From: Solwaraspora sp. WMMA2056
Lineage (GTDB): Bacteria > Actinomycetota > Actinomycetes > Mycobacteriales > Micromonosporaceae
Reading direction: 5' to 3'
Length of the DNA: 64,000 bases
Assembly: GCF_030345095.1 (NCBI RefSeq)
Contig: NZ_CP128360.1
Span: forward strand, 4,464,001 to 4,528,000
How positions within the stretch are numbered: position 1 is the stretch's first letter; every line of letters starts with the position of its first letter. A program made the translations under genes and the position numbers. Shown piece by piece: positions 1-64,000 of this stretch. The notes below the pieces were generated by a model. That model ran no database searches. It was not told the origin of the DNA and saw only the letters and a list, made by a program, of their open reading frames with translations.

Positions 1-3000
1 CCGCGTGACGCCGTCGACCTGGTCGGGCGCGGCACCCTGGACCGGCGGCTGTTCAACGTCACCAAGCTGATCGAATGGGGCTACCACGACGCGGCCCGTG
101 CCGACCTGCCGCTGATCCTCACCCGTTCCGACGGCGCTGCGGCACGCGGCGCGGCCCAGCCGGACGGCGTCGAGGTGCAACGGGACCTGCCGGCGATCGA
201 CGGCACCGCGGTCACCGCGGACAAGGCGACCATCGCCGACCTGTGGTCCACGGTGGCCGGCGGCGGTGCCGCCCGGGCCTCCGACGCCGGGATCGATCGG
301 ATCTGGCTGGACGGCAAGCGCGAGTTGCTGCTCGACCGCAGCGTCGCCCAGATCGGTGCGCCGGCCGCCTACGACGCCGGGTTCACCGGCGCCGGCGTCA
401 CCGTCGGCGTCATGGACAGTGGCGTCGACTCCGGGCACCCCGACCTGGCCGACGTCGTCATCGAGTCGCGCAACTTCACCGACGCGCCGGCCGACGGCGA
501 CACCGCCGGCCACGGTACGCACGTCGCGTCGATCATCGCCGGCAGCGGTGCCGCCTCCGGCGGCAAGTACCGGGGCGTCGCGCCGGGCGCGAAGATCATC
601 TCCGCGAAGGTCTGCCCCGGCTCGTTCTGCGACGACTCCGCCATGATCGACGCGATGCACTGGCTCGCCGTGGAGAAGCAGGTCCCGGTCGTCAACATCA
701 GCATCGGCGGCGGCGACGGACCGGAGATCGACCCCCTCGAGGAGGCGGTCAACACCCTCACCGCACAGACCGGCACCCTGTTCGTCATCTCCGCCGGCAA
801 CGCCGGTGCCGACCGTACCGTCGGCTCACCCGGCAGCGCCGACGCGGCCCTCACCGTCGGCGCCGTCGACCGCGACGGCTCACTCGCCTACTTCTCCAGC
901 CGTGGCCCCCGGGTCGGCGACGACGCCGTCAAACCCGACATCACCGCGCCCGGTGTCGACATCGTCGCCGCCCGCGCCGAGGGCACCACCCTCAACGTCC
1001 CGATCGACGAGCACTACGTCTCCGCGCCGGGCACCTCGATGTCCGCGCCGCACATCGCCGGCGCCGTCGCGCTGCTCGCCCAGCAACAGCCGGACTGGAC
1101 CGCCCCGCAGTTCAAGTCCACCCTGATGGGCTCCGCCGCACCGCACTCCGGAACCGGTGCGTACGGCCAAGGTGCCGGCCTGGTCGACGTGGCCCGTGCC
1201 ATCACCCAGACGGTGACCGCCGAGCCGGCCAGTGTCTCGTTCGGCCGGGCGATCTGGCCGCACCACGACGACGAGCCGATCACCCGGACCGTCACCTACC
1301 GCAACACCGGCACCGCGCCGGTCACCCTCGACCTGGCCTGGGAGATCACCGGGCCGTCCGGCGCGAGCGTCCCGACCGGCATGTTCACCACCAGCGCCGC
1401 GCAGGTGCAGGTGCCGGCCGGCGGTACGGCCAGCGTCGACGTCACCGCCGACACCCGGGTCGAGACCGCCGACGGCTTCTACAGCGGCCACCTGGTCGCC
1501 ACCGCCGGGCCGGCGCGCGTCGTCACCCCGGTCGGGGTGCACCGCGAGGTCGAGAGCTACGACCTCACCGTCGCCCACCTCGACTCGTCCGGGGAGCCGG
1601 CGACCGAGCACTTCACCGCCCTCATCGGACTGGACACCGACTACGCCGACCTCGTCTACGACCCGGACGGCACCGCGACCGTACGGGTGCCCAAGGGCCG
1701 CTACGGTCTGTTCAGCAGCATCGACGAGTTCGACGAGGACGGGGACCCCCTCGCCAGCGCGGTGCTCGTGCAACCCGAGGTGAACCTCACCGAGGAGGCC
1801 ACGGTCACCCTGGACGCGCGCCAGTCCGAGCCGGTCAGCGCAACCGTCCCGCAGGCCAACGCCCGTACCGACACCGTCGATGTCTCGGTGGCCTTCGAGG
1901 CGGACGCCGGGGCGCTGAGCGTCAGCGCGTCGTTCCCGAGCTTCGACGGGGTGTCGACCAAGAATCTCGGTACGGAGCCCGCCTCCTGGCTGAACTCGGC
2001 CATCTCCCACCACTGGTACAAACCGGACGGCGAGGGCGGCTTCGTCGACAGCCCGTACGCGTACGCCCTCGGTGAGATGTTCAGCGGCACGTTCCCGACC
2101 GGCTACCAGAAGGACTATCAGGCCGCCGAGCTGGCCCGGGTCCGCCAGGACTTCGGGGGCGTCAAGACCGGGGAGGTCACCGACCGGCTGATCTCCGCCA
2201 CGTTCGACAGCCCGTCCCTGGCGTCGTTCGGCTCGCTGACCGAGGTCGCCGTCCCGGGTGAGCGGATCGAGTGGTACAGCGCCGAGCAGGTCAGCTGGTT
2301 CTCCGACCTGTACTTCTCCAACCCGACCGAGGACGGCTGGTTGGATCTGGTGTCGTTCCTGTACGAACCGGCCCGTGCGTACACCGCAGGCGGCCGGCAC
2401 ACCGACACCTGGAACCTGCCGCCGTTCGGTCCGGCCATGCCGGCGACGACCTCGCCGTACGGCTGGGTCAGCCGGCTCGGCGACGAGATCGTCGCCGAGG
2501 TGCCCCTGTTCGGTGACGCCGCCGGACACGCCGGCATCTCGACGTCGGTGACCGAACGCACGGCCCTCTACCGCGACGGCGCGCTCGTCGACGAGTGGGA
2601 TGTCGGCGGGTTCGGCTACTTCGTCGTGCCACCCGGGCAGGCCGAGTACCGGTTGGAGACCTCCGCGACCCGCGACGTCAGCGACCTCGCCACCGAGGTG
2701 AACCTGGCCTGGACGTTCCAGTCCGGGCGGGTCAACGGTGACGATTGGCGCCAGCTGCCGGTGATGGTGGCCCGCCCCGCGCCGCCGCTCGACGAAGCGG
2801 GCAACGCCACTGCCGGTGCGCAGGTCGACATCCCGGTGACGATCCGTCGGCAGACCGGCGTCAAGGTCAACCTGGACGCGCTGTCGGTCGAGGTCTCCTA
2901 CGACGACGGCACCACCTGGCTGCCGGCGTCGGTGCGGGCCGACGGCCGCAACTGGGTGGCCACGGTGCAGCACCCCGACAGTGACGGGTACGTGTCGCTG

Positions 3001-3081
3001 CGGATCGGTGCCGAGGACCGCCAGGGCAGCACGTTCACCCAGACGGTGATCCACGCCTACCGGCTGGCCGCCGCCGACTGA
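1..3081 (+). CDS. S8 family serine peptidase (subtilase), 5' end outside the window
   Basis: Secreted subtilisin-like endopeptidase. The reading frame is open from base 1, so the start and signal peptide lie to the left. The catalytic triad is readable: Asp in VMDSGVD (codon at 415), His in GHGTHVA (codon at 511) and Ser in GTSMSAPH (codon at 1036), with the oxyanion Asn in SAGNAGA near 800. After the catalytic domain (to about 1200) come roughly 620 residues of beta-rich sequence, beginning with an Fn3/CARDB-like segment, as in large actinobacterial subtilases. A strong hairpin follows the stop. The family call is firm; substrate is unknown. Confidence 0.95.
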   Translation, partial: PRDAVDLVGRGTLDRRLFNVTKLIEWGYHDAARADLPLILTRSDGAAARGAAQPDGVEVQRDLPAIDGTAVTADKATIADLWSTVAGGGAARASDAGIDRIWLDGKRELLLDRSVAQIGAPAAYDAGFTGAGVTVGVMDSGVDSGHPDLADVVIESRNFTDAPADGDTAGHGTHVASIIAGSGAASGGKYRGVAPGAKIISAKVCPGSFCDDSAMIDAMHWLAVEKQVPVVNISIGGGDGPEIDPLEEAVNTLTAQTGTLFVISAGNAGADRTVGSPGSADAALTVGAVDRDGSLAYFSSRGPRVGDDAVKPDITAPGVDIVAARAEGTTLNVPIDEHYVSAPGTSMSAPHIAGAVALLAQQQPDWTAPQFKSTLMGSAAPHSGTGAYGQGAGLVDVARAITQTVTAEPASVSFGRAIWPHHDDEPITRTVTYRNTGTAPVTLDLAWEITGPSGASVPTGMFTTSAAQVQVPAGGTASVDVTADTRVETADGFYSGHLVATAGPARVVTPVGVHREVESYDLTVAHLDSSGEPATEHFTALIGLDTDYADLVYDPDGTATVRVPKGRYGLFSSIDEFDEDGDPLASAVLVQPEVNLTEEATVTLDARQSEPVSATVPQANARTDTVDVSVAFEADAGALSVSASFPSFDGVSTKNLGTEPASWLNSAISHHWYKPDGEGGFVDSPYAYALGEMFSGTFPTGYQKDYQAAELARVRQDFGGVKTGEVTDRLISATFDSPSLASFGSLTEVAVPGERIEWYSAEQVSWFSDLYFSNPTEDGWLDLVSFLYEPARAYTAGGRHTDTWNLPPFGPAMPATTSPYGWVSRLGDEIVAEVPLFGDAAGHAGISTSVTERTALYRDGALVDEWDVGGFGYFVVPPGQAEYRLETSATRDVSDLATEVNLAWTFQSGRVNGDDWRQLPVMVARPAPPLDEAGNATAGAQVDIPVTIRRQTGVKVNLDALSVEVSYDDGTTWLPASVRADGRNWVATVQHPDSDGYVSLRIGAEDRQGSTFTQTVIHAYRLAAAD

Positions 3082-3094
3082 CGTTTACCGTCCC

Positions 3095-3143
3095 GGGCCC
3101 CGGTGGCCGTGACCCGTAACCCGGGCCACGGCCACCGGGGCCC
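3095..3143 (+). terminator. Intrinsic terminator-like hairpin after the subtilase
   Basis: Perfect 17-bp inverted repeat, arms 3095-3111 and 3127-3143, with a 15-nt loop, 13 bases after the subtilase stop. There is no U tract, which is usual in high-GC actinobacteria. Confidence 0.75.
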
Positions 3144-3261
3144 ACGTCGTTTCGGCCGGAGGGGGAGACCGGGCAACCGGTCGATCCGGGGAGTCGCCGT
3201 TCGTCGTTGTTCCGGGCGGCGGTACGCCGTACCGCACCTGGCACGCGACGGAGGAGTTCGG

Positions 3262-3615
3262 ATGAGGTACATGTTCCTGATCTACGGTGACCCGGCCAGT
3301 GACCCGACCGACGAGGCGCAGATCAAGGCGGAGATCGACGAGTACTGGGCGTACGACCGGGCGCTCACCGCCGCCGGCGCGTTCATCTCCGGCGAGGCTC
3401 TGCAAGGGGTGCAGACCGCGACGACGGTACGGCTGCGTGGCGGCGATCAGCTGGTGACCGACGGTCCGTTCGCCGAGACCCGGGAGATCCTGGGCGGCTA
3501 CTACCTGGTCGACCTGCCGGACCTGGACACCGCGGTCAGCTGGGCGACCCGCTGCCCGGGTGCCCGGCGCGGCACCATCGAGATCCGTCCGATCATGGAG
3601 TACGACGAACCATGA
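3262..3615 (+). CDS. YCII/DGPF-domain protein
   Basis: 117-aa soluble protein of the YCII-related (DGPF) family. It opens with MRYMFLIYGDP and carries the diagnostic VTDGPFAET motif about two-thirds of the way along, followed by the conserved EILGGYYLVD strand. ATG 3262 is chosen because GAGGAG lies at 3251-3256; the frame continues upstream but without family similarity. In actinobacteria such proteins often sit beside ECF sigma factors, but none is adjacent here. Biochemical role unknown. Confidence 0.9.
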   Translation: MRYMFLIYGDPASDPTDEAQIKAEIDEYWAYDRALTAAGAFISGEALQGVQTATTVRLRGGDQLVTDGPFAETREILGGYYLVDLPDLDTAVSWATRCPGARRGTIEIRPIMEYDEP

Positions 3616-3632
3616 ATAACACCTCTGTTCGG

Positions 3633-5081
3633 TCAGACCGTGCCGAAGTAGGACTTCAGCGCGGGCACCCGGCGGATGAGGAACTGGTCCAGCGCCAGGA
3701 TGACCAGCAGCGAAAGACCGAACAAGGGCAGGAAGACTCCGAGTACGGCCATCGCGGCGAGCAGCGTCCAGTTGCCCCAGACCGGGAGCTTCGCCCGTGG
3801 CGCGGCGAGGCCGGCGGCGGTGCCCCGGCGCGTCCACCACATCATCGGACCGGTGACGCACAGGAAGATCACCGCGAGGCAGAAGAGCGTGGACATGATC
3901 GTGTTGACGGTGCCGAGGCGGCGGCCTTCGTGCAGGGCGATCCCGTGGGAGACGACCTTTGCCATCGCGCTGTAGTCGTGGTAGCCGTACTGACCGACCA
4001 CCTCGCCGCTGTACTGGTCGACGTGGATGGTCATTTCCTGGCTGACGTCGGATTCGGCGGGGTTGCCGACGTCGTACCACTGGCTGCTCATCACGCTGAA
4101 CACGCCGGTCTCGCCCTCGGGGTAGAGCACGAGGTACGGCCCGGGGGCACCCAGCGTCTGCGCCGCGTCGACCGCCCGGTCGATCGAGATCGGGGTGCCG
4201 CCGCCGGTGCTGCTGCCCGTCGGGGCGTTGCCGGAGGCCCACCCGGCAGGGGCCGACTGGCCGTCGGAGTCCTCGATCTGCTGCCGGATGGTGGACTCGG
4301 CACCAGGGTCCGCGCCCCAGAGCCCGGAGCCACCGCTGACCGCGAGCTGCTGCGCCTGGGCACCCCACACGCCGGTCCACGGCAGGCCGGAGACGACCAG
4401 TAGCAGGATGCCGAGGCCGACGGGGAGCCCGACGAGGGCGTGGTAGCTGCGCAGCCGAGCGCCGCGCTTGCCTTTGGCCTGTGCGCCGCCGCGCGCTCGG
4501 CGACCGAGGAAGAAGATGATGAACCCGGTGATCGTCAGCACGATGGCCCAGGAGGCACCGAGTTCGACGACGCGGTCGCCGAAGCCACCGTCGCCGATGA
4601 GCAGGTCGCCGTGGACGCGTTCGGCCCAGGTGGAGATGAGCTGGTCCTGGCTGAGCTCGCCGGTGACGGTGGCGGTGTAGGGGTCGACGTAGATGTTGGT
4701 GCTGCTGCCGTCGTCGAGCCCGGCGACGAACAGGGTCGCCCGGTCGCCGGTGCCGTCCTGCACGGACAGGATGGGGCGGTCCGGGAATTCCGCGCGGACG
4801 GCTGCCTCCTGGGCCGACAGCGCCGTTCGTTCGGCGCCGTCAGCCACCGGCACCTGTAGCACCCCGGGGTGGGCGAGGGAGTCCACCTCTGCCCGGAACA
4901 TGTAGGTCATGCCGCTGACGGCGAGGCAGAAGAGTACGGGTATGACGAGTACCGAACCGTAGAAGTGCCAACGCCAGAACGCGGCGAACCAGTTGGTCTT
5001 GCGCGGCCGGGCCGGGGACGGGGGTGCCTCCCCGGGCGGGGTATCCCCGGAGGGCGGTGTCTCGGCTTCTACGGTGGTCAT
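3633..5081 (-). CDS. PepSY-associated transmembrane protein
   Basis: 482-aa integral membrane protein with the PepSY-TM layout: a proline-rich cytoplasmic N-terminus, a first membrane helix near residues 38-60, an extracytoplasmic PepSY-like region, paired helices around 170-235, a second PepSY-like stretch (HVDQYSGEVVGQYGYHDY) and C-terminal helices. The conserved ISTWAERVHGDLLIGD and VSHGIALHEGRRLG segments contain membrane-proximal histidines typical of the family. Relatives are linked to metal or reductase functions, but no substrate can be assigned. It is convergent with the DGPF gene and divergent from the DUF5134 gene with a 48-bp spacer. Confidence 0.88.
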   Translation of the reverse strand: MTTVEAETPPSGDTPPGEAPPSPARPRKTNWFAAFWRWHFYGSVLVIPVLFCLAVSGMTYMFRAEVDSLAHPGVLQVPVADGAERTALSAQEAAVRAEFPDRPILSVQDGTGDRATLFVAGLDDGSSTNIYVDPYTATVTGELSQDQLISTWAERVHGDLLIGDGGFGDRVVELGASWAIVLTITGFIIFFLGRRARGGAQAKGKRGARLRSYHALVGLPVGLGILLLVVSGLPWTGVWGAQAQQLAVSGGSGLWGADPGAESTIRQQIEDSDGQSAPAGWASGNAPTGSSTGGGTPISIDRAVDAAQTLGAPGPYLVLYPEGETGVFSVMSSQWYDVGNPAESDVSQEMTIHVDQYSGEVVGQYGYHDYSAMAKVVSHGIALHEGRRLGTVNTIMSTLFCLAVIFLCVTGPMMWWTRRGTAAGLAAPRAKLPVWGNWTLLAAMAVLGVFLPLFGLSLLVILALDQFLIRRVPALKSYFGTV

Positions 5082-5129
5082 CGCGGTGGGCCCTTTCCCT
5101 GATCGTCCCGTTGTTCGGCGGCTTGGCCT

Positions 5130-5747
5130 GTGGTACTAGCTAGAGTCGTGCTGGAGACGCCCTGGGTTCCCGTCCTGACGATCGTTTTTCTGCTGACCGG
5201 GCTCGTCTGCGTCGGTGACCTGGTGATTCGTCGCCGTGGCGTGTCGCGTGACCAGGCGTTCTCTGACGCGGAGCTGATCGATATCAATCACTGCGTGATG
5301 AGCGCCGCGATGATCCTGATGGCCTGGCTGATGGTGGATGGCGTGGTCGCCTGGGCGCAGGTCGCGATCTTCGGCATCCTGGTGCTCGCGTTGCTGCCCG
5401 GGTACGGGCGGGCGCGTGGCAGATCGGAGCGCGTCGACGTGCTGGGCCACGTCACGCAGAACCTGGCGATGATCTGGATGCTCGCGGCGATGCCGACCCT
5501 GATGTCGGAGATGGGGATCGGCGGTGGCTCCGGGCACGTGCACGGGGTAGCCGCGGCCGGGGCGACGCCCACGCCGACTCCGGCGTGGGCGGACCTGACA
5601 AACGTCGTCTTCGTGGTCCTGAGCGCGGCCGGCGCGCTGTGGTGGCTGTACCGTGCCGCGACGACGTCCAACCATCGGCTGCATCTGCTGAGCTACGGCG
5701 TCATGAGCGCCGGCATGGCGACGATGCTGCTGCTGATGAACGTGTGA
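5130..5747 (+). CDS. DUF5134 domain membrane protein
   Basis: About 205 aa with five or six hydrophobic helices. It matches the actinobacterial DUF5134 pattern: a DxNHCVMSAAMILMAW helix early, a central helix followed by a Gly/His/Pro-rich loop (GHVHG), and a final HLLSYGVMSAGMATMLLLM helix. Conserved Met and His residues in the helices recall metal-associated membrane proteins, but function is unknown. The start is uncertain: GTG 5130 gives the longest form, GTG 5148 is an alternative. The divergent PepSY neighbour suggests a shared promoter region. Confidence 0.8.
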   Translation: MVLARVVLETPWVPVLTIVFLLTGLVCVGDLVIRRRGVSRDQAFSDAELIDINHCVMSAAMILMAWLMVDGVVAWAQVAIFGILVLALLPGYGRARGRSERVDVLGHVTQNLAMIWMLAAMPTLMSEMGIGGGSGHVHGVAAAGATPTPTPAWADLTNVVFVVLSAAGALWWLYRAATTSNHRLHLLSYGVMSAGMATMLLLMNV

Positions 5748-5769
5748 GATTGGCCGGCGGTACGGCGTC

Positions 5770-5810
5770 AGCCCCCTGTCAGGCCCGCGTCGTGGGCCGG
5801 ACAGGGGGCT
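5770..5810. terminator. Bidirectional terminator-like hairpin
   Basis: Perfect 11-bp arms 5770-5780 and 5800-5810 lie between the converging DUF5134 gene and the DUF397 gene, so the hairpin could serve both. Confidence 0.7.
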
Positions 5811-5858
5811 ACGGTGGCGCCGGTGGCCGGGCCGGTCAGTTGCCGGCCGGCCGGTGGT

Positions 5859-6044
5859 TCAGCGGTTGACGGTGATCTCGGCGAGGAACGACCGCCAGGC
5901 AGCCGGGGCGAAGGCGAGGGTGCCGCCGTCGCGGTCCTTGGTGTCCCGTACGTACACCCGACCGGGCAGGTTCTCGGCCACCTCGACACATCCGTTGGTG
6001 TCGCTGCGGCTCGACTTGTGCCATAGTGCACCGTTCATGTCCAT
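5859..6044 (-). CDS. DUF397 domain protein
   Basis: 61-aa protein of the DUF397 family, showing the usual ALWHKSSRSD N-terminus, a central CVEVAEN, the VRDTKDRDG motif and an AAWRSFLAEI end. DUF397 proteins are small actinomycete partners of XRE-DUF5753 regulators. Two in-frame ATGs exist: 6044, used here, and 6038, which overlaps the upstream stop as ATGA. Translational coupling to the regulator is likely. Confidence 0.93.
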   Translation of the reverse strand: MDMNGALWHKSSRSDTNGCVEVAENLPGRVYVRDTKDRDGGTLAFAPAAWRSFLAEITVNR

Positions 6045-6817
6045 TTCTCGGCCATCCTCTTGATCAGGTCTAGGCTCTGCTGGTACGGCAGGGCATGTCC
6101 TCGGGTCGACTCCCACGCGTCCTCCAGCTTGGCCGTGTCATACGGGGCCTCGATGATCCGACCGCGTAGGTAGCCGTCCAGGAACCCAACAGTACGCCCC
6201 TCGACAGTCGCGAGCACCAGGCCGCCATGAAGCCCGGCGTAGAGGCCAGTGCCGAGCGGGATCACATGTACCTGGACATTGGGCAGCTCGCATGCGGACA
6301 CCAGCGCGTCGACCTGTTCCCGCATCACCTCTCGGCTGACAACTTCACGATGGAAGACCAGCTCGTCAACCACCGCGACAAGCCGGATCGGGCTGTCCTT
6401 GGTCAAGATCGACTGTCTGGCAATTCTTGCCTGGACCAGAGCGTCAAGATCGGATGCGGGTTCGTCAAAGATCCGCAGCACCTCCCGGGCATACGCCTCG
6501 GTCTGCAACAGTCCGGGCACGACGAACGGGTGGAAGACGCGAAGTAGGGTCGCTCGCGCCTCGTAATCGACGAATGGCTTCAACCACACGGGAGCGTGTT
6601 CGCCGATGACGAACTCGCGGTAGAACTTCATGAAGGCGGTGCCGAACACCTTGTCGACCATGCCCAGGTAGTTGGGCAGGGCGGGGCGTTCGCCGCGCTC
6701 GATGGAGCCGACGTGCTTCGCGGAGAAGTGGACGCGCTCGCCCCACGACTCCTGGGTGAGACCCATCGACTCGCGTACTCGCCGTAGCTCCGATATCAGA
6801 TACTCGCTGCCGCTCAC
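6035..6817 (-). CDS. XRE-family regulator with DUF5753 domain
   Basis: About 260 aa: an N-terminal helix-turn-helix (LTQESWGERVHFSAKHVGSIERGER) followed by the DUF5753 domain (HPFVVPGLLQTEAYAREVL through VQVHVIPLGTGLYAGLHGG). These proteins pair with DUF397 partners and act in actinomycete developmental or antibiotic regulation, WhiJ-like systems being the studied example. The frame opens further upstream to a TTG at 6901, but the extra residues are encoded by the CCCTC-repeat DNA, so GTG 6817 just before SGSEYL is preferred. The target is inferred to be its own promoter. Confidence 0.9.
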   Translation of the reverse strand: MSGSEYLISELRRVRESMGLTQESWGERVHFSAKHVGSIERGERPALPNYLGMVDKVFGTAFMKFYREFVIGEHAPVWLKPFVDYEARATLLRVFHPFVVPGLLQTEAYAREVLRIFDEPASDLDALVQARIARQSILTKDSPIRLVAVVDELVFHREVVSREVMREQVDALVSACELPNVQVHVIPLGTGLYAGLHGGLVLATVEGRTVGFLDGYLRGRIIEAPYDTAKLEDAWESTRGHALPYQQSLDLIKRMAEKWT

Positions 6818-6821
6818 AAGC

Positions 6822-7049
6822 CCCTCGCATCCCTCGGATTCCCTCGTGCACACGCGGTGGAGACATCGCCGAGAGGCGTCCCCGTTGCGTGATTTCGCCA
6901 ATCATCTTCCTCGACGAGCGCTGAGGCGTCCAGCATGGATTTCGGTCCTGTGGACAACTGCAAGATCAGGTTGAGTAATTGATCTTCGGGCTTCTATCAG
7001 ATGGACTCTTGACGTTGCAAGGCTTTCGCATCCCTCAGTTTCCCTCGTG
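6822..7049. promoter_or_regulatory. Two copies of an iterated CCCTC operator-like element
   Basis: The roughly 350-bp gap between the DUF5753 regulator and the next gene holds two near-identical 22-bp elements, about 6828-6849 and 7028-7049, reading gcatccctcRGWTTccctcgtg and 200 bp apart. Each contains CCCTC units spaced 9-10 bp, so they face the same side of the helix; the first has a third unit just before it. Read on the minus strand they are GAGGG repeats immediately upstream of the regulator's GTG. They are likely autoregulatory sites. I see no gene in this gap. Confidence 0.5.
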
Positions 7050-7171
7050 CTGGTCGAGGTTCGCGTCATGGGACTCCCGGCGTGCACGGGGTCACCGGTC
7101 GGGTTCCGCCAACCGTGACACCGAGTCCAGGGTGGATGTCACGACTCATTGGCTATCCAAGGAGGATCTTG

Positions 7172-7633
7172 GTGGTGCACAGGAACGACGGGATCGGCGG
7201 GACGCCCCGGCTGGCCCGCTACACGTCGATCGGGACGCCACGGCGTACCGATGCGACCCCGAATCGGCCGCCGCTGCCGCGACGGACGCCGGGGGAGACG
7301 GACATCGGCCGCGACCCGCGGTTCCGGCTGACCGCCGCCCGCGCGGTCGACCCCGCTCTGACCGGCGCGGTCGACGCCGCGCTCGACCCCGGCGACACCG
7401 TGGTGGCGCAGGCGGTGCACCGGGCGCGGATCGACATCGCCGAACACCTGCCGTCGGCGCGGCTCGGCGAATGCCGCACCTGTGACGTCGCCGCGCCGTG
7501 CCGGCCGTTCCTGCGGTCGCTGGTCATCCTCGACCGCTGGGATCCGGGTAAGGCCCGGCGGGTGCGGGCGGTGCTGCAGCTTTCCGGGCTGATGCCGGAC
7601 GGCTACCCGCACGGGGAGGACGACGATGTCTGA
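7172..7633 (+). CDS. Hypothetical protein with CxxC motif
   Basis: About 153 aa, not recognised. GTG 7172 is chosen because AAGGAGG lies 7 bases upstream (7159-7165). The N-terminal third is basic and Pro/Arg-rich. The C-terminal half is predicted helical and carries CRTCDVAAPC, a possible metal or redox motif, followed by FLRSLVILDRW. It overlaps the next gene by 8 bp, so the two are co-translated. The short conserved-looking pair may be a lineage-specific module; no function is proposed. Confidence 0.7.
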   Translation: MVHRNDGIGGTPRLARYTSIGTPRRTDATPNRPPLPRRTPGETDIGRDPRFRLTAARAVDPALTGAVDAALDPGDTVVAQAVHRARIDIAEHLPSARLGECRTCDVAAPCRPFLRSLVILDRWDPGKARRVRAVLQLSGLMPDGYPHGEDDDV

Positions 7634-7895
7634 CGAGCCGCTGCGGATCGGCGAGACGCTGCACCTGGGCAAGGCCGACTGGGTGTACGGCGACTGTTCG
7701 ATGCGGGTACGGGTCTCCGACATCCGCTACGGCCACGACAGCGACGAGTCGCCGGTGATCGGCGTCATCGCCACGATCGTCGGCGGTGGACGCGACGGCC
7801 GGATGGTGGCGATCGCGATCTACAAACAGGCGCTGACCCGGCCCGGAGTGCGGGAATCAGCGCGTGCCGTCAACGGGACCGACCCGTACCAGTGA
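7626..7895 (+). CDS. Small hypothetical protein
   Basis: 89 aa, ATG start overlapping the upstream gene by 8 bp. It reads as a compact beta-rich domain: RIGETLHLGKADWVYGDCSM, then RVRVSDIRYGH, then an IGVIATIVGGG strand and the basic end YKQALTRPGVRES. No signal peptide or membrane segment is visible. I do not recognise the family. Its coupling to the CxxC protein suggests that the two act together. Confidence 0.7.
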   Translation: MSDEPLRIGETLHLGKADWVYGDCSMRVRVSDIRYGHDSDESPVIGVIATIVGGGRDGRMVAIAIYKQALTRPGVRESARAVNGTDPYQ

Positions 7896-7925
7896 TAGAA
7901 GTCGGCTGCGGCCGGCGCGGCGCTG

Positions 7926-7970
7926 ACACCCGTCGTCGGTGCCTGCCGTGCCGGCCGCGTCGGCGGGTGT
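7926..7970 (+). terminator. Hairpin after the small hypothetical gene
   Basis: Arms of 10 bases (7926-7935 and 7961-7970, one mismatch) form a stem downstream of the gene ending at 7895 and upstream of the helicase operon, separating the two transcripts. Confidence 0.45.
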
Positions 7971-8104
7971 GATGGGATTGTCAGCCCGACGGCGCTGACC
8001 GAACGGACACGGTCAGGTTCCGGAGGGACCTGTTTCCTTGAGTTGCTGCCGATACATCTGCATAGTCGCGATACGGCCCAGATCGCCTATTCGTCAGGGG
8101 GACC

Positions 8105-11100
8105 GTGGTGCGGGCATCCGACTATCTCCACGATCGGGAGCGTGAGTGGGCGCCGGCGCTGCGGGCGGTATCGCTGGTCGCCGAGATCGCGGTGCCCGAG
8201 CTCGAAGCCCGCCGAGCGGTCAGTGCGCTGGGAAAACTGTACGGCGCCGGCAGCGAGTATGAGCAGCGTCAATACCTGTACTACCGCTACCCGGCCTGCC
8301 TGCTGGTCGGCCTCAGCGGGATCGGTGCGTCCCGCTACGAGCAGGGCAACTACTGGGGTGCCGTGCGGGACCACACCCGCCACCAGGTCGACGAGACCGC
8401 CTGGGGCGCGGCGTTCCGGGCCAACCTGGACCAGTTCGGCCTGGCCCGATTCCCCGGCCTGCCGCAGATCAACGTCGGTGAAATCCTCATGCACGGCGGG
8501 ATTCCCGCCTACTGCCTGGGGGACCTGCTGAACCTGCTGCTGCAACGGCAGTCCCGCGAGCCTGGCACCACCGTCACGGACTTCTTCGCCTGGGCGTTGA
8601 CACCCGGCCGGGAATCGCGACTGAACACCCTCGACATGCCGGTGCGGCGGCTGCTGCAGCATGGCGGCGAATACGCCGAAGACCTCGTCGACCGCTGCAT
8701 CGACCTGCTGGACCGGTTCCGCGCGCCGGCGTTCACCGCCGACGGGCTCGGCCTGCCGCCGCACCTGATCGACCAGGCCCGCGGCTACGTCGAGGCCGGG
8801 CAGCTCGACTGGGCCGGCACCGCGACCCGCACCGGCACCGCCGCCGGAGGCAGCGGCGGCGCGGCGACACCCCGACCGTACGTGGAGCTGGAGCCGTACG
8901 GCCGGGGCCTGCTGGTGCGGCTGCCGGCGGTGCCCGACGCACCCGGCGGCCGGGTCGAATGGCGGGTCCGGGCCGGCGAAGACGTCCAGACGATCGTCAG
9001 CCGCTCCCGGATCCCCGGCGACGTCGACACCGCGCCACCGGCCGTCGCGACGATCTCCCGACCGGTGCGGCAGGTCACCGTCGAACTCGCCGCCATCGAG
9101 CGGGAGTTCGAACTCGACCTGATCGACCCACGCGAACCGCTGCTGATCTTCACCGACGAAGGCCGGCGGGTGCCGCTGACCGCCAGCCTGCCACCGGAGC
9201 CGGTCTGGATCCTGCACCCCGGTCGTGACGGCACCGGCCAGCCGGTCACCCTGCACATCGACCGGGCCGCCGCCGCGACCAAAGCCGGCCCCGGCGGCCC
9301 GGCAGCCGACGGCGACCTGCCGGTGCCGTACGGCTGGTTCGGCTGGACGCTGCGCCGGGTCGACCTGGGACAGGTCACCGGGCTGCGGCTCGCCGACGGA
9401 CCGACCCGGCGGGTCGGCACCGCCCGGCGGGCCCAGCTGCGCCTCAGCCCGCCGCTGCCCGACGTGGTCAGCGTCGCCGGCACCCCCGTGTACGGTGCCG
9501 CCCCGGCACTGTTCCTGCCGACCGAGGCGGGCGTGGCCACCGAATGGTCGATCCGCGTCCGCCGGCCCGGCAGCGCCGACCTGCTCACCGCCGCCAGTGT
9601 GCGGATCACCGGCGACACCGTCACCGACCCGTGGCGGCAGCTGCCCCGGCCACTCGTCGGCAGCTACGAGATCACCGTCCGAGGGCCGCTCGGCCGGGGC
9701 CTGTCGCGCACCCTCGACCTCGCCGAAGGGCTGACCGTCACCGTCCACCCGGTGTGGCGGGAGCTGCGGCCCGACGGCCTCGCGCCAGCGACCGTCCGGC
9801 TCGGCGCGGCCGCGACGGCGCTGCGGGTCGACCCGCCGCTGACCCGACTCGACCCGACCCAGACCAGCACCGACGCGCAGCTCACCGCCGCCGGACACAC
9901 CACCACGGTACGGGTCACCCCGCCGCACATGTCCGCCCAGTGGATCAGCGCCGGCCGCACCACCCCGTGGTCGCTGCAGCCGCTGCGCCTGGACACCGAA
10001 ACCGTCGGCGACGGCGAACTGCTGGTCCGGCTGCCGGCGGCGGTCGACGCCGACCTCGTCGTCACCAGCGGCGGCCAGCAACGGCAGACGCTCGCCTCCC
10101 GCGCCACGTACGGTCAGCCACTCGCCCGGTTCCCGCTCGCCGCGATCGCCGACACCGTCCGGGTCTGCGGCTCCGCCCAGCTCGCGGTCCGCCTGGGCGG
10201 CCAACAGTTCCCGGTCGCCCGCTGCCTGCCCCGACAACTCGCCGGCACCGTCCACCTCAAAGACGACCAGCTGGCCCTCGACGACGCCAGCCCGGTCAAC
10301 GGACTGACCGCCGGCGTCTACCAGGTGCTGGCCCCGTGGCGGCCACCGCACGTCACCCCGATCGGCGCAGACCTGGCCAGCGAGCCGCTGCCCGCCGACC
10401 TGACCCGGGCCGGGCCGCTCGCGGTGCTGCTGCGCGTCGACGACCCGTGGCTGCCCGAACCCTGGCCGGACTGGCCCGGACAGGACAACAGTTTCACCGT
10501 CGACGGCGACTGGGACCCGCCGCTGCCCGACACCCCCGACACGGCGCTGTCGCGTCACCTGGCCGGGCTGACCGACCTGCCGGACCGCCCCGACATCGCC
10601 CCGCTGATCCTCCCGCTGTACCGCCGCGCCGAGGACCTGCGCCGCCACGGCGTCACCGTCGCCGTCCGCGACACCGCCGCCGTGCTGCGCCGACACCCGG
10701 TCGCCGCCCTGACCGCGTTGACCCGCACCCGGTCACCCGCAGCCGAACTGGTGGCCCCGCTGGTGCACTCCGGACTGGTGGCGCTGCCGCCGTTGGCCTA
10801 CCTCGGCACCGCCGACGAGGCGAGGCTGTGGCAGACCAGCCCACTCGCGGCGCTGCTGGCCACCACGTACCGGCTCGGGGTCACCGCGGCCGGCGACGAC
10901 CTGCACGAACGGGCGGCGACGGCGTGCGGCGACGTGCTCGACAAGCTTCTGGCCGGCGAGCCCGACCCGCACCGGGCGGCCGGCCGGTTCGACCAGGCCG
11001 CGCAAATGCTCGCCCGGCTGCCGGCCGAGCAGCGCGACGAGCTGTGGCGGGCGATGCGCATCGTCCCCGGTGGACTCCTCGATGTCGACGAACGGGTCGC

Positions 11101-11446
11101 CGCCGCCCGGCGACTGTTCGACGTGCGCGACCGGCCCGGCGTGGCCCGGGTCGCCGCCGCCGGCCCCGACCTGCTGCGCACCCTGCGGCCCGCGCTGGCC
11201 GCCGCCGGCGGCCCGGTCGTCGACGCGGCCGTCGGAGCCCGACAACGCGGCCCCGGCTGGCCGGACCTGCCGGCGCTGTCGCTGGCGTTCGCCTTCACCG
11301 CCCGGCTGGTCGCCCGCGACCGGCTGCCGGCGAACCTGCTGACCCGGACCACCCCGCACCACGCGACCCTGGCCCGGCACGCCCCCGACCTGACCACCAT
11401 CGACATCTTCCTCGCCGAACTCACCCTCACCGGAGACGCCGAATGA
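8105..11446 (+). CDS. Large protein of unknown function, first gene of a helicase defence-like operon
   Basis: 1,113 aa, GTG start after a purine-rich CAGGGGGA. Residues 1-240 are helical, with a distinctive LYYRYPACLLVGLSGIGASR segment and GEILMHGGIPAYCLGDLL. From about 250 to 800 the sequence becomes strand-rich and repetitive, suggesting several Ig-like or beta-sandwich modules (for example ILHPGRDGTGQPVTLHIDR). The C-terminal 280 residues are helical again. No nuclease, ATPase or methylase motif is evident. It overlaps the helicase start as ATGA, so expression is coupled. Its size and position resemble the unknown large partner of two-gene Druantia systems (DruH), but I cannot show homology. 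A scaffold or sensor role is inference only. Confidence 0.85.
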   Translation: MVRASDYLHDREREWAPALRAVSLVAEIAVPELEARRAVSALGKLYGAGSEYEQRQYLYYRYPACLLVGLSGIGASRYEQGNYWGAVRDHTRHQVDETAWGAAFRANLDQFGLARFPGLPQINVGEILMHGGIPAYCLGDLLNLLLQRQSREPGTTVTDFFAWALTPGRESRLNTLDMPVRRLLQHGGEYAEDLVDRCIDLLDRFRAPAFTADGLGLPPHLIDQARGYVEAGQLDWAGTATRTGTAAGGSGGAATPRPYVELEPYGRGLLVRLPAVPDAPGGRVEWRVRAGEDVQTIVSRSRIPGDVDTAPPAVATISRPVRQVTVELAAIEREFELDLIDPREPLLIFTDEGRRVPLTASLPPEPVWILHPGRDGTGQPVTLHIDRAAAATKAGPGGPAADGDLPVPYGWFGWTLRRVDLGQVTGLRLADGPTRRVGTARRAQLRLSPPLPDVVSVAGTPVYGAAPALFLPTEAGVATEWSIRVRRPGSADLLTAASVRITGDTVTDPWRQLPRPLVGSYEITVRGPLGRGLSRTLDLAEGLTVTVHPVWRELRPDGLAPATVRLGAAATALRVDPPLTRLDPTQTSTDAQLTAAGHTTTVRVTPPHMSAQWISAGRTTPWSLQPLRLDTETVGDGELLVRLPAAVDADLVVTSGGQQRQTLASRATYGQPLARFPLAAIADTVRVCGSAQLAVRLGGQQFPVARCLPRQLAGTVHLKDDQLALDDASPVNGLTAGVYQVLAPWRPPHVTPIGADLASEPLPADLTRAGPLAVLLRVDDPWLPEPWPDWPGQDNSFTVDGDWDPPLPDTPDTALSRHLAGLTDLPDRPDIAPLILPLYRRAEDLRRHGVTVAVRDTAAVLRRHPVAALTALTRTRSPAAELVAPLVHSGLVALPPLAYLGTADEARLWQTSPLAALLATTYRLGVTAAGDDLHERAATACGDVLDKLLAGEPDPHRAAGRFDQAAQMLARLPAEQRDELWRAMRIVPGGLLDVDERVAAARRLFDVRDRPGVARVAAAGPDLLRTLRPALAAAGGPVVDAAVGARQRGPGWPDLPALSLAFAFTARLVARDRLPANLLTRTTPHHATLARHAPDLTTIDIFLAELTLTGDAE

Positions 11447-14400
11447 TCCTGGATCCCCTGGCCACCAGCGACGACATCGTCGCCACCTATCAGCGGTACC
11501 TACGCAGCCTGGTCGAGCCGAGAGATCCCCGGCTCGCCGCCGCACTGGACACCGCGATCGCCGACGCGATCAGCCGGGAGATCACCAAAGGGCCGCTGCT
11601 GGAAGCCACCCCGCCGTACCGCACCGGACGCACCCCGCGTCAGCTCATCGACGCCGGGGCGCTGCACCCGGGCATCGCCGCGCTCGGCGCCGGCCTGGCC
11701 CTGGACCGGCCGCTGTACCGGCACCAGGAACGGGCGATCGGCAAGGTGCGGGCCGGGCGCAACGTCGTCGTCGCTACCGGCACCGGGTCGGGCAAGACCG
11801 AAAGCTTCCTCCTGCCGATCCTGGACCGGCTGATGGCGCAGCGGGCCGCCGGCACCCTCGGCCCCGGTGTCCGGGCGCTGCTGCTCTACCCGATGAACGC
11901 CCTCGCCAACGACCAGATGAAGCGGCTGCGCACCCTGCTCGCCGGAGCCCCCGACATCACCTTCGGCCGCTACACCGGCGAAACCAGGCACACGCAGCGC
12001 GAGGCCGCCGAGGTCTTCGCCCAACAGCACCCCGGCGAGCAGCGGCTACCCAACGAACTGCTCAGCCGCGAACAGATGCAGGCCACGCCACCGCATCTGC
12101 TGCTGACCAACTACGCCATGCTGGAATACCTGCTGCTGCGGCCACTGGACATGGACCTGTTCGAAGGCGACCACGCCGGCCACTGGCAGTTCATCGTCGT
12201 CGACGAAGCCCACGTCTACGACGGGGCGCGCGGCGCCGAGCTGGCGATGCTGCTGCGTCGGCTCGTCGACCGGGTCGGCCGAGGTCGGTCGGTGCAGTGC
12301 ATCGCCACCAGCGCCACCGTCGGCGGCGACCTGGCGGCGGTCGCCGCCTTCGCCAGCTCCCTGTTCCCGGTTCCGTTCCAGCATGACCCGGCCGACGCCG
12401 CGTCGCAGGACGTCATCACCGCCGAACGGGTCGAGGTGCCGGCCGGGCCGGAATGGGGTCCGCTTCCCGCCGCCGCGTACCGGCAGCTGCGCGAGGCCCC
12501 GTCGCCGGCAGCGGCCCTGCTGGAGCGCGCCCGCCGCGACGGCGTGCCAGCTGTCGTGGACGCCGCCGCTGCGGTGCTGGAGCAGGAGCAGCGGGTACGC
12601 CGGCTCAAGCGGCTGCTCTCCCACGGGCCGATGCCGCTGCGTGAGGTCGCCCGGGCGCTGTTCCCCGACGACGCCGACCAGACGGCCGTCACCGACCTCG
12701 TCGCACTCGCCAACGCCATCCACGACAGCACCGGCACCCCGGTGCTGTCCGCCCGCTACCACCTGTTCGCCCGCGCCACCGAAGGTGCCTTCGCCTGCCT
12801 CGGCGCGAACGGCCCGCACGTGAGCCTCACCCGGCACGAACGCTGCACCAGCTGCGGCGACGCCGCCTTCGAGATCGGCACCTGCCGTCGGTGCGGCACC
12901 GAACACCTGGCCGGCACTGTCGAACGGGTCGGCAGCACCGCCGTCTTCCGGTCCCGCCGCTCCCGCGACGAACAACAGACCTGGCTGGCCCTCGTCGACG
13001 CGGTGACCACCGACGAGGATGAGGAGACCCTGCAGACCAACAGCGTCGCCAAGACCAGCGAAACCGGTGCGCTCTGCGCCCGCTGCGGGGTGTTCCAGGT
13101 CGGACCGCCCGGCAACTGTCCACAGTGCCCCAACAGTCCGATGCGGGCGGTGCGGTTCGTGCGGCAGAACGCCGAAGCACTCACCTCCTGCGTCGGCTGT
13201 GGCGGACGCGGCGACGGACTCATCCGGTTGTTCGCCAGCGGCAACGAAGCCTCCGCCTCGGTGCTCGCCACCGCCCTCTACCAGCGGCTGCCGCAGGCCA
13301 CCGACGCGGCGCAGCAGGCCCTGCCCGGTGGCGGTCGCAAAGTGCTGCTGTTCAGCGACAGCCGCCAGTCGGCGGCCTACTTCGCCCCGTACCTGGAAGA
13401 CTCCTACCAGCGGGTGCAGCGACGCCGCCTGCTGCGCGAAGGCGCGCTCGCCGCCACCGCCCGTGGCGACGCCGAGATCCGGCTCGACGACGTCGTCCAC
13501 GACACGGCCCGCGCCGCCGACAAGTACGGCATCTTCCAACGCCGCGACTCCGCCCAGGCCCGCCGCCGGCAGGTCGCCCTCTGGGCGCAGACCGAGATCG
13601 TCGGCGTCGACGAACGCAACTCCCTCGAAGGGCGCGGCCTGCTCGCCTGGGGCATGTCCCGCGACCCCGCCTGGCGGGCACCCCAACCGCTGACCAGCCT
13701 CGGCCTGACCGAGGTGGAAGTGTGGGCGCTGCTCGACGAACTGCTGCGCTCCGTACGGCTGCAGGGAGCCGTCGCCGCCCCCGACGGGGTCGACCCGCGC
13801 GACGAGGCGTTCGCCCCCCGCGTCGGGCCGATCTACCTGCGCGGCACCGGCTCCGACTCCCGCCGCAAGGTGCTGAGCTGGCTGCCGACGAAAGGCACCA
13901 ACCGGCGGGTCGACTACCTGCGGCGGGTCCTCGCCCGCCTCGGTGTCACCGCCGACCCGCACCAGCTGCTCGACGGCATCTGGCGGCTGCTGACCGCCGG
14001 GCCGATGAGCGAACTGTTGCGATCCAGCCTCGAACCCGGCATCGGGCAGGTCTACCAGCTCGACCACGAACTCGTCACCTGCACGGTCCCCGGCGACGAC
14101 CACCCGGTCTGGCAGTGCGGCACCTGCCGGCGGATCACCCCGTACACCGTCCGGGGGGTCTGCCCCACCATGAAGTGCGTCGGTGAGCTGGCCCGCTGGG
14201 TGCCGCCGCCGGCCGACGTCGACCACGACCACTACCGGTCGGTGTACCGGGATATGAACCCGGTGCCGATGCGGGTGCTCGAACACACCGCCCAGTGGAC
14301 CAGCGAACAGGCCGCGAAGATTCAGCAGGAGTTCGTCCGGGGCGAGGTCAACGCGTTGTCCTGCTCCACCACGTTCGAACTCGGTGTCGACGTCGGTGAA

Positions 14401-16392
14401 CTGCAGGCCGTCATGCTGCGCAACATGCCACCCACCACCGCCAACTACGTGCAGCGGGCCGGGCGGGCTGGCCGGCGCACCGACTCGGCGGCCCTGGTGC
14501 TGACCTACGCGCAGCGCCGGTCACATGACCTGTCCCGGTTCGCCGAACCGGACCGGATGATCGCCGGTGAGGTCCGGGCACCGTACGTGCCGCTGACCAA
14601 CGTCCGGATCGACCGCAGGCACGCCCACTCGGTGGCCCTGGCCGCGTTCTTCCGGCACCACTTCCGCACCTACGGCACCATCTGGCGTACGGCGGGGGAG
14701 TTCCTGCTCGCCGGCGACGACGGCGTCGCGCCGGTGACGTTGGTCGCCGGCTTTCTCGATCCGGTGCCGGCGGAGATCGTCGAATCGCTGCACCGGGTCC
14801 TGCCGGCCGAAGTCCGCGACGAGATCGGCGTCGCCTCCGGCGACTGGGTCACCCACCTGGTCGGCCTGCTGGAGTCGGTCCGCGCCGAACTGCAGAACGA
14901 CGTCGACATCTACGAGGAGAAACGGGCCGAGGCGTTCGCCGCCCGCAAGGACGATAGCGCGGCCCGGTTCGGCCGGGTGATGAAGACCATCACCGGCCGG
15001 GAACTGCTCGGCCTGCTCGCCAACCGCAACGTCCTGCCCAAGTACGGCTTCCCGGTCGACACCGTCGAACTGCGGCTCACCTTCGCCGACGACCAGATGT
15101 CCCGCCAACTGGAGCTGTCCCGGGACCTGTCGTCGGCGATCTACGAGTACGCCCCCGGTGCCGAGGTGGTCGCCGGTGGACAGACCTGGCAGTCGGCCGG
15201 GGTGTACCGGCTGCCCGGCCGGGACCTGGAACGGCGCCACTACGCCGTCTGCGCCGGCTGCGGCCACTACCGGGACTCGATCGAGCGGCTCGACCCGCAG
15301 TGCCCGGCCTGCGGCGCGCCGGCCACCGGCGTCCCCCGGCAGTACGCGGTGCCGGTGTTCGGGTTCGTCGCCGACCGGTCCGGGGGCCGCCGGCCCAGCA
15401 CCGCGCCCCGGCGCACCTGGCACGGCGCCACCCACGTGGTCTCCACCGGTGCCGAGATTCTCGAGGACAAGGTCGACCTGCCGGGCGGCTCCGTGACGGT
15501 CCGGGCCGGCTCCCGTGGCGAACTGATCGCCGTCAGCGACGGTGCCGGCGGAGCCGGTTACCTCATCTGCGACCGGTGCGGATTCGCCCAGTCCAACACC
15601 AGCAAAAAGCAGCGCCAGCACTCCAGCCCGCTCACCGGCCGGGACTGCCCGGGCCGGTTGGAACTGCTGTCGCTGGCCCACAAGTACCAGACCGACGTGC
15701 TCGACCTCAGTGTCGACAGCGCCGCGCTGGGCGGTATCGACGACAACGGTTGGCGGTCGCTCGCGTACGCGGTCGTTGAAGGGGCAGTGCAGGCGCTGGA
15801 GATCTCCCGCGACGACATCGACGCCACGGTGTACCGGACCGAAGCCAACCGCAGCGTGATCATGCTGTACGACACCGTGCCGGGCGGTGCCGGGCACGTG
15901 CAACGGATCGCGGCGCGGGTACGTGACGTCCTCGACGAGGCGCTGCGGCGGGTCCGCGACTGCGAATGCGGGGTGGAAACCAGCTGCTACCGGTGTCTGC
16001 GGGTGTTCCGCAACGACCGCTACCACGAGCACCTGCGTCGCGGTGTCGCCGCCGACGTGCTGGGTCGGCTGCTCGGCCGAGACGATCAGACCACTGTCGG
16101 GGCGCTGCGGGTCACCCTCGCCGAACACACGGCCGCGGTCGGCGCCGACCGCAGGTTCCTGATCGACGACGTACCCGGTGAGGTGTTCGAACCGGTGACA
16201 CCCGGCCAGCTCGACCTCTACGAGGGACGGATCGTCTTCGCCCGACAGGCCGGTGCGGCGGCGGTCGGCCGACTCTGGTTGCGCCGCGACGGCGAGAACG
16301 GCGACGTCGTTGGCGCCGGGGTCGAGCCGCTGGCCGGCGAACCGTTGGACGGCCTCGACGACCTGACCCTCATCGGCGTCGCGCTGCTCTGA
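11443..16392 (+). CDS. DEAD/DEAH-box helicase with C-terminal MZB/DUF1998 zinc domain (DruE/DrmA-B-like)
   Basis: 1,649-aa SF2 helicase. The start is ATG 11443, overlapping the upstream stop; the frame stays open far upstream but only as a shadow. Motif I is ATGTGSGKT (101-109), motif II DEAH (254-257), motif III SAT (290-292), and motif VI QRAGRAGRR (1004-1012), preceded by CSTTFELGVDVGE. Between the helicase lobes lie several Cys clusters (CTSCGD...CRRCG near 470, CARCG...CPQC near 550, CGTC...CVG near 900). The C-terminus has CAGCGH...CPACG and the signature DTVPGGAGH...CECG...SCYRCLR of MZB/DUF1998 domains. Large helicases of this build are cores of Druantia (DruE), DISARM (DrmA/DrmB, split) and related systems. 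It probably translocates on nucleic acid in an anti-phage complex with its two neighbours. Confidence 0.95.
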   Translation: MILDPLATSDDIVATYQRYLRSLVEPRDPRLAAALDTAIADAISREITKGPLLEATPPYRTGRTPRQLIDAGALHPGIAALGAGLALDRPLYRHQERAIGKVRAGRNVVVATGTGSGKTESFLLPILDRLMAQRAAGTLGPGVRALLLYPMNALANDQMKRLRTLLAGAPDITFGRYTGETRHTQREAAEVFAQQHPGEQRLPNELLSREQMQATPPHLLLTNYAMLEYLLLRPLDMDLFEGDHAGHWQFIVVDEAHVYDGARGAELAMLLRRLVDRVGRGRSVQCIATSATVGGDLAAVAAFASSLFPVPFQHDPADAASQDVITAERVEVPAGPEWGPLPAAAYRQLREAPSPAAALLERARRDGVPAVVDAAAAVLEQEQRVRRLKRLLSHGPMPLREVARALFPDDADQTAVTDLVALANAIHDSTGTPVLSARYHLFARATEGAFACLGANGPHVSLTRHERCTSCGDAAFEIGTCRRCGTEHLAGTVERVGSTAVFRSRRSRDEQQTWLALVDAVTTDEDEETLQTNSVAKTSETGALCARCGVFQVGPPGNCPQCPNSPMRAVRFVRQNAEALTSCVGCGGRGDGLIRLFASGNEASASVLATALYQRLPQATDAAQQALPGGGRKVLLFSDSRQSAAYFAPYLEDSYQRVQRRRLLREGALAATARGDAEIRLDDVVHDTARAADKYGIFQRRDSAQARRRQVALWAQTEIVGVDERNSLEGRGLLAWGMSRDPAWRAPQPLTSLGLTEVEVWALLDELLRSVRLQGAVAAPDGVDPRDEAFAPRVGPIYLRGTGSDSRRKVLSWLPTKGTNRRVDYLRRVLARLGVTADPHQLLDGIWRLLTAGPMSELLRSSLEPGIGQVYQLDHELVTCTVPGDDHPVWQCGTCRRITPYTVRGVCPTMKCVGELARWVPPPADVDHDHYRSVYRDMNPVPMRVLEHTAQWTSEQAAKIQQEFVRGEVNALSCSTTFELGVDVGELQAVMLRNMPPTTANYVQRAGRAGRRTDSAALVLTYAQRRSHDLSRFAEPDRMIAGEVRAPYVPLTNVRIDRRHAHSVALAAFFRHHFRTYGTIWRTAGEFLLAGDDGVAPVTLVAGFLDPVPAEIVESLHRVLPAEVRDEIGVASGDWVTHLVGLLESVRAELQNDVDIYEEKRAEAFAARKDDSAARFGRVMKTITGRELLGLLANRNVLPKYGFPVDTVELRLTFADDQMSRQLELSRDLSSAIYEYAPGAEVVAGGQTWQSAGVYRLPGRDLERRHYAVCAGCGHYRDSIERLDPQCPACGAPATGVPRQYAVPVFGFVADRSGGRRPSTAPRRTWHGATHVVSTGAEILEDKVDLPGGSVTVRAGSRGELIAVSDGAGGAGYLICDRCGFAQSNTSKKQRQHSSPLTGRDCPGRLELLSLAHKYQTDVLDLSVDSAALGGIDDNGWRSLAYAVVEGAVQALEISRDDIDATVYRTEANRSVIMLYDTVPGGAGHVQRIAARVRDVLDEALRRVRDCECGVETSCYRCLRVFRNDRYHEHLRRGVAADVLGRLLGRDDQTTVGALRVTLAEHTAAVGADRRFLIDDVPGEVFEPVTPGQLDLYEGRIVFARQAGAAAVGRLWLRRDGENGDVVGAGVEPLAGEPLDGLDDLTLIGVALL

Positions 16393-16470
16393 CCAGGACA
16401 CCCCTGCCGTACGCGTGTCGCCGCATGCTATCACCAGATGTCGCCTAACGTGGTTTTTAGGTGACGACTG

Positions 16471-17646
16471 GTGGCGAAGAAGGTGAATCTCGTGTCAACT
16501 GGGGCATGGTGGACGGCGGAAGACGTCGCCAACGTGGAGAAGGACCTGGCCCGGCATCCCAAATCCGGCCTGTGGAGCTACACCAGTCCGGCGGAGATGG
16601 CCCACTGGGTCTTCGCCGATCCGGCGTTGCCCGCCGCCGGGGATCTGGCCGCACCGGGCGTGGATCCACTCGACGCTGATCTTGACGAGCCGGCGCGCGC
16701 CTCATGGGCACTCGCCGGTTGGTACATCCGGATGACCGTGCCGAAGCCGGCCGAGACCGACGGCAAGCTGTGGTTCCTGAACCAGCGGCGGGTGCGGGGC
16801 CGGTCGCTGCTGCGGGTGACCCTCGGCCGGCTGGAGACACTGTGGCTGTACGAGGACGGCGACGGGATCAACTTCCACTTGGACAAGGTCGCCGTCGATG
16901 CGGCTTTCGAGGCGGGCGTCATCGACGAGGACGCCTGGGTCACCCGGGTCGCCGAGCGTGAGGACGACCCGTACGACACCCTGCGGGGCGAGAAGATTGG
17001 CTGTGTGTGCGACACCGTCGACGACGCGCTGTGGGCCCTGCGGCAGCCACCGGTCCTCGCTGCGGCGCGGCTGCTCAACGTCAAGTGTCTGGCCGTCGGC
17101 GGCTTCTCGTTCCAGCGACTGCACCGGCCGGAGCGGCTGGCCCGAGCCTGGTCCGCCGCACAGGCGCACTTCGACTCCCCGCCACTGCGGTCAGAGCCGG
17201 AGCCGGCGTTCGACCGTCCGTACCGGTCTCCGATCGTGGACCCGGCGGCGCTGACCGGCACCCGGGCCTTCGACAAGCACGCGTACGCGGCCGGGTGCGA
17301 CGAGCACGACCGGCTCAGCCGCTGGCTGATCGACACTCTGGCCGCCACCGGTACGTCGGCGGGCACCGGGCTGGCCGGAGTGCCGGTGGACCTGGCCTGG
17401 CAGGACGCTGACGGCCGGCAGTACATCGCCGAGGTCAAGAGCCTCGTCGGTGCTGGTCCGGAGGATCAGTTGCGGCTCGGTCTCGGGCAGGTGCTCGAGT
17501 ACCGGCACCGGCTGGCCCTGCTCGGCCGGGTGGTCACCCCGATCCTGCTGACCTCGGCCCCGGTCGACGAGGTGTGGCGCGACATCTGCCGGGACAACGG
17601 CGTGACCCTGCTCGTCGACGGTGATCCATTGCCTTCCGGTTGTTGA
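16471..17646 (+). CDS. Protein with C-terminal PD-(D/E)XK-like nuclease domain, third gene of the helicase operon
   Basis: Up to 391 aa. GTG 16471 is the longest start; GTG 16492 (VSTGAWWTAEDV) has AGAAGG upstream and is equally plausible. Residues 15-230 form an uncharacterised region in which DUF3883-associated proteins often vary. The C-terminal 110 residues look like a restriction-endonuclease fold: DKHAYAAGCDEHDRLSRWL helix, then VDLAWQ, then YIAEVKSL supplying D...E-x-K, then a helix with QLRLGLGQVLEYRH, as in DUF3883/PD-(D/E)XK families. The 78-bp gap after the helicase suggests the same transcript. Predicted DNA-cleaving effector; the fold is inferred from motif order only. Confidence 0.85.
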   Translation: MAKKVNLVSTGAWWTAEDVANVEKDLARHPKSGLWSYTSPAEMAHWVFADPALPAAGDLAAPGVDPLDADLDEPARASWALAGWYIRMTVPKPAETDGKLWFLNQRRVRGRSLLRVTLGRLETLWLYEDGDGINFHLDKVAVDAAFEAGVIDEDAWVTRVAEREDDPYDTLRGEKIGCVCDTVDDALWALRQPPVLAAARLLNVKCLAVGGFSFQRLHRPERLARAWSAAQAHFDSPPLRSEPEPAFDRPYRSPIVDPAALTGTRAFDKHAYAAGCDEHDRLSRWLIDTLAATGTSAGTGLAGVPVDLAWQDADGRQYIAEVKSLVGAGPEDQLRLGLGQVLEYRHRLALLGRVVTPILLTSAPVDEVWRDICRDNGVTLLVDGDPLPSGC

Positions 17647-17730
17647 TCCACTGCGCTTCACCAACTCGACACGCCGGTGGTCAATTTGCTGAGGCGCATT
17701 GGATCACACGTCGGGAAAGGGAACGGCGAC

Positions 17731-18555
17731 CTACTCCCCGAGGAAGTCGTCCAACTTGAAGGATTGGCTGCTCGCCAATCTGGCGACCAGGTCTTCTGGC
17801 TCCGGCGACGTGGTGTGCCTCTCGTGGTGGATGCGGCGCAGGTCGTCCGCCACGATCCAGTCGCTGGTGTAGAGACAGACCGAAGGGATCACCGCTCCAG
17901 CGCCGCCGATCCTGAGGATCCTTGCCTGGCCGTAGTGGGCGTAGTCGAGTCGCCAGGACGGATCGTCGTCGAGTAGCCTGACCGCAACCTTCGGCGGGTC
18001 ATGGGTGAATGCGATCAGGCCCCTGTCGGTGGCTGCCCAGGAACGTTCCGTGTAGCAGTCGATGTGATACTGGGCATCGAGTACGACCTCGGTGGACGAC
18101 CAGAACAGCCGTTCGTCATCGCTGATCAGTCCCACCTGACGTCCGTGCGTCGTCTCCTCCCGCGACCTGCTCGCCCGCACCGCCTCGTTGATCTGATCGG
18201 CGAGAGCGATTCCGGCAGGGTTCCATCCGCCAAAGCTGATGACGATCCGCTTGCTTCGCTGCCCGTCGTAGTCGCTGACCCGAAACGCGATCTCGCCACG
18301 ATCTCTATTGAGAACCTGGCACTGACCAATCTTCTCGATCGGGATGACCGTCGGCATCATGGACTCCACGGTTGTCCGATGCAACCTGCTGAACGAGAAC
18401 AGCCGTAGCTTCTCGCTGGTCAGGCAGGCCACGACCGTCGACCCGCCGTCACCGGGTAGATCCCACAAGCCGGCGGCTATGCCATAGAAGGTCTCCTCGT
18501 TCGCGTCGATGCTGAGGTCGGCGGCTCGGTCGAAGTCTGGGTCACCAACACGCAT
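17731..18555 (-). CDS. Hypothetical protein beside the helicase operon
   Basis: 274 aa, unrecognised. The sequence is alternating strands with regular polar turns and no signal peptide or membrane helix. LRLFSFSRLHRTTVESMMPT followed by VIPIEKIGQCQVLNRD, and later RSWAATDRGLIAFTHDP, resemble bacterial PH-like (lipid-binding or scaffold) beta barrels, possibly two copies, but this is a weak impression. It is convergent with the nuclease gene, with 84 bases between the stops. Its base composition seems a little less GC-extreme than its neighbours, which would fit acquisition with the defence-like operon. Confidence 0.75.
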   Translation of the reverse strand: MRVGDPDFDRAADLSIDANEETFYGIAAGLWDLPGDGGSTVVACLTSEKLRLFSFSRLHRTTVESMMPTVIPIEKIGQCQVLNRDRGEIAFRVSDYDGQRSKRIVISFGGWNPAGIALADQINEAVRASRSREETTHGRQVGLISDDERLFWSSTEVVLDAQYHIDCYTERSWAATDRGLIAFTHDPPKVAVRLLDDDPSWRLDYAHYGQARILRIGGAGAVIPSVCLYTSDWIVADDLRRIHHERHTTSPEPEDLVARLASSQSFKLDDFLGE

Positions 18556-18619
18556 CCGTCCATCGTGCCGTCGCGCCGGCGGCGTGCCATCGGCGGATCG
18601 GTCGGCCCGTCGCGTCGGA

Positions 18620-19999
18620 TCAGGTGTCGACGCCGACGCGGGCGGCGAAGGCGCGCAGGTCCGGAAGAGACCGGTGGCGGTCGCTCGACAGCAGGTCGAC
18701 GGTCAACCGCTGGGCCCACGGCCGGTAGCGGACCTCCTGCGGCGCGGTCTGCTCGGCGGCGAGCAACGCCCGGTACGCCTCGGCGTTCGCGCCTCGGCCG
18801 TGCAACGCCAGCGCGGTGTCCTGCCAGTAGCGGGCCCGACGCTCCACGGTGCCCAACTGCTGCGGGGTGATGGCCCGAGCGCATTCGACCGCCGCGCCGA
18901 AGTCGCCCAGCGCTCGGCAGACTCCGATCCGGTACAACGCGACATCGACGCTGCCGAAGGCGGGCTTCAGGTCCGCTCGCCGGGTGGCCTCGTCCGCCTC
19001 GGCGAGTAGATCCAGAGCGGTGTCCCGCTGGTCGCCGAGTGCGGCCGTGTAGGCGGCGGTGGCGAGCAGTCGTCCGTACGCGGTGACGTCATCGCGTTGC
19101 CGCAGCCCGGTCGTGGTGTCGAGCGTCGCCGCTCCGGTGAGCACGACCTCCTGCGCGGTGTCGCGGTGCCGGGTCCGGCGGAGCACGATCGCGGTGATCC
19201 GGGCATGTTCGGCCTGCAGCAGCGGGTCCCCGCAGGCCCGCGCCGTCTGACCAGCCCGGTCCATGATCGACCAGGACATGCCGTCCTCGTGCAGCTTGAT
19301 CAGCACCTGTGCGGTGAGGTGGTACGCCCGGGTCGCCAGGGCGGTGGCCGCACATCGTCGGTCATCGGCGGCGTTGGCGGTGACCGTCGCCGCGCCGGTG
19401 ACCAGCTGCGGTAGGCGGGTGGCGAGTCGCGCGTACCGACATGCCTGAAGGTCCGCCGACGCGGCGGCCAGTTTGGCGCGCAGCTCGACCGGACCGACAG
19501 GTGGGGTGGTGCTCGGATCCGCACCGAGGAGCAGTCTGGACAGCTCGGCCGCCAGCTGCGGTGGGTGGGCAGCGGCGTGGCCGGCTGAGCCCGGGCCCGT
19601 GGGGATGGCCGCACCGGCGAGCCCTGCCAGTCCGCCCAGTACCGCGCGCCGTCGGATCACGTCCTCTCCCGTCTCAGGCCAGGATCGGCTACCGCGAAGC
19701 CTAACGATCGAAGTGGACCCGTGGTGGCTGGCCGATGTGCCAGAGTTGGCCAACCCGAACAGCTCCGGCGGAATGTCGAACACGTCGGCGAGCCGGCGCA
19801 GGGCGGTCACGTCGGTCAACCGCTGCCGGCCGCGTTCGATCCGCGACAGGCTCGCCGCCGAGTAGCCGCAGCGTCGTCCGGCCTCCGCGAGGGTCAGCCG
19901 GGCGGCTGTGCGGGCCAGTCGGATCAGGCTGCCGTGGTCGCCGGCTGCCGCCGCCCGACGGGTCTCGGGAAGGCCGGCCCACCGGCGGTCGCCGCTCAT
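18620..19999 (-). CDS. XRE-family transcriptional regulator with helical-repeat C-terminus
   Basis: 459 aa. ATG 19999 has GGGAGA upstream; the frame is open further back without similarity. Residues 20-75 form a helix-turn-helix (LTLAEAGRRCGYSAASLSRIERGR). A linker with RRRAVLGGLAGLAGAAIP follows, a Tat-like segment often seen inside this actinomycete family and probably not a signal. The rest is an all-helical TPR-like array with the pattern AxxLxxRAYHLTAQVLIKL. Such regulators sense peptides or small ligands; the target is unknown. Divergent from a small membrane protein gene. Confidence 0.88.
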   Translation of the reverse strand: MSGDRRWAGLPETRRAAAAGDHGSLIRLARTAARLTLAEAGRRCGYSAASLSRIERGRQRLTDVTALRRLADVFDIPPELFGLANSGTSASHHGSTSIVRLRGSRSWPETGEDVIRRRAVLGGLAGLAGAAIPTGPGSAGHAAAHPPQLAAELSRLLLGADPSTTPPVGPVELRAKLAAASADLQACRYARLATRLPQLVTGAATVTANAADDRRCAATALATRAYHLTAQVLIKLHEDGMSWSIMDRAGQTARACGDPLLQAEHARITAIVLRRTRHRDTAQEVVLTGAATLDTTTGLRQRDDVTAYGRLLATAAYTAALGDQRDTALDLLAEADEATRRADLKPAFGSVDVALYRIGVCRALGDFGAAVECARAITPQQLGTVERRARYWQDTALALHGRGANAEAYRALLAAEQTAPQEVRYRPWAQRLTVDLLSSDRHRSLPDLRAFAARVGVDT

Positions 20000-20172
20000 C
20001 GCAGTCTCCCGCCCATGGTCACGCTCGGTATTGCCTCCACTGTGCAACGGGCGTGCCAGCGCGCGCAAAGCGCTTGCGTATCCGGTAACGACGCGTGTCG
20101 GGGCGGCCTGGTCTCTGGTGTCCTGGAAGGGCGGCGGTGATGGCGCTGGACGACGGGTGAGGAGCGGAGACA

Positions 20173-20379
20173 GTGGACAAATTACGTCAATGTCGGTCCG
20201 ACCATCGCCGGGTTGCTGTCGTCAATCGGACACTTGGCGTGGGCCTGTCTGGTGTCGCGGCGATCGTTGTGATCATGCTCGCGGCAGGTGGTTCAGGGCG
20301 CTCCGCTGCGGTGACCGCGATCGGCGGGATCGTCGCCGCACTGGCAGGACTCGCCGCCGCGTACCTACGTGAAGAATGA
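20173..20379 (+). CDS. Small two-helix membrane protein
   Basis: 68 aa from a GTG preceded by GGAG. After a basic, Arg-rich N-terminus there are two hydrophobic stretches (TLGVGLSGVAAIVVIMLAAG and AVTAIGGIVAALAGLAAAYL), with a charged LREE end. Family unknown. It is divergent from the XRE regulator, which may control it. Confidence is moderate because the ORF is short. Confidence 0.5.
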   Translation: MDKLRQCRSDHRRVAVVNRTLGVGLSGVAAIVVIMLAAGGSGRSAAVTAIGGIVAALAGLAAAYLREE

Positions 20380-20524
20380 GCCGAATGTAACGGTTTGAAG
20401 ACTGAAGGTGCCAGTGTGGTGGCCTGTTGGGCGGAGACCGTCCGCACGGTCGATGCGCGTTCCGTCGCTCGCGGCAGGGTAGGTGCCAGTGGTGTCGATC
20501 AGCCAACCCCGTCGGAGGGCCGGG

Positions 20525-21961
20525 TCATGCCATCCGGACCCCGGCCAGGCTCAGCAGGTAGACGACGGCGAAGGCACCGAAGAACAGCCCGGCGGTGCCG
20601 AGCGCCGCCTGGCTGGTCCGTGACGGCCGTACCGGTGCCGGGAGCCGGCGGTTGACGTAGAGGGTGAGGCCGACGACGACCGGGGTGTGTGCGGCGGCGA
20701 TGATGCCGCCGACCGACAGGATCTCGACCGGGTTGCGAACCAGCAGGAACAGCACCAGCGGGGCGAGAGTCATGGCGACCGCGACGTACGTCAGGTGGAC
20801 CGCCCGTGGGCGGCGTAGCAGCCGACCCAGCCGGCCAGTCGGTTCCTGATCGCCCGGCGACCCGTCGTCGTGCCGGCGGGCGGGCGATCCGTCGTGCCGG
20901 CCGTTGGCGACCAGCCGGGTGGCGTCGGCGTAGGTGCGCGCCCAGCCGTCCTGGTTGGCGAAGATGGTGCCCCAGAGCGCGACTACCACACAGGTCAGCA
21001 GCAGCACCTCACCGACGGTGCCCCACAGATCGCCGAGCAGCGCGGTCAGGTCGCGGGCGACGTCGACCCCGTCGGGAACCTGCCCTTGCGGGGCGAGCAG
21101 TTCGGCGCCCAGCACCAGGAACGAGACGATGACGAGTCCACCGCCGGCGACGCCGAGCGCGGCGGTCCGGCTCATCGTCCGGGTCCAGGCGCGCACCCGG
21201 TCGATCCGTTCGTCGCGGCCGACCTGCCGGCCCGGAGACGCATCGTCGGTCTGGTCGGTCGAGGAGGACGGGCCGGTCGGTCCGCCGAAGCCACGCGCCG
21301 CCACCCAGTAGGAGAACCACATGATGCCGACGGCCCCGGCGAGGATGAATCCGACCCAGGGCAGCACGAAGTACAGGTCGAGGTCGTCCGGCACACCCGG
21401 TACCAGGCCGGTCGCGATGTCGCCGCTGACCGTGCTGGCGGCTGCGGTGAGGGCCGCGCCGACCAGCACCAGGGCCATCACGGCGGTGATCCGTTCCACG
21501 CCCCGGTAGCGGCCGGCCAGCACCAGCGCCCCGGAGCCGAGGATGACGACGCTGGCGTAGACCGCCTGGCCGCCGGGCAGCGCCACCATGAGCGCGCTGC
21601 CGACGAGAGCGGCGATGCCGGCTATGGTGACCACCCCGGCGACGACCTGTGGAACGAAGATCACCCAGATCGCCCAGTTGGCCGGTCCCGGTACGTCGCG
21701 GAAGCCGTCGAGCAGGGTACGGCCGGTGGCCACGCTGTACCGGCCGGCCTCGCGAATCATGATCCACATGAGTACGGTGACGAGCAGCGCCAGCCACAGC
21801 AGCTCGTAGCCGTACCGCGCGCCGATCCGTGGGGTGAACAGCACCGAACCGGAGCCCACCGACGACACCATCCACAACAGACCTGGACCGTACCAGCGGG
21901 ACTGGCTGCGCCCGGTCGGGGCGGGGGCGGGCTGTCGGCGCAGACGGAACGCGGTCGTCAT
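20525..21961 (-). CDS. Nramp-family-like divalent metal transporter
   Basis: 478 aa with about eleven hydrophobic helices. The N-terminal RWYGPGLLWMVSSVGSGSVLFTPRIGARYGYELLW is the Nramp-type first helix region, although the canonical DPGN is replaced by SSVGSG, as in distant Nramp-related permeases. A long charged loop (near 260-290, rich in Ser/Asp) and another near 390 separate helix groups; FANQDGWARTYAD is a conserved-looking segment. Because the metal-binding DPGN motif is absent, the substrate may not be Mn or Fe. ATG 21961 is assumed; no strong ribosome site is visible. Confidence 0.78.
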   Translation of the reverse strand: MTTAFRLRRQPAPAPTGRSQSRWYGPGLLWMVSSVGSGSVLFTPRIGARYGYELLWLALLVTVLMWIMIREAGRYSVATGRTLLDGFRDVPGPANWAIWVIFVPQVVAGVVTIAGIAALVGSALMVALPGGQAVYASVVILGSGALVLAGRYRGVERITAVMALVLVGAALTAAASTVSGDIATGLVPGVPDDLDLYFVLPWVGFILAGAVGIMWFSYWVAARGFGGPTGPSSSTDQTDDASPGRQVGRDERIDRVRAWTRTMSRTAALGVAGGGLVIVSFLVLGAELLAPQGQVPDGVDVARDLTALLGDLWGTVGEVLLLTCVVVALWGTIFANQDGWARTYADATRLVANGRHDGSPARRHDDGSPGDQEPTGRLGRLLRRPRAVHLTYVAVAMTLAPLVLFLLVRNPVEILSVGGIIAAAHTPVVVGLTLYVNRRLPAPVRPSRTSQAALGTAGLFFGAFAVVYLLSLAGVRMA

Positions 21962-22155
21962 GGTGAGGAGTCCTGAGTCGTCATCGAAGAGTCGGACCTC
22001 TCCCGACCTACCCCACCCGCCGGTGTACGACACACGCCAGGTAAGGGATTGACGCTCGACGACACGGTGCGGGGCTGTTCCAGCCTCCCCGACATGCGCG
22101 CTAACAGATGGTAGGAAGTCGATGACTCCATGTATGCCGAGGATCGGTGGATGCA

Positions 22156-23184
22156 ATGAGTAACAGTCGACAGGGGTGCTCGCCTGCCCGTCCTGGCCCC
22201 CGCTCGGCCAGCATGCGGTGGCCGATTGCAGCCCTGGTCGGGGTGGCGATGGCGGCGGGGATGACCAGTGGTGCGTCGGCCGCTCTGGTCACCGACGCCG
22301 GCAGCGGCACCGCCATCACCACCCGGGTGTTCGACCGGGCCACCGGAGAGCCGGTCAAGGGCGTCTGTGTGCTGGCCATGCCGGTCCCCACGTTCAGCCT
22401 GCCGAAGGCCTGCCCGGCCCGCAGCGGTGGCGGCGGTCGGGTGACCGTCGAGGTGCCGGGGCCCGGCGAGTACAACCTGTTCGCCCTGCCCAAGCTGGAC
22501 AGCCCGTACGGTGCCCAGTGGGTGGGGCCCGACGGCGGCACCGGCCGGCAGCAGGACGCCCGGCGGGTCACCCTCGCCACCGGCGAGACGAAGCGGGTGG
22601 CGCAGATCCTGTTGGATCCGCGCGCCACGATCAGCGGTGTGGTCGACCACTGGGCCGGGGACCCAACGGGGCTGGTCTCCGTCGCGCCGATCCAGCTGGA
22701 CGTGTACCGGGAGCAGCGATCGGTACCGGTCGACGTCGACGGTACCTTCGAGATCGACTGGGTCGGCCCGTACGAGTGGCCGGTGCTGTTCCGGTCGCAG
22801 GACGGCCCGGCACAGTGGAGCGGGCGGGTTGGCAACCGGTTGATCGCCGAGGTGGTTCCGGCGGTCGTCGGCGGCTCGGTCGAACCGTACACGTTCCGCA
22901 CGTTGCGGTTCAGGGGAGCCGCAATTCGGGTCCAGATGGCCAGCCTCCCGACCGGCTTGCCGGGGCGGGTGGTCCTCTACAACAGCGCAACCGGGGACGT
23001 CATGGGAGTCGGTGAGTTCGACGGGTCGCAGAGCTCGGTCCGTGCGGTCGTCATCGGTGGACAGCAGGTCAAGATCGAGTGTCAGTGCCCTGACGGGACA
23101 CGTTGGTACGGTGGTACCAGCTTCGCCGACGCCACGCCGGTCGTTGCCGCCTACTACGCCGGCATCAACATCGACATGCGGTAG
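22156..23184 (+). CDS. Secreted protein, first of a tandem paralogous pair
   Basis: About 342 aa with a Sec-type signal peptide (basic start, hydrophobic ALVGVAMAAGMTSGASA, cleavage near ASA-AL). The mature protein is strand-rich: TRVFDRATGEPVKGVCVLAMP opens a carboxypeptidase-regulatory-like/Cna-B-like fold. Motifs shared with the next gene are EYNLFA, QWVGPDGGTGRQQDAR, WVGPYEWPVLFR and QWSGRVGNRL, then a Cys pair (ECQC) near the end. Unknown family; an extracellular binding or structural role is inferred. The next gene starts 12 bp after its stop. Confidence 0.82.
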   Translation: MSNSRQGCSPARPGPRSASMRWPIAALVGVAMAAGMTSGASAALVTDAGSGTAITTRVFDRATGEPVKGVCVLAMPVPTFSLPKACPARSGGGGRVTVEVPGPGEYNLFALPKLDSPYGAQWVGPDGGTGRQQDARRVTLATGETKRVAQILLDPRATISGVVDHWAGDPTGLVSVAPIQLDVYREQRSVPVDVDGTFEIDWVGPYEWPVLFRSQDGPAQWSGRVGNRLIAEVVPAVVGGSVEPYTFRTLRFRGAAIRVQMASLPTGLPGRVVLYNSATGDVMGVGEFDGSQSSVRAVVIGGQQVKIECQCPDGTRWYGGTSFADATPVVAAYYAGINIDMR

Positions 23185-23196
23185 GGGAGAGTCGAC

Positions 23197-24246
23197 ATGG
23201 CAGGCAGCAGTAGGAGATCGTCAGGTCAGGTGCACGGCCGGCACGGTCAGGTGACAGCCTGGTTCCGGATGGCAGGTGTGGCGGTCGTGATCGCCGCCCT
23301 CGTCGTCACCATTGTCGGCGGGCCACCGGCGCGTGCCGCCGCGGCGCAGTCCACGGATGCGTACATCAAGACCTGGGTGTACGCCCGCGACACCGGACTG
23401 CCGATGAAGGGCGTCTGCTTCTTCGCCGTTCCCGCGCGCGGCACCTTCAACTTGCAGGAGCTCTGCAGTTCGTCGACCGGGCTGGGGCTGGTCAGGGTAC
23501 AGGTGTCGGTGCCGGGCTCGTACAACCTTTTTGCACGTGCGCCTGGCTACAGCGGATACGGGTCGCAGTGGGTGGGGCCGTCCGGCGGCACCGGGACGCA
23601 ACAGTCGGCTCGGCAGATCACCGTGTCGGTGCCGGGTGAGACCAAGACGGCGCCGACGATCTTCATCGACCGAAGCGGATCGATTCGGGGGAAGCTCCCG
23701 GCTCCGGATCCGGCCCTGCCTCCGGGACAGCGTGGCACTGTCGGGATCGCCGCCCTGGAGCCCGAGTATCGGCTGCCGCCCATGTCCAGCCCGATCTACT
23801 ACGACGGCAGCTTCAACATCAACTGGCTCGGCCCGTACGAGTGGCCGCTGCTGTTCCGGATCCCTGGACATGCAGACCAGTGGAGCGGGGGTGGCGGCAA
23901 CCGGCTGCGGGCTGATCTGATCCAGGCCACCGTACCAAGCGGTTCGCCTATCGACTTCACTGTCAAGCGCGGTGTGTCCGCCATCGTGAATTTTCCTGAC
24001 CCGCCGGCGGGCTCGGACAACCGGGTGGTGCTGCGCAACGTGGCCACCGGCGAATCCATGGGGGTCGGCTCGTTGGGCTCGGGCTCAAAGGTGCGGATCC
24101 GGGTCGTCCTCGGGCAGCAGGTCAAGATTCAGTGTCTCTGCGGCGGCACCACCAGTTGGCATGGCGGCACCGACTTCGACAGCGCGACGCCGGTAGTGAT
24201 CACCGGCGGCGGGCCGACCGAGGTCACCTTCCTGCCGCCGCAGTGA
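23197..24246 (+). CDS. Secreted protein, second of a tandem paralogous pair
   Basis: Up to 349 aa. A basic N-terminus precedes the hydrophobic signal segment VAVVIAALVVTIVGGPPARA. The mature part repeats the architecture of its neighbour: TWVYARDTGLPMKGVCFFAVP, SYNLFARAPGY, QWVGPSGGTGTQQSAR, WLGPYEWPLLFR, QWSGGGGNRL and a closing QCLC. The order is fully collinear with the upstream copy, so the pair is a tandem duplication followed by divergence. Its end overlaps the convergent purA-like gene by 23 bp. Function unknown. Confidence 0.82.
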   Translation: MAGSSRRSSGQVHGRHGQVTAWFRMAGVAVVIAALVVTIVGGPPARAAAAQSTDAYIKTWVYARDTGLPMKGVCFFAVPARGTFNLQELCSSSTGLGLVRVQVSVPGSYNLFARAPGYSGYGSQWVGPSGGTGTQQSARQITVSVPGETKTAPTIFIDRSGSIRGKLPAPDPALPPGQRGTVGIAALEPEYRLPPMSSPIYYDGSFNINWLGPYEWPLLFRIPGHADQWSGGGGNRLRADLIQATVPSGSPIDFTVKRGVSAIVNFPDPPAGSDNRVVLRNVATGESMGVGSLGSGSKVRIRVVLGQQVKIQCLCGGTTSWHGGTDFDSATPVVITGGGPTEVTFLPPQ

Positions 24247-25531
24247 GCCGGGCGACCTTGTCGGCGGCGGTCGGGCCGTGCGAGGTCAACCGCACCGGTA
24301 CGCCGAGCGCGGCCTCGACCGCCGCCACCCAGGAGTCCGGGTCGGGCTCCGGGTCGGCGGCGTACCGGGGTCGGCTGGCCAGCAGCTTCGCGGTCAGCGC
24401 CGCCTGACGGTCCAGGTCACCGGGCGGACCGACCGGCAGCCGGTCGGTCCAGTCGTAGCTGTCGCACAGCCGCAGCCGGTGCGCGCCGACCAGGTCCAGG
24501 TGGGTCAGCGCGAGGGCGTCGACCCCGCCGGTGACGTCAAGGGCGTACCGGTGCGCGACGGCGTCGAAGTGGCCGAACCGGAACCGGCCCTGCCAGGTAT
24601 TGGTGCCGTTGTGCCGCTCCGGCGGTCGCAGCGCCGGGTCCTCGGTGACCAGCGGGCCCGGCCCGTGCCGGGGGGTGAGGGTCCGCAGCACCCCGAGCCG
24701 GGTCGCCGTACCGGGCATGCCGGCCTCGGCCAGCAGTGTGTCCACGTTGCCGAACGTCGTGGTGCTCCACGTGGTGTACGGGTGGAAGCCGTGCCACTCG
24801 TCGAGCAGCACCCCCTGGGCGCCTTCGAAGACGACCGGGCCGGCGCGTAGCAGCCGGGTCGTCCACGACCGGTCGACGATCGCGACCCGCCGCGCGAAGG
24901 CGGTGAACGCGGTGACGGTGTCGGCCACCGGCGGGGCGTCCAACGGTCCCAGCTCGTCGGTGAGCCGCTCGCGCAGCAGCGTCAGGCGGTGCCGCAGCAG
25001 GTCCGGGTCGTGGCAGTCGGCGACCCGGGGGGCGGTGTCGGGGTGGGCGAGCGCGTACGACATGGTCTCGCCCACCCCCATCCCGCAGGAGCCGTGCCGG
25101 TCGGCCCCACGGGCGATCTCCCGGGCCTGGTTCGCGGCCCGGTGGTACGGGGTGGCCAGCAGCGCGTCACCGTCGACGGTCACCCGGTCCAGGGCGTCGG
25201 GTACGCCGAGCGCGGCCAGGTGCGTCGCCTCGCCGGCCAACGCCAGCGGGTCGACGACCACGAACCGGGACAGGTGGGTCGGCACGCCGTGGAAGGTGCC
25301 GGCGCCGAACTGGGCGAAGGTGTGCGACCGACCGTCGGGCAGGACGACGTTGTGCGCCGCCTGCCCGCCCCCGTTGAAGCGGATCACCGCTTCGACCGGT
25401 CGGGTCGCGCAGAGCCAGTCGACGACGGTGCCCTTGCCGGCGTCGCCGTAGCCGAGGTCGACCACGGCGACGTGCCGGCTGGCCGTCGCGTCCGCCCCGC
25501 CATCGCCAGGGCTGCTGGCCACCGGGTTCAC
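24224..25531 (-). CDS. Divergent adenylosuccinate synthetase (PurA) paralogue
   Basis: 435 aa, close to PurA length. GTG 25531 overlaps the vWA stop as GTGA. The P-loop is GYGDAGKG (Asp30, Lys33), retaining the Asp of PurA (GDEGKG) that the phage paralogue PurZ replaces. FEGAQGVLLD and LTHLDL are clear PurA motifs. Other sites differ: the GHTV loop reads GQAAHNVV (His60), the IMP-loop GIGPxY is GMGVGETMSY, and the C-terminal substrate loop (TGRxRRxGWxD) reads TNTWQGRFRFGHFD. So GTP binding is likely kept while the acceptor substrate probably differs from IMP. Last gene of a four-gene operon; a housekeeping role is unlikely. Confidence 0.9.
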   Translation of the reverse strand: MNPVASSPGDGGADATASRHVAVVDLGYGDAGKGTVVDWLCATRPVEAVIRFNGGGQAAHNVVLPDGRSHTFAQFGAGTFHGVPTHLSRFVVVDPLALAGEATHLAALGVPDALDRVTVDGDALLATPYHRAANQAREIARGADRHGSCGMGVGETMSYALAHPDTAPRVADCHDPDLLRHRLTLLRERLTDELGPLDAPPVADTVTAFTAFARRVAIVDRSWTTRLLRAGPVVFEGAQGVLLDEWHGFHPYTTWSTTTFGNVDTLLAEAGMPGTATRLGVLRTLTPRHGPGPLVTEDPALRPPERHNGTNTWQGRFRFGHFDAVAHRYALDVTGGVDALALTHLDLVGAHRLRLCDSYDWTDRLPVGPPGDLDRQAALTAKLLASRPRYAADPEPDPDSWVAAVEAALGVPVRLTSHGPTAADKVARLTAAAGR

Positions 25532-26496
25532 AGCCGGGTCACCTGGTCGGTGCGGCCCGAGGCGGCCGGCAGGGTGCCGCGTACCGCCGGGGTGCGGTCG
25601 GTGCCGATGCGGGCCAACGCCCGCGACACGGTGGTGGCGGCGTCGCCGGCGCCGACGTCGCGCAGGTCGGCCAGGGCGGTGTCGAGGTCGCAGGCCTCCT
25701 CGCCGAGCGCCACGGTGGTGGCTATGGCCTCGCAGACGGCGTCGAGGTCGTCGAGTTCGAGCGCGTTCTGCCCGAGCAGGTCGCGCCAGAAGTCGAGGAT
25801 GCGGCGGTTGCCGGCGTAGTGGCTGCCGGCCGGCATCAGGTAGTAGGTGTCCCACTTGCGGCGCACCTCGTCGACGATGGCGCGCAGCCCGACGTCCTCG
25901 CCGAGGCGGTCGCCGATGACGGTGCGGACCTCGCGGGCCTTGACCTTGGGGTAGGCCATCTCGTCGCCGATGATGAACAGGTAGCCGCGCTTGCCGCGCC
26001 GCTCGTGGCAGTCGATGGCGGTGTGCCGGGCCATGAAGTACATCGCCAGTTCGTAGGATTCCATCATCTGCCCGCCGCCACCGCCTTCGAGCACGATGTT
26101 GCCCAGGTGGTCGTCCATCCGGTTGTCCGACTCGAACTGGCTGACCTGCAGGGGCACCCGGTCGCAGGTGGCGTCGCCGATGGCGCCGAAGAGGATCTGT
26201 GGGTCGGTGACGTAGCCCTTGCGCAGCAGCAGGCCGAGCAGCTGTGGCAGCTTCTGCTGCAGGGTGCGGGGCACGCCGCCCATCGAGCCGGTGACGTCGA
26301 ACAGCACGGCGATGGCCAGCGACTGCGGGTGTTCGGTCGAGTCGCGGCTCTCCCGGGCGGTGACGCCGCGCGGGTCGAGGGTCGGGTGGACGGTGCGGGC
26401 ACCGCTGTCGCTGTACGCGAAGGCGCTCTTGCCGCTGGCCTTGCGGTAGGCGCTCGCGGCGCGGTAGACGTCGGTCGACCAGGCTCCACTGCCCAT
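25528..26496 (-). CDS. von Willebrand factor type A domain protein
   Basis: 322 aa, cytoplasmic (no signal). A vWA domain begins at AIAVLFDVTGSMGG, where D67-x-T-x-S71 supplies a MIDAS-type metal site. The domain continues through ILFGAIGDAT, a Gly-rich loop (EGGGGGQMMES) and GYLFIIGDEMAYP. The N-terminal 60 residues contain YRAASAYRKASGKSAFAYSD. The C-terminus is helical. Proteins of this type act as metal-dependent assembly platforms. The GTGA overlap with the PurA-like gene and a 28-bp gap to the J-domain gene place it inside the operon. Confidence 0.88.
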   Translation of the reverse strand: MGSGAWSTDVYRAASAYRKASGKSAFAYSDSGARTVHPTLDPRGVTARESRDSTEHPQSLAIAVLFDVTGSMGGVPRTLQQKLPQLLGLLLRKGYVTDPQILFGAIGDATCDRVPLQVSQFESDNRMDDHLGNIVLEGGGGGQMMESYELAMYFMARHTAIDCHERRGKRGYLFIIGDEMAYPKVKAREVRTVIGDRLGEDVGLRAIVDEVRRKWDTYYLMPAGSHYAGNRRILDFWRDLLGQNALELDDLDAVCEAIATTVALGEEACDLDTALADLRDVGAGDAATTVSRALARIGTDRTPAVRGTLPAASGRTDQVTRL

Positions 26497-26524
26497 GACG
26501 GGCCTCCTTCGGGGTGGGTGTTTT

Positions 26525-27535
26525 CTAACGGTGGTTCGGGTCGGGCATCGTGAACGGGCGGAACCGGCGGGGGCCCCAGAGCCGTTCGATCAGGTCGTCG
26601 AACTCGGCCAGCAGCCGCCACGCGTCGTCGGGCCGTTGCCGCAGTGCGGGCAACTGGCACCCGTCGGTGAATCGGCGTACCGGATCCGGTGCGCGCTCGC
26701 CGGTCAGCCAGGCCAGGCACCGGGCGGCCATCGCCAGGTCGGTGCCGGGGCCGGGGGTGCGGCGGCGGCGGATCTCGTCGGGGTACCAGTCGGCGTACGC
26801 CGGCACCAGCGCCGGTACGGGTGAGCCGTCGACGCTGGCGTAGCACCAGTCGACGAGGACGACGCCGTGCTGTTGCGGTTCGATGAGGACATGTCCGGGC
26901 AGGACCGCGCCGTGCACCAGGCCGGCGCGGTGGGCGAAGCCGAGCCCGACGAGCAGCCGGCGGAACATCCAGGCGGCGTCGCGGGCGTCCACCCCGTCGG
27001 AGTGGGCGCGGCGGACCTCGGCGAGGCTGTACAGCCCGGTCGGGGAGCCGAGCACGCTCACCTGACGCAGCGCGCCGGTGCCGGTGTCGCGGTGCCGGAA
27101 GGCGTCGACCAGCCGGGGCACGTACGGCAGGTAGCGGGGGTCGCCGCGGTCGGCGAGCCGGGCCAGCGCGGTCTGTTCGCGGGCGATCAGGTCGTTGTTG
27201 GCGGGGTCGCGGGGGACCTTCACCAGTTGGTCGTCGCCGTGGCGGTACAGGTCGGCCAGGTCGCCGACGTAGGTGGCGGCGCGGTCGACGACGTACCGGT
27301 GCCGGCCGGTGTCGATGGTGACGGTGTCGCGTCCGGCGTGGCGGTGTCGCTGCCACAGCTCGGCGAGCCGGACGAAGGCGTCGGTCGCCCGTGGGTCGGT
27401 GGCGTCGGGACCGGCGGTGTCGGGGTGCAGCAGCCGGGCCAGTTGGTGGTAGCGGCGGGTCGCGTCGTCGGTGCCGAACACCTCGGCCGGGCCGGGGGCG
27501 GTCATGACGAGGTGGATCGCTTCGGTGACGGTCAT
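26525..27535 (-). CDS. J-domain protein fused to a kinase-like (predicted pseudokinase) domain
   Basis: 336 aa. Residues 10-65 look like a J domain with HPD at 37-39 (RLLHPDTAG). A protein-kinase-like fold follows: QLVKVPRD offers the ATP Lys and REQTALARL the helix-C Glu. The catalytic loop is VHGAVLPGHVLI, where the HRDxKPxN Asp, Lys and Asn are replaced, and DFG is DWC. Phosphotransfer is therefore doubtful; nucleotide or partner binding is more likely. ATG 27535 overlaps the NUDIX stop as ATGA. The combination suggests an adaptor that recruits Hsp70 or the vWA partner. Confidence 0.82.
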   Translation of the reverse strand: MTVTEAIHLVMTAPGPAEVFGTDDATRRYHQLARLLHPDTAGPDATDPRATDAFVRLAELWQRHRHAGRDTVTIDTGRHRYVVDRAATYVGDLADLYRHGDDQLVKVPRDPANNDLIAREQTALARLADRGDPRYLPYVPRLVDAFRHRDTGTGALRQVSVLGSPTGLYSLAEVRRAHSDGVDARDAAWMFRRLLVGLGFAHRAGLVHGAVLPGHVLIEPQQHGVVLVDWCYASVDGSPVPALVPAYADWYPDEIRRRRTPGPGTDLAMAARCLAWLTGERAPDPVRRFTDGCQLPALRQRPDDAWRLLAEFDDLIERLWGPRRFRPFTMPDPNHR

Positions 27536-28341
27536 CTGATCTGCTCCTCCCGGGTCGGGCGTAGCAGGGCAGGGTGCAGCAGCCGGGCGTCGCCGGCCCG
27601 GTAGAGGCGGGCCCGGGGTCCGCCGCGTGGCCCGCCGCGTTCGGTGGTGGCCCCGACGCTGTCGAGGAAACCCGGCACCGACAAGACCTTGCGGTGGAAG
27701 TTGCCGGCGTGCAGCTCGACGCCCCACACCGTCTGGTAGACGGCGCGTAGCTCGCTGATGGTGAACTCGTCGGCGACGAAGCGGGTCGCCAGCGGGGTGT
27801 ACTCGAGCTTGGCGCGGGCCCGGTCGAGGCCGTCGGCGAGGATCCGGGCGTGGTCGAAGGCGAGTCGTCGGGTGGTGCCGGGTCGTTGCCGTACCGGTTG
27901 GCCCGGCTCGACGTCGTCGGGTAGGCCGAGAGCGGCCACCGGCACCCAGGCGGCGGTGGCGGCGTCGCTGCCGGCCGCCGGGTCGGGCAGCTCGGGGGCG
28001 AAGGCGAGGTACGCCACCGAGACGATCCGCATCCGGGGGTCCCGGTCGGGTGTGCCGTAGCTGGCCAGCTGCTCCAGGTGCACCCGGTCCATGGCGGCGG
28101 CGCGGGTGTCCAGGCCGGTCTCCTCGGCCAGTTCGCGGGCGGCGGCGGTGGGCAGGTCCTCGTCGGGCTGGACGAACCCGCCGGGCAGCGCCCAGGCCCC
28201 TTCGTACGGTGGTGCGCCGCGCACCACGAGCAGGACGTGCAGCTGTCCGTCGCGGATGGTCAGCGCCACCACGTCGACGGTGACCGCGAGCGGTGCGTAC
28301 GCCCGGGGGTCGTAGCTGGCGAGGAACTCCGTCTCCGACAT
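27532..28341 (-). CDS. NUDIX hydrolase with C-terminal winged helix (NrtR-like)
   Basis: 269 aa. The NUDIX box is complete at residues 55-77 (G-x5-E61-x7-R69-E-L-x-E73-E74-x-G-L), so hydrolase activity on a nucleotide diphosphate is possible. The C-terminal 100 residues, with FTISELRAVYQTVWGVELHAGNFHRKVL, match the winged helix of NrtR/AraR-type NUDIX regulators. Such proteins sense ADP-ribose or related nucleotides and repress neighbouring genes. It is first in its operon and faces an AT-rich divergent region, so autoregulation is likely. The ligand cannot be told from sequence. Confidence 0.92.
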   Translation of the reverse strand: MSETEFLASYDPRAYAPLAVTVDVVALTIRDGQLHVLLVVRGAPPYEGAWALPGGFVQPDEDLPTAAARELAEETGLDTRAAAMDRVHLEQLASYGTPDRDPRMRIVSVAYLAFAPELPDPAAGSDAATAAWVPVAALGLPDDVEPGQPVRQRPGTTRRLAFDHARILADGLDRARAKLEYTPLATRFVADEFTISELRAVYQTVWGVELHAGNFHRKVLSVPGFLDSVGATTERGGPRGGPRARLYRAGDARLLHPALLRPTREEQIR

Positions 28342-28372
28342 CGTCGTCCTTCTCGTTGCTGGATGTTCTCGA

Positions 28373-28423
28373 ACTTAGTATTTCTCTGACTGAGTAAAAC
28401 TCGATCTGAGAAGAACTTACCGC
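28373..28423. promoter_or_regulatory. AT-rich promoter region with CTKAGTA-like repeats
   Basis: This is the lowest-GC stretch in the divergent gap between the NUDIX regulator and the ABC exporter. It holds direct repeats CTTAGTA (28374), CTGAGTA (about 28390) and CTGAGAA (about 28406), spaced 15-16 bp, then CTTAC. It lies just upstream of the NUDIX gene, which suggests an operator for that regulator and its own promoter. Confidence 0.4.
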
Positions 28424-28502
28424 AGTCTGCTCCGGATGTCATCCCGACAGTGGCGCTCGTCATGTCCGGCGACAGGGATCGTGGATGGGCTCGGCTGTCG
28501 AC

Positions 28503-28521
28503 TTAGGTTAGCCTCTGCTCA
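28503..28521 (+). promoter_or_regulatory. Iron-box-like (DtxR/IdeR/DmdR) site
   Basis: TTAGGTTAGCCTCTGCTCA matches the 19-bp actinobacterial iron box at 14 positions, including the whole left half TTAGGTTAG. It sits about 60 bp before the ABC exporter start, a normal position for repression by iron-loaded regulator. Confidence 0.55.
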
Positions 28522-28579
28522 CACAAGCCAGGAGTCGTGTGCCACCCGCACCGGCCGACGTCCCGTCGGGGGAGAGCCC

Positions 28580-30346
28580 GTGCCCGTACGCCCACCCGCC
28601 CCCCTGACCACGGCCCGGCTGCTGCGCCGGACCCTGCGTCGGCACCGTGGCCGGCTCGCCGGTGGGGTCGCCCTGCTCAGCCTGCACCAGGCTGCCGAAG
28701 CGGCGGTGCCGCTGGCCATCGGGCTGATCGTCGAACAGGCCGTGGCCACCGGCGAGCTGAGCGCACTCGTCTGGTCGGTGGTCGGCCTGGCCGCCCTGTT
28801 CACCGTCCTCACCTTCGCCTGGCGCTTCGGTGCCCGACTGACCGAGGCCGCGATCCACTCCGAGACCCACCAGCTGCGGGTGGAGGTCGCCGCACGGGCA
28901 CTCGACCCGCGTGGGCACCGCAGCGGCCTGCGCTCCGGTGAACTGCTCGCCATCGCCGCCGCCGACGCCGAACGCACAGCCCTGATCATCCGGGCCAGCA
29001 CCGTCGCCGTCGCCGCGCTCGCCGCCCTGGCCGTGGCCTCGGTGGTACTGCTCACCATCGACGTCGCCCTCGGTCTCGGCGTCCTGCTCGGCGTACCGGC
29101 GCTGGTCACCGCGTTGCAGGCACTCGCCCCGGTGGTCACCCGGCGCACCGCCGACCAGCAGGCCGCCGCCGGGGCCACCACCGCGCTCGCCACCGACCTG
29201 GTCACCGGGCTGCGCGCCCTGCGCGGGCTCGGCGCCGTGGACAACGCCGCCCGCCGCTACCGCGACTCCAGCCGGCACACCCTCGCGGTCACCCTGCGGG
29301 CCACCACCATGAGCGGCGTCTACCAGGGCATCACCGCCGGGGCCAGCGGGCTGTTCCTCGCCGCTGTCGCGGGCGTGGCGGGGTGGATGGCGATCCGCGG
29401 GCGGATCAGCATCGGAGAGTTCATCACCGTGGTCGGACTGGCCCAGTTCGTCGCCGAACCGGTCCGCGCCCTCGGCTTCTGCGGTCAGCTCGCCGCCGCC
29501 GTGTGGGCCTCCGCCGGGCGGGTCGCCCGGGTGCTGACCGCGTCGCCCGCCGTCGTGCCAGGACAGCGGACGCCCGCCCGCCCGGCGCGGGTGCGGCTGG
29601 CCCTTGCCGGCGTCAGCTACCGCAGCCTGCGCGACGTGGACCTGCGGTTGCACGCCGGCGAGCTGCTCGCTGTCGTGGCCCACGAGCCACGCGACGCCGA
29701 AGCACTACTCGACCTGCTGCGCGGCCGAGTGCCCGCCGACGACCACCGGGGAACGGTGACCGTCGACGCGGTGCCGGTGTCCGACCTGAGCATCGACGCC
29801 CTGCGCACGCAGGTCCTGGTGGAGCCGCACGACACGGCGCTGTTCGAGGGAACGCTGCGCAGCAACCTGCTGGTCCACTCCGCCGGGCCGGGCCCCGCCG
29901 CCGTGCCGGCCGACGCCGCCGACCCGAGGCTGGCCGCCGCGATCACCGCCGCCTGCGCCGACGACATCGTCGGGCTGCACCCCGGTGGGCTGGACCACCC
30001 GGTCACCGATCGCGGTGCCAGCCTCTCCGGCGGCCAGCGCCAGCGGATCGGGCTGGCCCGGGCACTGGTCGCCGACCCGCCGATCCTGGTCCTGCACGAC
30101 CCCACCACCGCGGTCGACGCGGCCACCGAGCAGCGCCTGGCCGCCGGACTGCGCGCGGCGCGCCACGGCCCCGACCGGCCCGACGACCCGGCCGCCCCCG
30201 CCACGCTGGTGGTGACCAGCAGCCCGACGCTGCTCGCCCAGGCCGACCGGGTGCTCGTCCTGGCCGCCGGCCAGGTGGTCGGCTCGGGCAGCCACCAGGA
30301 TCTGGCGCGCACCGACGAGTCCTACCGGGCGGCGGTGCTGCGATGA
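28580..30346 (+). CDS. ABC exporter half-transporter with degenerate Walker motifs
   Basis: 588 aa: six-helix membrane domain (about 1-310), then a nucleotide-binding domain. GTG 28580 has GGGGGAGAG upstream. The usual Walker A is absent; its position reads VAHEPRDAE (366-374), without the GKS/T. Walker B ends in HDP (D507-P508), lacking the catalytic Glu. The signature LSGGQ (482-486) is intact. Thus it cannot bind ATP normally but can complete the partner's site. The stop overlaps the next gene as ATGA, indicating an obligate heterodimer. With the upstream iron box, siderophore or metal-chelate export is a reasonable inference. Confidence 0.92.
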   Translation: MPVRPPAPLTTARLLRRTLRRHRGRLAGGVALLSLHQAAEAAVPLAIGLIVEQAVATGELSALVWSVVGLAALFTVLTFAWRFGARLTEAAIHSETHQLRVEVAARALDPRGHRSGLRSGELLAIAAADAERTALIIRASTVAVAALAALAVASVVLLTIDVALGLGVLLGVPALVTALQALAPVVTRRTADQQAAAGATTALATDLVTGLRALRGLGAVDNAARRYRDSSRHTLAVTLRATTMSGVYQGITAGASGLFLAAVAGVAGWMAIRGRISIGEFITVVGLAQFVAEPVRALGFCGQLAAAVWASAGRVARVLTASPAVVPGQRTPARPARVRLALAGVSYRSLRDVDLRLHAGELLAVVAHEPRDAEALLDLLRGRVPADDHRGTVTVDAVPVSDLSIDALRTQVLVEPHDTALFEGTLRSNLLVHSAGPGPAAVPADAADPRLAAAITAACADDIVGLHPGGLDHPVTDRGASLSGGQRQRIGLARALVADPPILVLHDPTTAVDAATEQRLAAGLRAARHGPDRPDDPAAPATLVVTSSPTLLAQADRVLVLAAGQVVGSGSHQDLARTDESYRAAVLR

Positions 30347-32178
30347 GCGCGACCAGCCCCGAGCAGACCGCCGACGGTGCGCCGCAGGCGTCGCCGACGA
30401 CACCGTCGGCGCTGCCGACCGCGACCGTACGGCGGACCTGGGCGGTGCTCGGCACCGAACTGCGGCGCAGCCCCGCCCTGACCGGCGCGGCGCTGCTGAC
30501 CGTCCTGGCAGCCAGCGCCTGCGGCCTGGTCGCCCCCTGGGTGCTCGGCGCGATGGTCGACGACATCCGGTCCGCCGCCGGCACATCGGCGGTGATCCGG
30601 GCGGTCGTGCTGATCGTGTCCGCCGCCGCCGTCGGCGCTGTCCTGACCGGGTGCGGCGCGGCCCTGGTGGCCCGGACCGGCGAGACGGTGCTCGCCCGGC
30701 TGCGCGAACGGGTGCTCGACCGGGCCCTGCACCTGCCCGGCGGCACCCTGGACCGGATCGGCCCCGGCGACCTGCTGGCCCGGGTCGGCGACGACGTGTC
30801 CGTGGTCACCCGGGTCATCACCGACACCGCACCGGTGCTGGTCTCCGCGCTGCTGACGGTGCTGCTCACCGTCGCCGGCCTGTTCGCCCTGGACTGGCGC
30901 CTGGGGCTGGCCGGGCTGACCGCCCTGCCGATGTACCTGCTGGCGCTGCGCTGGTACCTGCCCCGGTCCGGGCCCTACTACGCCCGGGAACGGGTGGTCA
31001 CCGGCGAACGGTCGCAGGCGATGATCGGGGCGTTGCGCGGGGCGGCCACCGTGCGTGCGTACCGGCTGGAGGCCGTGCACACGGCGGCGATCGCGCACCG
31101 GTCGGCCGCCGCGCGGGACCTGTCGATTTCGGTGCTGCGGATGTTCACCCGTTTCGGGTCCCGGCTCAACCGGGCCGAGTGGGTCGGGTTGACCTCGGTC
31201 CTCGTGGTCGGGTTCCTCCTGGTGCGAGCCGACCTGGTGACGGTCGGCGCGACCACCGCGGCGGCGCTGTACTTCCACCGCCTGTTCAACCCGCTCGGGG
31301 CACTGGTCGCCGAGTTCGACCAGGTGCAGCAGGCCGGGGCCAGCCTGGCCCGGCTCGCCGGGGTGGCCGACCTGCCGCCGCCGTCGCGCCCGACCGCGCC
31401 TGCCGTCGTGGCCGACACCTCGATCGAGCTGGCGGGGGTCAGCTACCGCTACGACGACGGTCCGCTGGTGCTGCACGACGTGTCGCTGCGGATCGCACCC
31501 GGCGAGCGGGTGGCGCTGGTCGGTGCCAGCGGGGCAGGCAAGACCACCCTGGCCGCCATCGTCGCCGGTCAGCTGCGCCCCAGCGCCGGCACCATCGTGT
31601 TCGGTGGGGTGGACCTGGCCGACGCCGGGGCAGCCGACCTCGCCGGCCGGATCGCCCTGGTCAGTCAGGACGTGCACGTGTTCGCCGGTCCGTTGACCGA
31701 GGATCTGCGGTTGGCCCGTGCCGACGCCACCGCCGAGCAGATCACCGCCGCGTTGGACCGGGTCGGGGCGTCGGGCTGGGTGCGGGCGCTGCCGGACGGG
31801 CCGGACAGCGTCGTCGGCGAGGGCGGCCATCAGCCGACCGCCGCCCAGGCCCAGCAGCTCGCGCTCGCCCGGCTGGTGCTCGCCGACCCGGACGTGGCGA
31901 TCCTCGACGAGGCGACCGCCGAGGCCGGCAGCGCCGGCGCCCGGGACCTGGAACGGGCGGCGTTCGCCGCGACCGAGGGCCGGACCACCCTGATCGTGGC
32001 GCACCGGCTCACCCAGGCCCGCCACGCGGACCGCATCGTGGTGCTCGACGCCGGCCGGGTGGTGGCCGACGGCAGCCACGACGAACTGGTCGCGGTCGAC
32101 GGCAACTACCGCCGGCTGTGGGACAGCTGGACCGGCGCGGACCAGGCGCCGGTTGACCGTACTGCAAATCTTGTTTAG
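30343..32178 (+). CDS. ABC exporter half-transporter with intact Walker motifs and degenerate signature
   Basis: 611 aa with a six-helix membrane domain (about 25-330) and a nucleotide-binding domain. Walker A is GASGAGKTT (394-402) and Walker B ends LDEAT with D522-E523. The signature position reads HQPTAAQ (496-502) instead of LSGGQ, and the H-loop His is present in IVAHRLTQA. These features complement the upstream subunit exactly: only the site built from this Walker A/B and the other's LSGGQ should hydrolyse ATP. Translationally coupled to its partner. Substrate unknown. Confidence 0.92.
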   Translation: MSATSPEQTADGAPQASPTTPSALPTATVRRTWAVLGTELRRSPALTGAALLTVLAASACGLVAPWVLGAMVDDIRSAAGTSAVIRAVVLIVSAAAVGAVLTGCGAALVARTGETVLARLRERVLDRALHLPGGTLDRIGPGDLLARVGDDVSVVTRVITDTAPVLVSALLTVLLTVAGLFALDWRLGLAGLTALPMYLLALRWYLPRSGPYYARERVVTGERSQAMIGALRGAATVRAYRLEAVHTAAIAHRSAAARDLSISVLRMFTRFGSRLNRAEWVGLTSVLVVGFLLVRADLVTVGATTAAALYFHRLFNPLGALVAEFDQVQQAGASLARLAGVADLPPPSRPTAPAVVADTSIELAGVSYRYDDGPLVLHDVSLRIAPGERVALVGASGAGKTTLAAIVAGQLRPSAGTIVFGGVDLADAGAADLAGRIALVSQDVHVFAGPLTEDLRLARADATAEQITAALDRVGASGWVRALPDGPDSVVGEGGHQPTAAQAQQLALARLVLADPDVAILDEATAEAGSAGARDLERAAFAATEGRTTLIVAHRLTQARHADRIVVLDAGRVVADGSHDELVAVDGNYRRLWDSWTGADQAPVDRTANLV

Positions 32179-32223
32179 TGTCACACGTCGATATGTTCTG
32201 CCCGTTCGCCGAGGGAGACCGCC

Positions 32224-33663
32224 GTGCGTCGTTGGAGAATCGGGTTGGCCGCGGCCGCCGCAGCGGCAGTTGCCGTCGGGGCGGTCGCTGTGCTCGCCCC
32301 GTCGGCGAGCGCGGCGACCGCGGCGTTCGTGAAGGTCAACGACTGGGGCAGCGGCTACGAGGGCCGGTTCACCGTCACCAACGACACCTCCGCGACGATC
32401 TCCTCCTGGCGGGTCAGCTTCGACCTGCCGGCCGGCAGCCGGATCAGCTCGTCGTGGAACGCACAGCTGAGCACCGCCGGGAACCGGTACACCTTCGACA
32501 ACGCCGGGTGGAACGGCACGGTCGCCGCCGGGGCGAGCACCAGCTTCGGATTCATCGTCGCCGGTAGCGGCACCCCGGCGAACTGCACCGTCAACGGTGC
32601 CGCGTGCGCCGGCGGCACCACCCCGACGACCCCACCGCCGACGACGGCACCCCCGACCACCGCGCCCCCGCCGACCACGGCCCCGCCGACGACCGCACCG
32701 CCCACCACGGCCCCGCCGACCGGGACCACGCCGGTCGCCATCAACGGTCAGCTGCGGGTCTGCGGCGTCAACCTGTGCAACCGGTACGGCCACCCGATCC
32801 AACTGCGCGGGATGAGCACCCACGGACTGCAGTGGTACGCCCAGTGCGTCAACGACGCGTCACTGGACGCTCTGGCCACCGACTGGCGCGCTGACGTGCT
32901 GCGCATCTCGATGTACATCCAGGAGGACGGCTACGAGACCGACCCGCGCGGCTTCACCGACCGGGTGCACGACCTGATCGAGAAGGCCTCCGCGCGAGGC
33001 ATGTACGCCATCGTCGACTGGCACATGCTCACCCCCGGTGACCCGAACTACAACCTCGACCGGGCGAAGACCTTCTTCGCCGAGATCGCCCGTCGGCACG
33101 CGGCCAGGCCCAACGTGCTCTACGAGATCGCCAACGAACCCAACGGGGTCAGCTGGGCGTCGATCAAGAGCTACGCCGAGCAGGTCATCCCGGTGATCCG
33201 GGCGGCCGACCCGGACGGCATCGTGCTGGTCGGCACCCGTGGCTGGTCGTCGCTGGGCGTCTCCGAGGGCGGCAACGAGGCGGAGGTGGTCAACAACCCG
33301 GTGAACGCGGCCAACGTCATGTACACCTTCCACTTCTACGCCGGCTCGCACTTCGACACGTACCGCGCCGCGCTGTCGCGGGCGGCCGACCGGGTGCCGA
33401 TGTTCGTCACCGAGTTCGGCACCCAGACCTACACCGGCGACGGCGCCAACGACCTGGTCAGCGCGCAACAGTGGATCGACCTGCTGGCGGCGCGCAAGAT
33501 CAGCTGGGTGAACTGGAACTACTCCGACGACTTCCGCTCCGGCGCGGTGTTCCGTACCGGGGTCTGCGGCGGCAACTCCTACACCGGCACCGCCGTGCTC
33601 AAGGAGGCCGGCGTGTGGATCCGCGACCGGATCCGTACCCCGGACGACTTCCCCACCCACTGA
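32224..33663 (+). CDS. Secreted endoglucanase: CBM2 plus glycoside hydrolase family 5
   Basis: 479 aa. Signal peptide (RRWRIGLAAAAAAAVAVGAV, cleavage near ASA-AT), then a CBM2 cellulose-binding domain (about 32-130, with conserved Trp in KVNDWGSGYEGRF and ISSWRVSF), a Pro/Thr linker of PPTTA repeats, and a GH5 catalytic domain (about 175-475). The acid/base Glu is E305 in ANEPNG and the nucleophile E397 in VTEFGT. It should cleave internal beta-1,4-glucan bonds outside the cell. A 9-bp hairpin follows the stop. Confidence 0.95.
   Translation: MRRWRIGLAAAAAAAVAVGAVAVLAPSASAATAAFVKVNDWGSGYEGRFTVTNDTSATISSWRVSFDLPAGSRISSSWNAQLSTAGNRYTFDNAGWNGTVAAGASTSFGFIVAGSGTPANCTVNGAACAGGTTPTTPPPTTAPPTTAPPPTTAPPTTAPPTTAPPTGTTPVAINGQLRVCGVNLCNRYGHPIQLRGMSTHGLQWYAQCVNDASLDALATDWRADVLRISMYIQEDGYETDPRGFTDRVHDLIEKASARGMYAIVDWHMLTPGDPNYNLDRAKTFFAEIARRHAARPNVLYEIANEPNGVSWASIKSYAEQVIPVIRAADPDGIVLVGTRGWSSLGVSEGGNEAEVVNNPVNAANVMYTFHFYAGSHFDTYRAALSRAADRVPMFVTEFGTQTYTGDGANDLVSAQQWIDLLAARKISWVNWNYSDDFRSGAVFRTGVCGGNSYTGTAVLKEAGVWIRDRIRTPDDFPTH
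32658..32720 (+). repeat. Pro/Thr linker repeats in the cellulase gene
   Basis: Repeated units of roughly 15-18 bases encode PPTTA copies in the interdomain linker, a low-complexity tract prone to copy-number change. Confidence 0.6.
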
Positions 33664-34641
33664 CCAGGCGTCACGGGCCGCTCTCCACCGTGCGGCCCGT
33701 ACACACGCCGTACCGGTCGCCACACCGGTCGGATCCTCCGGCATCTCGATACGCACCTCGGCCAGCACACAGTCGCGGGCGCTGTGCAGCAGGTTGCCGA
33801 AGACCCCGGTCCCGGCGTAGTCGGCGGTGAAGGTGGCGGTGGCACCGTCGGCCGGCCGCCGCACGTCGACGTGGATCGCGGTGCCGTACGGGATCCGCTC
33901 GACGGCGTACGGCAGGAAACGGGGCCAGCTGACCCCGCACCGGGGCGCGTACCGCAGTTCGAGGACGCCGAGCGCCTGCCGACCGAGGTTGACCTCGACG
34001 GTGTCGACCGAGAGCACCTGGGGGTCGTCGGCGCAGCCGCTGTCCATCGGGTCGGCACCGTCGGCGACCGCGACGCGCGACGGCGGTGTCGCGGGGTCCG
34101 GGTCCGGTGACGTCGGGGGACGAGCGTCGGCGATCGCGTGGATCAACCCGGCGAGCGCGGTCACCGTAGCGGCCGTGGTGGCCGCGAGCCAGGTGACTGT
34201 CCGCCGCCGCCACCGGCCCTCGACCGTCGTGGCGGCCGGCACCGGCCCGGCCGCTGTCACTGGTCCGGCCGCTGTCACTGGTCCGGCGGCTGTCACTGCG
34301 GGAACGCCCCCATCGGGAGTGTCCGCAGCCATGACGGTGGCGGTGCCGTCGGAGTCCGTGGCCGATGCCGGGGTGCCGACGGCGGCGGCGACCTGCTCCC
34401 ACCGGACCCGCCAGACCTCGAGGTCACCGTCGCAACCGGCGACGAAGGCCGCCACCGTCTCCCAGGTCGGGAACCGACGGCCGCCGGCGGCCTCGGACAG
34501 CGCGGTCTGGGACCGGCCGGTCCGCCGCGCGAGTGCGGCGTACTTCGGCCGGCCAGCGGATTCGCGAAGCGCGCGCAGTTCGGCGGCGAAGGCCTGCACC
34601 GGTCCCGCCTCGCCGTCGATCCGCCGTTCAGGTCGCCCCAA
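32860..34641 (-). CDS. XRE-type regulator with membrane helix and DUF2690 domain; C-terminal extension doubtful
   Basis: The conserved part is about 33690-34641, roughly 317 aa. It has an N-terminal helix-turn-helix (YAALARRTGRSQTALSEAAGGRRFPTW without the usual acidic turn), an Ala/Pro linker with tandem TAAGPV repeats, one membrane helix (TWLAATTAATVTALAGLIHAI) and an extracytoplasmic DUF2690 domain (DSGCADDP, LELRYAPRCGVSWPRF, GTACVRA). The frame has no stop there and runs on antisense to the cellulase to 32860. That tail has shadow-like composition. A stop exists in another frame at 33671, so a 3' frameshift is likely. Confidence 0.7.
   Translation of the reverse strand: MGRPERRIDGEAGPVQAFAAELRALRESAGRPKYAALARRTGRSQTALSEAAGGRRFPTWETVAAFVAGCDGDLEVWRVRWEQVAAAVGTPASATDSDGTATVMAADTPDGGVPAVTAAGPVTAAGPVTAAGPVPAATTVEGRWRRRTVTWLAATTAATVTALAGLIHAIADARPPTSPDPDPATPPSRVAVADGADPMDSGCADDPQVLSVDTVEVNLGRQALGVLELRYAPRCGVSWPRFLPYAVERIPYGTAIHVDVRRPADGATATFTADYAGTGVFGNLLHSARDCVLAEVRIEMPEDPTGVATGTACVRAARWRAARDAWSVGGEVVRGTDPVADPHAGLLEHGGAGVGVAAADPGTEHRAGAEVVGVVPVHPADLARRQQVDPLLRADQVVGAVAGVGLGAELGDEHRHPVGRPRQRGAVRVEVRAGVEVEGVHDVGRVHRVVDHLRLVAALGDAQRRPATGADQHDAVRVGRPDHRDDLLGVALDRRPADPVGFVGDLVEHVGPGRVPTGDLGEEGLRPVEVVVRVTGGEHVPVDDGVHASRGGLLDQVVHPVGEAARVGLVAVLLDVHRDAQHVSAPVGGQSVQ
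33673..33700. terminator. Terminator hairpin between the cellulase and DUF2690 genes
   Basis: Perfect 9-bp arms 33673-33681 and 33692-33700 follow the cellulase stop by about 10 bases. The hairpin probably once ended the convergent DUF2690 transcript as well. Confidence 0.6.
34250..34300. repeat. 18-bp tandem repeat in the DUF2690 regulator
   Basis: About three copies of an 18-base unit (ggtccggcCGctgtcact type) encode TAAGPV repeats in the linker before the membrane helix. Probable slippage tract. Confidence 0.6.
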
Positions 34642-34872
34642 CGTGGACTCCTTGTGCGCTCGGTTGATTGTCCACGTTGATTCTTGCCGCAGTACCGGTG
34701 TGGGACAACTACCGGCTCGGTAGAAACGGGACCGTGCCCGCCGTGTCGCGGCATCCGGTCGGTGGAGCGGGCCGGGAGAGGGAGATCGAGTTCGCAGGGA
34801 GCGTTGTCGTGGGACTTATGGTCCTTTGTCGGAGACTGCTCGTTTGTCCGCCAGGGTGCAGTGGGAGGTCGG

Positions 34873-35574
34873 ATGAGAGTGGACGTACCGGGTTGGGTCA
34901 CCGTGCGGTCGGACGATGGTGCCCAGATCGAACAGACCGGGGAGAAGCCGCGGTTGTTGCTGGCGCTGCCGGCCTGCCGGGCCAATCAGAAAACCTGTAT
35001 CGAAACGGTGATCGACGCGCTGTGGGGGATATCGCCCGCCGAAGTCATGTATACCTAATATTCAAACATATGTGTGTCGTATCCGGCGGGCCCTCGATGC
35101 CGCGAGTCCCGGTGCCGGCGGACGCCTGTCGTATCAGTCCGGGGGATACGGTCTCGAGCTTGATCCCGCCGAGTGCGACATTCAGGAGATACAGACGCTG
35201 GTCTGCGGTGTGTCCGGACCGTACGGTGCCGCCGGGCGGACCCCGCCGCTGGGGGTGCTCCAGCGGGCCTGTGGCCGCTGGCGGGGCAGACCGTTCTCGG
35301 CGGTCGCGGTCGGCCGTTCGTCGCTGGTCGCCGGCGAGCTGCACCGCTGTGAAAAGCTCTACCTCCAGGTCAGCGAGGAGTACGCGGCGACCGCGCTGCG
35401 CCACGGCCGGCCCGGTGACGCCGTGCCGGTGCTGCGTCGGCTGACCGCCGAGTTCCCGATCTGGAAACGGCTGTACGCGGTGGCGATCCGGTGTCTCGTC
35501 GGTGCGGGTGACACCGCCGCCGCGCTCGGGCTCTACCACCAGACCCGTACGGTGCTCGCCCGGGAGCCTGATCA
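34873..35574 (+). pseudogene. SARP/BTAD-type regulator, frameshifted and truncated
   Basis: From ATG 34873 the frame gives a SARP N-terminus (MRVDVPGWVTVRSDDG, ending CIETVIDALWGISPAEV) but stops at 35058. The next frame immediately continues the family with PNIQTYVCRIRRALD and SGGYGLELDPAECDI, then the BTAD helices (RRLTAEFPIWKRLYAVAIRCL, LYHQTRTVLAREP). A single-base shift near 35045 therefore breaks one gene. Similarity ends at 35574, short of the usual BTAD end. The intact form would have been a pathway-specific activator of secondary metabolism, and it lies directly before a TfuA remnant. Confidence 0.75.
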
Positions 35575-35795
35575 GCATCGCCGTCACCACCGGGCCGGCC
35601 AGCAACGGCGACCCTGCGGCCGAGCTGGACCGGCGGCTGATCGTCGGCGCGACCGGCCTGTCCCTGATCACCACCTGCTGGGCCCGCTGCGGCGTACTGC
35701 CGTTGGACCGGCGCAACCAGACACTGGACCGCGTCGGCAGCGGGCTGGTGGAAGACCCTCGAGGGTGGAGCGTGTTCGATGGCCGCTGCGACTGA
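35570..35795 (+). pseudogene. Unassigned coding remnant between the SARP relic and TfuA
   Basis: In the third frame, right after the SARP similarity ends, about 74 codons look protein-like (AVTTGPASNGDPAAELDRRL, then ITTCWARCGVLPLDRR) and end at a stop at 35795. There is no good start of its own and I do not recognise the family. It may be the 3' end of a gene whose front was lost in the event that truncated the regulator. The other two frames here are Arg-rich and look non-coding. Confidence 0.4.
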
Positions 35796-35852
35796 CGACC
35801 TTCACGACAGCGCACTCGGCCGGCTCCGGCACGAAGTACGGTCCGTGCTCGA

Positions 35853-36412
35853 CGACCTCGGTGGTGTCCACGACGGCGTCGCTGACGCCGACACCGTTCC
35901 TGCGGGCCGTGGACGCCGGGGTGCGGCTCTACGGCGCGTCCAGGATGGGGGCGTTGCGGGCGGCCGAGTGCCACCCGTGGGGGATGGTCGGCGTCGGCCG
36001 GGTCTTCGAGGCGTTCCGGACCGGCGTGGTCGACGCCGACGACGAGGTGGCGATGGTCTACGACGACCGGGACCGGCCGCTGTCGGAGCCGCTGATCGGG
36101 ATGCGGCTGGCGCTCGCAGACGGGGCCGCAGCCGGTCTGGTCGATCCCGGGCACGCGCAGGTCTTTCTCGACGCCGCGCGGCGGGTCTACTTCCCGCACC
36201 GTACGGTGCGTTCCGTCCTGCGGGCCGTGGGCGCCACCCTCGACGCCGCCGACCGGGCCCGGCTTGCCGAGTTCCCCACCGGCCGGGACCGGGACGTCAA
36301 GCGCGCCGACGCGTACGCGTTGCTGCGCAGGATCCGGGACGATTGGTACCCGGCCCTACCGCTGGCGGGCACGGTAGCGCATGATCGGACGGATGGGGGC
36401 GAGCGGAACTGA
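35853..36412 (+). pseudogene. TfuA-like protein, N-terminally incomplete
   Basis: The frame encodes the TfuA core: FLRAVDAGVRLYGASRMGAL, then RAAECHPWGMVGVGRVFEAF, then DADDEVAMVYDD and a helical end. TfuA proteins work with YcaO enzymes to install backbone thioamides in ribosomal peptides and in methyl-CoM reductase. The usual first 50-60 residues before the core are missing: upstream in this frame the sequence is unlike the family and no convincing start or ribosome site exists. No YcaO gene or precursor peptide is in the window. Probably a decayed relic, though an unusual short protein cannot be excluded. Confidence 0.65.
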
Positions 36413-37301
36413 CGGTGGCGCGCCACAGCCGGTACGGACGCCACCGGGGCCGGGTGACGGCGCGGCGGCACCGACCCTGTGGGCGATCAGCGACCTGCAC
36501 ATCTCCTACCAGGAGAACCGGCAGCTCGTCGCCGACCTGGCGGCACCCTCACCCGACGACTGGCTGATCGTCGCCGGTGACGTCGCCGAGACGATCGTCG
36601 CCACCGGCTGGGCGCTCGGCACCCTGCGGCAGCGTTTCGCCCAGGTGATCTGGTCGCCCGGCAACCACGAGCTGTGGACCACCGCGCGGGAGCCGTCCGG
36701 ACCACGCGGCGTGGAACGCTACCAACAGCTGGTCGAACTGTGCCGGGCGTTGGACGTACGCACTCCGGAGGATCCGTACCTGCAGTGGACCGGAGCGGGC
36801 GGGCCGGCGGTGGTCGCGCCGCTGTTCACCCTCTACGACTACAGCTTCCTACCGGCCGGCACCAGCACCAAGGAGCAGGGGCTGGCGTACGCCTACGGCA
36901 CCGGCATCGTCTGCACCGACGAGTCCATGCTGCACCCGGACCCGTTCCCCAGCCGGGAGCAGTGGTGCTGGCAGCGGCTCGACTACACCGCGCAACGGCT
37001 GTCCGAGGTGGATCCGCACCTGCCGACGGTGCTGGTCAACCACTATCCGCTGGTCCGCGACCCGATGAACGTACTGCGCTATCCGGAGTTCGCGATGTGG
37101 TGCGGCACCGAGCGGACCGCCGACTGGCACGTCCGGTTCCGGGCGTCGGTGATGGTCTACGGCCACCTGCACATCCCACGGACCACCTGGTACGACGGGG
37201 TGCGCTTCGAGGAGGTCTCGGTCGGCTACCCCCGGGAGTGGCGGCAGCGTCCGGGCCCGCCGGCCCAGCTGCGTCGCATCCTGCCGCACCCGGCCCGCTG
37301 A
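36381..37301 (+). CDS. Calcineurin-like metallophosphoesterase
   Basis: 306 aa, cytoplasmic. Motifs in order: D38-L-H40 (AISDLHIS), GDVAE, GNHE (SPGNHELW), VNHYPL and YGHLHIP, a complete dinuclear metal site. ATG 36381 overlaps the TfuA remnant by 32 bases; a later start close to PTLWAISDLH is possible, since the first 30 residues are Gly/Pro-rich. Family members hydrolyse phosphomonoesters or diesters; in actinomycetes they are often found beside phosphopantetheinyl transferases, not seen here. It ends in a hairpin shared with meaB. Confidence 0.92.
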   Translation: MIGRMGASGTDGGAPQPVRTPPGPGDGAAAPTLWAISDLHISYQENRQLVADLAAPSPDDWLIVAGDVAETIVATGWALGTLRQRFAQVIWSPGNHELWTTAREPSGPRGVERYQQLVELCRALDVRTPEDPYLQWTGAGGPAVVAPLFTLYDYSFLPAGTSTKEQGLAYAYGTGIVCTDESMLHPDPFPSREQWCWQRLDYTAQRLSEVDPHLPTVLVNHYPLVRDPMNVLRYPEFAMWCGTERTADWHVRFRASVMVYGHLHIPRTTWYDGVRFEEVSVGYPREWRQRPGPPAQLRRILPHPAR

Positions 37302-37317
37302 GGCGTACCGGCCGGGT
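37288..37317. terminator. Bidirectional hairpin between metallophosphoesterase and meaB
   Basis: Perfect 8-bp arms 37288-37295 and 37310-37317 span the ends of the two convergent genes. Confidence 0.5.
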
Positions 37318-38393
37318 CAGGTCGGTGGTGCTGGCTGACGGGAGGTCGGTGGTGCCGGGTCGGCACCGAACGCCGCCAGCAGCCGCGCGGCGGCCTGCGC
37401 GGGGGTGAGCTCGCCGGCGAGCACCCGGGCCTCGACGTCCGGGGTCAGCGCGGTCACCGCCGGATGCCGGTGGAGCCGGTCGAGCAGCCCGTCGTGCACC
37501 ATCGCCCAGACCCACCGTAGCTGCTGCCGCTGCCGGTCGCGGTCCAGGTCGCCGCTGGCCCGGCGGCGGTCCTGGTGGGCGAGCACCTGCTGCCAGACCT
37601 CGGCCAGCCCGGTGCCGTCGCGGCCGCTGGCGGTCGACACCGGCACCGTCCAGGCGTCCTGGTCGGTACGCAGCATCCGTAGCGCCCCGGCCAGCTCCCG
37701 CGCGGCGGCCCGCGCCTCGACGGCGTGCGCGCCGTCGGCCTTGTTGACCACGACGATGTCGGCGAGCTCCAGCACCCCCTTCTTGATGCCCTGCAGCTGG
37801 TCGCCGGTGCGGGCCAGGGTGAGCAGCAGGAACGTGTCGACCATGTCGGCCACCGTGGTCTCGGACTGTCCGACGCCGACGGTCTCGACCAGCACCACGT
37901 CGTACCCGCCGGCCTCGACCACCACCATGGCCTCCCGGGTGGCGCGGGCCACCCCACCGAGGGTGCCGGCCGTCGGCGACGGGCGCACGAACGCCGCCGG
38001 ATCGCCCGCCAGCCGGGCCATCCGGGTCTTGTCACCGAGGATGCTGCCGCCGCTGCGGGCCGACGACGGGTCGACCGCCAGGACCGCGACCCGGTGCCCG
38101 TCGTCGGTGAGCTGGGTGCCGAGCGCGTCGATGAAGGTCGACTTGCCGACGCCGGGGACACCGGTCACCCCGACCCGGCGGGCCTGCCCGGCGTAGGGGG
38201 ACAGCGCGACCAGCATCCGCTGGGCGTGTTCGCGGTGGTCCGGGCGGGTCGACTCGACCAGGGTGATCGCCCGGGCCAGCCAGGCCGGGATGCCGGCGCG
38301 GACCCCGGCGACGTAGTCGTCGACCGGCGGCAGCCGTCGAGGTGGTCTGCCGGTGCCGGTCGCCGGTCTCGGGCCGGGGTTGGCCGCGGTCAT
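37317..38393 (-). CDS. meaB: Methylmalonyl-CoA mutase-associated GTPase MeaB
   Basis: 358-aa G3E-family GTPase that guards and reloads adenosylcobalamin in methylmalonyl-CoA mutase. Walker A is GVPGVGKS (78-85), followed by [21 protein letters not shown] (the characteristic MeaB/ArgK block), [10 protein letters not shown] (switch) and VNKADG (base recognition). ATG 38393 overlaps the mutase stop as ATGA. Third gene of the mutA-mutB-meaB operon, the standard actinobacterial order. Confidence 0.96.
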
Positions 38394-40597
38394 CCGGCGT
38401 CGTCGTCGCCGTGGCCGAGCCGGGCGGACAGGTCGGTGAGCAGATCGACGGCGGCCTCGGCCAGCACCGTACCCGGTGGGAAGATCGCGGCGGCGCCGGC
38501 GGCCCGCAGCGCGTCGAAGTCCTGTGGCGGGACCACCCCACCCACGATGATCATGATGTCGTCGCGGCCGAGGGCGGCGAGCTCGTCGCGTAACGCCGGG
38601 ACCAGGGTGAGGTGCCCGGCGGCGAGCGAGTTGACCCCGACCAGGTGCACGTCGGCCTCGACGGCCTGGCGGGCGACCTCCGGCGGGGTCTGGAACAACG
38701 GACCCACGTCGACGTCGAATCCGAGGTCGGCGAAGGCGGTGGCCACCACCTTCTGCCCCCGGTCGTGCCCGTCCTGGCCCATCTTGGCCACCAGGATCCG
38801 GGGGCGGCGCCCCTCCGCCTCGGCGAACGCGTCGGCGGCGGCCCGGGCCCGCTCGATCCCCGCCACCGCTCCCGCCTCCTGCCGGTACACCCCGCTGATC
38901 GTACGGATCTGCGCGGCGTGCCGACCGTAGACCTCCTCCAACGCCATCGAGATCTCCCCGACGGTGGCCCGCGCCCGCGCCGCCTCGACCGCCAACGCCA
39001 GCAGGTTGCCCGACAGGTCGTCCGGGCGGGCCGTCGGGGCGGCCGCCGCCGCCCGGGTCAGCGCCGCCAACGCGGCGACGCAGGCCGGCTCGTCGCGTTC
39101 GGACCGTAGCCGCCGCAGCTTCACCAGCTGCGCCGCGCGTACCGCCGTGTTGTCGACCTTGAGCACGTCGACCGGTTCGTCGGCGTCGGGCCGGAACCGG
39201 TTGACCCCGATGACCGGCTGGCGTCCGGAGTCGATCCGCGCCTGGGTCCGGGCGGCAGCCTCCTCGATGCGCAGCTTGGGCAGCCCGTCGTCGATCGCCC
39301 GGGCCATCCCGCCAGCGGACTCCACCTCCCGGATGTGCGTCCAGGCCCGGTGGGCCAGGTCGTGGGTGAGGCGTTCGACGTAGTGACTGCCGCCCCACGG
39401 GTCGATCACGTCGGTGGTGCCCGACTCCTGGGCGAGCAGCAGTTGGGTGTTGCGGGCGATCCGGGCGGAGAAGTCGGTCGGCAACGCGAGCGCCTCGTCG
39501 AGCGCGTTGGTGTGCAGCGACTGGGTGTGGCCCTGGGTGGCGGCCATCGCCTCCACGCAGGTGCGGACCACGTTGGTGTAGACGTCCTGGGCGGTCAGCG
39601 ACCAGCCGGAGGTCTGGCAGTGGGTGCGCAGCGACAGCGACTTCGGGTTGCGGGCACCGGCGTCGCGGACCAGCCGGGCCCAGAGCAGCCGGGCCGCGCG
39701 CAGCTTGGCGACCTCCATGAAGAAGTTCATCCCGATCGCCCAGAAGAACGACAGCCGGGGCGCGAAGGTGTCCACGTCGAGCCCGGCGGCCTGCCCGGCG
39801 CGCAGGTACTCCACCCCGTCGGCGAGGGTGTACGCCAGTTCGAGGTCCGCCGTCGCCCCGGCCTCCTGGATGTGGTAGCCGGAGATCGAGATGGAGTTGA
39901 ACTTCGGCATCCGCGCCGAGGTGTAGGCGAAGATGTCGGAGATGATCCGCATCGACGGCCCGGGCGGGTAGATGTAGGTGTTGCGGACCATGAACTCCTT
40001 GAGAATGTCGTTCTGGATGGTCCCGGTCAGCTGGTGCGGCTCGACGCCCTGCTCCTGCGCGGCGACGATGTAGAGGGCCAGCACCGGCAGCACCGCGCCG
40101 TTCATCGTCATCGACACGCTCATCTTCTCCAGCGGGATGCCGTCGAAGAGCTGGCGCATGTCGTAGATGGAGTCCACGGCCACGCCGGCCATTCCGACGT
40201 CGCCGGCCACCCGGGGGTGATCGGAGTCGTACCCCCGGTGGGTGGCCAGGTCGAACGCGATGGACAGGCCCTTCTGCCCGGCGGCCAGGTTGCGCCGGTA
40301 GAACGCGTTGGACTCCTCGGCGGTGGAGAAGCCGGCGTACTGGCGGATGGTCCACGGCTGGGTGGTGTACATCGTCGGGTACGGTCCGCGCAGGTACGGC
40401 GCCTGCCCGGGGACCGTGTCGAGGAAGTCCAGCCCGGCGGTGTCGGCGTCGGTGTACAGCGGCGCGACGGTGATGCCCTCCGGCGTGTGCCAGCCCGGCA
40501 GCCCGGCCGTCGGCGGGTCTGCGGCCCCTCGGCCGGTCGGGTCGGCCGTCGACCCGTCAGTCGGGTACAGCGGGGCCTGTCGGAAATCCGGGATCAC
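38390..40597 (-). CDS. mutB: Methylmalonyl-CoA mutase, large (catalytic) subunit
   Basis: 735 aa. Interconverts methylmalonyl-CoA and succinyl-CoA using adenosylcobalamin. The N-terminal TIM barrel has [20 protein letters not shown] and the substrate region [20 protein letters not shown]. The C-terminal B12 domain carries [11 protein letters not shown], whose His is the lower cobalt ligand, and [10 protein letters not shown]. Length is typical. It overlaps mutA and meaB by 4 bp each. The pathway links propionate and odd-chain or branched metabolism to the TCA cycle and polyketide extender units. Confidence 0.97.
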
Positions 40598-42486
40598 CGG
40601 GGCACCCCCAGAGCGTCGAGCGTGGCGTCGAGCACCGCCAGGGCGTCGCAGCCGGCGTACAGGTAGCCGTCGAAGCGGCCGTCGGCGTCCGGCGCACCGG
40701 CCAGCAGGACCCGGCGGGCGCCGGCGGCGACCAGCGCGTCGGCCACCGGCCGTGCGGCGGTGGCGTAGGCGTCGTCGGTGCCGGCGAGGCAGACCACGGC
40801 GGTGGGTGCGGTCCTGAGCGCGGCGGCGAGCACCGCCGGGTCGTCGGCCGGGTCACCGACCCGTCTGGTGGCGACGCCGCCGGCGGCGAACAGGTTGGCC
40901 GCGAACCCGGCGCGGGCACCGTGCGCGGCCAGCGGCCCGAGCGTGGCGAGCAAGACCGTCGGGCGGGAGCCGGTGGCCTCGGCATACGCGTCGGCGCGGT
41001 CCCGGCGGGCCTCGAAACCCTCGGCGAGATAGCGGCGGGGCAGCCCGCCGCCGGGCACCGGCCCGGCCGGGGGCCGGGCGGGCCGCCGCTCGGTGAGGTC
41101 GGCGAACTCGCTGACCCCGGTGACCGGGCGACGCCGGTGGGCGATGTCCTCGGCGCGGCGCTGCCACACCGCGTCGATCCGGTCGGCGACGAGCCCACTG
41201 GTCAGGGCGGCCACCGCGCCGCCGGCCCGTTCGATCTCGGTGAACCAGTCCCAGGCGGCGCTGGCGAGGTCCGCGGTGAGCCGCTCGACGTACCAGGAGC
41301 CGCCGACCGGGTCGAGCACCCGACCGAGGTGCGCCTCGGCGAGCAGCACCGACTGGGTGTTGCGGGCGATCCGGCGGGCGAACCCGTCGGGCAGCCCGAG
41401 GCGGGCGTCGAACGGTGCCACGGTGACGGCGTCCGCGCCGCCGACCCCGGCGGCGAAGCAGGCGACCGTGGTCCGCAGCATGTTCACCCAGGGGTCGCGG
41501 GCGGTCATCATCGTCGACGAGGTGACCGCGTGCTGGCGCTGTCCGCCCACCTCGGACACCCCGCACAGCTGCGCGATCCGGGCCCAGCACTGCCGGGCCG
41601 CCCGCAGCTTGGCGATGGTGGCGAACTGGTCGGCGCTCGCCGCGTACCGGAACTCCAGCTGGTCGAAGGCGTCGCGTGGGCCCAGCCCGGCGTCGGTGAG
41701 CGCCCGCAGGTAGGCCAGCCCGGTGGCCAGCGCGGCACCGATCTCCTGGGCGTCGCTGCCGCCGGCGTCGTGGTAGACGGTGGCGTCCACGACGACGCCG
41801 CGCAGCCGCTGCGCCGGTGCCGCGTATTCGGCGAGCTCCCGTACCACGGACAGGTCGGCCGGCTGCCCGGTGCGGGCCAGCCAGCCGATCGGGTCCGCCC
41901 CGAGGTTGCCGGCCAGCGCGTGCGGCCCGACGCCCTGCGCGGTGGCGAGCGCCAGGTACGCCCGGGCGGCGTCGACGGCGTCGGCACCGGCGTCGAGGAT
42001 CACCGGGGCCAGGTCCAGCAGGACGCCGTCGAGCGCGTCGGCGAGCTGGGTCGGCCGTAGTCCGCTGGCGGCCAGGTCGATCCAGAGCGAGGTGGTGCCG
42101 TTGGCGAGGTCGGCCAGGGCCGCCTGCCGGACCGCGGCGGGATCCGGTTCGGTGTAGCGCTGGCGGACGTCCCAACCGGCGACGGTCTCGGCCGGGTCGG
42201 TGCCACCGGCACCTCCGCCGTCGCGGCGGGCCGCCGCGCCCCGGACGAACGGCGCCGATCCGGGTACGCCGACGGCCGGCGCGGTCGTCGGGCGGGTGTA
42301 CAGCGGTCGGCGGGGGATGTCGTCGTACGTGGTGGTGGTCAGCAGGTCGTCGACGGCGTCCGCAGGGGTGTCCGGACCGGCCGCCCCGGAGCGGCGCAGG
42401 ACGGCGAGCGCGAGTCGCCGCCAGTCCTGCGGGGTGGCCGGCGGGAAGCCGGCGGCCAGGTCCAGACTCTCAGTGGGCACCGCCAT
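40594..42486 (-). CDS. mutA: Methylmalonyl-CoA mutase, small subunit
   Basis: 630 aa, the structural partner of MutB. It keeps the barrel architecture ([15 protein letters not shown], then WDVRQRY, then [23 protein letters not shown]) and [20 protein letters not shown]-like sequence. The C-terminal B12-like domain lacks the D-x-H-x-x-G cobalt-binding motif, as expected of this subunit. First gene of the operon; the promoter should lie within about 110 bp upstream, after the DUF6518 gene. Confidence 0.95.
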
Positions 42487-42598
42487 GAACGAATGTTAAG
42501 GGCAGTGGGTGCGCCTGGCGTGGGCCGGAGCCGCACTGTGACGGCTTCCACCGGTCGGTGGACGACCGCGTGGTGTGCCTCGGAGGACCGTCGAGCGG

Positions 42599-43216
42599 TC
42601 AGCCGAAGCCGCCGAGCCGGAACGCGGCGAAGCCGAGAGCGGCCAGTGGCAGTGCCACCGCAAGGCCGCGCAGTCGGACGCTGGTGCGGCGTCCGGCGAG
42701 GAGTACGACGGCCACCGCGAGGGCGATGTTGATTATGAGGAGCCAGAGCGGGTCCCGGCCGTACCGTGGGTCGCCGATGTCGCGCGCGTGCAGCGCGGCC
42801 TCGGCCAGCAGCACCGCGCCGGGCAGGGCCACCCCGACGACCTGTCGCCACCCGTGCCCGCGTGCCCAGGTGCCGCCGATGCCGAAGACCACCCCGGCCA
42901 GCACTCCGAAGGCCATCCAGAGCAGCGCGGTCGGCGCCCACATGATGGCCAGGTCGTCGCCCTGGATGAGGGTCGCCGCCAGGTAGTAGCTCGGCACGGC
43001 GACGACCAGGGCGCCGGCCCCGCCGACCGCCGCGCGCAGCCAGCCGGTACGGACCCAGTAGCCGAAGCCGAAGGCGGCGACCGCCCAGACGGCGCTGGAG
43101 TTGCCCAGCTCCGCGAAGGGGTACGGCAGGGACGCGATCCACACGAAGTCGAGGAAGCCGAGCAGGAATCCGCCGACGACGGCGACGGCAGCGACCTGAG
43201 GGGTGTTCGGTTTCAT
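42599..43216 (-). CDS. DUF6518-like membrane protein
   Basis: 205 aa with six hydrophobic helices: VAAVAVVGGFLLGFLDFVW, VWAVAAFGFGYWV, the GGAGALVVAVPSYYLA helix, IMWAPTALLWMAFGVLAGVVF, VVGVALPGAVLLAEAAL and a last pair around LLIINIALAVAVVLLAG. The pattern fits the actinobacterial DUF6518 family. No catalytic motif is visible and the function is unknown. Not tightly linked to neighbours. Confidence 0.7.
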   Translation of the reverse strand: MKPNTPQVAAVAVVGGFLLGFLDFVWIASLPYPFAELGNSSAVWAVAAFGFGYWVRTGWLRAAVGGAGALVVAVPSYYLAATLIQGDDLAIMWAPTALLWMAFGVLAGVVFGIGGTWARGHGWRQVVGVALPGAVLLAEAALHARDIGDPRYGRDPLWLLIINIALAVAVVLLAGRRTSVRLRGLAVALPLAALGFAAFRLGGFG

Positions 43217-43286
43217 GGCGAGCGAGCATACCGGGTATGTATCGACGGTCGGGTCTGCGGTGCCCGGATCCTGGGGATCTCCGCTG

Positions 43287-44138
43287 TCAGTGACCGGCTG
43301 GGCCGAGTTCGGCGATCTCGTAGCCGTCGGGATAGGTCGGGGTACGGATGACCCCGTCGGCGAAGATCGGCGTCCGGCGGGGCCGGGCCAGTCGACGCAG
43401 CAGCCCGGCCCGCAGCCGCAGCACCAGGTGCACTCCCGTCCGGACCGCCGCCGACGGGGCCGCCACGTCCGTCGCCGCCCGGAGCCGTTCGTCGTAGATC
43501 GCCGCGACCAGGGCGTCGCCGAACGGGGCGAGCGGCCGGGGCACCCGACCGCGCAGCAACGCCCGCGTCGCCCGTTCGATCGTCGCCGCGTCGGCGCTGT
43601 ACCGCAGGTGCCGCCGGTCGTGCTCGTCGAACCAGTCGGCGAACTCCTGGTAGGAGCCGGGAATGTCGGTGATGCCCATCAGCCCGCCCAACTGACGGTA
43701 GTAATGGTAGGCGGCGGCCCGCTCGTGACAGCACGGCTGGCGCCATCCGTACCGCTGCAGCCAGCGGATCGGGACGACCACCAGGCAGCCGAGCACGTAG
43801 CGGTAGTCGTCGTCGGCGATGTCGTAGTGACGGTGGATCCGGTTGGTCCGGCGCACCGCCTCCCGTCCGCGCGGATGGTCGAAGCCGTGCAGCAGCATCT
43901 CGTACATCAGCAGACCGGTGTCGTCGATCCGCTTGCGGGTGTGCCGCAGCAGTTCACCCGTGCCCACATGCACGGCGGCGATCCGGGGCAGCGAGAACGA
44001 CCGGTTGAACGCCAGGTTGAGCCCGAGCTTGCTGTCCCAGGGGAACTCGTGGCGCACCATCGTCTGGTAGATCTCGAGATAGTCCCGCCGTGGGTCGAGG
44101 GCGCGGATCCGCCGCAGGTTGGCATACCGGTCCCGCAT
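43287..44138 (-). CDS. DUF2236 (MpaB-type oxygenase) domain protein
   Basis: 283 aa. ATG 44138 shares its A with the upstream stop (TGATG), indicating coupling; the frame is open further upstream only as a shadow. Helical DUF2236 pattern: FPWDSKLGLNLAFNRSFSLP, MYEMLLHGFDHPRGREAVRR, then the HRHYDIADDDYRYVLG segment with candidate heme-ligand and proximal histidines, and ADWFDEHDRRHLRY. Relatives include MpaB and latex-clearing protein Lcp, heme oxygenases. The substrate is unknown; last in the XRE-ImmA-membrane protein cassette. Confidence 0.85.
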   Translation of the reverse strand: MRDRYANLRRIRALDPRRDYLEIYQTMVRHEFPWDSKLGLNLAFNRSFSLPRIAAVHVGTGELLRHTRKRIDDTGLLMYEMLLHGFDHPRGREAVRRTNRIHRHYDIADDDYRYVLGCLVVVPIRWLQRYGWRQPCCHERAAAYHYYRQLGGLMGITDIPGSYQEFADWFDEHDRRHLRYSADAATIERATRALLRGRVPRPLAPFGDALVAAIYDERLRAATDVAAPSAAVRTGVHLVLRLRAGLLRRLARPRRTPIFADGVIRTPTYPDGYEIAELGPAGH

Positions 44139-45322
44139 CAGAGGTCCTTCAGCGCCTGGTCGATCATCGTGGATCTGGTGTACCACCGGGCGACCCGGGC
44201 GAGCCAGGCAACCTCGCCAAGGTATCCGTCCGGCGGGTCGTGCGGTTCGGAGAAGTCCGGGCGGTCCGCCAAGGTGCCGGCACGGGCCTGACGGGTGCCG
44301 GCGGCGATCATCGCCGCCTCCACCACGGCCGCCCGGTCGGCGGCGGCCAGGCCGGCCCGGGTGGCGCGCCGGTCGGCGGCGACGGCCACCCGCTCGTCGA
44401 TGTACGGGCGCAGCGCCAACCGGCCGTCGCGGATCTCGGTGATCCGCCGGTGCAGCGCGTAGTCGATGTCGCGCAGCGCGACCCACCGTCGGTGGGCACG
44501 CTCGTCGAGCACGAGGTGCGGTTGCGCCCCGGCGACCGCGTGCCACAGCGGGCCCAACCGGTGCCAGGCGCGTTGCCGCCGCAGCCAGCGCCGGCCGGCG
44601 TCGAGGGCGGGACCCCAGGTCGGCAGGGTGAGCCCGATGAGCATCGCCAGGGCGCCGATGGTCACCAGGACGGCGGCGATCTCGGCCTCCCCGCCGGGGC
44701 GGTGGCCGAGCCGGTAGGCGAGCAGGTAGCCGGTCTTGACCGCACAGTAGGCCAGCGCCGTCGTCGCCCCGAACGCGGTGATCCGCAGTCCCCGCCGCAG
44801 CCACCGGCGTGGGGTGACCAGCGAGAACCGCCAGCAGAGGCGAGCCAGGTCGGCGGCGTACGCCACGAAGGCGCACAGGTAGACGACCAGGTACGCGGCG
44901 ACCGCCGGATGCGCCGCGTCCTCGACGGTCAACCTGACCGGCGGGTCGGCCGACACCGTGGCCGACCAGAGCAGGGTGAGCAGGCAGAACGCGACGAGCG
45001 AGGCGATCACCCGGCGTCGGGCCCGGCGGGCGGCGACAGCGGGCGGCAGGGCGAGGAACAGCAGGAGGATCTCCGAGTTGGCAGCCACCGCCATGACCCC
45101 GGCGTGGGCGAGCAGCTTCGCCAGGTTCGGCAGCCCGGTGGTGCTGTCGACGGCGACGGCGACCGGGCCGACCGCGAAGGTGACGCCGGCGGCATAGGCG
45201 AGGAACGCGTACACCATCGCGCGGAGCACCCGGTTGTCCCGGTCGCGTCGCAGATCGCGCAGCTTGTAGCCGAAGGCGTACCAGCCGGCGGCGGCGCAGA
45301 CGGCGTACAGGGCGGTGGCCAT
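44138..45322 (-). CDS. MAB_1171c-like integral membrane protein
   Basis: 394 aa: seven hydrophobic helices in residues 1-235 followed by a 150-residue cytoplasmic helical tail (HRLGPLWHAVAGAQPHLVLD, LHRRITEIRDGRLALRPYI). This split and the LWHAV.....P motif fit the MAB_1171c-type putative transporter family, often found between an ImmA/IrrE peptidase and regulatory genes. ATG 45322 lies 7 bp after the ImmA stop. Substrate and activity unknown; a membrane sensor is as likely as a transporter. Confidence 0.8.
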   Translation of the reverse strand: MATALYAVCAAAGWYAFGYKLRDLRRDRDNRVLRAMVYAFLAYAAGVTFAVGPVAVAVDSTTGLPNLAKLLAHAGVMAVAANSEILLLFLALPPAVAARRARRRVIASLVAFCLLTLLWSATVSADPPVRLTVEDAAHPAVAAYLVVYLCAFVAYAADLARLCWRFSLVTPRRWLRRGLRITAFGATTALAYCAVKTGYLLAYRLGHRPGGEAEIAAVLVTIGALAMLIGLTLPTWGPALDAGRRWLRRQRAWHRLGPLWHAVAGAQPHLVLDERAHRRWVALRDIDYALHRRITEIRDGRLALRPYIDERVAVAADRRATRAGLAAADRAAVVEAAMIAAGTRQARAGTLADRPDFSEPHDPPDGYLGEVAWLARVARWYTRSTMIDQALKDL

Positions 45323-45329
45323 CGCCTGT

Positions 45330-45872
45330 CTACCGGGGCGGCGGCTCGAGGCCGTGCCGCAGCCGTGCCGCCAGCGCGCTCTCCGCCGACGGGTCGGCAC
45401 CGGCCGCTGCCGCACCGTCGGCGCGCACGGCCAGCTCCAGCAGGACGGTCGCCATCATCTCGGCCTCCTGCTCCTCGCCGCGACTGTAGACACCGGTGCG
45501 GTGGAGCACCCGGTGCACCAGGGTGGGTCGCAGCGCCGGCATCAGCAACTGGCTCGCCTGCTGGTCGTCGAGGGCGAGCGCGCGATGGTCGAACAGGATG
45601 TGGCCGAGTTCGTGGGCGACGATGTGGTCGCGGTGCACCTGGCTGGTGCGTTCCTCGAAGGCGATGACGTGGCCGGCGTCGGTGAAGAAGGTCAACCCGA
45701 AGGGCGCACCGGCGGGCATCGGTACGCCGACCAGGGTGATGCGCTGGCCGAGAACCGCCCCGACCTGCCGACACAACTGTGCGGCGTCGAACGGCCGGGG
45801 CATCCGCAGGCCCCGGTCCTGCAGCTGCCGCAGCCGGGTCAGGCAGGTCCGTCGCAGCTCGGATGACTTCAT
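45330..45872 (-). CDS. ImmA/IrrE-family zinc metallopeptidase
   Basis: 180 aa. HELGH at 87-91 gives the zinc ligands and catalytic Glu, with the third ligand probably Glu in SRGEEQEAEMMA. ATG 45872 has GAGGGAAG upstream; an alternative GTG at 45923 overlaps the regulator's stop as GTGA and would add 17 residues. ImmA-type peptidases cleave a partner XRE repressor; here the adjacent XRE gene is the obvious candidate target, giving a proteolytic switch for the membrane protein and DUF2236 oxygenase downstream. Confidence 0.9.
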   Translation of the reverse strand: MKSSELRRTCLTRLRQLQDRGLRMPRPFDAAQLCRQVGAVLGQRITLVGVPMPAGAPFGLTFFTDAGHVIAFEERTSQVHRDHIVAHELGHILFDHRALALDDQQASQLLMPALRPTLVHRVLHRTGVYSRGEEQEAEMMATVLLELAVRADGAAAAGADPSAESALAARLRHGLEPPPR

Positions 45873-45919
45873 GTCCGTGCTTCCCTCAGTTTCGTCCACC
45901 CGTTGCCACTGCATGACGA

Positions 45920-46390
45920 TCACGAGGTGGGGCGTCCGTCGGTGGCGGTGCCGTCGTCGGTGCGGGGCGCCTGCAACGCCTGCATGACCCGGTCGAGGAT
46001 GTCGCCGACCGCGTCCAACTGCTCCTCGGGCAGCGCGCTCAGCCGGGTCGCGACGGCCCGGACCTTCAGGTTGCGCATCGCCTGCAGGGCGTGCAGATCC
46101 CGTTCGATCTCGCCGGAGCGGCGTCGGTCGAAGAAGAAGGCGGGGTCGACGTCGAAGAAGTCGGCGAGGGCCTCCAGATGTTCCTTGGTCGGGTTGGTTC
46201 GCCGGCCGGTGCGCAGTTGCCAGATGTACACGTCGGAGATCGACCCACCTCGCTCCCGGATGGCGTCGGCGACCTCCCGCGAGGTGTAGGGGTCGCGGCC
46301 GGCCGGCCGGACGGTGTCGAAGAGCAGGTTGAGTTTGTCGGCCAGGGTGGATCCCGATCCGGCAGGGGGGGTGGGGCCGCCGCCCGTCAC
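45920..46390 (-). CDS. XRE-family repressor paired with ImmA peptidase
   Basis: 156 aa. Residues 15-85 resemble a helix-turn-helix: LADKLNLLFDTV, PYTSREVADAIRERGGSISD, VYIWQLRTGRRTNPTKEHLE, ALADFFDVDPAFFFD. This is the form found in actinobacterial proteins beside ImmA/IrrE. The C-terminal helix (ALQAMRNLKVRAVATRLSAL) may mediate dimerisation or be the peptidase target. First of the four-gene cassette. An imperfect palindromic AT-rich region lies upstream. Confidence 0.9.
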   Translation of the reverse strand: MTGGGPTPPAGSGSTLADKLNLLFDTVRPAGRDPYTSREVADAIRERGGSISDVYIWQLRTGRRTNPTKEHLEALADFFDVDPAFFFDRRRSGEIERDLHALQAMRNLKVRAVATRLSALPEEQLDAVGDILDRVMQALQAPRTDDGTATDGRPTS

Positions 46391-46430
46391 GGCTACCTCC
46401 GTCGGATGTGCAGCTGGTATTAGTCAGATT

Positions 46431-46465
46431 CGTGCTGTCGGTTAATATTGGTTGACGGCAGCACG
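46431..46465. promoter_or_regulatory. Inverted repeat in the promoter of the XRE/ImmA cassette
   Basis: CGTGCTG (46431-46437) and CAGCACG (46459-46465) flank an AT-rich core gttaatattgg. It lies about 40-75 bp upstream of the XRE start, with TCAG repeats on either side. It is a plausible autoregulatory operator. Confidence 0.4.
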
Positions 46466-46536
46466 CGGAGTCAGTATACGATCACCACCTGGGGTTGACC
46501 AACCCGTGCGGCGGGCGACCTCGATGCCGCTGGTGC

Positions 46537-46569
46537 GGTGAGGGGCGCGGAACGGGGGCGCCCCTCACC
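46537..46569 (-). terminator. Terminator hairpin after the GH43-like gene
   Basis: Perfect arms of 11-12 bp at 46537-46548 and 46558-46569, about 57 bases beyond the gene's stop at 46626. Confidence 0.65.
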
Positions 46570-46625
46570 CCACCAGCCAGCGGTACCCGGCGTCCGCCAC
46601 CGAGAGCCGACCTACCGGCCGACGG

Positions 46626-47702
46626 TCACTGGACCGCCCGGGCCACCGCGATCCGGGTGCGGCCGCGCTGGCCGGCCTCGTAGAACATGTACTGCACGCC
46701 GCGGTCGGTGCCGAACGCCGGTGCCGCCACCCGGCCGTTGTCCGGGGCGCCGGTCAGCGGAGCGTGGAACACGCCGAGGTGGACCTCCCGGTCGAAGTTG
46801 TCGCCGACCTCGGTCAGGTACATCCGACCCGATCCGCCGTGGTAGACGACGTAGGTGGTGCCGTTGCGGGGCAGCAGATGCGCGCCGCTGAGATCGCTCA
46901 ACCCGTCGCCGGACGGGCTGACCAACGGTTGCGGGTCGAACTGCCAGCTGCGGCCGTCGGCCGACCAGCCCCAGAAGATCTTCCGGAAGCCCGGTCGGAC
47001 CGTGTGGTATCCCATGTAGACCATCACGTACCGGCTGCCCAGAGCGGGGATGCGGTGCTCGAAGACCCGCGCGTACGACGCCTCGGTGAGGTTCGGGACC
47101 ATCGCCGTCGACAGCACCACCCCGTGGTACGTGAACCGCACGCCGTCCGACGAGATCGCCAACCGGGTGGTGTCGTTGTCGCCGTGGAAGTACAGATAGA
47201 ACTGCCGGGTCGCGCTGTTCCACAGCACGTGCGGCGAGGAGACGTGCTCGACCGAGTAGTGCGGTGACCAGTCGCGCCGGACGATCGGGTTGCCGGCGTA
47301 CTCGGTGAACGGGCCGGCCAGTGAGTTGCCGTAGGCCAGGCAGATCCCGCCGGGCCGGTCGTGTGGGGCGTAGTACAGGTAATAGCGGGCCAGCCCGCCG
47401 CTGATCCGGTCGTACACCCCACGGACGCAGGGGAAGATCAGCTCGCCGGTCGGGTTGTAGCGCAGGTTGGCGTGGTCCAGCGGCTGCCCGAGGTAGGCGT
47501 AGGCCGGGAATCCGGCGGGTGCGGCGCTGGCGGGTCCGGTGCCGACGGACAGCCCGCCGAGGCCGCCGGCCACGGCGGTGGCGCCGAGCAGGGCGGTGCC
47601 ACGCAGTAGCTGGCGACGGTCGAGGCCGGCCGGGTGCCGGCGATCCGGTCCGGTTTCGGGTTCGGTTTCGGGGGAGTGCGCGGAGCGGGGGAACGGGCGC
47701 AT
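46626..47702 (-). CDS. Tat-exported GH43-like beta-propeller protein
   Basis: 358 aa. ATG 47702 has GGAAAGG upstream. A long acidic/Arg N-region leads to a twin-arginine signal (LDRRQLLRGTALLGATAVAG), cleavage near ASA-AP. The mature part resembles five-bladed propellers of GH43/GH117-like enzymes: YYLYYAPHDRPGGICLAYGNSLAGP, SSPHVLWNSATRQFYLYFHG, VMVYMGYH. The catalytic acids cannot be fixed by eye. It is divergent from the LacI regulator and one operator lies between its promoter and that of lacI. Likely an extracellular glycan hydrolase or binding protein for the sugar imported by the neighbouring ABC system. Confidence 0.82.
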   Translation of the reverse strand: MRPFPRSAHSPETEPETGPDRRHPAGLDRRQLLRGTALLGATAVAGGLGGLSVGTGPASAAPAGFPAYAYLGQPLDHANLRYNPTGELIFPCVRGVYDRISGGLARYYLYYAPHDRPGGICLAYGNSLAGPFTEYAGNPIVRRDWSPHYSVEHVSSPHVLWNSATRQFYLYFHGDNDTTRLAISSDGVRFTYHGVVLSTAMVPNLTEASYARVFEHRIPALGSRYVMVYMGYHTVRPGFRKIFWGWSADGRSWQFDPQPLVSPSGDGLSDLSGAHLLPRNGTTYVVYHGGSGRMYLTEVGDNFDREVHLGVFHAPLTGAPDNGRVAAPAFGTDRGVQYMFYEAGQRGRTRIAVARAVQ

Positions 47703-47840
47703 GGGGTGGCCTTTCCGACACGTGGGCGGTGGACCGGGGGAGTCCACGGCGTCGTCACTGGCAGTCAGGTGAGGTGGAGCGGCCGGCCGAGCCCTCGTGT
47801 TGGCTGAGTCTGCGCGCGGTCGGATCGCCGCGTCAAGGCG

Positions 47841-47854
47841 CTAATACGAATTAT
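47841..47854. promoter_or_regulatory. LacI-type operator, site 1
   Basis: CTAATACGAATTAT, a near palindrome around the central CG typical of LacI-family sites. It lies upstream of the GH43-like gene and matches site 2 (consensus CTAATRCGNATTA). Confidence 0.7.
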
Positions 47855-47940
47855 CACCGGAACTTCGATCGGTGACACGCGACCTCGCGGGGGGTTGACG
47901 GGAACCGCCGACAGGGTTCAGGATCTCAGCCCAACGGAAA

Positions 47941-47954
47941 CTAATGCGTATTAG
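47941..47954. promoter_or_regulatory. LacI-type operator, site 2
   Basis: CTAATGCGTATTAG, palindromic apart from the centre, 25 bp before the regulator's start and exactly 100 bp from site 1. The position suggests autorepression and possible looping with site 1. Confidence 0.75.
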
Positions 47955-47978
47955 CAGAGAAACGGACGGACACCGACA

Positions 47979-49028
47979 GTGACCGGATCTCGTCGACGGG
48001 TCACCCAGCAGGACATCGCCCGGATGACCGGCGTCAGCCAGGCGACGGTCTCCCTGGTGCTCAACGGCCGTGCCGACGCCGACGTACGGATCGCGCCGGA
48101 GACCCGCGACCGGGTGCTCGCCGCGATCCGCGCCACCGGCTACGTCGCCGACCCGGTCGCCCGCCGGCTCGCCGACCGCCACAACCGCATCCTCGGCGTG
48201 TTCACCTCCGAACCGGTGTTCCCCAGCGGTACCGGCGACTTCTACCACCCCTTCCTGCTCGGCATCGAACAGTGCGCCGAGCACCTCGGCTGCGACCTGC
48301 TGCTGCTCACCAGCGCCCCGGTCCTCGACGGGCGGCGTCGACTGTTCCACCAGGACAACCGGCTACGGCTGGCCGACGGCTGCGTCCTGCTCGGCCGTCA
48401 GCTCGATCCCGCCGAACTGACCCGGCTGCTCGCCGACGGACTGCCGTTCGTCTCCGTCGGACGGCGCGACGACGCCGGTGGCCCGGTGCCGTACGTCGGT
48501 GCCGACTACCCCGCCGCCACCGCCGCGCTGGTGGGTCGCGCCGTCGCACTGGGCCACCGTCGGCTCACCTACCTGGGCCAGGGCGACGGCCCGGAGTCGC
48601 ACGCCGACCGGATGCGCGGATTCCGTACCGCCGCCGTGGCCGCCGGCGTCGAGTGGCGGCACGAGCCGACCGCCGGCCGTGACCCGGCCGAGCTGCTCGA
48701 CGCGATCACGGCCGGCACCTGCACCGCCGTGTTCGCCGAGGAGTACGCCGACGGCGTCGCGCTCGCCGTACAGGCCCGCCAGCGGGGGCTGGACGTCCCG
48801 GCCGACCTGTCCATCGTGGCCCTGGGTGACCCGACCCGGCCGGCCCGCGCCGATCTGGACCTCACCGGTTTCCGGATCCCCCGGCAGCAGATGGGCTGGC
48901 AGGCGGTCGAGGTCCTGACGGCGGCGCTGCGGGGCACCACGGCCGCGCCCGTGCAGCGGCTGCTGCCCTGCGAGGAAGTCGTCGGCGCCACCCTGGCGTC
49001 GCCAACCGGAAGGAACCCGGCACAGTGA
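47979..49028 (+). CDS. LacI-family transcriptional regulator
   Basis: 349 aa. N-terminal helix-turn-helix VTQQDIARMTGVSQATVSLVLNG and hinge helix region (VARRLADRHNRILGVF), followed by a periplasmic-binding-protein-like sensor domain with GADYPAATAALVGRAVALGH and CTAVFAEEYADGVALAVQ. GTG start. It overlaps the FAD oxidoreductase start as GTGA, so it heads the sugar-utilisation operon. It probably represses this operon and the divergent GH43-like gene through the two operators. Effector sugar unknown. Confidence 0.95.
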   Translation: MTGSRRRVTQQDIARMTGVSQATVSLVLNGRADADVRIAPETRDRVLAAIRATGYVADPVARRLADRHNRILGVFTSEPVFPSGTGDFYHPFLLGIEQCAEHLGCDLLLLTSAPVLDGRRRLFHQDNRLRLADGCVLLGRQLDPAELTRLLADGLPFVSVGRRDDAGGPVPYVGADYPAATAALVGRAVALGHRRLTYLGQGDGPESHADRMRGFRTAAVAAGVEWRHEPTAGRDPAELLDAITAGTCTAVFAEEYADGVALAVQARQRGLDVPADLSIVALGDPTRPARADLDLTGFRIPRQQMGWQAVEVLTAALRGTTAAPVQRLLPCEEVVGATLASPTGRNPAQ

Positions 49029-50629
49029 CGGAGTACGGCTGCGACATCCTGGTCGTCGGCGGTGGACTGGGCGGGGTGGCCGCCGCGGTCGGCGCGCTAC
49101 GCGCCGGGCGCACGGTGGTGCTCACCGAGGAACACGACTGGCTCGGCGGGCAGCTGACCAGTCAGGCGGTCCCGCCGGACGAGCACTCCTGGGTGGAGCG
49201 GTTCGGCGTCACCGCCAGCTACCGCGCGCTGCGTGAGGGCATCCGCGACTACTACCGGCGGCACTATCCGCTGACCGAGGCGGCCCGCGCCCAGCGCGAA
49301 CTCAACCCCGGCGGCGGGCACGTCAGCCGGCTCTGCCACGAGCCCCGGGTCGCCGTCGCGGTCATCGAGGCGATGCTGGCGCCGTACCGGGGATCCGGAC
49401 AGCTGCGGGTGCTGCAGCCGTACCGGCCGGTCGCCGCCGACACCGACGGCGACCGGGTCACCGCGGTCACCGTCGCGCACCGCGACGGCGGCGGCGAGAT
49501 CACCATCACCGCGCCGTACGTGCTGGACGCCACCGAGACCGGTGAGCTGCTGCCGCTGACCGGCACCGAGTACGTCACCGGCTTCGAGTCGCGGGCCGAC
49601 ACCGGCGAGCCGAGCGCCCCCGACGTGGCCGACCCGACCAACATGCAGGCGGTGTCGGTCTGTTTCGCCATCGACCACGTCGACGGTGACCACACCATCG
49701 ACCGGCCGGCCCGGTACGGGTTCTGGCGCGACTACCAGCCGCCCTTCTGGGGCGACCGGATGCTGTCGTTCCGCTCACCCAACCCCCGTACCCTGCAGAT
49801 CGGCCAGCGCAGCTTCACCCCGAACCCCGACGACGACCCGCTCGCCGTCGTCGCCGACCAGCGGCTCAGCCCCGGCGACGGCAACCTGTGGACGTTCCGG
49901 CGGATCGCGGCGCGCCGGATGTTCCGTCCAGGGGCGTACGCCAGCGACATCTGCCTGGTCAACTGGCCGATGATCGACTACTTCGAGTCGCCGGTGATCG
50001 ACGTGCCCGACCCGGCCCACCACCTCGCCGCCGCCCGGGAACTGTCCCGCAGCGTGCTCTACTGGCTGCAGACCGAGGCACCCCGCCCCGACGGCGGCAC
50101 CGGCTTCCCCGGCCTGCGGCTGCGCGGCGACGTCACCGGCGGCACCGACGGGCTCGCCCAGGCCCCGTACATCCGGGAGTCGCGCCGGATCCGGGCCGAG
50201 TACACCGTCGTCGAACAGGACCTGTCGCTGGCGGTACGCGGCGACAAGGGCGCGGTGCGCTACCCCGACCCGGTCGGCGTCGGCATGTACCGCATCGACC
50301 TGCACCCCTCCACCGGCGGCGACAACTACGTCGACGTCGCCGCCTGCCCCTTCGAGATCCCGCTCGGCGCGCTGCTGCCGCAGCGGATGCGCAACCTGCT
50401 ACCCGCCGGCAAGAACATCGGCACCACCCACATCACCAACGGCGCGTACCGGCTGCACCCGGTCGAGTGGAACGTCGGCGAGGCCGCCGGCACCCTCGCC
50501 GCGTACTGCCTGGACCGGCGGGTCGAACCCCACGCGGTACGCGCCGACACCGACCTGTTCGCCGACTACTGCACCGGGCTCGACGCCGCCGGTGTCGAAC
50601 GACGCTGGCCGGACGTGACCGGCTACTGA
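49025..50629 (+). CDS. FAD-dependent oxidoreductase
   Basis: 534 aa. Dinucleotide-binding GGGLGGVAAAVGALRAGRTV at the N-terminus, then EEHDWLGGQLTSQAVPPDEH, the pattern of the FAD-dependent oxidoreductase family PF12831 seen in sugar-catabolic loci. AGKNIGTTHITNGAYRLHP and the GEAAGTLAAYCL end close the FAD site. GTG 49025 overlaps the regulator. It probably oxidises the imported sugar or a derivative in the cytoplasm; the substrate is not readable from sequence. Confidence 0.93.
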   Translation: MTEYGCDILVVGGGLGGVAAAVGALRAGRTVVLTEEHDWLGGQLTSQAVPPDEHSWVERFGVTASYRALREGIRDYYRRHYPLTEAARAQRELNPGGGHVSRLCHEPRVAVAVIEAMLAPYRGSGQLRVLQPYRPVAADTDGDRVTAVTVAHRDGGGEITITAPYVLDATETGELLPLTGTEYVTGFESRADTGEPSAPDVADPTNMQAVSVCFAIDHVDGDHTIDRPARYGFWRDYQPPFWGDRMLSFRSPNPRTLQIGQRSFTPNPDDDPLAVVADQRLSPGDGNLWTFRRIAARRMFRPGAYASDICLVNWPMIDYFESPVIDVPDPAHHLAAARELSRSVLYWLQTEAPRPDGGTGFPGLRLRGDVTGGTDGLAQAPYIRESRRIRAEYTVVEQDLSLAVRGDKGAVRYPDPVGVGMYRIDLHPSTGGDNYVDVAACPFEIPLGALLPQRMRNLLPAGKNIGTTHITNGAYRLHPVEWNVGEAAGTLAAYCLDRRVEPHAVRADTDLFADYCTGLDAAGVERRWPDVTGY

Positions 50630-50662
50630 CCTCACCCGTCACCTGAGGAAGGACCCCACGAC

Positions 50663-51919
50663 ATGAGAACCCGGATAGCGACCGCGGCCCTGGCGGCCAG
50701 CCTGCTCGGCGTCGCCGCCTGCGGCGGGGACGACGGCGGCACCGACGGCCCGGTCTCGTTGCGGATGACCATCTGGTCGGCCAACGAGGCACACCTGGCG
50801 CTGTTCGACGAGATCGCCGACGCCTACCTCGCCGACAACCCGGACGTGGCCGCGATCAGTTTCGACCCGTTGCCGTTCGAGAACTACACCACCACACTGA
50901 CCACGCAGATCGCCGGCGGCAACCCGCCCGACCTGGCCTGGATCTTCGAAAGCTCGGCACCGGACTTCGTCACCTCGGGCGCGCTCGCCCCGCTCGACGA
51001 GGTGGTCACCGACGCCGACGACCTGGTCGACTCGGCCACCGCGCTGTGGCGCGACGGCGACACCCTCTACGCGTACCCCTTCTCGACCTCGCCGTTCGGC
51101 GTCTTCGTCAACCGCGACCTGATCGCCGAGGCCGGCCGGCCCGACCCGGCCGCGCAGCTCGCGGCAGGGGAGTGGACCTGGGCCAACGCGGTCGACACCG
51201 CCGCTGCGGTCAACGCGGCCACCGACCGGGCGGGACTGGTCATCCGGGACTTCGACTACCAGGGCTGGGACTACCTGTCCACCGCGTGGACCGGCTGGGG
51301 TGCGCAAGCCTGGAGCGACGACGGGCGCGAGTGCGGCTTCACCGAGCCGGCGATGGTCGACGCGATGACCTTCCTGCACGAGGCGATCTTCACCGCCGGC
51401 GCGCTGCCCGGCCCGGGCACCACCGCGGACTTCTTCGCCGGCGAGGCCGCGCTGACGATCACCCAGATCTCCCGGGCCTCGCTGCTGGAGGACGGCGCGT
51501 TCGACTGGGACCTGCTGCCGCTGCCGGCCGGCCCGGCCGGCGAGTACGCGGTGATCGGTCAGGGCGGTGTCGCGGTGCTGCAACGCGGCCCGAACGCCGA
51601 GGCCGCCGCAGACTTCCTGGGCTACCTCACCAACCCGGAGAACTCCGCCAAGCTGGCGCGGTTCTTCCCGCCGCCCCGGCAGTCGCTGCTGACCGCCGAC
51701 ACCCTGGCGCAGACCAACCCGCTGCTCACGCCGGAGCAGCTGCAACAGGTCGTCATCGACGGCATCGCCGCCGGGGTGGTCAAGCCCAGCCACACCGACA
51801 GCGCCGAGATCAACCAGGCGGTCCGGGCCGCCCTCGACCCGATGTGGCAGGCCGACGCGGACGTGGCCGGCGTACTCACCGGGGTCTGTACGGCGATCGC
51901 GCCGCTGCTGGCCGGGTGA
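50663..51919 (+). CDS. Sugar ABC transporter substrate-binding lipoprotein
   Basis: 418 aa. A signal peptide with lipobox (LLGVAAC, Cys20) predicts lipid anchoring. The mature protein has the MalE/UgpB-type fold: LRMTIWSANEAHLALFDEIADAY, TTLTTQIAGGNPPDLAWIFE, APLDEVV, FSTSPFGVFVNRDLI. AGGAAGGA precedes the ATG. It delivers a sugar to the two permeases that follow; its stop overlaps the next start (TGATG). A mono- or oligosaccharide ligand is inferred from locus content. Confidence 0.95.
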   Translation: MRTRIATAALAASLLGVAACGGDDGGTDGPVSLRMTIWSANEAHLALFDEIADAYLADNPDVAAISFDPLPFENYTTTLTTQIAGGNPPDLAWIFESSAPDFVTSGALAPLDEVVTDADDLVDSATALWRDGDTLYAYPFSTSPFGVFVNRDLIAEAGRPDPAAQLAAGEWTWANAVDTAAAVNAATDRAGLVIRDFDYQGWDYLSTAWTGWGAQAWSDDGRECGFTEPAMVDAMTFLHEAIFTAGALPGPGTTADFFAGEAALTITQISRASLLEDGAFDWDLLPLPAGPAGEYAVIGQGGVAVLQRGPNAEAAADFLGYLTNPENSAKLARFFPPPRQSLLTADTLAQTNPLLTPEQLQQVVIDGIAAGVVKPSHTDSAEINQAVRAALDPMWQADADVAGVLTGVCTAIAPLLAG

Positions 51920-52836
51920 TGCCGGCCCGGTCGGTGGCGGTAGCCCGGCCCGGCTGGTGGACCATCCACCGCCGGGACCAGGCCGCCGGCTACCTGTTCG
52001 TCACCCCGCAGCTCGTCGGCACGGCGGTGTTCGTGCTGGTGCCGCTGGGCCTGGTCGGCTGGTACAGCCTGCACGAGTGGAACGTACTGGCCGGCACGTT
52101 CGAGTTCACCGGCGCGGACAACTACCGGCAGCTGGCCGACGATCCCGCGCTGCCGGGCGTGCTGCGGGCCACCGCCCTGTTCTCCATCGGCCTGGTGACG
52201 GTCAACCTTGCCCTGGCGTTGCTGCTGGCGGTGCTGCTCAACCAGAAGCTGCGCGGCACCGTCGTGTTCCGGACGCTGTTCTTCTCACCGGTGGTCGTGT
52301 CCCTGGTCGCCTGGACCATCGTCTGGCGGTTCCTGCTGCAGGCCGACGGTGGCGTCAACGGCCTGCTCGGCACCCTCGGCGTCGACGGGCCGAACTGGCT
52401 GCGCGGCGAGGCCACCGCCATGGTCGCGGTGATCGTCGTGCAGGTGGTCAAGAACGTCGGCCTCAACATGGTGCTGTTCCTGGCCGCGCTGCAGGGTGTG
52501 CCGGGGGAGCTGTACGAGGCCGCCCGGGTCGACGGGGCCAGCCGGTGGACCCAGTTCCGGCGGATCACCGTACCGCTGATCAGCCCGACCATCCTGCTCA
52601 CCTCGATCATCACCGTGGTCGGGTCGCTGCAGGTGTTCGCGCAGATCGCGGTGCTCACCCAGGGCGGGCCGGGCAACGCGACCACGGTGCTCGTCTACTA
52701 CCTCTACCAGCAGGCGTTCCAGTTCCACCACTTCGGCTACGGGGCGACCCTGTCGGTGCTGCTGTTCGGCATCGTGCTGGCGTTGACCGTGGTGCAGTGG
52801 CAGATGCGTCGGAGATGGGTGTTCCATGAGCAGTAG
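51919..52836 (+). CDS. Sugar ABC transporter permease, MalF-type
   Basis: 305 aa, six membrane helices. The EAA loop reads ELYEAARVDGASRWTQFRRITVPLISP, the cytoplasmic site that docks the ATPase. ATG 51919 overlaps the upstream stop; the frame extends back only as a shadow. It overlaps the second permease by 11 bp. No ATPase gene is in the operon, so it presumably shares an MsiK-type ATPase encoded elsewhere, common in actinomycetes. Confidence 0.95.
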   Translation: MPARSVAVARPGWWTIHRRDQAAGYLFVTPQLVGTAVFVLVPLGLVGWYSLHEWNVLAGTFEFTGADNYRQLADDPALPGVLRATALFSIGLVTVNLALALLLAVLLNQKLRGTVVFRTLFFSPVVVSLVAWTIVWRFLLQADGGVNGLLGTLGVDGPNWLRGEATAMVAVIVVQVVKNVGLNMVLFLAALQGVPGELYEAARVDGASRWTQFRRITVPLISPTILLTSIITVVGSLQVFAQIAVLTQGGPGNATTVLVYYLYQQAFQFHHFGYGATLSVLLFGIVLALTVVQWQMRRRWVFHEQ

Positions 52837-53671
52837 CACGCTCTCGCCACGGGCGAAGCTCGCCCTGTACGGCGTACTGCTGGTCCTCGCCGTGCCGTTC
52901 GTCTTCCCCACCTGGTGGATGGTCACCTCGTCGGTGAAGCCGGTGAGCCAGATCTTCGCCTTCCCGCCGACGCTGTGGCCGGCCGACGCCAGTCTCGCCG
53001 CCTACCGCGACGTGTTCACCCTGCAGCCGTTCGCCCGGCAGTACTGGAACAGTGCGTACATCGCCGCCGTGGTCACCGCCGGCACCCTGGCGGTGTCGTC
53101 GCTGGCCGGCTACGCCTTCGCCCGGATCCGGTTCCGGGGCCAGCAGGCGCTGTTCCTGCTGGTCCTGGTCGGCCTGCTGATCCCCAGCGAGGTGACGATC
53201 GTCCCGCTGTTCCAGATGTTCAACCAACTGGGCCTGATCGACACCCACTGGCCGCTGATCCTGGTGCCGATCTTCGGTGCGCCGAGCGTGCTGGCCACCT
53301 TCATCATGCGGCAGTTCTTCCTGGCCCTGCCCGGGGAGTTGGAGGAGGCGGCCCGGGTCGACGGGCTCGGCCGGTTCGCCACCTTCTGGCGGATCGCGCT
53401 GCCGTTGGCCCGTCCGGCGTTGGGCGCGGTGGCGATCTTCACCTTCCTGCACAGCTGGAACCTCTACCTGGAGCCGATCGTGTTCCTGTCCACCCCGGAG
53501 AAGTTCACCCTGCCGCAGGCGTTGACCCAGTTCGTCGACGCGTACGGCGGGCCGATGTGGAACGTGCAGCTGTCGGCGGCGTCGCTGACCGCGATCCCGG
53601 TGCTGATCGTCTTCGTCATCGCCCAGCGGCAGTTCATCGAGGGCCTGGCGCACACCGGCCTCAAGGGGTGA
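52826..53671 (+). CDS. Sugar ABC transporter permease, MalG-type
   Basis: 281 aa, six helices. VFPTWWMVTSSVKPVSQIF at the N-terminus and the EAA loop ELEEAARVDGLGRFATFWRIALPLARP are typical of the second permease in CUT1 sugar importers. Its 3' end overlaps the convergent SulP gene by 11 bp, so no separate terminator exists. It forms the membrane channel with the upstream permease. Confidence 0.95.
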   Translation: MSSSTLSPRAKLALYGVLLVLAVPFVFPTWWMVTSSVKPVSQIFAFPPTLWPADASLAAYRDVFTLQPFARQYWNSAYIAAVVTAGTLAVSSLAGYAFARIRFRGQQALFLLVLVGLLIPSEVTIVPLFQMFNQLGLIDTHWPLILVPIFGAPSVLATFIMRQFFLALPGELEEAARVDGLGRFATFWRIALPLARPALGAVAIFTFLHSWNLYLEPIVFLSTPEKFTLPQALTQFVDAYGGPMWNVQLSAASLTAIPVLIVFVIAQRQFIEGLAHTGLKG

Positions 53672-55331
53672 CGCCGTCGTCCCGGGCCCGGTCCACCTGG
53701 CCGAGGGCGGTTCGGGCGGCGGCGATCGCCTCCGGTGTGTCGGAGAAGACCCGGCCGAGTCCGTCCAGCCGGGGCAGCAGCCCGTACGCGGTGAGCGCCT
53801 TGCGGTGCTCGGGCCGCAACCCGGACAGGTGGACGACGATGCCGCGCCGTTCCAGCCGCTGCACGACGTCGCGCAGCACCATCGCGCCGGAGGCGTCGAT
53901 GGTCGACACCCGCGACATCCGCAGGATCACCACCCGTACGTCGGCGACCTCGGACAACTCCAGCAGGAACCGGTGGGCGGCGGCGAAGAACAACGGCCCG
54001 TCCAGCCGGTACGCCACGATGTGCTCGGCCAGCAGCGCCTGCTCCTCGGCACGGTGGTCGCCGGTGTCCAGCGGCACCCGGTCCAGCCGTACCGTCTGGG
54101 CGATCTTGCGAAGGGCCAGGCCGCCGGCGACGACCAGCCCGACCAGCACGGCGGTGACCAGGTCCAGCAGGACGGTGGTCGCGGCGGTCAGCGCCATGAC
54201 GGCCCCGTCCGAGCGCGACGCGCGGGCCAGCGCGGTGAGCGCGCTCACCTCGACCATCCGGACGGCGGTGGCGATCAGCACCCCGGCCAGCGCGGCCAAC
54301 GGGATCCGGGCGACCAGCGGGGCCGCCGCGACGAGGATCACCGCCAGGATCACCGCGTGGGACAGCGCGGCCAGCCGCGAGGTGGCGCCGGCCCGGACGT
54401 TGACGGCGGTCCGGGCGATCGCGGCGGTCGCCGGCACCCCACCGAACAGCGGGGTCACCAGGTTGGCGACGCCCTGGCCGAACAGTTCCCGGTCCGGGTC
54501 GTGCCGCTGCCCGACCGACATGCCGTCGGCGACGGTGGCCGACAGCAGGCTCTCCAGGGCGGCCAGGGCGGCCACCGCGATCGCGGCGGTCGCCAGGGCG
54601 GGCACCGCCGCCGGGTCCAGGAAGGCAAGCGACGGCGCGGGCAGGCTGGCGGGCAGGGCGCCGATGGTCGCGGTCGGCAGCCCGGTCGCCACCGTCGTCA
54701 CGGTCACCGCCGCGACCGCCAGCAGGGAGAACGGGACGGTCGGTCGCCACCGTGCTCCGACCAGCATCGCGGCGGCCACGGCGAGGGCGATCAGCAGCGA
54801 CGGCCACCGGGGCGCCGCGACGAAGGCCGCGACGGCCTGTCCGGCCATCGTCAGCACCCGTTCGCCGTGGACCTGTACGCCGAGGGCGGCCGGGATCTGC
54901 TGCAGCAGGATCACCGCGGCGATGCCGGCGGTGAACCCCTCGATCACCGGCGCCGGGATGTAGCGGGCGACCTGGCCGGCCCGTACCAGCGCCAGCAGGA
55001 TCAGGATCAGCCCGGCCAGCAGGCCGACGGTGAGCACCCCGCTGGGCCCGTACGCCGCCACGATCGGCACCAGCACCACGGTCATCGCCCCGGTCGGGCC
55101 GCTGACCTGCAGGTTCGATCCACCGAAGAGTGCCGCCAGGGTGCCGGCGACCACGGCGGTGACCAGCCCGGCGGCAGCGCCGAGTCCGGAGGCGACGCCG
55201 AAGCCGAGGGCGAGCGGCAGGGCCACGATCGCCACGGTGAGCCCGGCCAGCAGGTTACGGCCGGGCTGTCGGCGGACCGCCCGCCAGTCGGCGGCCTGCG
55301 GCAACAGACGGCGTACGGCGGTGGTGTTCAC
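53661..55331 (-). CDS. SulP-family anion transporter with STAS domain
   Basis: 556 aa. The membrane part has about 12-14 helices with the SulP N-terminal pattern NLLAGLTVAIVALPLALGFGVASGLG and SGPTGAMTVVLVPI. The C-terminal STAS domain ends with VVILRMSRVSTIDASGAMVLRD. Family members move sulfate, bicarbonate or dicarboxylates. GTG 55331 overlaps the ArsR stop as GTGA, placing it under that regulator. Substrate not determined. Confidence 0.95.
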   Translation of the reverse strand: MNTTAVRRLLPQAADWRAVRRQPGRNLLAGLTVAIVALPLALGFGVASGLGAAAGLVTAVVAGTLAALFGGSNLQVSGPTGAMTVVLVPIVAAYGPSGVLTVGLLAGLILILLALVRAGQVARYIPAPVIEGFTAGIAAVILLQQIPAALGVQVHGERVLTMAGQAVAAFVAAPRWPSLLIALAVAAAMLVGARWRPTVPFSLLAVAAVTVTTVATGLPTATIGALPASLPAPSLAFLDPAAVPALATAAIAVAALAALESLLSATVADGMSVGQRHDPDRELFGQGVANLVTPLFGGVPATAAIARTAVNVRAGATSRLAALSHAVILAVILVAAAPLVARIPLAALAGVLIATAVRMVEVSALTALARASRSDGAVMALTAATTVLLDLVTAVLVGLVVAGGLALRKIAQTVRLDRVPLDTGDHRAEEQALLAEHIVAYRLDGPLFFAAAHRFLLELSEVADVRVVILRMSRVSTIDASGAMVLRDVVQRLERRGIVVHLSGLRPEHRKALTAYGLLPRLDGLGRVFSDTPEAIAAARTALGQVDRARDDGVTP

Positions 55332-55681
55332 CGGCGACCCGAGGTGGCGTCGGGGGATGCCTGACGCAGCGCGACGAGCAGTTCGGTCTGGTCGACCAGC
55401 ATCTCGGTGAGGATTCGCCGGGCGGCGCGCATCAGATCCGCCACGTCCGGCCCGGCCAGGGCGTAGGTGACGGCGGAGCCGTCCCGGCTGGAGACCACGA
55501 TCCCGGCCCGGCGCAGCACCGCGAGCTGTTGGGACAGGTTCGACGCCTCGACGTCGATCTCGGCGAGCAGTTCGCGCACCTGGCGGGGGCGTTCGCCGAG
55601 GAGTTCGAGCACCCGGATCCGCACCGGGTGGCCGAGCATCCGGAAGAACTCGGCCTTCTTCTGGTACAGCGGTACTGGCAT
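55328..55681 (-). CDS. ArsR/SmtB-family regulator of the SulP operon
   Basis: 117 aa from ATG 55681 (MPVPLYQKKAEFFRMLGHPVR); a GTG at 55720 would add 13 residues but its codons overlap the palindrome described next. Winged helix: LGERPRQVRELLAEIDVEAS then NLSQQLAVLRRAGIVVSSRD. No Cys pair for metal binding is visible, so sensing may be redox-independent or anion-linked. No ribosome site lies before ATG 55681, so a leaderless transcript is possible. Confidence 0.9.
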   Translation of the reverse strand: MPVPLYQKKAEFFRMLGHPVRIRVLELLGERPRQVRELLAEIDVEASNLSQQLAVLRRAGIVVSSRDGSAVTYALAGPDVADLMRAARRILTEMLVDQTELLVALRQASPDATSGRR

Positions 55682-55689
55682 GTGTGCAA

Positions 55690-55705
55690 TTGAAGACTTC
55701 TTCAA
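55690..55705. promoter_or_regulatory. Palindromic operator candidate for the ArsR regulator
   Basis: TTGAAGA-2-TCTTCAA, perfect 7-bp arms, 9 bases upstream of ATG 55681. The length and position suit an ArsR-family autoregulatory operator that blocks the promoter. Confidence 0.65.
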
Positions 55706-55760
55706 GCCGTCATTCGTCACCGGGGGTCCGTGCTGTGCGAATCCTCACTGACCGACACCT

Positions 55761-55792
55761 GGTCCCGCCACCGACGCACCGGTGGCGGGACC
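55761..55792 (-). terminator. Terminator hairpin after the secreted phosphoesterase
   Basis: Perfect 13-bp arms 55761-55773 and 55780-55792 with a 6-nt loop, directly beyond the phosphoesterase stop at 55800. Confidence 0.75.
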
Positions 55793-55799
55793 ACGGTTG

Positions 55800-57620
55800 T
55801 CAGGCCCCGAGGGCGAACCGGTCCAGCACCACCGGTGCGACATCCGGGGTCCGCATGTCGTAGCGGTAGCTGGTCACCTCACCGGTGCCGGTGTCCAGGA
55901 CGGAGAAGACCGAGTAGTCGTTGCTCTGCACGAACGGCAACGGCGTACCGGCCGGATCAGTCAGGGGCGCGACCGTCGGCAGCTGCGGCGCCAACCCGCC
56001 CGGGTTGCCCTGGGCCAGGTAGTTGTCCGGATCCCACGGCGCCGGCGGGATGGGCCGGGACCGGCCCGACAGCGGATGGAACGCCCCGTAGGAGTTGCCC
56101 ACGTTGGAGGTCTCCAGATAGTGCGTGCCGGAGTCGGCGGTGAACCGGTTCCACAGGTGCGAGTGGCCGTTGAGCACCAGGTTCACCCCGGCGGACTCCA
56201 GCAGCGGGGCGACGTCGCGGGTCAGCACGTTCTCCGCACGGGGATAGTCGTACCGGACCAGCGTGTTGCCGGCCGCGTCGGTCTCCTCGGTGCGTACCGG
56301 ATCGGTGAAGGGCGGGCTGACGTTGTCGCCCAGGCCGTGTGGGCCCTCGTGCAGCATCACCACCGTGTACTTCGCGTCCCGGAACTGCCTACTGGCCACC
56401 TCGCGCTGCAACCACTTGTACTGCCTGCCGCCGACGCCGATCTGCTCGAAGATGTGCGAACCCCAGCCCTGGGCGAGCGGGTCGCCCAGGGTCGCCGGGG
56501 CCTCGGTGTAGCGGGTCCGCTGCCAGTTGGCCGGGTCGGCGGCGATGCCGGTACCCCGCCAGATCCGGGTGGCGTACAGCGAGATCAGCCGGACGTCACC
56601 GACGGTGGTCGCGTACCAGCGTTCGCCGCCGGGTCCGCTGGTCGGCAGGGAGAAGATCTCCTCGTACGTCTCGGTGTTGAACGAGTTCTCCAGGATCCAA
56701 CGTTCCTTGATCTTCGGATCGTTGCGCGGGTTGACCTGCCGGGCGACCTTGCGGTAAGCCGCCTCGGCCACCTCACGCGGCACCGGGGCGTTGAACGACT
56801 CGTTGAGCGTCGGCAGCCCGCTGCGGCCCTGCACCTCGTGGTTGCCGATCGCCGGGAAGAGCGGCGCGTGCTGCAGGATCTCGCCGCCGGTCCAGGCGAC
56901 CCCGTTGACCGTCCGGGACGCCCGGCCCTGCAGCGCCGGGAAGAACGCACCGCCGCGCTGGTCGTCGAACCACTCCGAGGCCCGGTCCGGGACGTTGACC
57001 AGGTCGCCGGCGAGGAACACCGCGTCGATCCGCCCGACGGTCTCGACCGCCTTCTGCAGGTTCGCCGGGGTGTTCGGCATCGACTGGTGGTCGCTGGTCA
57101 GCAGGATCTTCTGCGCGTGGCCCTTGGCCGCCGCCGGGGCCAGGGTGTACGTGTCGGAGGCGACCAGCGCGCCCCGGTCGATCGACACCACCCGGTACGG
57201 CGTCCGGCTGCCGACGCCGAGTCCGCGCACGGTCGCCTCGTGCCGCCAGATGTGCCGGCGGGTGATCTGCGCCGGCGGGTTCGGGATCTGCGAGGCCGCG
57301 TCCTCGGCCACCCGGGACAGCTCCCCGGTGGCCGCGCGGAACACCCGTACCCCCCGGATCTTGCCGCCGGTGGCGGCGGCCCGCAGCTCGGCCCGGTTGA
57401 GCTCGTCGGCGCGCTCGCCGACGACCACCACGTGGTGCCGACCGGCGAACTCGGTCAGCCAGACGACCCGGACCGAGTTCTTCGTCGGGGACTGCAGGAA
57501 CGGGTCGGTGAGCAGGACCGGGGCGGCGTCGGTGCCGGCGGTCGCCGCCGGGGTGATCGCGCCCATCAGCAGGGCCAGGATCGTGAGGGTGATGGTGAAC
57601 TGCCGGATCGGTCTGGACAC
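55800..57620 (-). CDS. Secreted purple-acid-phosphatase-like metallophosphoesterase
   Basis: 606 aa. GTG 57620 has GGAGG upstream. Signal peptide IRQFTITLTILALLMGAITPAATA, then an Fn3-like N-terminal domain (VLLTDPFLQSPTKNSVRVVWL) and a phosphoesterase domain: LLTSDHQS, LAGDLVN, IGNHEVQ, VVMLHEGPH, NGHSHLW. The first motif reads SDH rather than the common GDxG, a variation to note. It probably hydrolyses phosphate esters or nucleotides outside the cell. Confidence 0.9.
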   Translation of the reverse strand: MSRPIRQFTITLTILALLMGAITPAATAGTDAAPVLLTDPFLQSPTKNSVRVVWLTEFAGRHHVVVVGERADELNRAELRAAATGGKIRGVRVFRAATGELSRVAEDAASQIPNPPAQITRRHIWRHEATVRGLGVGSRTPYRVVSIDRGALVASDTYTLAPAAAKGHAQKILLTSDHQSMPNTPANLQKAVETVGRIDAVFLAGDLVNVPDRASEWFDDQRGGAFFPALQGRASRTVNGVAWTGGEILQHAPLFPAIGNHEVQGRSGLPTLNESFNAPVPREVAEAAYRKVARQVNPRNDPKIKERWILENSFNTETYEEIFSLPTSGPGGERWYATTVGDVRLISLYATRIWRGTGIAADPANWQRTRYTEAPATLGDPLAQGWGSHIFEQIGVGGRQYKWLQREVASRQFRDAKYTVVMLHEGPHGLGDNVSPPFTDPVRTEETDAAGNTLVRYDYPRAENVLTRDVAPLLESAGVNLVLNGHSHLWNRFTADSGTHYLETSNVGNSYGAFHPLSGRSRPIPPAPWDPDNYLAQGNPGGLAPQLPTVAPLTDPAGTPLPFVQSNDYSVFSVLDTGTGEVTSYRYDMRTPDVAPVVLDRFALGA

Positions 57621-57726
57621 GGTGCCTCCACGCTGTCGGTGTCGAACCAGCGGGAGCATCGCCGTCGCAGGTGAACGGCGTCGGCGTAAGACGCTGACCA
57701 GCGGATGAACGCCCGGGCCCGCGCGG

Positions 57727-58473
57727 TCAGCGGTGCACCAGCCCGCCGCCGACCTCGATCACCTGACCGGTGACGGCCCCGGAGCCGGGGCTGGCCAGGA
57801 AACGGGCCGTGGAGACCATGTCGTCGGGGTCGAGCCGGCGCTGTACCGCCTGACGGGCCAGGACCGCGGCGTCGACCGCAGCCTCGTCGACCGGCCGGCC
57901 ACCGGCGAGTTCCACCTCGCCCTCGGTGCGGATCGCGCCCGGCGAGATGGCGTTGACCGTGGTGCCGTCCGGCCCCAGTGCACGGGCCAGCGACCGGGTG
58001 AGGCCGACCAGCGCGGCCTTGCTCGACACGTACGACGGCCCGGACGGGCCACCCAGGCGGACCGTGGCCGAGGTGACGTTGATGATCCGGCCGCCGCCAC
58101 GGGCCCGCATCCCCGGTGCGAGGGCCTGGCTGAGCAGCATCGGGGCGGTGACGTTGACCGCGAACGTCGCCTCCCATTCGGTCAGCGGCAACTCGTCGAT
58201 CCACACGTTGGAGGCGCGGGCGGCGTTGTTGACCAGGACGTCTACCGGCCCGGCCGCCTCCGCGAGGGCCAGAACCTGGTCCGGGACCGACAGGTCGGCC
58301 TCGACGAGGCGGGCGTGCGCACCGGCCACCCGGCACCGCCCGGCGACAGCCTCCGTCTCGTCGGGGGCGGCCAGGTGGTGCAGCACCAGGGTCACCCCGG
58401 GCGCGGCGAGTCCGACCGCGAGGGCCGCGCCGATGCCGCGTCGCGCCCCGGTGACCAGGATCGTCCGGCTCAT
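57727..58473 (-). CDS. Short-chain dehydrogenase/reductase
   Basis: 248 aa. Cofactor motif TGARRGIGA, then VNNAA (in VDVLVNNAARASN), catalytic Ser in INVTSATVRLG, and Tyr-Lys in PSYVSSKAAL. The close GQVIEVGGGLVH is typical of FabG-like SDRs. ATG 58473 chosen; the open frame upstream is a shadow of yidD. The substrate cannot be inferred. Confidence 0.93.
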   Translation of the reverse strand: MSRTILVTGARRGIGAALAVGLAAPGVTLVLHHLAAPDETEAVAGRCRVAGAHARLVEADLSVPDQVLALAEAAGPVDVLVNNAARASNVWIDELPLTEWEATFAVNVTAPMLLSQALAPGMRARGGGRIINVTSATVRLGGPSGPSYVSSKAALVGLTRSLARALGPDGTTVNAISPGAIRTEGEVELAGGRPVDEAAVDAAVLARQAVQRRLDPDDMVSTARFLASPGSGAVTGQVIEVGGGLVHR

Positions 58474-58551
58474 CAACGGATCCTGCGGTCCCTGGTCACC
58501 CCCCGTCAACGACCGCCCGTGGAGTTGCGCCTGTCGTCGATCATCAACCGC

Positions 58552-58953
58552 ATGATCGGCAACACTTGGACCACCGCCCGGAAGAACCGTCGCCAGCAGC
58601 GCAAAGCGTCCCGTTCCCGCAATCTCGACGGCTGCTGCGACGGCTGCGACTGCTGCGACCTCGGGCTGTTCTCGACCCTGCTCACCGTTGGCGCGCTGGC
58701 GGCGACCATGACCCGGGCACCCGGGCTGGACCGGGCGGGGGAGGCAGCAATCCGTGGCTACCGGCGGTGGCTGTCGCCGTACTGGCCGGGCCGCTGCCGG
58801 TTCACTCCCACCTGCAGCGCGTACGGGCTGGCGGCGGTGCGCACCCACGGCCTCGGCGTCGGCGGCCGGCTGGCCGCCGCCCGGTTGCGCCGCTGCCGCC
58901 CCGACGTGCCGCAGGGCACCGCCGACCCGGTGACACGCGCCCCCGTACGATGA
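58552..58953 (+). CDS. yidD: Membrane protein insertion efficiency factor YidD
   Basis: About 133 aa. The core RGYRRWLSPYWPGRCRFTPT-CSAYGLAAVRTHG is the diagnostic YidD motif with its conserved Cys residues. The N-terminus carries a Cys cluster (CCDGCDCCD), as in many actinobacteria. The start is uncertain: ATG 58552 or GTG 58519. Unusually, it is not next to rnpA/yidC, so it may be a second or displaced copy. Its stop lies 29 bases before the HAD gene used here. Confidence 0.9.
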   Translation: MIGNTWTTARKNRRQQRKASRSRNLDGCCDGCDCCDLGLFSTLLTVGALAATMTRAPGLDRAGEAAIRGYRRWLSPYWPGRCRFTPTCSAYGLAAVRTHGLGVGGRLAAARLRRCRPDVPQGTADPVTRAPVR

Positions 58954-58982
58954 CACCACCGACGGTATGTGGGGAGTGGACG

Positions 58983-59669
58983 GTGGACACGGACGTCGCG
59001 GCGATCGTCTTCGACTTCGACGGGCTGCTGATGGACACCGAGACGACGCTGGTCGACGGCTGGCGGCACGTCTGGGCGGCGCACGGCCTCGACCTTGAGC
59101 TCGACGGCTGGTTCTGGCCCGGCAACGGTGGCAACTGCACCGACCACCGGCTCGACCGGCTCGCCGCCCTGGTCGGCCCCACCTTCGACCGGCGCGCCTG
59201 CCAGGCGCGGTACGAGGCGTACCGCCGGGCCCGGCACGAGAGCCTGGACTTCTGCCCGGGCATCCGTGACTGGCTGGACGAGGCCGCCCGGCTCGGCCTG
59301 CGGACCGCGGTGGCCAGCAGTTCGCCCCGGACCTGGGTACGCGAGCACCTGGGCCGGGTCGGTGCCGTCGACCGGTTCGACGTCATCGCGACCGGCGACG
59401 AGGTCGCGGCACCGAAACCGGACCCGGCGGTGTTCCGGCTCGCGCTCGACCGGCTCGGCGTCACCGGCCGCCGGGCGGTCGCGGTGGAGGACACCGGGCA
59501 CGGGGTCCGGGCCGCTGCCGACGCGGGGATGTGGACCGTGGCGATCCCGAACGCCTTCGTCGACCCGGCCCAGGTGGCGGCGGCGGACCTGATGCTGACC
59601 AGCGCCGCCGCGCTGACCCTGGCCGAGGTCCTGGGTCGGCTCCCGAGCGGGTTGGCGACCCGGGGCTGA
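58983..59669 (+). CDS. HAD-superfamily phosphatase (beta-phosphoglucomutase-like)
   Basis: About 228 aa. Motif I is FDFDGLLMDTE (nucleophile and acid Asp), motif II VASSS, motif III Lys in AAPKPDPAVF and motif IV VEDTGHGV. GTG 58983 has GGGGAG upstream; ATG 58950, overlapping the yidD stop as ATGA, would add 11 residues. Cap domain type resembles beta-phosphoglucomutase and sugar phosphatases. It lies convergent to the PTS operon, so a sugar phosphate substrate is plausible. Confidence 0.9.
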   Translation: MDTDVAAIVFDFDGLLMDTETTLVDGWRHVWAAHGLDLELDGWFWPGNGGNCTDHRLDRLAALVGPTFDRRACQARYEAYRRARHESLDFCPGIRDWLDEAARLGLRTAVASSSPRTWVREHLGRVGAVDRFDVIATGDEVAAPKPDPAVFRLALDRLGVTGRRAVAVEDTGHGVRAAADAGMWTVAIPNAFVDPAQVAAADLMLTSAAALTLAEVLGRLPSGLATRG

Positions 59670-59711
59670 GCCAGCCGTACGGCGGAGCCACCTGCGGGCG
59701 CGGCTCAGCCC
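59663..59711. terminator. Bidirectional terminator between HAD and ptsI
   Basis: Perfect 10-bp arms 59663-59672 and 59702-59711 each contain one of the two convergent stop codons. Confidence 0.65.
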
Positions 59712-61354
59712 TCGGCCGGGCCGGCGGTGGCCGCCGCGCGGGCGGCCGTGGCGTCCGGCGCGGCCAGCGCGGCCTGCGCCAGCCGCCGGCAGTCGTCGAG
59801 GGTGTGCGCGGCGAGCGCGGCCCGTACCGCCGGCACCGACCGGGCCGACATCGACAGGCTGGACACCCCGAGCCCGGTCAGCACCACGGCCAGCGCCGGG
59901 TCGGCGGCGGCCTCGCCGCAGACCCCGACCGGCTTGCCGGCGGCGGCACCGGCCCGCGCGCAGCCGGCGATCAGCTCCAGCAGCGCCGGTTGCCACGGGT
60001 CGAGCAGGTCGGCCAGGTCGCCGCAGAGCCGGTCGGCGGCGAACGTGTACTGGCTCAGGTCGTTGGTGCCGATGCTGAGGAAGTCGACGTGGCCCAGCAG
60101 CGCCTCGGCGCGCAGCGCGGCGGCCGGCACCTCCACCATGGCGCCAACGGTGGGCAGCCCGACGGCCCGGGCCAGGTCGGCGAAGTCGGCGGCCTCCGCC
60201 GGGGTGGTCACCATCGGTGCCATCACCCAGACGTCGGCACCGGTGGCCGCGGCGGCCTGGGCGATCGCGGCGAGCTGGGTCTGCAGCACCTCGGGGCGCC
60301 GCCGGGCGGTCCGCAGGCCCCGTACGCCCAGCGCCGGGTTCGGCTCCTCCCCGGCGTGCAGGAACGGCAACGGCTTGTCCGCGCCGGCGTCGAGGGTCCG
60401 TAGCACCACCTTGCGGCCGTCGGCGGCGGCGAAGACCTTCGCGTACGCGGCGACCTGCTCGTCGTGCCCGGGTGGGGCGGTGCGGTCCAGGTAGAGCAGT
60501 TCGGTGCGGAACAGGCCGACACCTTCGACGTCGTCGACCAGGTCGGCCGCCGAACCGATGTTGGCCAGCAGCGCCACCGGATGCCCGTCGGCGGTACGCC
60601 CCGGCCCGCTGGTCGCCGCGAGTTCGGCCCGCCGGCGCTGCTCCCGCCGGGTGGTGTCGGCGACGGTGTCGGCGTCCACCCCGACCGCGACCTGTCCGGT
60701 GGTGCCGTCGACGGTGACCAGGGTCCCGTCGGCGACGTCCAGGATGCCGGCGCAGCGCACCACCGCGGGCAGGCCGAGCGCCCGGGCCACGATCGTGGTG
60801 TGGCTGGTCGGCCCGCCGGCGGCGGTGACCAGGGCGAGGACCCGGGCCGGGTCGAGCCCGGCGGTGTCCGCCGGGGCCAGGTCCCGGGCGACCAGGATGA
60901 ACGGCACCCCCGGATCCGGTACGCCGGGCATCGGCTCGCCGAGACAGACCGCCACTGCCCGGTCCCGCAGGTCGTCGAGGTCGGCAACGCGTTCGGCGAG
61001 GTAGCCGCCGGCGGCGGCGAACGCGGCCCGGTGCTCGCCGAGCGCGCCGTCGATGGCGTGCGGGGCGTCGGCGCCCTCGCCGACGCGGGCCCGTACCGCC
61101 TCGTGCAGCACCGGGTCCTCGGCCATCATCACCTGTGCCCGCAGGATCTCCGCCGCCGTCGGATCGGTCGCGGTGCCGGCCCGCCGACCGAGTTCGGCGG
61201 CGACCGTGGTCAGGGCGGACACCGCCCGGTCCGCCTCGGCGGCCGGGTCTGGCACCGGTCGCGGCGCGGGCAGTCGGGGGGCCTCGGCGACCCGGTACGC
61301 CGGGCCGGCCGCCCACCCGGTACCCACACCGAGGCCGGTCAGCAGGTCAGGCAC
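59705..61354 (-). CDS. ptsI: PTS Enzyme I (PEP-protein phosphotransferase)
   Basis: 549 aa. It takes phosphate from PEP and passes it to HPr. The phosphorylated His is H185 in GGPTSHTTIVARALG; the PEP site includes LFRTELLYL, RTLDAGADKPLPF, NPALGVRG and SIGTNDLSQY. GTG 61354 overlaps HPr by 8 bp; the frame is open upstream only as a shadow. Last gene of the PTS operon, giving this locus its own general PTS proteins. Confidence 0.96.
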   Translation of the reverse strand: MPDLLTGLGVGTGWAAGPAYRVAEAPRLPAPRPVPDPAAEADRAVSALTTVAAELGRRAGTATDPTAAEILRAQVMMAEDPVLHEAVRARVGEGADAPHAIDGALGEHRAAFAAAGGYLAERVADLDDLRDRAVAVCLGEPMPGVPDPGVPFILVARDLAPADTAGLDPARVLALVTAAGGPTSHTTIVARALGLPAVVRCAGILDVADGTLVTVDGTTGQVAVGVDADTVADTTRREQRRRAELAATSGPGRTADGHPVALLANIGSAADLVDDVEGVGLFRTELLYLDRTAPPGHDEQVAAYAKVFAAADGRKVVLRTLDAGADKPLPFLHAGEEPNPALGVRGLRTARRRPEVLQTQLAAIAQAAAATGADVWVMAPMVTTPAEAADFADLARAVGLPTVGAMVEVPAAALRAEALLGHVDFLSIGTNDLSQYTFAADRLCGDLADLLDPWQPALLELIAGCARAGAAAGKPVGVCGEAAADPALAVVLTGLGVSSLSMSARSVPAVRAALAAHTLDDCRRLAQAALAAPDATAARAAATAGPAEG

Positions 61355-61676
61355 GGCCGGCCGCCGCGTCGGCGTCCCCAGCGGCGGTCGCAGCGGAGTC
61401 ACCGGCGTCGTCGGCGTCGAGGTCGCGGGCGAGCAGCGTCGCCAGCTCGTCGAGGGCCGCCTCGGCACCGTCACCGTCGGCTTCCAACGTGACTTCGGTG
61501 CCCTGCTTCGCGCCGAGGGAGAGCACGCTGAGCATGCTGCGGGCGGGAACGGCCGGCCGGTCGGCGGTGCGGATCGTCACCGGCACCGCGGCGGTGGCGG
61601 CGGCGGCGACGAACAGCGCGGCCGGCCGGGCGTGCAGGCCGCTGGCGGATCCGACGGTGACGGTACGGGTGGGCAT
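61347..61676 (-). CDS. PTS phosphocarrier protein HPr
   Basis: 109 aa, longer than usual because of an Ala/Asp-rich C-terminal tail (after ELATLLARD). The active His is H15 in SGLHARPAA. RSMLSVLSLGAKQG aligns with the region of the regulatory Ser. It relays phosphate from Enzyme I to the EIIA two genes upstream. Start preceded by GGAGG-like AAGGAGG. The charged tail overlaps the ptsI start. Confidence 0.95.
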   Translation of the reverse strand: MPTRTVTVGSASGLHARPAALFVAAAATAAVPVTIRTADRPAVPARSMLSVLSLGAKQGTEVTLEADGDGAEAALDELATLLARDLDADDAGDSAATAAGDADAAAGRA

Positions 61677-61703
61677 GGTGCGCCTCCTTGGTCCCTGGTG
61701 GGG

Positions 61704-62744
61704 TCAGGGCTCGATGGTGACTTTGATGGCGTCGCCGCGGGCGACCACGTCGAACGCTTCGAGCGCGCGGTCCAGCGGCAGCCGGTGGGTGATCAGGTCG
61801 GCGACCGGCACCGCGCCGCTGGCGATCAGCGCGAGCGCTTCGGCGTTGTGCGCCGGGCTGGAGCCGTTGGCGCCGACGATGGTCAGCTCCCGGTAGTGCA
61901 CCAGGTTGGAGTCACAGGCGATGATCGGCTTGTCCTTCGGCAGACCACCGAAGAAGCTGATCCGGCCCTGCCGGGCGGTCATCTGCAACGCCTGCTCCTG
62001 GGCGACACCGGCGGCGGTGGCGGTGATCACCACGTCCGCGCCGCGCCCGTCGGTCAACTTCTTGATCTCGTCGATCACGTCGGTCTCGGCGCCGCAGACG
62101 GTGGCGTCGGGGTGGACCAGCCCGGCGGCGAGGTCGAGCCGTTCACGGTTGACGTCGACCAGGAAGACCCGGGCGGCGCCGCGTGAGCGGGCCAGTCGTA
62201 CGTGCAGGCAGCCGATCGGGCCGGAGCCCATGATCACCACGTCGTCGCCTTCGCCGACCCGGGCCAGGTTCTGCCCGTTGAGGACGCAGGCCAGCGGCTC
62301 GGCGACGGACGCCTCGGCGTAGCTGACCCCGTCCGGGATCCGGTTGAGCCCGTCGACCGCGAGGACCTTGGCCGGTACCACCATGTGTTCGGCGAACCCG
62401 CCGTCGTAGTGGTATCCCATCGACTCCTGGTTGGGGCAGACCGTCATCCGGCCGCGTCGGCACTCACCGCAGGTGCCGCAGGGGATCGCGGCGATCACCT
62501 GGACCCGCTCGCCGACCTGCCAGCCGGTGACCTCGGCACCGACCGCGGCGATCTCGCCGGCGATCTCGTGGCCCATCACCCGGGGTGGGGCGATGTGGTG
62601 GTGACCGAAGTTACGGATCTTGACGTCGGTGCCGCAGGTCGAGCAGGCCCGGACGCGGATCAGCACGTCAGCGGGGCCGGGCTGCGGCTCCGGTGCCTCC
62701 TCGATCCGGACGTCGCCGGGGGAGTGGAACCGGACGACCTTCAT
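61704..62744 (-). CDS. Zinc-dependent medium-chain alcohol/polyol dehydrogenase
   Basis: 346 aa. Catalytic zinc ligands in ACSTCGTD (Cys37) and GHEIAGE; structural zinc Cys cluster CGTCGECRRGRMTVC; NAD-binding IMGSGPIGCLHVRLAR. ATG 62744 overlaps the EIIA stop as ATGA. Lying between PTS components of the mannitol/galactitol type, it most probably oxidises the incoming polyol phosphate, as sorbitol- or galactitol-phosphate dehydrogenases do. The exact sugar is inference. Confidence 0.92.
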   Translation of the reverse strand: MKVVRFHSPGDVRIEEAPEPQPGPADVLIRVRACSTCGTDVKIRNFGHHHIAPPRVMGHEIAGEIAAVGAEVTGWQVGERVQVIAAIPCGTCGECRRGRMTVCPNQESMGYHYDGGFAEHMVVPAKVLAVDGLNRIPDGVSYAEASVAEPLACVLNGQNLARVGEGDDVVIMGSGPIGCLHVRLARSRGAARVFLVDVNRERLDLAAGLVHPDATVCGAETDVIDEIKKLTDGRGADVVITATAAGVAQEQALQMTARQGRISFFGGLPKDKPIIACDSNLVHYRELTIVGANGSSPAHNAEALALIASGAVPVADLITHRLPLDRALEAFDVVARGDAIKVTIEP

Positions 62745-63208
62745 GTGGAGCTCTCCTCTCGCACCGGCGCCAGCAGCCGGAGCACGTCGTCGATGTCGGT
62801 GGCCTCGCGCAGCGCGCGGGCGGAGTCGGGTTCGAGCAGGATCTGTGCCAGCGCGGCGAGCAGTTCGACGTGCCCGTCGCCACGGGCCGCGATGGCCACG
62901 CAGACCGTCACCGGGAAACCGTCCCAGTCCACCGGTTCCGGGAAGCGCAGCACGGCGAGGGCGTCGCGGCGTACCGCCTCCTTGCTGGCCAGGGTGCCGT
63001 GCGGGATCGCCACACCCTCCCCGACGTAGGTGGAGACGGACTGCTCGCGCTGCAGCATCGCGGTGACGTAGTCCGGGGTCACCGCGCCGATCTCGACCAG
63101 GACCTCGCCGCACCGGCGGATCGCGGCGATCCGGTCGCCGGCCTGCTCCTGGAGCCGGACGGCCCGGCGCTCGAGCAGAGCGCCGGGGTCCGGTTGGCGG
63201 TCAGCCAT
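62741..63208 (-). CDS. PTS EIIA component, mannitol/fructose family
   Basis: 155 aa. Active-site His70 in GEGVAIPHGTL, the hallmark of the fructose/mannitol EIIA domain, followed by DGFPVTVCVAIAARGDGHVELL. It accepts phosphate from HPr and donates to the EIIB that overlaps it by 8 bp. Start ATG. Confidence 0.95.
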   Translation of the reverse strand: MADRQPDPGALLERRAVRLQEQAGDRIAAIRRCGEVLVEIGAVTPDYVTAMLQREQSVSTYVGEGVAIPHGTLASKEAVRRDALAVLRFPEPVDWDGFPVTVCVAIAARGDGHVELLAALAQILLEPDSARALREATDIDDVLRLLAPVREESST

Positions 63209-63509
63209 CGAGCTGGCCGCCCTGCTGCACGGTGGCCACCAGCCGGGCCACGGCGGGGTCGCCGATGAAGATCTGCACCGGGACGATCACCTTGTCGGGT
63301 GCGCTGCCCCGGGCCCGGTCGACCAGACCCTGGTGGCAGACGACGACGTCGGCGTCGGCGGGGATCGCGTTGACCGGCGTGTGCTCGACGGTCACCTGGT
63401 GCTTCTTGAGCTGCTTGCGTAGCTGGCTGGCGAGCATCACGCTGCTGCCCATGCCGGCGTCGCAGGCGACGACGACCTTGCGGATGTCCTGCGCGTTGAT
63501 CGATGCCAT
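63201..63509 (-). CDS. PTS EIIB component, mannitol type
   Basis: 102 aa. The phosphorylated Cys16 sits in VVACDAGMGSSVMLASQLRK, diagnostic of mannitol-family EIIB. In many bacteria this domain is fused to EIIC; here it is a free protein. ATG 63509; the longer open frame upstream is a shadow. Confidence 0.95.
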   Translation of the reverse strand: MASINAQDIRKVVVACDAGMGSSVMLASQLRKQLKKHQVTVEHTPVNAIPADADVVVCHQGLVDRARGSAPDKVIVPVQIFIGDPAVARLVATVQQGGQLDG

Positions 63510-63558
63510 GGGCCTGGTGCCCTCCGTGGTCGCGGGTGGGTTGCGGTCGTGGACCGGG

Positions 63559-64000
63559 TCAGTAGGTGGTCGGGGTGGACCGGTAGGCGTGCGCACCTGC
63601 GGTGGTGTCGCCGGCCGGGGCGTCGAGGCTGGCAGCCTGCGGCCCGGAGTCCTCCTCGACCGGCTCCTTGCCCTCGCCGCGGCCGAAGCCGAGCAGCACC
63701 GAGGCGACCGCGAAGGTGACCGCCGCCGAGATGACCACGCCGAGCAGGACCCCGAACCAGCCACCGCGCGGGGTGACCGCGAAGTAGGCGAAGATGCTGC
63801 CCGGAGACGGGGTGGCGACCAGGCCGGCACCGGTGACCATGAAGGTCCAGACCCCGGCGGCACCGCCGGCGATCATGGCCAGGATCAGTCGCGGCTTCAT
63901 CAGTACGTACGGGAAGTAGATCTCGTGGATGCCGCCGAGGAAGTGGATGATGATCGCCGCCGGGGTGCTGGCCCGCAGCAGCCGGGGCCCGAACAGCAGG
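63559..64000 (-). CDS. PTS EIIC component, mannitol type, cut by the window edge
   Basis: The reading frame runs off the right end; 147 C-terminal residues are present. FLGGIHEIYFPYVLMKPRLI is the conserved mannitol EIIC motif (substrate-binding GIHE). Two or three membrane helices follow, then a charged Gly/Glu tail where fused EIIB would begin in other species. It is the sugar-translocating subunit. The internal ATG at 63900 is not the start. Confidence 0.93.
   Translation of the reverse strand, partial: LLFGPRLLRASTPAAIIIHFLGGIHEIYFPYVLMKPRLILAMIAGGAAGVWTFMVTGAGLVATPSPGSIFAYFAVTPRGGWFGVLLGVVISAAVTFAVASVLLGFGRGEGKEPVEEDSGPQAASLDAPAGDTTAGAHAYRSTPTTY

What the first reader, a model, noticed from the sequence alone, without database searches (positions are those of the whole stretch)
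8105..17646. Three-gene helicase-nuclease operon, candidate undescribed anti-phage system
Seen: a 1,113-aa protein of unknown family overlaps (ATGA) a 1,649-aa DEAH helicase with central Cys clusters and a C-terminal MZB/DUF1998 domain, followed by a protein ending in a D...E-x-K nuclease-like motif. Known: helicases with DUF1998 are cores of Druantia (DruE) and DISARM (DrmA with DrmB). The set does not match those gene lists as I know them: no DruA-D, no methylase, no PLD protein. Inference: a Druantia-III-like or new system in which the large first protein acts as sensor or scaffold and the third gene as nuclease.
Basis: partly seen in the sequence, partly recalled or inferred. Interest (0 to 1): 0.82.

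Follow-up and report, generated by a model that had tools for sequence, protein, structure and literature searches.

The report
Actinobacterial Druantia III phage-defence pair
Two overlapping genes here form a phage-defence pair of an already described kind (Druantia type III, the branch whose helicase usually carries no nuclease domain), and the nuclease-like third gene looks like a separate neighbour whose relatives often sit beside a different defence system.

Summary
In detail: a 1,113-aa gene (8105-11446) overlaps by ATGA a 1,649-aa DEAH/MZB helicase (11443-16392); 78 bp on lies a 391-aa protein with a D..ExK..QxxxY nuclease signature. The helicase is DruE (PADLOC DruE1 624 bits, DruE3 608). 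The first protein's family lies just upstream of this helicase in 72 of 80 named loci. No PADLOC DruH model matched 9 of 9 members tested, but its model (pLDDT 88) shows the published DruH layout, and profile comparison with E. coli DruH gives weak collinear matches above shuffled controls. Two papers describe this kind: "Druantia Type III-B", mostly nuclease-less (PMC12458937), and M. smegmatis DruH-DruE, shown to block phages (PMC13316683). The third gene is probably not part of it: no relative in 83 other druE loci, no druHE in 14 of 14 extended loci carrying its relatives, one being the same site in a same-genus genome. Elsewhere its relatives accompany PglX.

The parts
8105..11446 (+). 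druH-like gene, 1,113 aa (proposed type III-B DruH); predicted helical 4-230, mostly beta (Ig-like) about 259-800, helical 811-1112
   Evidence: GTG start with AGGGGGA just upstream
11443..11446 (+). ATGA stop/start overlap of druH and druE (translational coupling inferred)
11443..16392 (+). druE, 1,649 aa, YprA-like SF2 helicase with no recognised C-terminal nuclease domain
   Evidence: PADLOC DruE1 624 bits, DruE3 608 bits; DEAD, Helicase_C, MZB and no nuclease domain in Pfam; motifs
15760..15999 (+). MZB / DUF1998 zinc-binding domain of DruE
16471..17646 (+). PD-(D/E)xK-like nuclease gene, 391 aa; neighbour, judged NOT part of the Druantia pair

Best explanation
8105-16392 is a two-gene Druantia type III system of the mostly nuclease-less III-B branch, the kind tested in Mycolicibacterium smegmatis. 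DruH (first gene) is the sensor: a string of Ig-like domains between two helical regions that would recognise a phage structural protein. DruE (second gene) is an SF2 helicase that loads on 3' single-stranded DNA of incoming or replicating phage genomes. Once triggered, DruH and DruE act together on phage DNA, blocking circularisation and replication, with late death of the infected cell. Since DruE has no recognised nuclease domain here, any cutting would come from DruH or from host nucleases. Shown here: gene content, order, overlap, intact helicase motifs, predicted layout of DruH, conserved pairing. Taken from papers on relatives: antiphage activity, DruH-DruE contact and trigger by a tail protein (M. 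smegmatis); 3'-tail loading and DruH nicking (E. coli). Inferred: that this copy is active and works the same way.
For: DruE identity (best PDB sequence match the 2,108-aa helicase 9tu7, E 8e-91). Upstream gene of the P0001 family in 72 of 80 named druE loci by iterative HMM; the first round, with P0001 alone, already took 51 of 84 sequences, up to four of them seeds. Mycobacterial loci with DruH-like stop-to-stop frames of 1,137-1,144 aa (L078, L080, L082), beside 1,132 + 1,667 aa published for M. smegmatis. At the best of four shifts tried (minus one), 4 of 9 residues mutated or modelled in that paper and taken as DruE (K119, A292, R823, C1516; V857's protein was my guess) have the same letter in P0002. 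DruE tree: 39 P0002-like rows apart from four III-A rows, SH-aLRT 95. No long nuclease tail: in the 64 of 68 loci whose frame end could be read, at most 158 aa follow the match end. Predicted DruH layout like that published for E. coli DruH. Collinear profile hits P0001-family 28-139/460-494/744-780 against E. coli DruH 34-144/480-518/788-822; best score 32.1 against 23.9 at most in 20 shuffles and 16.3 reversed.
Against: No PADLOC DruH model matched P0001 or eight other family members. hhalign's own probability with E. coli DruH is 2.1% (all members) and 0.8% (actinobacteria only); global mode gives 0.1%; the actinobacteria-only profile scored 29.1 against a best shuffle of 27.8 and its third segment is off the diagonal. 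The III-A profile had only seven sequences. E. coli DruH was not among the 50 Foldseek hits shown (whether 9tud is in that library is unknown). MSMEG_1253/1254 could not be fetched, and 5 of the 9 paper residues do not match at the best shift. The tree is a quick one with flagged long branches.
Confidence: 0.83

Rival explanations
1. A three-gene system: DruE lacks its own nuclease, so the adjacent PD-(D/E)xK protein (16471-17646) acts as the nuclease in trans.
For: Intact nuclease signature; same strand, 78 bp downstream; all 3 same-genus genomes found with druHE (of 7 searched) also carry the third gene right after it; DruE has no recognised nuclease tail.
Against: No relative (best E 0.99) in 83 other druE loci within the flanks held. 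14 of 14 extended 19-kb loci chosen for the third gene, out of 30 genomes with it and without a druHE neighbour, lack druHE. In same-genus genome G114 the third gene sits at the same site without druHE. Relatives accompany PglX in six loci of another genus.
Confidence: 0.1
2. The helicase is Druantia-like, but the first protein is unrelated to DruH, so this is a separate DruE-based system that only resembles type III in layout.
For: PADLOC DruH models and direct HMM searches find nothing; hhalign probability about 2% or less; PADLOC scores DruE1 slightly above DruE3.
Against: Same order, size and predicted layout as DruH; collinear profile matches above controls; an actinobacterial pair of this layout was named and tested as DruH-DruE (PMC13316683).
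Confidence: 0.13
3. A housekeeping DNA-repair helicase operon of the MrfA/YprA or SftH type, not defence.
For: MZB also occurs in repair helicases (6znp, named YprA, E 1e-18).
Against: PADLOC DruE scores (385-624 bits) are far above the best NCBIfam helicase model (138 bits, cut-off 874); patchy distribution: P0001 in 6 of 150 family genomes, 3 of the 7 same-genus ones, 5 of 200 order genomes.
Confidence: 0.03

Closest known systems
Druantia Type III-B / 'Type III-like' branch (PMC12458937; sections on new classes and on structures, figure legends, and passages read)
   Same: YprA-like DruE helicase in a branch distinct from III-A, most often without a nuclease domain
   Different: Representative GIH50614.1 could not be compared directly; 'DruH' occurs 0 times in the main text
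M. smegmatis DruH-DruE, MSMEG_1253/1254 (PMC13316683; abstract, sections 2.1-2.3, 2.7, Discussion and passages read)
   Same: Two overlapping genes, 1,132 + 1,667 aa against 1,113 + 1,649 aa; DEAD, Helicase_C and DUF1998 domains, no canonical nuclease domain; said to be widely present in Actinobacteria
   Different: 17-bp overlap against 4 bp; sequence not held here, so identity unmeasured; activity shown there only
E. coli Druantia type III(-A): DruH (9tud) + DruE with two PLD domains (PMC13192584; abstract, three Results sections and the phylogeny method read)
   Same: Gene order, DruH size and layout, helicase core
   Different: III-A DruE runs about 390 residues past the part shared with the DruE1 model, against about 110 here; DruH sequence similarity is barely detectable
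ARMADA / DISARM / BREX type 2
   Same: MZB helicase (ARMADA, DISARM, from PMC12458937); PglX/PglW beside relatives of the third gene (BREX type 2)
   Different: No match to a PglX or PglW query anywhere in the window; PADLOC DrmA 57 bits against 624 for DruE

Membership tests
Druantia (any type) | DruE helicase: SF2 motifs plus MZB/DUF1998 | tested here: met
Druantia type III | two genes, large first protein immediately upstream of DruE | tested here: met
   the family is upstream of DruE in 72 of 80 loci
Druantia type III | first protein recognised by PADLOC DruH models | tested here: not met
   no hit for P0001 at E<=1, L046/L047 at E<=10, six further members at E<=1; these models match E. 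coli DruH at up to 2,511 bits
Druantia type III | first protein homologous to DruH | tested here: inconclusive
   collinear hhalign segments above 20 shuffles but probability 2.1%; same layout
Druantia type III-A | two C-terminal PLD domains on DruE | tested here: not met
   DruE ends 130 aa after MZB, no PLD match in Pfam
Druantia type III-B | DruE in the distinct branch, mostly without nuclease | tested here: inconclusive
   separate branch and no long tail; published representative GIH50614.1 not available for placement
M. smegmatis DruH-DruE | sequence similarity to MSMEG_1253/1254 | not testable with these tools
   genome not recognised among those searched; mycobacterial relatives found
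Druantia types I/II | their accessory genes (DruA and others, recalled) beside DruE | tested here: not met
   ten flanking proteins by Pfam, four by PADLOC: none; not every window ORF was scanned
DISARM | DrmA + DrmB, methylase, PLD (recalled list) | tested here: not met
   DrmA 57 bits against DruE 624; none of these among the neighbours scanned
[quoted passage not shown]
   no match to a PglX/PglW query in window; helicase scores as DruE
Druantia | protects against phage | not testable with these tools
   needs a bench test

The most novel reading that the evidence does not exclude
In this genus the nuclease-less DruE has recruited the adjacent stand-alone PD-(D/E)xK protein, originally the last gene of a PglW-PglX module, so that druH-druE plus this gene work as a lineage-specific three-gene system. 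More broadly, III-B DruE and Pgl/BREX-2 modules swap partners, as suggested by two Streptosporangiaceae loci where a DruE of the same clade sits beside PglW-PglX with no DruH-like gene found.
Probability: 0.12. Interest if true: 0.55.

Novelty: new member of a known kind. Interest (0 to 1): 0.33.

Why it matters
PADLOC-DB 2.0.0 does not recognise this DruH branch (0 of 9 members tested), so a census that needs PADLOC DruH hits, such as the one in PMC13192584 (predominantly Proteobacteria), would probably miss these pairs in Actinomycetota, Chloroflexota, Bacillota and archaea. The alignment and model here are a starting point for a DruH-B profile. A DruE without its own nuclease also gives a clean way to ask whether DruH is the nuclease of Druantia III.

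Tried and rejected
Rejected: three-gene operon as the best reading; DISARM/ARMADA/DpdJ reading (far lower scores); DruH as a PADLOC-recognised family.

Led nowhere: finding M. smegmatis DruHE and a residue fingerprint from the paper (best 5 of 11 positions, 4 of 11, 3 of 7; no locus fitted); tblastn of P0001 in plasmids (no match); a recurrent gene downstream of druE (largest family in 5 loci). Structure searches with the DruH-like model gave no specific relative: the 50 PDB hits shown are mostly multi-domain Ig/FN3-like or alpha-2-macroglobulin/complement chains, with some unrelated ones (ciliary, TRAPPII, S-layer), and the 50 viral hits shown are mostly uncharacterised, some labelled FN3, Ig-like, tail or baseplate; TM to the whole query at most 0.12 in both lists. 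This supports a string of beta domains and nothing finer.

Full report
What is there. The window lies in a 7.01-Mb single-contig genome. At 8105-11446 a 1,113-aa gene overlaps by ATGA a 1,649-aa helicase gene (11443-16392); 78 bp later comes a 391-aa gene (16471-17646). The helicase has Walker A, DEAH and SAT motifs, ten CxxC motifs and an MZB domain. PADLOC scores it as DruE1 (624 bits) and DruE3 (608 bits), against 83 for DpdJ and 57 for DrmA. The first and third proteins match no PADLOC or NCBIfam model at E<=1 and no Pfam family above its cut-off.

Is the first gene tied to the helicase? In 150 genomes of the same family, 6 (the window's included) have a relative of the first protein; in the order sample 5 of 200. 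In the five other family genomes, the copy that keeps the C-terminal end is followed at once by the helicase in 5 of 5. A scan of named genomes with a DruE alignment kept its best 80 loci; the longest frame ending near the helicase start belongs to the P0001 family in 72 of 80 by iterative HMM search. Of the other eight, L105, L141 and L142 have little sequence upstream and L109 next to none; L130 gave a weak match (E 3e-6) with filters off; L144 none; L072 and L121 carry a different upstream gene. The loci were chosen by similarity to this DruE, so 72 of 80 is not an unbiased rate. In the genus of G449 the family occurs in 7 of 148 genomes with P0001 and in 23 of 396 with a mycobacterial query, one of these a weak 123-aa fragment. 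That this genus is Mycobacterium is inferred from a C-terminus identical to that of a named Mycobacterium locus.

What is the first protein? No PADLOC DruH model matches it or eight other members (L046, L047, L115, L113, L101, L111, L106, L080), though these models match E. coli DruH at up to 2,511 bits. HMM iteration never reached E. coli DruH. Profile-profile comparison with seven III-A DruH proteins gave three collinear local segments (offsets 6, 20 and 44 residues); the best scored 32.1 against 23.9 at most in 20 block shuffles and 16.3 reversed. Against this, hhalign's own probability is 2.1%, the global mode gives 0.1%, and the actinobacteria-only profile beat its best shuffle only narrowly (29.1 against 27.8), with its third segment off the diagonal. 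AlphaFold2 with 50 aligned sequences gave pLDDT 88.2, pTM 0.64: helices 4-230, mostly strands 259-800, helices 811-1112. E. coli DruH is described with helical N- and C-terminal regions and Ig-like domains at 257-464, 465-631 and 632-748 (PMC13192584). I judge it a remote DruH; homology is likely, not proven.

Literature. PMC12458937 names Druantia Type III-A and III-B and says helicases of the distinct Type III-like branch occasionally carry PLD or Vsr nuclease domains but most often none. PMC13316683 reports that M. smegmatis DruH (1,132 aa) and DruE (1,667 aa), from overlapping genes, protect against mycobacteriophages, interact, block circularisation and replication of phage DNA and are activated by a minor tail protein; it says neither has a canonical nuclease domain and that the pair is widely present in Actinobacteria. 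PMC13192584 reports for E. coli that DruE prefers 3'-tailed DNA and that dimeric DruH nicks DNA. The window's pair fits the first two. In a quick tree of 46 DruE-like proteins, 39 P0002-like rows separate from four III-A rows at SH-aLRT 95; 35 of the 39 have a P0001-family gene upstream (not L072, L121, L130, L144). Long branches are flagged and the root is arbitrary. Of the 68 of 80 loci examined, the helicase frame could be read to its end in 64, and at most 158 aa follow the match.

The third gene. It is a PD-(D/E)xK-type protein by motif and, weakly, by fold. Relatives occur in 33 of 300 family genomes. It neighbours druHE in the window and two same-genus genomes, which are all the same-genus genomes found with druHE (3 of 7). 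Of the other 30 genomes, 14 loci were extended to 19 kb (L050-L063): none has druH or druE. None of 83 other druE loci has a relative within its held flanks (best E 0.99). In same-genus genome G114 the window's left flank (to 7935) and the third gene (from 16507) lie 102 bp apart with no druHE; whether druHE was never there or was lost cannot be told. In six loci of another genus of the family (unnamed, presumably Micromonospora) a PglX-like methylase is on the same strand upstream: overlapping in five, about 3 kb away in one (L055); Pfam was run on two of the six (DUF7008 + Eco57I), the rest are blastp cluster members. PglW lies further upstream in the one examined (L202). In two same-genus genomes PglX lies upstream of druHE at this locus, and in the one checked PglW too. 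A broken DUF7008 piece lies beside the same flank in G105; the window genome has no DUF7008 match. The simplest history is that druHE entered between a Pgl-type locus and its nuclease-like gene, and that the window genome lost the Pgl genes; this is inference.

Verdict. Observation confirmed; interpretation partly right. This is a new actinobacterial member of a described Druantia III branch, with a separable neighbour. Interest is modest: PADLOC's DruH models miss the branch, the helicase lacks a nuclease domain, and the side finding of DruE beside PglW-PglX deserves a survey of its own.

Noticed in passing
L072 (6924-21754) and L121: Two Streptosporangiaceae loci (2 of 85 searched) carry a DruE of the same clade directly before PglW and PglX, with no DruH-like gene found but a 682-aa upstream gene (weak PADLOC PDC-M61B match, E 3e-5); L071 carries a relative of that gene about 2.5 kb downstream of druHE. 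A BREX survey (PMC12839542, passages seen) has 0 occurrences of 'Druantia'.
   Followed up: partly
L051-L053, L055-L057; L202: Relatives of the third gene lie downstream of PglX in six loci, with PglW upstream in L202: a possible PglW-PglX-nuclease set; PglZ/PglY were not specifically searched for.
   Followed up: partly
G032: L048 and L049: The DruH-like gene is split near residue 500 into pieces about 400 kb apart in a single-contig genome, with further frame breaks; druE lies beside the C-terminal piece.
   Followed up: no
   Followed up: no
L101:4915-8967: The DruH-like frame of Ktedonosporobacter carries a C-terminal stretch (1092-1331) matching PADLOC MzaA (E 8e-56): possible fusion.
   Followed up: no
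window 17647-18503; L044:3700-6880: Variable spot: the window has a 274-aa gene with no Pfam or PADLOC match, a same-genus genome has GmrSD-like, AAA/DUF3696 and unknown genes instead.
   Followed up: partly
window 5860-7890: Left flank belongs to a multi-copy family: 58 DNA matches in the own genome; its identity was not tested.
   Followed up: no
L046:12429-14996: In G053 the DruHE pair is followed by frames with HNH_2 and Mrr_cat nuclease domains, not similar to the window's third gene by tblastn.
   Followed up: no
window 16000-16392: 130 aa of DruE lie after MZB; among the 80 named loci only L067 and L089 (Micromonospora) align to this C-terminus end to end, and it has no Pfam match.
   Followed up: no
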